Source: an uncultured Cellvibrionales bacterium (lineage in GTDB: Bacteria; Pseudomonadota; Gammaproteobacteria; Pseudomonadales; UBA7239). Taken from it: 32,989 bases of DNA. This document shows positions 1 through 32,989 of the stretch, in pieces. The DNA lies in the NCBI GenBank assembly GCA_937864065.1, contig CALMIC010000152.1, forward strand, positions 1 to 32,989, read 5' to 3'. The stretch's first letter is position 1, and every line of letters starts with the position of its first letter. The notes under the pieces are model-generated. The model worked only from the letters and a program-made list of their open reading frames with translations. It did not search any database and was not told where the DNA came from. Made by a program: the position numbers and the translations under genes.

Positions 1-837
1 GGCGTCGAGATCTTCTTCATGCAGGTTTTCGACCACAATTTTTTCCATGCCGACATGCACCCCGGCAATATTTTCGTCTCGACGCAACACCCGTCGCGGC
101 CGCAATACATTGCGATTGACTGTGCGATCGTCGGTTCGCTGTCGCGCGAGGACCAGTACTACCTCGCGCGCAACCTGCTCGCCATTTTCCGCCGCGACTA
201 CCATGAGGTGGCGCAACTGCACATCGAATGCGGCTGGGTGCCACCGCAGACGCGCGCGGCAGATTTCGAGGCGGCGATCCGCACCGTATGCGAGCCGATT
301 TTCGAGAAACCGATCAGCGAGATCTCCTTCGGCCAGATCCTCGTCAGCCTGTTCCAGACCGCGCGCCGCTTCGACATGAGCATCCAGCCCTCGCTGGTCC
401 TGCTGCAGAAAACCCTCCTCAATATCGAGGGGCTCGGCCGGCAGCTGTATCCGCAGCTCGACCTGTGGCAGACCGCGCTGCCATTCCTCGAGCGCTGGAT
501 CGTCAACCGCTACCATCCAAAGAACCTGCTGGCGGAAATCCGTCGCCACGGCCCCGGCTGGCTGGAGAAATTCCCCGAGGTGCCGGAGCTGCTGTTTGAT
601 GCCGCACAGCAGGTGCGCCGTTTCGAACAGGTCGCGCCAGCTATCCAGTCCACGGCACAGCAACTGGCCCTGCTGGAACAGCGCCAGCAGCAGTCGCGCC
701 GCCGCGGCCGCTTCGTCGCCCTGGGGCTGGTGCTGGCCGCACTGGCCTGGCCGCAATGGGGTGCTCAGCTGGCCAGTGTGCCGTGGCAGGCGGTGCTGCT
801 GTTTGCCGCCGGCCTGTGGTGGTTGTCGGCCGGCTGA
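1..837 (+). CDS. ubiB: UbiB-type ABC1 atypical kinase, 3' part (truncated at the window's left edge)
   Basis: Frame 1 is open from base 1 ([27 protein letters not shown]...). It has the [13 protein letters not shown] motif, [14 protein letters not shown], and a C-terminal hydrophobic segment as in UbiB. Confidence 0.9.
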
Positions 838-922
838 GCCATCGGTTTTTCCCGCTCCGGTGCGCTGTGCCAGCCGTGCTAGGCTGGCAGCCTTGGTTTG
901 TGTGACAGGGGAATACTCCCGC

Positions 923-2094
923 ATGAAAAAAAGGTGGATTGTGGCCGGTGTGGCGGCGGTGCTGGTTGCAGGTGCCGTGCTGAAGGCGCGCGAGGGCAAG
1001 GAGCTGTTGTTGCCGGTGGCGGAGGCTGGCCTGGGCAATGTGACGTCGACCGTCTCCAACACCCGCGCCGGCACTATCAAGCCGTGCCAGCGTTCCGGCC
1101 TGTCGATGCCGCTCGGTGGCCGCGTGCAGAAACTGAACGTGAAGGAAGGCGACCGCGTCGAGGCCGGGCAGGTGTTGCTCGAATTGTGGAATGAAGACCA
1201 CAAGGCCAATGTCGCGCAGGCAGAAGCCAACCTCTCCGCCGCCACACATGAACAGCAACGCGCCTGCCTCAGTGCCGAGCAGAACGAGCGGGAAAACCGC
1301 CGTGCCCAGTCGCTGTACGAAAAGCGGCTGATCGCCAGCACGCAGGCCGAGGCGGCGCGCACGCTGGCCACGACGAGCCGGCAGGCCTGCCAGGCGGCTG
1401 AAGACCAGGTGAAGATGGCCAGTGCCAATCTCGACCTGGTGCGTGCGCGTTTCGACCTCACTTACCTGCGCGCGCCGTATGCCGGTGTCATTGCCGAAGT
1501 GAATAGCGAACTCGGTGAATATGTGACGCCGTCGCCTTCCGGCGTGCTGACCTTGCCGGCCGTCGAGATCATCGACGACTCGTGCATGTATGTCACCGCA
1601 CCGATCGACGAGGTGGACGCCATGCCGGTGCGTGTTGGCCAGCCTGCACGTATCACGCTCGACGCTTTCCGCGGCCAGAGCTTTGCCGGCCACGTCACGC
1701 GCATTGCGCCGTATGTGATGGAAGTCGAAAAGCAGGCGCGCACGGTGGATGTCGATGTGCGCTTCGACAGCTTCCCGAAAGATGTGCCCTTGCTGGTCGG
1801 CTACAGTGCCGATATCGAGATTGTGCTCGACGAACGCAGCAACGTGCTGCGTGTGCCGAGCGAGGCGATCATCGACAAGAAGGCGGTCTACATCCTCGAA
1901 GGTGGCGCAGGCGATGAGGCAGGTGTCGTGCGAAAGCGGGACATCACGGTCGGCCTGGCCAACTGGACGCAGAGTGAAGTGTTGTCCGGTGTGAAGGTGG
2001 GCGAGAAAATCGTGCTGACGCCGGATCGCGCCGGCCTGAAGGACGGTGCGAAGGCGCGCATTGATGCCGCTTCCAGCGCGGGGAAAGCTGCGCC

Positions 2095-2098
<4 letters not shown>
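923..2098 (+). CDS. HlyD/MacA-like periplasmic adaptor (membrane fusion) protein
   Basis: ATG at 923 in frame with the ORF ending 2098. N-terminal TM (MKKRWIVAGVAAVLVAG), lipoyl/barrel-sandwich region (GGRVQKLNVKEGDRVEAGQVLLEL), coiled coil, and a following ABC ATPase. Confidence 0.85.
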
Positions 2099-2774
<676 letters not shown>

Positions 2775-2778
<4 letters not shown>

Positions 2779-4013
2779 GTAACCAGGCCGGTATCCGCTG
2801 GGGCGACAGTGTGCTGTTCGCCCTGGTCGTGCTGCGCCGCTACCGTTTCCGCACCGGCATGATGTTGCTGGCCATGACACTTGCTGTCGGTTCGGTGATT
2901 GCTTTCACGGCACTCGGCGAAGGCGCGCGCGGTTTCGTGCGCAACGAGTTTGCTTCGATGGGCACCAACCTGCTGGTCGCGATGCCCGGGCGCAAGGAAA
3001 CCACCGGTGGTGGTGGCCCGCCTCCCGCCACCGGCACGGCAGCGCGTGATATCACGCTGGCCGACGTGAAGGCCTTGCGCGAACGCCTTCGCGGTGCCGA
3101 CATCATCTCGCCGCTGATGGCAGGCAAGATAGAAGTGTCGGCCAATTCGCGTGCGCGCGATGTGATGATTCTCGGCACCGATGCTGGGTATTTCACCGTG
3201 CGCAACTTGCAGGTGCTGAATGGCGAGATCCTGCCGGCGATCGACCTGGAGTTGGCGCAACCGGTCTGCGTCATCGGCAGCAAGGTGCGCGACGAGCTGT
3301 TCGGCAACCAGCAGGCGGTGGGCGAATGGTTGCGCATGGGTGACCGCCGCTTCCGCATCATCGGCGTGCTGGCCGGCAAGGCCGATGCATCGGGCTTTGA
3401 CCTCAGCGACGGTGTGCTGGTGCCAGTCGCTTCCACGCAGATGCTGTTCAATCGCCAGGGCCTGTTCCGCGTCATCGTGCAGCCGCGGCCGCATTACAAC
3501 CTCGACAAATTGCGCGATGAAATGCTCGCGGCTTTTCGCGAACTGCACCAGGGTGAGGAAGATGTCACCGTCGTCAAGCCCGACTCGATGCTGCAGACCT
3601 TTGACCAGATTTTCGGCGCGCTGACGCTCGCTGTCGGCGCCATTGCGGCGATCAGCCTGCTGGTCGCCGGCGTGCTGGTGATGAACCTCACCTGGATCAG
3701 CGTGTCGCAACGCACCAAGGAAATCGGCCTGCTGAAGGCGCTCGGTGCGTCACACACCCAGGTGAGGCGGCTGTTCCTGCTGGAATCGGTGCTGTTGTGT
3801 GCCGCCGGTGCCGTGTGCGGCGTGCTGGTGGGTGAGTTGCTGGTGTTGCTCGGCCGCCTGTTGTGGCCAACCGTGCCGTTTGCCGCGCCGGCGTGGGCGG
3901 TGGTGTTTTCCGTGCTGGTCGCGCTGTTTTCCGGGCTGTTGTTTGCCTGGCTGCCTGCCAGCCGGGCGGCGCGCCAGCAGCCGGTCGATGCGCTGGCAGG
4001 CAGGACGACATGA
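2775..4013 (+). CDS. MacB-like/FtsX-domain ABC transporter permease 1
   Basis: N-terminal TM, MacB_PCD-like periplasmic region, C-terminal FtsX TMs with QRTKEIGLLKALGAS motif. Confidence 0.87.
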
Positions 4014-4023
4014 GGCTGCCGGG

Positions 4024-5220
4024 ATGAGAACTGTCGACGGTTTGCAATGGATACGCCGTTCGCTCGATGCCGGGCGCTTGCGCACCTGGCTCACTGCGCT
4101 CGGCATCGCCATCGGTATTGCTGCGGTGGTGCTGCTCACCGCGATCGGCGAGGGTTTGCGTGTCTACGTCATGGACAGCTTTTCGCAATTCGGTTCGCGC
4201 ATTGTGAAAGTCACGCCAGGCAAGAACCAGACCATGGGCATGGCCGGCGTGCTGAGTACCGTGCGGCCACTGACGATTGCCGACAGCGTGGCCTTGCGGC
4301 AATTGCGCGATGTGAAATATGTGGTGCCGATCGTGACAGGCACTGGTCATGTCGAATCGGCAGACCGTTCGCGCGATACCGATGTTTTCGGTGTCGGTCA
4401 TGACGCGCCCGAAGCGTGGCAGATGCCGGTGGCGCTCGGCAGTTTCCTGCCGGCGGATGATCCCGGCAACACGCGTCCTTTTGTCGTGCTCGGCAGCAAG
4501 TTGCGCAGTGAATTGTTTGGCGAAGCCAACCCGCTCGGGCAGTTCGTGCGCATTGGCGGAGCGCGATTCCGTGTTGTCGGTGTCATGGAGCCGAAAGGGG
4601 ATTTCCTCGGCATGGATCTCGACGAGATTGCCTACATCCCGGCCGACCGCGCACTGCAGTTGTTCAACCGCGTCAACCTGCAGGAGATGGACGTGGTCTT
4701 CACGGAAAACACCACGTCGGCGGAAATCTCCGAGCGCATACGCCAGCGTTTCCGCGAGCTGCATGGCGATGACGACATCACACTGTTTACGCAGGATGAC
4801 ATGCTCGCCAGCCTCGACCGTATCCTCGGTATGCTGACGATGGCGGTGGGTGCGCTTGGCAGTATTTCACTGCTTGTCGGTGGCGTCGGCGTGCTGACGA
4901 TCATGAGCACCACGCTGCGTGAGCGCACGGCCGAGATCGGCCTGTTGCGCGCACTCGGCACCACGCAGGGCCAGCTGCTGGGGTTGTTCCTCGGCGAAGC
5001 CATTGTGCTGGCGCTGCTCGGTGGCCTGCTGGGGCTGGCGGCCGTCGGCAGCCTGCTAGGCCTGCTGAAGCTGCTGGTGCCGGCGATGCCGGTGCAGGTG
5101 CAACCGTTTTACTTCATCCTGTCACTGGGTTTGTCGGCGGCAGTCGGCTTGCTGTCCGGGATCGCGCCGGCCTGGCAGGCCTCACGGGTGGATCCGATCG
5201 AGGCTTTGCGTGCAGAATGA
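4024..5220 (+). CDS. MacB-like/FtsX-domain ABC transporter permease 2
   Basis: ATG at 4024 in frame with the ORF. RERTAEIGLLRALGTTQ motif and ending PAWQASRVDPIEALRAE, typical of MacB-type permeases. Confidence 0.88.
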   Translation: MRTVDGLQWIRRSLDAGRLRTWLTALGIAIGIAAVVLLTAIGEGLRVYVMDSFSQFGSRIVKVTPGKNQTMGMAGVLSTVRPLTIADSVALRQLRDVKYVVPIVTGTGHVESADRSRDTDVFGVGHDAPEAWQMPVALGSFLPADDPGNTRPFVVLGSKLRSELFGEANPLGQFVRIGGARFRVVGVMEPKGDFLGMDLDEIAYIPADRALQLFNRVNLQEMDVVFTENTTSAEISERIRQRFRELHGDDDITLFTQDDMLASLDRILGMLTMAVGALGSISLLVGGVGVLTIMSTTLRERTAEIGLLRALGTTQGQLLGLFLGEAIVLALLGGLLGLAAVGSLLGLLKLLVPAMPVQVQPFYFILSLGLSAAVGLLSGIAPAWQASRVDPIEALRAE

Positions 5221-5304
5221 CCCGGTTGTCGAAAGCGTGCGCCATACCTGTCGCGAACAGGGCGAGCGCTGATACTCGTCCACCTCTTAAAGAGCCGGTA
5301 CACC

Positions 5305-5727
5305 ATGAGCCGCAACCTGCATAACCTCGCGATCTATTCCGACCGGATGGCCAAAGGCGATTACGACGCCGTGTACGACTACTTTGCCGAAACATTCATG
5401 AGCCATGTCACCGAGCGGGTGGTGCCGGAGCGCGTGGGTACCGACATCCGCGGCCATGAGAAGGACTTCTGGGAAAACGCCAAACAGGCTTTTCCTGACG
5501 ACATGAAGTTCGAGGTGAACCTGGTGCTGGAAAGTGGCGACCATATTGTCTCCAACTGGACATTGTCCGGCACACACAACGGCGGTTCCTATTACGATGT
5601 GCCGCCGTCAGGCCGTTTTGTCACCATCAACGGTACAGCGATCCTGCGTTTCGAGGACGGCAAGGTGGTCGAGCACTGGGGTGGCCCGCACTGCATGAAG
5701 GGTGTGGGGCTGGTCAACGAGGCCTGA
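5305..5727 (+). CDS. SnoaL-like / NTF2-fold protein
   Basis: 140 aa ORF (MSRNLHNLAIYSDRMAKGDYDAVYDYFAETFMSHV...FEDGKVVEHWGGPH), resembling SnoaL-like polyketide cyclase/NTF2 proteins. Confidence 0.6.
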   Translation: MSRNLHNLAIYSDRMAKGDYDAVYDYFAETFMSHVTERVVPERVGTDIRGHEKDFWENAKQAFPDDMKFEVNLVLESGDHIVSNWTLSGTHNGGSYYDVPPSGRFVTINGTAILRFEDGKVVEHWGGPHCMKGVGLVNEA

Positions 5728-5738
5728 ACAAGCCGCAA

Positions 5739-5767
5739 TTGTCTTCCGCCAGGGCAGGCCTTAACCT
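5739..5767 (+). promoter_or_regulatory. Putative rnpB promoter (-35 TTGTCT, 17-bp spacer, -10 TAACCT)
   Basis: TTGTCT at 5739-5744 and TAACCT at 5762-5767, followed by a GC-rich discriminator (agcgcg) just before the predicted RNase P RNA 5' end. Confidence 0.45.
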
Positions 5768-5772
5768 AGCGC

Positions 5773-6120
5773 GCGGAGTTGGCCAGGCAACCGCTGCCTT
5801 TCGGGGTGGAGGAAAGTCCGGGCTCCACAGGGCAAGGTGCCAGGTAACGCCTGGGCGGCGCGAGCCGACGGACAGTGCAACAGAGAGCAAACCGCCGAAC
5901 GGCCGTAAGGTGCGTGGCAAGGGTGAAACGGTGCGGTAAGAGCGCACCGCGAGTCTGGTAACAGACCGGCACGGCAAACCCCACCTGGAGCAAGACCAAA
6001 TAGGCACCCTTTGGCGCGGCCCGCGTCGGGTGCGGGTAGGTCGCTTGAGGCCTGCGGTGACGCAGGTCCCAGATGAATGGTTGCCCAAGACAGAACCCGG
6101 CTTATCGGCCGACTCCGCCA
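5773..6120 (+). ncRNA. rnpB: RNase P RNA (bacterial type A)
   Basis: P1 pairing gcggagttggcc / ggccgactccgc. Conserved GGAGGAAAGTCCGGGCTCC, CAGTGCAACAGAGAGCAAACCGCC, GGGTGAAACGGTGCGGTAAGAGCGCACCG, GAATGGTTGCCCAAGACAGAACCCGGCTTATCGG. P3 is short. Confidence 0.97.
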
Positions 6121-6310
6121 TTTTTAGAACTTTTCCCTCGAATTTATCCCTGATTTATATCCTTGCGACAGCTGAACCTGAGGTTTTACTTTAGGTTTGC
6201 AGTGCATTTTCCTGATTTTCCTTGTTTTTGTACTTTTGCGAACTGGTGCCGAACGTGCCGCGATCTGCGGCCAACGTGTGGCGAAGTGTCGCTAACGCGC
6301 AGTGGTTGGC

Positions 6311-6339
6311 TTGACAAGGATTTTGCCCCCCTTTAGTGT
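6311..6339 (+). promoter_or_regulatory. Putative mraZ (dcw) promoter
   Basis: Perfect -35 TTGACA at 6311-6316. A weak -10 (TTTAGT/TAGTGT) at 6332-6339. Confidence 0.45.
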
Positions 6340-6346
6340 GGCCTTG

Positions 6347-6381
6347 TGGTGAAAAGTGGGTCAAAGTGGCGAATACTGGAT
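6347..6381 (+). promoter_or_regulatory. Candidate MraZ operator: four TGG-initiated direct repeats at 10-bp spacing
   Basis: TGGTG-AAAAG-TGGGT-CAAAG-TGGCG-AATAC-TGGAT at 6347/6357/6367/6377, immediately upstream of mraZ. Confidence 0.6.
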
Positions 6382-6416
6382 TCGCCGTGGCCCGTCTGCC
6401 CAGGGAACAAGCCCCC

Positions 6417-6860
6417 ATGTTCAGAGGCATAGCGGAAATCAGTCTCGATCCCAAAGGTCGGCTGGCGATTCCGGCCAAGTACCGTGAGGTACTGGCCGAG
6501 CTGTGCCGTGGCCAGCTGGTGGCAACCATTGACCTGCGCGACGCCTGCCTGCGCCTCTACCCGCTGCCGGTCTGGCAGGAGATCGAGGCCCAGCTGGAGG
6601 CGCTGCCGAGCACCGACCCTGCCTCGCGTCGCGTACAGCGCCTGCTGTTGGGTCACGCCAGCGATCTTGAGATGGATGGCAGCGGCCGTGTGCTGTTGCC
6701 CGCGACGCTGCGCAAGTACGCCCAGCTGGACAGGAAGCTGGTGCTGGTGGGCCTGGTCAACAAATTCGAATTGTGGAGCGAAGAGAACTGGCAGCGTTGC
6801 CATGACGCCAATGCCGGTGAGTTCGAGCTGCCAGCGGCCCTCGCTGCGATTGCACTGTAG
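6417..6860 (+). CDS. mraZ: Transcriptional regulator MraZ
   Basis: [26 protein letters not shown] start at ATG 6417 (ORF track begins upstream). AbrB-like MraZ repeats; first gene of the dcw cluster. Confidence 0.95.
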
Positions 6861-6867
6861 GGCTGCC

Positions 6868-7815
6868 ATGAGTGAATTCGCCCACACCACCGTTCTGTTG
6901 CACGAAGCGGTAGACGCCCTGATGGTGAAGCCTGACGGTATCTACATTGATGGCACCTATGGGCGCGGCGGCCACACCGCGCTGCTGCTGTCGCGCCTGT
7001 CGCCGGCCGGTCGCCTGTTGGCGCTCGACCGCGACCCGCAAGCAGTCGCCTGTGCCAATGCGCAACATGGCTCCGACAGCCGTTTTTCGATCGTGCAGGC
7101 CAATTTTTCAGCCATGCACGCAGTGGCGCAGCAGCGCGACCTGTTGGGCCGTGTCGATGGCATCCTGCTCGATATCGGCGTGTCATCGCCGCAGCTGGAT
7201 GATGCCAGTCGGGGTTTCAGCTTCATGCAGGATGGCCCGCTCGACATGCGCATGAACCCGCAGGCCGGGATCAGTGCCGCCGAGTGGATCAACCGGGCGC
7301 CAGTCGACGAGTTGGCGACGGTATTCCGCGACTATGGCGAGGAGCGCCATGCCAAGCGTATCGCCAATGCCATCGGCAAGGCGCGGGTTGAGCTGCCATT
7401 CACGCGCACACTACAGCTCGCCGAAGTCGTGGCGGCGGCCAACCCGGCGTGGGAGAAGCACAAGCACCCGGCGACGCGTGTGTTCCAGGCGATCCGCATT
7501 TTTATCAATGACGAGCTGGGTGAACTGCAGCGTGCACTGCAGGACGGCATAGCGGTGCTGGCGGCTGGCGGGCGCATGGCGGTCATTGCCTTCCATTCGC
7601 TGGAAGATCGCATCGTCAAACAGTTCTTCCGCGAGCAGAGCCGCGGTCGAGAGTTGCCGCGCCATATCCCGGTCACCGGCAAGCCGGAAGGGCAGACGCT
7701 GAAGCTCGTCGGCAAGGCTATCCGTGCCAGCGAGGCGGAAGTGGCAAGCAATCCGCGCGCGCGCAGCGCCGTGTTGCGTGTGGCGGAAAAGTTGCCAGTC
7801 GGGGTGGCGGCATGA
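6868..7815 (+). CDS. rsmH: 16S rRNA (cytosine1402-N4)-methyltransferase RsmH (MraW)
   Basis: Start [18 protein letters not shown] at ATG 6868. [46 protein letters not shown] motifs. Confidence 0.96.
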
Positions 7816-8120
7816 ACGCGCCGCAGCAGGAAAAGAATCTCGAGATCAGTGTGTTCGGCCTGTTCTGCCTGGTGTTGCTGGTGCTGTCAGTGATGGGCTC
7901 GGCGCTCGGCGTTATCGTGTCGGCGTTCGAGAACCGGCGTTACCTCGCCGAACTGGAGGGATTGCGCGCCGAAGCGCGCGACATGCAGGTGCTATGGGGG
8001 CAGTACCTGGTCGAGAAGAGCACGTGGGCTGCCTACAGCCGTGTGCATGACATGGCGGTGCAGGGTTTGCAGATGGAAGCGCCGAAGCCTGACCAGATCA
8101 CTATCGTGAAGGTGCAGTGA
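7812..8120 (+). CDS. ftsL: Cell division protein FtsL
   Basis: Short bitopic protein with one TM, located between rsmH and ftsI. ATGA overlap with rsmH. Confidence 0.85.
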
Positions 8121-10015
8121 TGGCGCGCGAGGGTGACGATACCGGCCTGCGTGCTACCCGGCGCACACCAACATCGGCTGGGCGCAAGAAAGCGGCCGCC
8201 GCCGGCAAGCCCGCCATGCAGAAGCTGCGCGAACGGCAGGCGGCACTGCTGGGCCTGTTCGACAACAGCAGCTGGCGTTTCAAGATAGTCGGTGGCTTCC
8301 TGTTGTTGTTGGCGGTGGTGCTCGTGGGCCGCATCGCCGACCACCAGGTCTTCATGAACCATGATTTCCTCGCGCGCCAGGGTGAGGCGCGTACTGTGCG
8401 CACCGAAAGCATTCCCGCTCACCGCGGCATGATCACGGACCGCAATGGTGAGCCGCTGGCTGTCAGCACGCCGGTGGTGACGCTGTGGGCCAACCCGAAG
8501 GTGCTGGGGCAGGACGCAGCCAACTGGGAGGCTGTCGGCAAGGCAATGGGCTGGAGCGAACAGGAATTGCGTGAGCGCATGGCGCAATACGGCGGCAAGG
8601 AGTTCATGTACCTGCGCCGGCATTTGTCGCCCGCTGAAGCGGAAACAGTGATGGCGCTTGATATCGACGGTGTCTATGCGCTGCGCGAGTACAAGCGTTT
8701 CTACCCTGCCGGTGAAGTCGCGGCGCACCTGGTCGGCTTTACCAATATCGACGACAAGGGCCAGGAGGGCATCGAGCTCGCCTTTAATGAAGCGTTGACC
8801 GGCATCCCCGGCAAGCGCAGGGTCGTCAAGGACCTTAAGGGGCGCATCGTCAAAGACCTGGGGCTGCAGCAGCCGGAACAGCACGGCGTTGACCTTGCGC
8901 TCAGCATCGACCTGCGTGTGCAGTACTTTGCCCACACGATACTGAAGCAGATCGTCACCGATTTCGGTGCGCTCGGTGGTTCTGCTGTCGTGCTGGATGT
9001 GCACACCGGTGAAGTGCTGGCGATGGTCAATTCGCCTTCGTTCAATCCCAATAACCGCACGGGTGTGAAGCCGCAACAGATGCGCAACCGGGCGCTGGTC
9101 GATGTATTCGAGCCGGGCTCGACCGTCAAGCCGCTGACGATGGCTGCCGGGCTTGAAAGTGGCAAGTGGCGCCCGGAAATGACGATCGACACGAATCCGG
9201 GTTCGATCCGTGTGCATGACAAGGTGTTCAAGGACCATAACAACTACGGCGTGATTGACCTGACCAAGGTGATCGCCAAGTCCAGCCAGGTCGGTACCGT
9301 GACGATTGCGATGTCGCTGGAACCGAATGCCGTGCGCAATATGTTCCACCGTTTCGGCTTCGGCCAGCCCACCGGTACCGGCTTTCCCGGCGAGAGTGTC
9401 GGCGTGTTGCCTAGCTACCAGCGTTGGCGCGACCTTGATCGCGCCACACTCGCCTTTGGCCACGGTGTGGCGGTCACGACCTTGCAGCTGGCCCAGGCCT
9501 ACAGTGTGTTTGCCAACCACGGGGAGCGGCGACCGGTGTCATTGCTGCGGCAGGATAATGAGCGCGGCGGTGAGCAGGTACTGGCAGACGCAGTGGTGAA
9601 GCAGATCATGCCGATGCTCGAGGCGGTGACGAAACCGGGCGGTACCGGCACCCGTGCCCGCGTGCCGGGTTTTCGCGTTGGCGGCAAGACCGGCACGGTG
9701 CACAAGCTGGGTCCTGGCGGGTACAGCCCGAACCGTTATGTCGCGATGTTTGCCGGGATCGCGCCGATGAGCAATCCGCGCTATGCCATGGCGGTGATGA
9801 TCGATGAGCCGAGCGAAGGCAAGTATTACGGCGGTGAGGTCGCGGCGCCCGTATTCGGGCAGTTGATGCAGGGCGTGTTGCAACTGATGGGTGAAGTACC
9901 CGATGACCTGCAGCCTCCCGCAGCGCCGGGCCAACTGCCGGCTGCACAGAAAACGGCCGACAAGAAGGCGCCGGGCAATGGCAAGGCCGTGGTTGCCGGG
10001 AAGGTGGCTGCATGA
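8120..10015 (+). CDS. ftsI: Peptidoglycan D,D-transpeptidase FtsI (PBP3)
   Basis: N-terminal TM, RGMITDRNGEPLAVSTPV, EPGSTVKPLT (SxxK), KSSQVG (SxN position), GKTGT (KTG). ATG 8120; an in-frame GTG at 8117 is also possible. Confidence 0.95.
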   Translation: MAREGDDTGLRATRRTPTSAGRKKAAAAGKPAMQKLRERQAALLGLFDNSSWRFKIVGGFLLLLAVVLVGRIADHQVFMNHDFLARQGEARTVRTESIPAHRGMITDRNGEPLAVSTPVVTLWANPKVLGQDAANWEAVGKAMGWSEQELRERMAQYGGKEFMYLRRHLSPAEAETVMALDIDGVYALREYKRFYPAGEVAAHLVGFTNIDDKGQEGIELAFNEALTGIPGKRRVVKDLKGRIVKDLGLQQPEQHGVDLALSIDLRVQYFAHTILKQIVTDFGALGGSAVVLDVHTGEVLAMVNSPSFNPNNRTGVKPQQMRNRALVDVFEPGSTVKPLTMAAGLESGKWRPEMTIDTNPGSIRVHDKVFKDHNNYGVIDLTKVIAKSSQVGTVTIAMSLEPNAVRNMFHRFGFGQPTGTGFPGESVGVLPSYQRWRDLDRATLAFGHGVAVTTLQLAQAYSVFANHGERRPVSLLRQDNERGGEQVLADAVVKQIMPMLEAVTKPGGTGTRARVPGFRVGGKTGTVHKLGPGGYSPNRYVAMFAGIAPMSNPRYAMAVMIDEPSEGKYYGGEVAAPVFGQLMQGVLQLMGEVPDDLQPPAAPGQLPAAQKTADKKAPGNGKAVVAGKVAA

Positions 10016-11490
10016 TGCGTCCGGCTGCCTTCCTGCAACCCTGGTGTGGTGAATTGCCGGCCGGCCTGCTGCTAGCCGACTTGCGACTCGACAGTCGCCA
10101 GGTCTGTGCCAACGATGCTTTCTTTGCGCTGGCCAGCGGTGAAGGGCTGCAGGCGCACGTCGCGCAAGCGGAGGCTTGCGGTGCTGCACTGGTGGTCGTC
10201 GAGCGCGGGCAAACAGTGCAAACACGCTGCCCTGTGGTGGCAGTCGAGAACCTGCGCAGTTGCCTGGGCGCTATCGCCAGCCGTTTTTATGGTGAGCCAT
10301 CCGCTGCGTGCAAGGTGATCGGCATAACCGGCACCAATGGGAAGACCTCGTGTTCGCACTGGCTGGCGCAGGCATGGCAGCAGCTGGCCGGTCCTGCCGG
10401 CATCATCGGCACGCTCGGTTGTGGTCTCGTGTGTGACACCGATCGCCACGATACCGGCCTCACCACGCCGGATGTGTTGAGCAACCAGCGGCTGCTGGCC
10501 GGCATGGTGCAACAGGGCGTGGCGATGGTGGCGATGGAAGTGTCTTCGCATGCGCTGGAACAGGGGCGTGTCGATGGCGTGCTCTTTGATACCGCCATTT
10601 TCACCAACCTGTCGCGTGACCATCTCGATTACCACGGCGACATGCAGTCCTATGCGGCTGCGAAACAGAAATTGTTCGAGCGCGGGGAATTGCAACTGTC
10701 GGTCATCAATACTGATGACGACTTTGGCAAGGCCCTGTGCAGTCTTACGCGGCCTGGCAGCCATCGTGTGCTGACCTACGCCGTGCAGGACAAGACAGCC
10801 GATCTCGGAGTGGAGCGTTTTGAGTTTACCGGTCGCGGCATCGCGGCCAGTATACGGACGCCCTGGGGGAGGGGTGAGCTGCAGAGCAGGTTCCCGGGGG
10901 GGTATAACCTGCTCAATATCCTTGCGGTAGCAGCCACCCTGTGTGCTCACGGCATGAGCCTGCAAACTGTACTGGGGGCAGTGACACAGTTGCAGGCCGT
11001 GCCGGGACGCACGCAAATTGTCAGTGGCGATGAGGACGATATCCTCGTGGTCATCGATTACGCGCATACGCCGGATGCGCTGGCAAAAATCCTGGCCGCC
11101 TTGCGCGAGCAGGCGCAACAGCAGTTGTGGTGTGTGTTCGGTTGCGGTGGCAACCGCGATAGCGGCAAGCGGCCGCAGATGGCTGAAGTGGCTGCCGCAG
11201 GCGCCGATGCCATTATCGTGACCAGCGATAACCCGCGTAACGAGTCGCCGGAGGCGATCATTGCCGATGTCGTTGCCGGCTTTGCCGGTGGTGCCCATCG
11301 CGTTATCGCGGACCGCGCCGCTGCGATTGCGGCTGCGATCGGCGAAGCGCGCCGTGGCGATATCGTGCTGGTGGCCGGCAAAGGCCACGAGGATTACCAG
11401 GAAGTGGCGGGCCGGCGCCTGCCGTTTTCCGACAGTGATGAAGCGCGCCGTGCGCTGGCGCGCCGCCGTGCTGCGGGAGTTGAGGCATGA
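10012..11490 (+). CDS. murE: UDP-MurNAc-L-Ala-D-Glu:meso-diaminopimelate ligase MurE
   Basis: GITGTNGKTS, MEVSSHALEQGRV, and DNPR motif (TSDNPRNESP) diagnostic for meso-DAP ligases. Confidence 0.95.
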   Translation: MMRPAAFLQPWCGELPAGLLLADLRLDSRQVCANDAFFALASGEGLQAHVAQAEACGAALVVVERGQTVQTRCPVVAVENLRSCLGAIASRFYGEPSAACKVIGITGTNGKTSCSHWLAQAWQQLAGPAGIIGTLGCGLVCDTDRHDTGLTTPDVLSNQRLLAGMVQQGVAMVAMEVSSHALEQGRVDGVLFDTAIFTNLSRDHLDYHGDMQSYAAAKQKLFERGELQLSVINTDDDFGKALCSLTRPGSHRVLTYAVQDKTADLGVERFEFTGRGIAASIRTPWGRGELQSRFPGGYNLLNILAVAATLCAHGMSLQTVLGAVTQLQAVPGRTQIVSGDEDDILVVIDYAHTPDALAKILAALREQAQQQLWCVFGCGGNRDSGKRPQMAEVAAAGADAIIVTSDNPRNESPEAIIADVVAGFAGGAHRVIADRAAAIAAAIGEARRGDIVLVAGKGHEDYQEVAGRRLPFSDSDEARRALARRRAAGVEA

Positions 11491-12857
11491 TGAGGTCGCT
11501 GTCATTGGCCGAACTGGCGCAGGCTTGCGGTGTGGCGCCGCCAACAGCGCCTGCCGTGTTCAGCGGCGTCACCACCGACAGCCGCCAGGTGAAGCCGGGC
11601 GACCTGTTTGTCGCACTGCGCGGTGAACGCTTTGACGCACATGATTTTCTTGCCGATGTGCAGCGAGCCGGTGCAGCGGCGGCATTGGTCGAACGGCTTG
11701 ATGCGGCGGTAGCGCTGCCACAACTGGCGGTGCCGGATGCTGTGCTGGCCTTGGCCCAGCTCGCTGCACTGAACCGCGCGCAATTCAACGGCACGGTGAT
11801 TGGTCTTACCGGCAGCGCCGGCAAGACGACGACGAAAGAGATGATTGCTGCCATCCTCGCGCAGAGCGGCAAGCCGCTGGTCACTGCAGGTAACCTGAAC
11901 AACCATATCGGTGTGCCACTGACCTTGCTGCGGCTGGCGCCTGAACATGACTGTGCAGTCATCGAGATGGGCGCCAGTGCGATGGGCGAAATCCGCTACC
12001 TCACACAGCTGGTGCGCCCGGCTGTGGCGCTGGTGACAACCGTGGAGGCTGCCCACATCGAAGGGTTCGGTTCGATCGAGAATATCGCGCGCGGCAAGCG
12101 CGAGATTTTCGAGGGGCTCGCAGCGGGCGGCACGGCCGTCATCAACCTCGACAATCGCTGGACAGCCTCCTGGCGTGATGCGCTGCTGCGCGATCATCGT
12201 GTGCTGGCGTTTTCCACCGTACAAGCTGCCGATGTGTGGGCCAGCGATATCGCGCAGGATGCCGGCGGCTTGCGTTTTGTGTTGCATGCGTGCGGGCAGG
12301 CCTTGCCGCTGCGGCTTGCTTTCATCGGTCGCCACAATGTCGGCAATGCCCTGGCAGCTGCAGCTTGTTGCCTCGGTGCCGGCTTGCCGCTGCAGCAGGT
12401 GGTCGCCGGCTTGCAGGCGGCGCAACCGTACAAGGGGCGTCTGCAGAGCAGGGCTGGCATCAATGGTTGCCTCGTCATTGATGACAGTTACAACGCCAAT
12501 CCCGCTGCTGTCCGCATGGCGGTTGATGCCTTGCTGGCCTGTGAGGGCGACAGGATCCTGGTGCTCGGTGACATGGCCGAGCTGGGTCCTGAAGCGCTGG
12601 CGCTGCACGCAGAGGCCGGCCGTGACGCCAAGGCAGCAGGTATCACAACGCTGCTGGTCACCGGCGAGCTGTCGCGCGCCACGGCTGACGGATTTGGTGC
12701 CGGTGCCGAATATTTTCCCGATTGGCAATCGCTCGCGGCCAGCTGCCGCAGCCGTGCCACCAACAATACCGTTTTTCTGATCAAGGGTTCCCGCAGTGCC
12801 GGCATGGATCGTGTTGCCGATGTACTGGCCGGGACAGGGAGTACTGCTGCATGCTGA
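11487..12857 (+). CDS. murF: UDP-MurNAc-tripeptide:D-Ala-D-Ala ligase MurF
   Basis: [39 protein letters not shown] motifs. Position between murE and mraY. Confidence 0.95.
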
Positions 12858-13933
12858 TCTGGTTGGCTGACTACCTCGCGCAATACTTCAGCGGGTTTGC
12901 TGTTGTGAAGTACCAGACATTCCGCGCCATCATGGGCGTACTCACCGCACTGATGTTCTCGCTGTGGATGGGGCCGGCCGTCATTGCCTACCTGCAGCGG
13001 CTCAAGATCGGCCAGTCGGTGCGCACCGACGGCCCGCAAACGCACCTCGGAAAATCCGGCACGCCGACCATGGGTGGTGTGCTGATCCTATTGTCGATTT
13101 GCCTCAGTACCCTGTTGTGGAGCCGGCTCGACAGTCGCTATGTCTGGGTCGTCATCATCACGACAGTCTGCTTTGCTGCAGTCGGCTGGGTGGATGACTG
13201 GCGCAAGGTCGTGGAGAAAAATTCCCGTGGCTTGCCGTCGCGCTGGAAATATTTCTGGCAGTCGGTGTTTGGCCTGGCAGCGGCGCTGTTCCTGTACCAC
13301 ACTGCCACCAGCCCGGTTGAGCTGCAGCTGTATGTGCCGTTCTTCAAGGAAGTGGCGATCAATCTTGGCTGGTTCTATGTGCCGTTTGTCTATTTTGTTG
13401 TGGTCGGTTCGAGCAATGCTGTCAACCTGACTGACGGCCTCGACGGGCTGGCGATCATGCCTTCGGTGATGATTGCCGGCGCGCTGGCGATCATTGCCTA
13501 CCTCACCGGCAACATCAAGTTTGCCCAGTACCTCAACATCCCCTATATCGCCGGTGCCGGTGAACTCGTCGTGTTCTGTGGTGCCTTTATTGGTGCCGGC
13601 CTCGGTTTCCTCTGGTTCAACACCTATCCGGCGCAAGTGTTCATGGGTGATGTCGGTGCGCTGGCGCTCGGTGCGGCACTGGGCCTGATGGCGGTCATCG
13701 TGCGGCACGAAATCGTCTTCTTCATCATGAGCGGTGTGTTTGTCATGGAAACCGTGTCGGTGATGCTGCAGGTGGCGTCGTTCAAGTTGACCGGGAAGCG
13801 GATCTTCCGCATGGCGCCGATCCATCACCACTTCGAACTGAAAGGCTGGCCGGAGCCGCGCGTTATCGTGCGCTTCTGGATCATCACCGTCATCCTGGTG
13901 CTGGCCGGCCTGGCCACACTGAAATTGCGTTGA
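12851..13933 (+). CDS. mraY: Phospho-N-acetylmuramoyl-pentapeptide transferase MraY
   Basis: ATG 12851 ([27 protein letters not shown]). [43 protein letters not shown] motifs. Confidence 0.97.
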
Positions 13934-13943
13934 GGAAAAACGG

Positions 13944-15281
13944 ATGCCGGCAGCAGCCAAGCAGCGGATCGTGATCGGGATGGGCAAGACCGGCCTGTCC
14001 TGTGCGCGTTTCCTGCAGGCGCGCGGCGAGATATTTGCCTGGTGCGATACGCGTGAACATCCGCCCGGTCTCGATGCGATCCGGCACGAGTTTCCGGCTG
14101 TCGCATTGCATTGTGGTGAACTTGATCCGGCGCTGCTGGCTGCTGCGAGCGAGATCGTGGTGAGCCCGGGTGTGTCGGTGCAGGAGCCGGCCCTGCGCGC
14201 AGCCAGCGATACCGGCGTGCCGTTGGTGGGTGACATCGAGTTGTTCGTGCGTGCGACACGCAAGCCGGTCATCGCGATCACCGGCTCGAATGCCAAGAGC
14301 ACGGTCACCACGCTGGTCGGCGACATGGCCCGCATCTGTGGCCTCTGCGTCGGCGTGGGCGGCAATCTCGGTACGCCGGTGCTCGACATGCTGGCCGATG
14401 ATGATTCAACCGATTGTTACGTGCTGGAACTGTCCAGTTTCCAGCTCGAAACCACGCACAGCTTGCAGGCGTTCGTCGCCACGATCCTGAACATCACCGA
14501 AGACCACATGGATCGCTATGACAGCCTCGCCGATTATGTCGCCGCCAAGCAGCGCATCTATCGCAGTGCGGCCTATGCTGTCAGCAATCGCGCCGATGCG
14601 CTGACGGTGCCGGCAGCGGGGTTTGCCGGGCAGGCATGGTCTTTTGGTCTGGATGACGTGGCGGGGCATGCTGTGGGTGTGCGTGATTGTGACGGCATGC
14701 GCTGGCTGGTCAGTGGCGATACGCGTTTGCTGCGGGTCGATGAGATCCGCATTGCCGGTCAGCACAACCTGGCCAATGTTGCCGCCGCGTTTGCCATCGC
14801 ACTGGCGGCAGGATGGGATAGTGCGCGTTGTGCGGATGCCGTGCGCGCGTTTAACGGTTTGCCGCATCGCTGCCAGTGGGTGGCCGAAAAGCGCGGCGTG
14901 CGTTTCTACAACGACTCGAAGGGCACCAATATCGGTGCCACGATTGCCGCGATCGAAGGCCTGGCAGGGCAGCGCAACATCGTGCTGATCGCCGGCGGCG
15001 ATGGCAAGGGTGCGGATTTCAGCCAGCTCGCACCAGCGGTGGCGGCGCATGTGCGCCAGCTGGTGCTGATTGGCCGCGATGCCGACAGTATCGCTGTTGC
15101 CTGTAATGGTGTGCCGCAACTGCGGGCAGTGTCGATGGGTGATGCAGTGCAACGAGCGCAGCAGTGTGCGCGGCCTGGCGATGTGGTGCTGCTGTCGCCA
15201 GCCTGTGCCAGTTTCGACATGTTCACTGGCTACGATGATCGCGGCCGGCAATTCTGTGCCGCAGTGGAGTCGTTGGCATGA
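13944..15281 (+). CDS. murD: UDP-MurNAc-L-Ala:D-Glu ligase MurD
   Basis: VIGMGKTGLSCARFL, ITGSNAKSTVTTLV, ELSSFQLETT, FYNDSKGTNIGAT. Confidence 0.95.
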   Translation: MPAAAKQRIVIGMGKTGLSCARFLQARGEIFAWCDTREHPPGLDAIRHEFPAVALHCGELDPALLAAASEIVVSPGVSVQEPALRAASDTGVPLVGDIELFVRATRKPVIAITGSNAKSTVTTLVGDMARICGLCVGVGGNLGTPVLDMLADDDSTDCYVLELSSFQLETTHSLQAFVATILNITEDHMDRYDSLADYVAAKQRIYRSAAYAVSNRADALTVPAAGFAGQAWSFGLDDVAGHAVGVRDCDGMRWLVSGDTRLLRVDEIRIAGQHNLANVAAAFAIALAAGWDSARCADAVRAFNGLPHRCQWVAEKRGVRFYNDSKGTNIGATIAAIEGLAGQRNIVLIAGGDGKGADFSQLAPAVAAHVRQLVLIGRDADSIAVACNGVPQLRAVSMGDAVQRAQQCARPGDVVLLSPACASFDMFTGYDDRGRQFCAAVESLA

Positions 15282-16477
15282 ACACGATGCTGGCGCGAGT
15301 CAACTGGCAGGATTACCCGGTGCGCAGCAATCACCGCGGCAACCTGGTGCTCGGCATGGACATGCCACTGCTGGTGGTGACGTTGTCTCTCTTGTGCCTG
15401 GGCTGGGTGATGGTGACCTCGGCTTCGCTCGACTACGCTTTCCAGACCACCGGCGACACGTTTTTCTTTTCCAAGCGCCACGGTATTTACCTGCTGTTGT
15501 CGCTGATGGCCGGCGCGACAGTGTTGACGGTGCCATACGAACGCTGGCGCCGTATTGATGTCGCTTTTCTGGTGGTGGCCATCATCCTGCTGCTGGTGGT
15601 GCTGTTGCCCGGCATCGGCCGACGCGTCAACGGCAGCCAGCGCTGGCTCAACCTCGGTTTCATGACCTTGCAGGTGTCCGAGATCGCGAAGTGGGCCAGC
15701 ATGGTGTTCTTTGCCGGTTACCTGGTGCGGCGGCGCGAGGAGATGCGCAACAGTATCTGGGGCTTCATCAAGCCGTTCCTGGTGCTCGGTATGCTGGCAG
15801 TACTTTTGCTGGCTGAACCGGACTTCGGTGCCACCGTCGTGATTGGTGCTTCCACCATGACCCTGCTGTTCCTTGCCGGTGCGCCATTGTCGCGTTTTGT
15901 GCCGTTGTTTGTCCTTTGCCTGTTGGCTGGCGGCTTCCTCGCTGTCACGGAATCCTACCGCCTCGCCCGCTTGCTCGCGTTTGTCGATCCGTGGGAAGAG
16001 TCGGTGATGTATGGCAGCGGCTACCAGCTCACGCAATCGCTGATCGCCATCGGGCGGGGGGAGTGGCTCGGCGTCGGCCTTGGCCACAGCGTGCAGAAAC
16101 TGTTCTACCTGCCGGAAGCGCATACCGATTTCGTGTTCAGCATCTGGGCCGAGGAAGCCGGGCTGGCCGGCTGTGTCGCCATCATCGGGCTGTTCGTGAT
16201 GATGATCTGGCGCATTTTTGTGGTTGCCCGTATCGCTGCGGCACGCGGTGAGCATTTTGGCGCGCTGGTCGCGACCGGTATGGCTCTGCTGATCGGCTTC
16301 CAGGCTTTCGTCAACATGGGCGTGGCTTCCGGCTTGCTGCCGACCAAGGGCCTGACCTTGCCGTTTATCAGCTACGGCGGTAGTAGCCTGATGGTCAGTG
16401 CGGCGATGGCGGCGATGGTGCTGCGGCTGAGTTTTGAAAACCGGCAGGCCGCGAAAGCGGTGGTGGTGGCACCATGA
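15278..16477 (+). CDS. ftsW: SEDS-family septal peptidoglycan glycosyltransferase FtsW
   Basis: Polytopic SEDS protein with RWLNLG, LAEPDFGATVVI, GLLPTKGLTLPFISYGGSSL. Confidence 0.95.
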   Translation: MNTMLARVNWQDYPVRSNHRGNLVLGMDMPLLVVTLSLLCLGWVMVTSASLDYAFQTTGDTFFFSKRHGIYLLLSLMAGATVLTVPYERWRRIDVAFLVVAIILLLVVLLPGIGRRVNGSQRWLNLGFMTLQVSEIAKWASMVFFAGYLVRRREEMRNSIWGFIKPFLVLGMLAVLLLAEPDFGATVVIGASTMTLLFLAGAPLSRFVPLFVLCLLAGGFLAVTESYRLARLLAFVDPWEESVMYGSGYQLTQSLIAIGRGEWLGVGLGHSVQKLFYLPEAHTDFVFSIWAEEAGLAGCVAIIGLFVMMIWRIFVVARIAAARGEHFGALVATGMALLIGFQAFVNMGVASGLLPTKGLTLPFISYGGSSLMVSAAMAAMVLRLSFENRQAAKAVVVAP

Positions 16478-17589
16478 AGGCGATGTCCGTGCAACAAGCA
16501 CCGCGCGTGCTGGTGATGGCCGGCGGCACCGGCGGCCATGTCTTTCCGGCACTAGCGGTGGCAAAAATCCTGCGCGCGCGCGGCTGGCAGGTGGAGTGGC
16601 TTGGTACGGCGAACGGCATCGAGTCGCGCGTGGTGCCGGCCAATGAGATCCAGCTGCACTGCATCACCGCAGTGGGCCTGCGCGGCAAGGGTTTGCGCAA
16701 GCTGCTGGTCGCGCCGTTCCAGCTGTTGCGCGCACAGTGGCAGTCGCTACAGTTGTTGCGGAGCTTCCGGCCTGATGTGGTGCTCGGTATGGGCGGCTTT
16801 GCTTCCGGCCCCGGTGGTTTGTCAGCGTTCCTGTTGCGCGTGCCGTTGGTGATCCACGAACAGAATGCTGTGGCAGGCACCACGAACCGGTTGCTGGCGC
16901 GATTCGCGCAGCGTGTGTTGTCGGCATTCCCCTCCGTGTTTGCCGGTGGTGAGGCCGTGGGCAACCCGGTGCGTGAAGAGATTGCTTCGTTGGCTGCGGC
17001 GGGCAAGGCAATCACGCCGGCGGATGAGCCGCTCAAATTGCTGGTGCTCGGCGGCAGCCAGGGCGCAAAGGCGCTGAACAGTTTGCTGCCACAGGCGCTG
17101 GCATTGTTACCGGCGGCACAAAGGCCGGACGTATTCCACCAAGCGGGTGCAAACCTGGTCGACGAGGCGCGCGACAACTATTGCGCGGCCGGTGTCGCAG
17201 CGCGGGTCGAGCCGTTTGTCGAGGACATGGCAGCCATGTACCGCTGGGCCGACCTCGCCATCTGCCGCTCCGGTGCGATGACAGTGTCTGAACTCGCGTG
17301 CGCGCAGTTGCCGGCATTGCTGGTGCCATTTCCGTTTGCAATTGACGATCACCAGACCGCCAATGCGCGCTGGCTGGTTGATGCCGGTGCTGCCCGCTTG
17401 TTGCCGCAGTCCGGACTCGATGCCGCTGCACTCGCGGCCCTGCTGCAGGAGCTGGCCGGCCAGCGCGAAAAACTCCGGGCCATGGCGCAGGCGATGGCTG
17501 CGCAGGCAAAACCCGATTCGGCCAGTCGCGTGGCAGATATCTGTGTCGCGGCCAGCCAGTACCGACAAGAGGACAAGCGCCATGCTTAA
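16474..17589 (+). CDS. murG: UDP-GlcNAc:lipid I GlcNAc transferase MurG
   Basis: [56 protein letters not shown]. Start at 16474 or 16483. Confidence 0.95.
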
Positions 17590-19006
17590 AGCTGGCCCGA
17601 TTTCCATCCCCGAGATGCGCCGCATCCGCCGCATCCATTTCATTGGTATCGGTGGTGCCGGCATGTGCGGGATCGCCGAAGTGTTGCTGAACCAGGGCTA
17701 CGAGATTTCCGGTTCCGACTTGCGTGAAGGGCCTGTCGTCGAGCGCCTGCGCAATCTGGGCGCGCAGGTGGCGATTGGCCACTCGCAGGACAATGTCAGT
17801 GGTGTTGATGTCGTGGTGGTGTCGACTGCCATTGATCCGAAGAACCCGGAATTGCTGGCCGCGCGCGAGCGGCGCATCCCGGTCGTGCGCCGTGCGGAAA
17901 TGCTGGCCGAGATCATGCGCTACCGCCACGGTATCGCCATTGCCGGTGCGCACGGCAAGACGACCACAACCAGCCTGATTGCCTCGCTGCTGGCGGAAGC
18001 CGGCCGCGACCCGACCTATGTCATCGGCGGCCTGCTGAACAGTTCGGGCAGCAACGCCGGTCTCGGTGCCAGCCGTTATCTCGTCGCGGAAGCCGACGAA
18101 AGTGATGCATCATTCCTGCACCTGCAGCCGATGGTGTCGGTTGTCACCAATATCGATGCCGACCACATGGAAACCTATGGCGGCGATTTCCGCAAATTGC
18201 AGCAGACCTATGTGCAGTTCCTGCATAACCTGCCGTTTTATGGCGTGGCGGTGGTGTGCATCGACGACAAGCCGGTATGCGAGATCCTCGCTGATATCGG
18301 CCGTCCTACCATTACCTACGGTTTCAGCGAGCAGGCCGATTTCCGCATTGTCGATGTCAAACAGCAGCGGATGCAGAGTACGTTTACCGTCCTGCGCCCT
18401 GAGCATCCGCCCATCACGGCAACGATCAACCTGCCGGGTGTGCACAATGTGCAGAACGCGACGGCTGCGATTGCCGTGGCCACCGATGAAGGCGTAGAGG
18501 ACGAAGTGATTGTCCGCGCGCTGGCGAAATTCCAGGGTGTCGGCCGGCGCTTCCAGGTGTACGGCGAGTATGCCGTCGGCAACGGGCAGGCAATGCTGGT
18601 CGATGACTACGGCCACCACCCGCGCGAAGTGGACTCGGTCATCAATGCCGTGCGCAAGGGCTGGCCGGAGCGGCGGCTGGTAATGATCTACCAGCCGCAT
18701 CGCTACACGCGCACCCGCGACCTCTATGAGGATTTCGTCGCCGTGTTGTCGAAAGTCGATGTGCTGCTGCTGCTGGATGTCTATGCCGCCGGCGAAGCGT
18801 TCATCCGTGGTGCGGACAGCCGCTCGCTGGCGCGCAGCATCCGCCAGCGCGGCCAGGTCGACCCGGTGTTTGTCGAAAGCATTGATGCCGTGCCTGCCGT
18901 GCTGGCACCGCTGTTGCAGCCGGGCGATATCGTCGTGACGCAGGGTGCCGGCAATGTCGGGGCGCTGGCCGGCACGTTGGCACGCGCACAGTTGAAAGGG
19001 GTGTGA
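17582..19006 (+). CDS. murC: UDP-MurNAc:L-alanine ligase MurC
   Basis: ATG 17582 ([35 protein letters not shown]). [40 protein letters not shown]. Confidence 0.95.
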
Positions 19007-19007
19007 G

Positions 19008-19985
19008 ATGACGCAAGCAGTTTCTGCGCAACGCGATTGGGGCAATGTGGCTGTGCTGTATGGCGGTCTGTCGTCGGAACGCGAGATCTCGCTGCGCAGC
19101 GGACGTGCGGTGGCTGATGCCCTGCTGCGCCAGGGTGTGAAGATCGATCTGGTCGATGTCGGCCAGGATTTCCTGTCCGTGCTCGCGGCGCAGCAGTCCG
19201 GTGCGCGCCCTCGCTGGGATCGTGCCTTCATCGTATTGCACGGCGTGGGCGGTGAGGACGGTGTGATGCAGGCCGTGCTGCAGATGGCCGGTGTTCCCTA
19301 CACCGGCAGCGGCGTGCTCGCCTCGGCGCTGGGCATGGACAAGTGGCGCACGAAAATGGTGTGGCAGGCACAGGGTTTGCCAACCCCAGCCTATGCGATG
19401 TTGCAGGGCGACACGGATTGGGAAGCCTGCATGGCGGCGCTGGGTGGCAATGCCATCGTCAAGCCGGCCTGTGAGGGATCCAGCATCGGCATGCGCAAGG
19501 TCGGCAGTGCTGCCGGGTTGCGTGAGGCATTCGCCTATGCGAGAGGTTTTGCCGGCAGTGTGCTGGCGGAAACCTGGATCAGTGGTGCCGAATTCACCGT
19601 CGCCGTGCTCAATGGCGTGGCGCAGCCGGTGATCCGCCTGGAAACCGGGCGCGAATTCTACGACTTTGAAGCGAAGTACCTCAGCAACAGTACGCGTTAT
19701 ATCTGTCCTTGTGGCTTGTCGGCGACCAAGGAGCGCGAACTGCAACTGCTGGCAGAGCGTGCGTTCGCGGCCGTCGGTTGCCGCGGCTGGGGCAGGGTGG
19801 ATGCAATGCAGGACCAGGCGGGCAATTTCTACCTGCTCGAAGTGAACACGGTGCCCGGCATGACCGACCACAGCCTGGTGCCAATGGCAGCCAAAGCTGC
19901 CGGCATAAGCTTCGATGAACTGGTGCTGGCCGTGCTGGCCAGCACGCTGGATGCGCCGCAACAGGAGGGTGGCAATGGCGGCTGA
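19008..19985 (+). CDS. ddl: D-alanine:D-alanine ligase
   Basis: VAVLYGGLSSEREISLRSG, HGVGGEDGVMQAVL, VKPACEGSSIGM, LLEVNTVPGMTDHSLVPMAA. Confidence 0.95.
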   Translation: MTQAVSAQRDWGNVAVLYGGLSSEREISLRSGRAVADALLRQGVKIDLVDVGQDFLSVLAAQQSGARPRWDRAFIVLHGVGGEDGVMQAVLQMAGVPYTGSGVLASALGMDKWRTKMVWQAQGLPTPAYAMLQGDTDWEACMAALGGNAIVKPACEGSSIGMRKVGSAAGLREAFAYARGFAGSVLAETWISGAEFTVAVLNGVAQPVIRLETGREFYDFEAKYLSNSTRYICPCGLSATKERELQLLAERAFAAVGCRGWGRVDAMQDQAGNFYLLEVNTVPGMTDHSLVPMAAKAAGISFDELVLAVLASTLDAPQQEGGNGG

Positions 19986-20817
19986 GCGCGGCATGACATC
20001 GACGCGCACGCTGTCGGAATCCGGCGGCTGGCGCACTGGCACCCAGGCAGTAGTTGACCTCGGCCTTGCCCATGGCCTTTGGCTGTTGCTGGTGCAGGCT
20101 GTGCTGGTCTGCGGGCTGATTGCCGGCACCTATTTCGCGCTGCCGTGGCTCAAGCTGGCTTTTGACAAGCCGATCCGCCGGGTCGTGATCCAGGGCGACT
20201 TGCAGGCCCTGAGCCGGGAGGCCGTGCAGCAGGCTGTTGTCATCTATGAAACGGACAGTTTCCTCGACATTGACCTTGCTGCGCTGGTTCATCATCTCGA
20301 GGAACAGCCGTGGATTGCCCGCGCCCGCGCCCGGCGGCAGTGGCCGGACACCGTGGCGATCGACATTGTCGAGCAGCAGCCGATTGCCTACTGGGGCCAG
20401 TACTGGATGGTGAATGCCAAGGGCCGCATTTTCGAGCACCAGGGGCTGTTTCAGCACAGGTCGCTGCCGCGCTTGTGGAGCGAGCGGACATTGCCTGCCG
20501 AAGCGATGAATTACTACCAGATTTTCGAGCGGCAATTGCGCACAGTCGGCCTCGGCCTGCAGGGTACCAGCCAGAGCCTGCAGGGTGACTGGCAGCTGGT
20601 GCTCGATAACGGACTGCAACTGATCCTGGATCGCACCGACCCGGTCGGGAACATGCGCCATTTCGTCAGCATTTACCAGCAAGTCGTGCAGCCGGCCCAG
20701 CGCAAGGCAGTGGCTGTCGACATGCGTTACCGCCACGGCGCAGCGATCCGCTGGCAAGCAGAAGATCCGGCAGCGGTACTGCCGGCAACAGAACAACATG
20801 GGGGGAGCAAGACATGA
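19975..20817 (+). CDS. ftsQ: Cell division protein FtsQ (POTRA domain)
   Basis: ATG 19975. Single TM then a POTRA-like region (DKPIRRVVIQGDLQALSREAVQQAV...); between ddl and ftsA. Confidence 0.9.
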   Translation: MAAERGMTSTRTLSESGGWRTGTQAVVDLGLAHGLWLLLVQAVLVCGLIAGTYFALPWLKLAFDKPIRRVVIQGDLQALSREAVQQAVVIYETDSFLDIDLAALVHHLEEQPWIARARARRQWPDTVAIDIVEQQPIAYWGQYWMVNAKGRIFEHQGLFQHRSLPRLWSERTLPAEAMNYYQIFERQLRTVGLGLQGTSQSLQGDWQLVLDNGLQLILDRTDPVGNMRHFVSIYQQVVQPAQRKAVAVDMRYRHGAAIRWQAEDPAAVLPATEQHGGSKT

Positions 20818-22043
20818 GCGCGGAAAAGAACCGCATCGTCGGCCTGGATATCGGCACATCCAAGGTCGTGGCGCTGGTGGGTGAAGTGGATGCCGACGGC
20901 AACCTTGAAATCATCGGCATCGGCAGCCACAAGTCGACCGGCTTGAAGAAAGGCGTGGTGGTCAATATCGAGTTGACCGTGCAGTCGATCCAGCGCGCCA
21001 TCGAGGAGGCGGAGCTGATGGCGGGATGCCAGATCCATTCGGTCTATGCCGGTATTGCCGGCAGCCATATCCGCAGCCTGAATTCGCACGGGATCGTCGC
21101 GATCCGCGACCGCGAGGTGCAACCAGCTGACGTGGAGCGTGTGATTGATGCCGCGCAGGCGGTGGCGATACCGGCGGACCAGAAGGTGCTGCATATCCTG
21201 CCGCAGGAATACATCATCGATCACCAGGAGGGGGTGCGCGAGCCGCTGGGCATGTCGGGTGTGCGGCTGGAGGCCAAGGTGCACCTGGTGACCTGCGCCG
21301 TGAATGCCCTGCAGAATATCGAGAAATGTATCCGCCGGTGCGGGCTGGAAGTCGAGGACATCATCCTCGAACAGCTGGCATCGAGCTATGCCGTGCTGAC
21401 CGAAGACGAGAAGGAACTGGGTGTTTGCCTGGTCGATATCGGTGGTGGCACGACGGACATTGCCGTGTTCACGGAAGGCTCGATCAAGCACACGGCTGTC
21501 ATCCCGATTGCCGGTGACCAGGTCACCAATGACATTGCGATGGCGTTGCGCACACCGACGCCTTTTGCCGAGGAAATCAAGATCAAGTATGCGTGCGCAC
21601 TCACGCAACTGGCACGCGCGGATGAAGTGATCCAGGTGCCTGGAGTTGGTGAAAGAAATGAACGCAAATTATCGCGCCAGGCTCTGGCAGAAGTGGTGGA
21701 ACCAAGGTACGATGAACTGTTCACGCTGATACAGGCAGAGTTGCGTCGCAGCGGGTACGAGGATCTGGTTGCAGCCGGTATTGTATTGACGGGAGGCACC
21801 GCCAGGATCGAAGGGGCCGTGGAACTGGCCGAAGAGATTTTTCACATGCCGGTACGCGTGGGGGCGCCGGTGAATGTCAAGGGACTGGGCGACATTGTGA
21901 AGAATCCGATCTATGCCACTGGCGTGGGTTTGCTGCATTACGGTATCAGACAACAGAAAGAGGGTCGGCCAGGGCCGGAATCGGAGGAAAGTCGCAACAG
22001 CGTTCTGGAAAAAATGAAGCGCTGGTTCAGGGACAATTTCTGA
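20814..22043 (+). CDS. ftsA: Cell division protein FtsA
   Basis: IVGLDIGTSKVVALVGEV, LVDIGGGTTDIAVF, VLTGGTARIEGAVELAEEIF, C-terminal amphipathic MKRWFRDNF. Confidence 0.96.
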   Translation: MSAEKNRIVGLDIGTSKVVALVGEVDADGNLEIIGIGSHKSTGLKKGVVVNIELTVQSIQRAIEEAELMAGCQIHSVYAGIAGSHIRSLNSHGIVAIRDREVQPADVERVIDAAQAVAIPADQKVLHILPQEYIIDHQEGVREPLGMSGVRLEAKVHLVTCAVNALQNIEKCIRRCGLEVEDIILEQLASSYAVLTEDEKELGVCLVDIGGGTTDIAVFTEGSIKHTAVIPIAGDQVTNDIAMALRTPTPFAEEIKIKYACALTQLARADEVIQVPGVGERNERKLSRQALAEVVEPRYDELFTLIQAELRRSGYEDLVAAGIVLTGGTARIEGAVELAEEIFHMPVRVGAPVNVKGLGDIVKNPIYATGVGLLHYGIRQQKEGRPGPESEESRNSVLEKMKRWFRDNF

Positions 22044-22079
22044 TTTTCAGGATTATTTGTGAGACAGGTGGGGGAAACC

Positions 22080-23294
22080 ATGTTCGAACTAGTTGAAAAC
22101 GTAGCGCAAAATGCTGTCATCAAGGTGATCGGTGTGGGCGGCGGCGGCGGCAATGCCGTGCTGCACATGATCCAGAATGATGTGTCCGGTGTGGAATTCA
22201 TCTGTGCCAACACGGATTCTCAGGCACTCAACAAGCTGTCCAGCGCCACTGTGCTGAAGATCGGCAGCGGGGTGACCAAGGGTCTCGGTGCGGGTGCCAA
22301 CCCGGATGTCGGCCGCCAGGCGGCGCTGGAAGACAAGGAGCGCATCGCCGAGGTATTGCGTGGCGCAGACATGGTGTTCATCACTGCCGGCATGGGTGGT
22401 GGTACCGGCACCGGTGCGGCACCGGTGGTCGCCCAGGTGGCGCGCGACATGGGTATCCTCACGGTGGCGGTCGTGACCAGGCCGTTCCCGTTTGAAGGCA
22501 AGAAGCGGATGGCAGTGGCCCAGCAGGGCCTGGCCGAGCTGGCTGAACATGTCGACTCGCTGATCACCATCCCGAACGAAAAACTGCTGACCACCATGGA
22601 CAAGAACACGACCATGCTGGACGGCTTCAAGGCTGCCAATGATGTGCTGCTCGGTGCCGTGCAGGGTATTGCGGAGCTGATCATCAATGAAGGCATGATC
22701 AACGTTGACTTCGCCGATGTGCGCACCGTGATGTCCGAGATGGGCGTGGCGATGATGGGTACCGGCAAGGCTTCCGGCGAAGGCCGTGCCCGTGCCGCCG
22801 CCGAGGCGGCCATCCGCTGTCCACTGCTGGACAACATCGACCTACAGGGTGCGCGCGGTATCCTCGTCAACATCACTGCCGGTTTCGATCTCACCATGGG
22901 CGAGTTCGAGGAAGTGGGCAGCGCGATCCATGAATTCGCTTCCGACAATGCTACCGTCGTGGTTGGCACAGTGCTGGATCCGGAAATGAGTGGTGAGCTG
23001 CGCGTGACGGTGGTCGCGACCGGCCTTGGCCAGAAGCAGGCTCCTGCCGATGTCAAGAAAGTGGTCGACAACACGGCCAGCGTGCGTGCTGCCTCGCCGT
23101 CGGCCACACCCAACTATGCCGACCTGGACCGTCCGGCCGTCATGCGTCACGGTGGCAGCTTCCATGGCCAGCATTACGGCAGCAGCGCCGCTGCTGCAGC
23201 ACCCATCGTGGCGGATCGCACGGCCGCGCCTGCCATGGGTGACGATCTCGATTACCTGGATATCCCGGCCTTCCTGCGCCGCCAGGCAGACTGA
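22080..23294 (+). CDS. ftsZ: Cell division GTPase FtsZ
   Basis: ATG 22080 (MFELVENVAQNAVIKVIGVGGGGGNAV). GGGTGTGAAPVVA, conserved C-terminal peptide DDLDYLDIPAFLRRQAD. Confidence 0.97.
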   Translation: MFELVENVAQNAVIKVIGVGGGGGNAVLHMIQNDVSGVEFICANTDSQALNKLSSATVLKIGSGVTKGLGAGANPDVGRQAALEDKERIAEVLRGADMVFITAGMGGGTGTGAAPVVAQVARDMGILTVAVVTRPFPFEGKKRMAVAQQGLAELAEHVDSLITIPNEKLLTTMDKNTTMLDGFKAANDVLLGAVQGIAELIINEGMINVDFADVRTVMSEMGVAMMGTGKASGEGRARAAAEAAIRCPLLDNIDLQGARGILVNITAGFDLTMGEFEEVGSAIHEFASDNATVVVGTVLDPEMSGELRVTVVATGLGQKQAPADVKKVVDNTASVRAASPSATPNYADLDRPAVMRHGGSFHGQHYGSSAAAAAPIVADRTAAPAMGDDLDYLDIPAFLRRQAD

Positions 23295-23312
23295 AACAGG
23301 ATCCGGCTCTGG

Positions 23313-23350
23313 CCCTGCCGGCGTCCCCCCGCCGGCAGGGTCTCGCTTTT
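23313..23350 (+). terminator. Intrinsic terminator after ftsZ (end of dcw cluster)
   Basis: Perfect 11-bp stem ccctgccggcg (23313-23323) / cgccggcaggg (23330-23340), 6-nt loop, followed by tctcgctttt. Confidence 0.85.
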
Positions 23351-23370
23351 GTGCGTGCCGGCCACGCCGT

Positions 23371-23376
23371 TATAAT
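23371..23376 (+). promoter_or_regulatory. Perfect -10 hexamer TATAAT for pgk-fba
   Basis: TATAAT at 23371-23376. A weak -35 (TTGTGC/TTTGTG at about 23348-23354) overlaps the T-tract of the preceding terminator. Confidence 0.55.
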
Positions 23377-23411
23377 AATCAACCCATAATACAGGCAGCC
23401 GGAGGCAGGTA

Positions 23412-24629
23412 GTGTCCTCAATCACATCCCCATCATCGCAGTCCGTTGCCACCATGGCGGCGCTGGACCTGGCCGGCAAGCGCGTGCTGATACGCGAAGA
23501 CCTGAATGTGCCGGTCAAGAACGGCAAGATCACCTCTGATGCCCGCCTGCAGGCAGCCTTGCCCACGATACGGCTGGCCCTGCAGAAAGGCGCTGCCGTG
23601 ATGGTCTGCTCACACCTGGGGCGACCGACCGAAGGCGAATTCTCGGCGGAAAACTCGATGCAACCGGTCGCCGATTACCTCAGCAAGGCGCTGGGCCAGG
23701 AAGTCCGCCTGCTGGCCGATTACCTCGGCGGGGTTGACGTGAAGCCGGGTGAGGTCGTGCTGTTTGAAAACGTGCGCTTCAACAAGGGTGAAAAAAAGAA
23801 CAGCGACGAGCTGGCGCAAAAATATGCCGCCCTCTGTGATGTGTTTGTCATGGATGCCTTTGGCACTGCTCACCGCGCGGAAGGTTCCACCCACGGCGTG
23901 GCGAAGTTTGCCAAAGTGGCTTGTGCCGGCCCGCTGCTGGCTGCCGAACTGGAAGCACTCGGCAAGGCACTGGACAAACCGGCGCGCCCCATGATCGCGA
24001 TTGTCGCCGGTTCCAAGGTCTCGACGAAGCTGGATGTCCTCAATTCATTGGCTACTATCTGCGACCAACTGATTGTTGGTGGTGGCATTGCCAACACGTT
24101 CCTTGCCGCTGCCGGCTACAAGGTCGGCAAGTCGCTGTGCGAGCATGATCTGATTGATACTGCCCGCCAGATTGCGGCCAGGGTCAAGGTGCCGCTGCCG
24201 GTGGATGTTGTTGTCGCGGACGCATCGGCAGTCGGTGATGATTTCATGGCCTTTGTTGCCAACAGCCAGCCGGTTGTGAAAGCTGTGGCGGATATCGCTG
24301 ATAACGACATGATCCTCGATATCGGCCCGCAAACGGCCAGGCAGTTTGCCGAGATGCTGAAAGCGGCGAAAACCATCCTGTGGAACGGACCGGTGGGCGT
24401 GTTCGAGGTTGATGCCTATGGCAAGGGCACCGAAGTGATGTCGCATGCGATTGCGGACAGCAGTGCCTTCTCCATTGCCGGCGGCGGCGATACGCTGGCA
24501 GCTATCGACAAGTACGGTGTGGCGGACAAGATTTCCTATATTTCCACTGGCGGCGGGGCATTCCTGGAATTCGTCGAAGGCAAGGAGCTGCCTGCTGTCG
24601 CCATCCTGCGTGAACGCGCAGCCAACTGA
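23412..24629 (+). CDS. pgk: Phosphoglycerate kinase
   Basis: [86 protein letters not shown] 23412 has GGAGG 6 nt upstream; ATG 23454 is an alternative without a clear SD. Confidence 0.96.
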
Positions 24630-24649
24630 TTATCACGGGAGAATCCGAC

Positions 24650-25714
24650 ATGGCACTGGTAAGCATGCGTCAACTGCTCGATCACGCCGCCGAACACGGT
24701 TACGGTGTGCCGGCGTTCAACGTCAACAACCTTGAGCAGATGCGCGCGATCATGGAAGCGGCGGACAAGACTTGTTCGCCGGTCATCGTGCAGGCCTCGG
24801 CCGGGGCACGCAAATATGCCGGCGCCCCGTTCCTGCGCCACATGATCCTCGCCGCCATCGAGGAATTCCCGCACATCCCGGTCGTGATGCACCAGGACCA
24901 CGGCGTGAGTCCGGCGGTATGCCAGCGCTCCATCCAGCTCGGTTTTTCTTCGGTGATGATGGACGGCTCGCTCGGTGAAGACGGCAAGACACCTACTGAC
25001 TATGACTACAACGTGCGCGTAACCAGGACTGTGGTCGAGTTCGCCCATGCCTGCGGTGTGTCGGTCGAAGGTGAGATTGGCTGCCTCGGTTCGCTGGAAA
25101 CCGGCATGATGGGCGAGGAAGACGGGCACGGTGCTGATGGCGTACTGGATCACTCGCAATTGCTGACTGATCCGGAAGAAGCGGCGAATTTCGTGCGCGA
25201 CACCGGCGTTGATGCACTGGCGATCGCAATCGGCACATCACATGGGGCGTACAAGTTCACCCGCCCGCCTACCGGTGACATCCTGGCCATCGAACGTGTG
25301 AAAGAGATCAACGCACGCATCCCGAACACGCACTTGGTCATGCACGGCTCATCGAGTGTGCCTCAGGACTGGCTGGCGATCATCAACGAGTACGGCGGTG
25401 ACATCAAGGAAACCTATGGTGTACCGGTGGAGCAGATTGTCGAAGCGATCAAGCATGGTGTGCGCAAGGTCAACATCGACACGGACCTGCGACTGGCTTC
25501 TACCGGTGCCATTCGCCGTTTCATGGCGAAAAACCCGGCTGAGTTCGATCCGCGCAAATACCTGAAGGAAACCATCAGTGCGATGCGCGATATCTGTATC
25601 CAGCGTTACGAGGCTTTCGGTACAGCCGGCCAGGCCGACAAGATCAAGCCGGTGTCGCTGGAAAAAATGACCGAACGTTACGCCAAAGGCGAGCTGAACC
25701 AGCAGGTCAAATGA
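24650..25714 (+). CDS. fba: Class II fructose-bisphosphate aldolase
   Basis: [69 protein letters not shown]. Confidence 0.95.
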
Positions 25715-27579
25715 CAGCGATGGCAATGAACAGGGGGCGCAAGCCCCTTTGTTTTTTGGGCGATGCAAGGTTGCCGCTTCTGGCGGGTATTGTTTTTTTC
25801 CTCCTTTTCGCCGCGCTGGTGCTGAACCACGCGTTCTATTTCACGATGGATGCCGACGAGGCATTCAATGCCACCATCGCCAAGAACTGGCTGGCCGGTT
25901 ACGGCTATTCATCCAGCCTCGGCGTCATCTTTCCGTTTGATCCCTACATCAGTTCCGGTCCGGCATATACCGCTGTGCAGGCTATCCCGGTCGCACTGTG
26001 GGGTAATGACCCGGATGTGCAGAAGCCGTTCATTGCTGTCGTGCACCTGCTGTTGTTCGCCAATGTGTTGCGTTTGTTATGGCCACTCATGCGAGACGGC
26101 TGGCGCTTCCCGCTATTTGTGGCTTTCACGGCCAGCAGTTATGCCTTGCTGGATTTCAAGTTTTGGCATCGTCCTGCTGGTGAAATGCTGTCGCTGCTTT
26201 ATTTTGTTAACGGTGCCTTGTTGCTGGCCGATATGCTGGCGACGCGATGCATCCGCAATGCCTTGTTCTCTGGCCTGTTACTAGCCTGCGCCGTGCTGAC
26301 CAAGGGACAGGCGTTGTTGTGGATGGCCGGCCTCGCCATCGCGGTGTTGCTCGCTATCGGCCGCCAGTGGTCATGGGGCGTTTGCCGGGTGCTGGCTGTC
26401 AGTGCGCTGGCTTTCCTGTTGCCGGTCATTGGCTGGCAGTCATACAAGGCCGGGGTGATGGCGGCGCTTGCCCAGCACGATCCTGGGCTCTACCAATACG
26501 CCCTCGGCAAGGACTGGCATTTTTTTTCCACACACGGTTCCGGCATGTACCTGTTGTGGGAAGTGGAAAGCTGGCAGGACCTGTGGCGGCGATTGTCGTC
26601 CACCCCGTTGCTGGCTTATGGGAAGTTCCGTGATATTTTCCATGCCTATGGTGTGGTGGCGCCATTGCTGGCCGTGCTGGTGCCGTTGCTTGCGCTGGCC
26701 GGCGTGTGGCTGCAACGCCGCAATAGGGCGGTATTGTTGCTGCTGGTGCCGCAATGTGTGTTCCTGTTGTGGGCGTTCCTGCTCAACAACAGCGTCTATA
26801 CCCACCAGATGCTGCCTGCCGCGTGGCTTTTTGTGCTGCTGCTTGCCCTGTTGCTGGTTCGCTGGCCGCGCTGGTTGTTTGTGCTGGTTGTGGTCAATGT
26901 GGCGCTGCTGTCACAGCAGGCGCTGCGCAACACAGAAGATAGCTGCCTCGTGACGCGCTTGGCAGCTTGTATCCATGGCCAACCCAACCCGGTGCGGGAG
27001 TCGCTGGCGAATGTACTGGCTTTCCTGCAATCACAGCCGCTGCCTGCGCCGATGGCCAATTGCGGTTGGTATTTTGCCCAGGATATCGAGTTTGCCTTGC
27101 CGGGTGCCAACCATATCCGCGACTGTATGCGCCTGTTTGATGAGGCAGTCACGTTTGATCGCGATGCTTTCATCACGACTAACAAGTTGCCGGAAGCGTT
27201 CCGCACAGCACGCAGCACCGAAAACCTCATCAGCATCTACGTCAACAAGCGCAAGAACCTGTTTGGCGGCAGTTTTGTCGCGCCGGTGCAGTGGCAGAAG
27301 CCACTGGACTTCACCTTTGTGGCTGGCATCTACATGATGGGAGCGTCACTGGAGCAGCAGCGTAACGTGATGTCATTTCTCGATCACTGCAAGCAGGTGT
27401 TGTACCGGGACAGGTTCTATGCGGTGCAGCATTGCCGTTACGAGGACCTGCAGGCTTATGTGGCAGCCTGGGGCGGCTTGCCAATTTTCACCCACAGCTG
27501 GGAAGCACTGTATTACGCGGATTTCATGCACACGACGAAAGACCTGCGCAAGAATCCGCTGCACATGCGGCCCTACTGA
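25711..27579 (+). CDS. Polytopic membrane protein, GT-C/PMT (ArnT-like) glycosyltransferase candidate
   Basis: About 10 hydrophobic segments. The first TM is followed by an acidic motif [26 protein letters not shown], typical of GT39/GT-C first-loop acidic motifs. The true start is uncertain because an intrinsic terminator lies in the first codons. Confidence 0.6.
25732..25757 (+). terminator. Intrinsic terminator after fba
   Basis: Stem AGGGGGC (25732-25738) / GCCCCTT (25743-25749, one G-U) with GCAA tetraloop, then TGTTTTTT. Confidence 0.75.
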
Positions 27580-27591
27580 ATCGCAGGCAAT

Positions 27592-27620
27592 AAAAAAGGC
27601 TGCGGATGGCAGCCTTTTTT
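27592..27620. terminator. Bidirectional intrinsic terminator between the convergent membrane protein gene and ppa
   Basis: Perfect 12-bp stem AAAAAAGGCTGC / GCAGCCTTTTTT with a 5-nt loop. A/T tracts suit both directions. Confidence 0.9.
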
Positions 27621-27633
27621 ACAGTGAGTCTGC

Positions 27634-28170
27634 TCAGCCGTTTTCTTTCAGGTAGGCTTCGCGCGACTTGGTCACTTCGGCCAGGGCATCAGCAGCGTTG
27701 CCCCACTTGTCGACCTTGACCCACTTGCCCGGTTCCAGGTCCTTGTAGTTCTCGAAGAAATGCTCGATCTGCTTGATCAGCAGCGCTGGCAGGTCAGAGA
27801 TTTCCTTCACGTCGTCATACAGTGCTGACAGCTTCTTGTGCGGTACGGCGAGCACTTTGGAGTCCTTGCCGGCCTCGTCAGACATGTACAGGATGCCGAT
27901 AGGACGGGCGCGGATCACCGAGCCTGGTGTGACCGGATATGGGGTCACCACCAGCACATCCAGCGGATCGCCGTCTTCTGACAGGGTGCCCGGTACATAG
28001 CCGTAGTTGGTCGGGTAGAACATCGGGGTGGCCATGAAGCGGTCGACCATCAGGCAATTGCTGTCCTTGTCGATCTCGTATTTGATCGGTGCGTGGTTGG
28101 CCGGGATCTCGATGGCCACGTAGATGTCGTGCGGAAGTTCTTTGCCAGGTGACAGGTCGCTATAGCTCAT
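27634..28170 (-). CDS. ppa: Inorganic pyrophosphatase
   Basis: [57 protein letters not shown]: class A pyrophosphatase signature. Confidence 0.96.
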
Positions 28171-28210
28171 GGTGGGTTCTCTGCTTGAAGGTGGTTAAAA
28201 AAGCCGCGCG

Positions 28211-28219
28211 ATTGTAGCA
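28211..28219 (-). promoter_or_regulatory. Putative ppa promoter with extended -10 (TGCTACAAT, read on - strand)
   Basis: Plus-strand attgtagca at 28211-28219 reads TGCTACAAT on the minus strand. No good -35, consistent with an extended -10 promoter between apbC and ppa. Confidence 0.4.
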
Positions 28220-28228
28220 GAGGCCTTG

Positions 28229-29323
28229 TCAGTCTTTCACCTGCACGACACCGGGGATGCTGCTGCTGACTGGCAGGCGCGACAGTTGGGCCGCCATGCT
28301 GCGGGCGATTTCCCGGTAGCTGGCCGCGAGCTTGCTGTCAGGCTCGGCGATCACGGTCGGTTTGCCGGCGCCGGCCTGTTCGCGGATGCGGATGTCGAGC
28401 GGCAGGGAGCCGAGCAACGGGGTCTGGTAGGTCTGTGCGATGCGTTCGCCACCGCCTTCGCCGAAGATGTGTTCCATGTGGCCGCACTTTGAGCAGACGT
28501 GCAGGCTCATGTTCTCCACCACCCCGAGGATCGGGATGTGGATCTTGCGGAAGGCCTCGATACCTTTCTGGGCATCCAGCAGGGCGATGTCCTGGGGGGT
28601 GGTGATGATGACGGCAGCCGTCAGCGGTGCCGACTGTGACAACGTCAGCTGGATGTCGCCGGTGCCGGGCGGCATGTCGATCAGCAGGTAGTCGAGGTTG
28701 TCCCACAGTGTGAGGGTCAGCAGTTGCTGCAGGGCGCCGCTGGCCATCGGGCCGCGCCACACCATCGGCGTGTCCTTGGTCACGAGCACGCCCATCGAGA
28801 TCAGCTGGATGCCATGGGCTTCCATCGGCACGATGTATTTCTGGTCGCGGGTGTCGGGCCGGGCATCGGCAGGGATACCCATCATCACCGGCAGGCTCGG
28901 GCCGTAGATATCTGCGTCGAGCAGGCCGACGCGGGCCCCTTCGGCGGCCAGCGCCAGCGCGAGGTTGACGGCCGTGGTCGATTTGCCGACCCCGCCCTTG
29001 CCGGAGGCAATCGCGACCAGGTTGCTGACGCGTCGCATCGGCGCGGCCTTGCCGCTCACCTGGTGCGCCTGCACATGGCAGCGGATATCGACCCGCACAG
29101 TATCAAGTTCCGGGATGGCGGCATGCACCAGCGTCCGCACGGTGGCCGCGAGCTCGTCGCGGCAGCCGGCAGCCGGGTAGCCCAGTTCGACCTCCAGGGT
29201 CGCAATACCCTGGTCGACATGGATCCGGCGCAGGCACTCGGCCGAGAGCCAGTCGGTTTGCAGGTAGGGGTCGGTCCAGTTGCGCAGGGCCGTCTCGATA
29301 CGGGGTATGAAGGTATTGGTCAT
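28229..29323 (-). CDS. apbC: Mrp/ApbC family Fe-S cluster carrier P-loop ATPase
   Basis: VAIASGKGGVGKSTTAVNLALALA, DADIYGPSLPVMMGI, CSKCGHMEHIFGEGGGERIA. Likely start MTNTFIPRIETALRNW at 29323; the ORF track start is 29344. Confidence 0.93.
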   Translation of the reverse strand: MTNTFIPRIETALRNWTDPYLQTDWLSAECLRRIHVDQGIATLEVELGYPAAGCRDELAATVRTLVHAAIPELDTVRVDIRCHVQAHQVSGKAAPMRRVSNLVAIASGKGGVGKSTTAVNLALALAAEGARVGLLDADIYGPSLPVMMGIPADARPDTRDQKYIVPMEAHGIQLISMGVLVTKDTPMVWRGPMASGALQQLLTLTLWDNLDYLLIDMPPGTGDIQLTLSQSAPLTAAVIITTPQDIALLDAQKGIEAFRKIHIPILGVVENMSLHVCSKCGHMEHIFGEGGGERIAQTYQTPLLGSLPLDIRIREQAGAGKPTVIAEPDSKLAASYREIARSMAAQLSRLPVSSSIPGVVQVKD

Positions 29324-29536
29324 CGGGCGTGTCCGGAAGGGCATGCGTCATTATAAACGGCAGCCCCGACGGTAACGACGCCACGCTCCCAGGGGTTATT
29401 TCGGGGGTCGTCCATAGCGGATAAACTGTGATCCAGTGCAGGATAAGGACGTGACCGGTTAGTTAAACTACGCTCGGAGAAGCCGTCTGTCGGCTGAATT
29501 CGACCGGTCGCACGTCGACCATCGTGGAGGGAACAA

Positions 29537-29596
29537 ATGCAGGAGTATGGTGGGAACACTAAAGGCGATAACAATACCAAGGCGCATTTATGTTGA
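29537..29596 (+). CDS. Candidate 19-codon upstream ORF (MQEYGGNTKGDNNTKAHLC) overlapping the diguanylate cyclase start
   Basis: GGAGGG SD at 29526-29531, ATG at 29537, TGA at 29594-29596. The ORF overlaps the ATG at 29590 in another frame. Confidence 0.4.
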   Translation: MQEYGGNTKGDNNTKAHLC

Positions 29597-31155
29597 GCCA
29601 TTTTACCTATCTCAGGGTCCTGAACCTGCTGCTGGGAATTGCACTGGCTGCCACATCTTTCTATCTGTCCTTCCGCCATGAGCGCGACCAGATTTTCCAG
29701 CGCTACACGTCTGAAGTCGATGCGCTGGCGAGTTCACTGGAGCTGGAGCTCGGGCGTAACATTGCCCTGTTGATGTCATTCCGCAGCTTTCATGAAGCGT
29801 TTCCGCAAGTCAGCGAATCCGGTTTTTCGATATTCAGTCGCAATGCGCGTGAATTTAATGGCGGTGTCTATGGCATGAAGTGGGCGCCACGGGTGCGTGA
29901 GGGCGAGCGCGCAGCCTTTGAGGCAGAACTGCAAGCGAAGTACGGCATCCGGCAAATCACGGAGATCTCGCCGGCTGGCGTACAACAGCCGGCGCCGGTC
30001 AGCGAGGAATACTACCCGATCCTGTATTCCGAGCCCGCTGCGCGACAGGAACTGCCTGTCGGCTATGACCTCGCCTCGCGGATTTCCACGCGCACTGCGC
30101 TGGAAACTGCTGCATCGAACAACCAGGCTATCGCTTCCACGCCGATCAAGGTCACAGAAGGTGGTATCAGCAGTTTCATCTATTTCATTTCGCTGCCCCT
30201 GTATTCCAGGAATGCCGAAAGCGAGGAGGAGCGCTGGCAAAACCTCAAGGGGTTTGTCGTAGGTCTCTATGATATCGATGCCATTTTTGACAATGTGCTC
30301 GACAATGCCTGGAGCTGGGATGCGAGCAACCGCATCTCCCTGGAAGACAACTCGGGCCAGATCAGCGCCGAAACGGTCATCTCTCTGCACAAGGGGGATA
30401 ATGTCGTCGAGGACGAGCGCTTTGAATATACCAAGCAGCTGACACCGATTGCCGACTTGCAGTGGTTTCTGGTGGGCAGGCCTTCCCATGCCTATTTCCA
30501 GAAACACAGGACGCTGTTTCCCTACATGCTGGGTGTCGGCATCATCATGTTTTCGCTGATGATCGAGGCTTACCTGGGTGTATTGCGCCGGGTAGACAAG
30601 GAATTGCAGGATGCGGCACTGGTGGATGGCCTGACCCGCATCCCCAACCGGCGCAAGTTCTTCGAGCACCTCAACAAGGAATGGCCGCGTGCGCAGCGTT
30701 TTTTCCGACCGCTGACCATCATTGTCAGCGATGTCGATAACTTCAAGAAGTACAACGACATCTACGGTCATGTGCGTGGTGACCGCTGCCTGCACGATGT
30801 GGCGCAGGCGCTGCAGAAATGCATCCATCGCCCCGGTGACGTGGTGGCGCGTTACGGTGGCGAGGAGTTCGCGATCATCCTGCCGGAAACCACGCTGGAA
30901 GCGGCGCGCGAAGTGGCAGACAAGTGCCGCCAGGCGGTGCAGGACCTCGCCATCGAGCATACCGGCAATGCGAAATACGGTGTGGTAACGATCAGCATGG
31001 GTGTGGCTTGCGCTGTGCCTGAAGAAGGCTTGCATTACGGCGATCTGATCGAGATGGCTGACCAGGCGCTTTATGAAAGCAAGGAAAAGGGCCGCAACTG
31101 CATCAGCCTTTACCGCATGTCAGCGGAACAGCGCCACCTGCAGCCAAAAGCCTGA
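29590..31155 (+). CDS. Membrane CHASE-domain diguanylate cyclase (GGDEF)
   Basis: Two TMs flanking a CHASE-like periplasmic region (FNGGVYGMKWAPRVREGERAAFEAELQAKYG). GGDEF domain with GGEEF active site and an RPGD inhibitory-site motif five residues upstream. Confidence 0.92.
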   Translation: MLSHFTYLRVLNLLLGIALAATSFYLSFRHERDQIFQRYTSEVDALASSLELELGRNIALLMSFRSFHEAFPQVSESGFSIFSRNAREFNGGVYGMKWAPRVREGERAAFEAELQAKYGIRQITEISPAGVQQPAPVSEEYYPILYSEPAARQELPVGYDLASRISTRTALETAASNNQAIASTPIKVTEGGISSFIYFISLPLYSRNAESEEERWQNLKGFVVGLYDIDAIFDNVLDNAWSWDASNRISLEDNSGQISAETVISLHKGDNVVEDERFEYTKQLTPIADLQWFLVGRPSHAYFQKHRTLFPYMLGVGIIMFSLMIEAYLGVLRRVDKELQDAALVDGLTRIPNRRKFFEHLNKEWPRAQRFFRPLTIIVSDVDNFKKYNDIYGHVRGDRCLHDVAQALQKCIHRPGDVVARYGGEEFAIILPETTLEAAREVADKCRQAVQDLAIEHTGNAKYGVVTISMGVACAVPEEGLHYGDLIEMADQALYESKEKGRNCISLYRMSAEQRHLQPKA

Positions 31156-31185
31156 GCTGTTGCCTGTTGCCCGGCGCAGCCGGTT

Positions 31186-32562
31186 TCACTGCTCGATGGC
31201 GTCCAGTGCTTCGGACAGTTTTTTTACGCCGATAATGCGCATATCGCCCAGCGCCTCGCGCGGCATATTGGCTGCCGGTACAATGGCGGTGCGAAATCCG
31301 TGCTTGGCCGCTTCACGGATGCGCTCCTGGCCGCTCGGCACCGGGCGGATCTCGCCTGACAAACCCACTTCACCAAATACAACCATGTCGCGCGGCAGCG
31401 GCCGGTTGCGGAAGCTCGACACCATCGCCAGCAGCGATGCGAGGTCGGCGCTGGTTTCCGTGACTTTCACGCCACCCACGACGTTGACAAACACATCCTG
31501 GTCGCCGAGTTGCAGGCCGCCGTGGCGGTGCAGAACGGCGAGCAGCATCGCGAGGCGATTCTGGTCGAGGCCTACCGCAACGCGCCGCGGGTTGCCGAAG
31601 GCGTTGGCATCCACCAGTGCCTGTATTTCCACCAGTAGCGGACGCGTGCCTTCCCACACCACCATCACTGCCGAGCCGCTGGCGATCTCATCGCTGCGCG
31701 AAAGGAAAATTGCCGACGGGTTGTTCACTTCGCGCAGGCCCTGCTCGGTCATCGCAAACACCCCGAGTTCGTTCACCGCGCCAAAGCGGTTCTTGTGGCT
31801 GCGCAGGGTGCGGTAGCGCGAGTCATCAGTGCTGTCGAGCATGATCGACGTGTCGATCATGTGTTCCAGCACTTTCGGGCCGGCGAGTGTGCCGTCTTTC
31901 GTCACATGGCCGACCAGGATCAACACGGTGCCGGTTTGCTTCGCGAATCGGGTCAGCAGGGCGGCGCATTCGCGCACCTGGCCAACCGAGCCGGGCGCGG
32001 ACGGCAACTCCGGCCAGTGCATGACCTGGATCGAGTCAACCACCATCACTGCCGGCTTGCAGGATTCCGCTACAGCCAGCAATGCCTCGATGTTGGTTTC
32101 AGAGAGTGTCTGCAGGCGGTCGGTCGGCAGGCCGAGACGCCGGGCACGCATGGCGACTTGCTGCAGGGATTCCTCGCCGGTGACATACAGGCAGGGCTGT
32201 TGTTGGGCCAGCCGGCACAACAGCTGCAGCAGCAGGGTGCTCTTGCCGGCGCCGGGGTTGCCGCCGATCAGCACCGCTGAGCCGGCCACCAGACCGCCAC
32301 CCAGCACCCGGTCCAGCTCGGCGCTGCCGGTGCCGATGCGGGCCTGTTCCTGTAGTGCGATCTGGTCGAGTGTCTGGATGCCGCCGCCAACGGCACCGGC
32401 AAAGCCCTCGCGCCGGGAGCCGCTGGCGCGCACGGCCTTGCTGCTGCCCAGTTTCACTTCCGAGAGCGTGTTCCAGCCGCCGCAGGCCGTGCACTGGCCT
32501 GCCCACTTGCTGTAATCCGCCCCGCAGTCGTTGCAGACAAATGCTGTCTTGTTCTTGCTCAT
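31186..32562 (-). CDS. radA: DNA repair protein RadA
   Basis: Start MSKNKTAFVCNDCGADYSKWAGQCTACGGWNT at 32562 (ORF track begins upstream). Zinc finger, Walker A GGNPGAGKSTLL, KNRFG motif (HKNRFGAVNELGVF), Lon-like C-terminus. Confidence 0.96.
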   Translation of the reverse strand: MSKNKTAFVCNDCGADYSKWAGQCTACGGWNTLSEVKLGSSKAVRASGSRREGFAGAVGGGIQTLDQIALQEQARIGTGSAELDRVLGGGLVAGSAVLIGGNPGAGKSTLLLQLLCRLAQQQPCLYVTGEESLQQVAMRARRLGLPTDRLQTLSETNIEALLAVAESCKPAVMVVDSIQVMHWPELPSAPGSVGQVRECAALLTRFAKQTGTVLILVGHVTKDGTLAGPKVLEHMIDTSIMLDSTDDSRYRTLRSHKNRFGAVNELGVFAMTEQGLREVNNPSAIFLSRSDEIASGSAVMVVWEGTRPLLVEIQALVDANAFGNPRRVAVGLDQNRLAMLLAVLHRHGGLQLGDQDVFVNVVGGVKVTETSADLASLLAMVSSFRNRPLPRDMVVFGEVGLSGEIRPVPSGQERIREAAKHGFRTAIVPAANMPREALGDMRIIGVKKLSEALDAIEQ

Positions 32563-32616
32563 CGTGGGTTCCTCGATCGGCGGCATATTACACGTCCCCG
32601 CCAATCCCTGCTTTTT

Positions 32617-32634
32617 TGTACGAAATGTCTTACA
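32617..32634 (+). promoter_or_regulatory. Candidate GacA-binding upstream activating sequence (GacA box)
   Basis: TGTACG-AAATGT-CTTACA against consensus TGTAAG-N6-CTTACA: 11 of 12 fixed positions match, with the central AT. Confidence 0.7.
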
Positions 32635-32690
32635 GCAATTGGAGAGATTGGCCACTATTGCCGGTGGTCTCTTTTGGCAACAATGGCAAC

Positions 32691-32912
32691 ACACGGACGA
32701 CAGCACACACGGAGGTGCTACTCGAACGGATAGCCGGTAACACGGCGACAGGGAAAGGGTCAGTCAGGGAACAGGGAGTATGGACTGACCTTCAAGGGTG
32801 CCAAGGGATGCGGCCTGCTCGCGGCAGGCACCAATTGAGAGCACAAGGAAGATACCCAACAGAAGGACCCGAAACCCCACGCCACTGGAAGTGACGTGGG
32901 GTTTTATTTTTT
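32691..32912 (+). ncRNA. Putative CsrB/RsmY/RsmZ-like CsrA(RsmA)-sequestering small RNA
   Basis: 11 GGA and 0 TCC in about 222 nt. Hairpins present GGA in loops (AGCAC[ACACGGAG]GTGCT; GGTCAGTC[AGGGAACAGGGAGTATG]GACTGACC; terminator loop GGA). Near-consensus GacA box upstream, intrinsic terminator downstream, no convincing ORF. The 5' end is estimated. Confidence 0.75.
32872..32912 (+). terminator. Intrinsic terminator of the putative sRNA
   Basis: AAACCCCACG-c-CACT-GGA-AGTG-a-CGTGGGGTTT followed by TATTTTTT. Confidence 0.88.
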
Positions 32913-32930
32913 GTGCCTTGCTGGCAGGTG

Positions 32931-32989
32931 TCAACCCGTCAGGATGGCCTTCAGCTGGCTGATAGCGCCTGCACTACCCCGGCAAAGCG
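32931..32989 (-). CDS. Possible 3' end of a minus-strand gene running off the right edge (…LCRGSAGAISQLKAILTG*)
   Basis: Open minus-strand frame ending in TGA (plus-strand tca 32931-32933), convergent with the sRNA terminator. Only 18 aa are visible. Confidence 0.3.
   Translation of the reverse strand, partial: LCRGSAGAISQLKAILTG

Follow-up and report, generated by a model that had tools for sequence, protein, structure and literature searches.

The intergenic region upstream of radA

The window, that is, the whole stretch of 32,989 nucleotides analysed here, is an entire contig (C152) of a draft genome (G000) comprising 323 contigs and 2.57 Mb and about 91% complete. The locus under study is located between radA, on the minus strand, and the contig end at 32989. 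The contig stops 77 nt past a terminator and the gene downstream of the locus falls outside the window. The nearest named genome, as judged from RadA (90% identity), is that of Cellvibrionales bacterium UBA2034 (G001), the sole other genome of the same genus in the set examined. The features of the locus are collected in Table 1. At a distance from it, the window also contains a class A RNase P RNA at 5775-6120 (Rfam RF00010, 326 bits).

Table 1. Features of the radA-adjacent locus (window coordinates)
Feature	Position	Strand	Remarks
radA	31186..32562	-	divergent neighbour; start codon at 32562, 54 nt from the GacA box
GacA/UvrY box TGTACGAAATGTCTTACA	32617..32634	.	one mismatch to TGTAAGN6CTTACA
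Probable -10 element AACAAT	32679..32684	+	4/6 match; starts 44 nt after the box
Predicted small RNA	32691..32911	+	~220 nt; 5' end probably at ~32688-32693; block conserved with G001
Hairpin AGCAC-ACACGGAG-GUGCU	32702..32719	+	loop holds the best CsrA-type site; same stem in G001, there with ACAUGGAG as loop
Hairpin GGUCAGUC/GACUGACC	32758..32790	+	loop with two A-N-GGA (GGA at 32768 and 32775); stem core kept in G001
GC-rich hairpin GCCUGC/GCAGGC	32813..32829	+	no GGA; conserved apart from a single C-G to U-G change
Intrinsic terminator	32872..32912	+	15-nt arms 32872-32886 / 32890-32904; GGA apical loop (32887); U tract

An earlier note, made from the sequence alone, had placed here a GacA box followed by a GGA-rich small RNA, and its reading of the motifs proved exact for the box and its single mismatch, for all GGA coordinates and for the lack of TCC in the RNA region. 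Boxes with at most one mismatch number four in the 2.57-Mb assembly, against one for a reversed-pattern control, and by our own arithmetic the chance of such a box within about 75 nt before the sRNA is ~1e-4. The radA-side box is the only one of the four to precede a GGA-rich, TCC-free stretch; a second sponge RNA was sought at the other three, none of which is followed by a GGA-rich, TCC-poor stretch. Elsewhere in the same genome, a one-mismatch box (TGTCAGACATTTCTTACA, G000:C62:2901-2918, minus strand, L112) lies ~90 nt before an ORF resembling a helix-hairpin-helix (ComEA-like) protein, the leader of which holds ATGGATGGAT and ACATGGAG. This ORF is possibly both a direct GacA target and a CsrA-bound mRNA.

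The RNA region contains 11 GGA (32695, 32711, 32728, 32752, 32768, 32775, 32782, 32806, 32847, 32865 and 32887), and the single TCC found within 32600-32912 is at 32605. The GGA count alone is weak evidence: dinucleotide shuffles contain 8.5 +/- 1.9 GGA and 13% of them reach 11. The CsrA/RsmA core A-N-GGA is formed at 10 of the 11 GGA versus 2.4 expected, a number reached in none of 5000 dinucleotide shuffles, and when both strands of the window were scanned, a density of at least 8 A-N-GGA per 220 nt was found at this locus only. The core matches ACANGGANG (at 32691, 32707 and 32843) and the CAGGGA repeats (at 32749, 32765 and 32772), three of each, are as previously described.

The distance from the end of the box is 43-44 nt to the -10-like hexamer and 57-58 nt to the first A-N-GGA, in the window and G001 alike. 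With no more than a 4/6 match in the hexamers of both the window and G001, the start site of the sRNA is putative. The probable -10 element is weak, as is expected of activator-dependent promoters.

None of 200 shuffles folds as well as the region 32660-32912 (z-score -3.5), and the GGA triplets are unpaired to a greater extent (0.68) than random trinucleotides (0.42; p = 0.0035). The proposal that the GGA lie in single-stranded loops holds in the predicted fold for 4 of the 11 (32711, 32768, 32775 and 32887, each at least 90% unpaired), the remaining ones being partly paired; the strong terminator with a GGA at its tip is real. High-affinity Csr/Rsm sites consist of an A-N-GGA-X hexaloop on a stem (PMC4005645), a design that the modelled hairpins at 32702-32719 and 32758-32790 fit, and sequestration needs several GGA (PMC2375449).

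Conservation within the genus and alternative readings

The window and UBA2034 share 76% identity over 299 bp at the same radA-adjacent position. The box and the GGA motifs, whose conservation in relatives the earlier note had proposed as a check, are both kept in UBA2034, with a perfect box (TGTAAGAGATCTCTTACA) and 8 A-N-GGA in the counterpart of the RNA. Between radA and the terminator, conservation is far higher towards the RNA than on the radA-proximal side. Indels of 3 nt and 2 nt separate the two sequences, which have no common reading frame; both observations speak against a coding function. A consensus fold of both sequences has 51 pairs. None is broken; 6 are changed at one partner only and 4 at both partners, and two of the double, compensatory changes are in the terminator stem, flanking the invariant GGA loop. 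As covariation drawn from two sequences, this is thin and should be taken as supporting, not decisive. A covariance model built on the window and G001 (R1) was run over 58 genomes and matched these two only, with none outside the genus. Likewise, no radA-adjacent conservation was found outside the genus: among 110 radA loci, a box with an A-N-GGA cluster is present at two, those of the window and UBA2034.

The comparison with UBA2034 also bears on other readings of the locus. The GGA-rich stretch could be the cis-acting leader of a downstream gene, a CsrA-controlled 5' UTR with the terminator acting as an attenuator. A 67-codon ORF does begin ~43 nt past the terminator in G001, and in the window the gene downstream is out of view, but both species have a strong terminator with no alternative antiterminator pairing evident, the sequence past this terminator shows little conservation between them, and a layout of ten CsrA sites, none at the ORF start, is that of a sponge rather than a leader. 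We consider a leader improbable. Slightly more remote is a base-pairing sRNA, controlled by GacA or otherwise, in which the GGA sites would be incidental. Some GGA do lie outside loops and the sRNA RgsA provides a precedent: (indirectly) controlled by Gac, it has only one GGA and does not act as a sponge (PMC2375449). Against this stand the excess of A-N-GGA over expectation in the window and the eight retained in UBA2034. The least credible reading, a chance palindrome serving radA or nothing, with no RNA gene, could appeal to the shuffles that reach the GGA count and to the four one-mismatch boxes of the genome, but it is at odds with the conservation in UBA2034 of box, promoter spacing, motifs and a terminator with compensatory changes, and with the far lower conservation of the radA-proximal side. 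A GacA-activated, CsrA-binding sRNA is favoured because it alone explains the box, the spacing, the A-N-GGA sites, the terminator and the conservation together.

Gac/Csr genes and other GacA-box loci

The earlier note had suggested looking for csrA/rsmA and gacS/gacA elsewhere in the genome, and all were found. The csrA gene (G000:C318) encodes a CsrA with the RNA-binding residue R44. It is the only csrA found in this genome (L192) and adjoins acetolactate synthase / ilvC-like genes; genomes of the same family have 2-4 copies, and a second one may be missing from the incomplete draft. The gacA gene lies directly upstream of uvrC (G000:C305), an order common to this genome and other gammaproteobacteria such as E. 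coli. Its product scores 253 bits with the GacA profile, below the NCBIfam cut-off of 280, and the next best regulator scores 72; orthology is settled because uvrC adjoins. A full-length GacS/BarA homologue is encoded in G000:C7; aligned with residues 5-908 of E. coli BarA, it is 34% identical. Six other genomes (G007, G014, G015, G022, G028 and G033) have no ortholog-level GacA (best score <100 bits), and csrA is present in three of them (G007, G014 and G015). These six genomes form a natural contrast set for asking whether GacA-box sponge RNAs are lost along with GacA.

At the sRNA, the Rfam models CsrB (RF00018), CsrC (RF00084), RsmY (RF00195) and PrrB/RsmZ (RF00166) gave no gathering-level match, nor any match at E <= 10 on 32450-32989. 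Other Rfam hits, among them sbcD and His leader models on the terminator, are all attributed to chance. Over the whole genome, the RsmY model detected only sub-cut-off, terminator-like fragments located elsewhere than the sRNA locus; over the 58 relatives it exceeded the cut-off in one genome, G024. A gathering-level RsmY (L180), with its RNA start 60 nt from a GacA box, served as positive control.

The same spacing recurs at GGA-rich loci in other genera of the order. A -10-like hexamer is located 42-43 nt from the box in loci L185, L164 and L172, and the first A-N-GGA follows the box by 57-59 nt in five loci (the window, G001, L180, L164 and L172); L178 is off-pattern, with distances of 35 and 66 nt, respectively. 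Locus L185, on the minus strand of a genome of the same family (G002:C2), has a perfect box at 1501-1518 followed by a GGA-rich stretch of ~190 nt and a terminator with ATGGATGG at its tip; it has neither an Rfam match nor sequence similarity to the window RNA and is likely the sponge RNA of its genus. Loci L178, L164 and L172 (in G009, G020 and G016, respectively) combine a box at 1501-1518 with A-N-GGA intergenic stretches, again with no Rfam match, and are likely Rsm-type RNAs. These four loci resemble the window RNA in having a box, a -10-like hexamer at 35-44 nt, A-N-GGA sites and, mostly, a terminator-like end, but no sequence relation to it is detectable. In a literature search, the terms Cellvibrionales and Rsm practically never occurred together, and then in passing only.

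The predicted RNA and known sponge RNAs

We propose, with a probability of roughly 90%, that the locus encodes a free-standing, non-coding sRNA of the RsmX/Y/Z - CsrB/C class, i.e. a GacA-driven CsrA sponge; its transcription, GacA dependence, CsrA binding and sequestration of CsrA are predicted from sequence. Phosphorylated GacA would bind the palindrome at 32617-32634 and activate the weak promoter ~44 nt downstream. An RNA of ~220 nt would then be made from ~32691, with its 3' end at the terminator (~32911). The A-N-GGA sites of this RNA, several of them in hairpin loops or open stretches, would bind several CsrA dimers and draw CsrA off the ribosome-binding sites of target mRNAs, so that GacS/GacA signalling would derepress CsrA-controlled genes. 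With such an sRNA, the Gac/Csr pathway would have its RNA component in a lineage close to UBA2034 that has gacS, gacA and csrA and in which no sponge RNA is detected with Rfam.

Of the CsrB/RsmZ-type label given in the earlier note, the functional class is supported, and no match to the corresponding Rfam families was obtained. Since no Rfam model matches and nothing was detected outside the genus in 58 genomes, the predicted sRNA adds a member to a known functional class but falls outside the known sequence families. It might even be a genus-restricted sponge that arose independently under the same GacA promoter architecture, and not a diverged RsmY/Z, which we regard as a tentative and rather doubtful idea. 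If it were true, sponge RNAs would be replaced in the course of evolution under a promoter whose design and distance from box to start are retained. As for practical use, members that escape covariance models are found when one looks for the architecture, namely a GacA box, A-N-GGA from ~57 nt onwards and a terminator.

Like RsmX, RsmY and RsmZ (PrrB) of Pseudomonas, which belongs to the same order, the predicted RNA has a GacA box with the RNA start ~57-60 nt after it, A-N-GGA repeats in hairpin loops and an intrinsic terminator, in a genome with gacS, gacA and csrA. Unlike them, it is ~220 nt long instead of ~120 nt, has 11 GGA, lies beside radA and has no Rfam match; RsmZ of P. fluorescens has 127 nt and eight GGA (PMC4005645). 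Its larger size, more numerous GGA, CAGGGA-type repeats and putative UvrY/GacA control are rather those of CsrB and CsrC of enterobacteria, Vibrio and Shewanella. It differs from the latter in having no sequence or model match to them and fewer sites than E. coli CsrB, which has about 18-22. The window RNA is very probably an ordinary, well-known kind of regulator in a lineage where Rfam misses it. Sponge RNAs of gammaproteobacteria have been predicted by such criteria since 2006 (PMC3171408). In particular, CsrB1 and CsrB2 of Shewanella, whose GacA box is the same as that of the window, were predicted from AGGA/ARGGA single-stranded sites and an upstream UvrY/GacA box, and Northern blots and mutants then bore the prediction out (PMC3171408).
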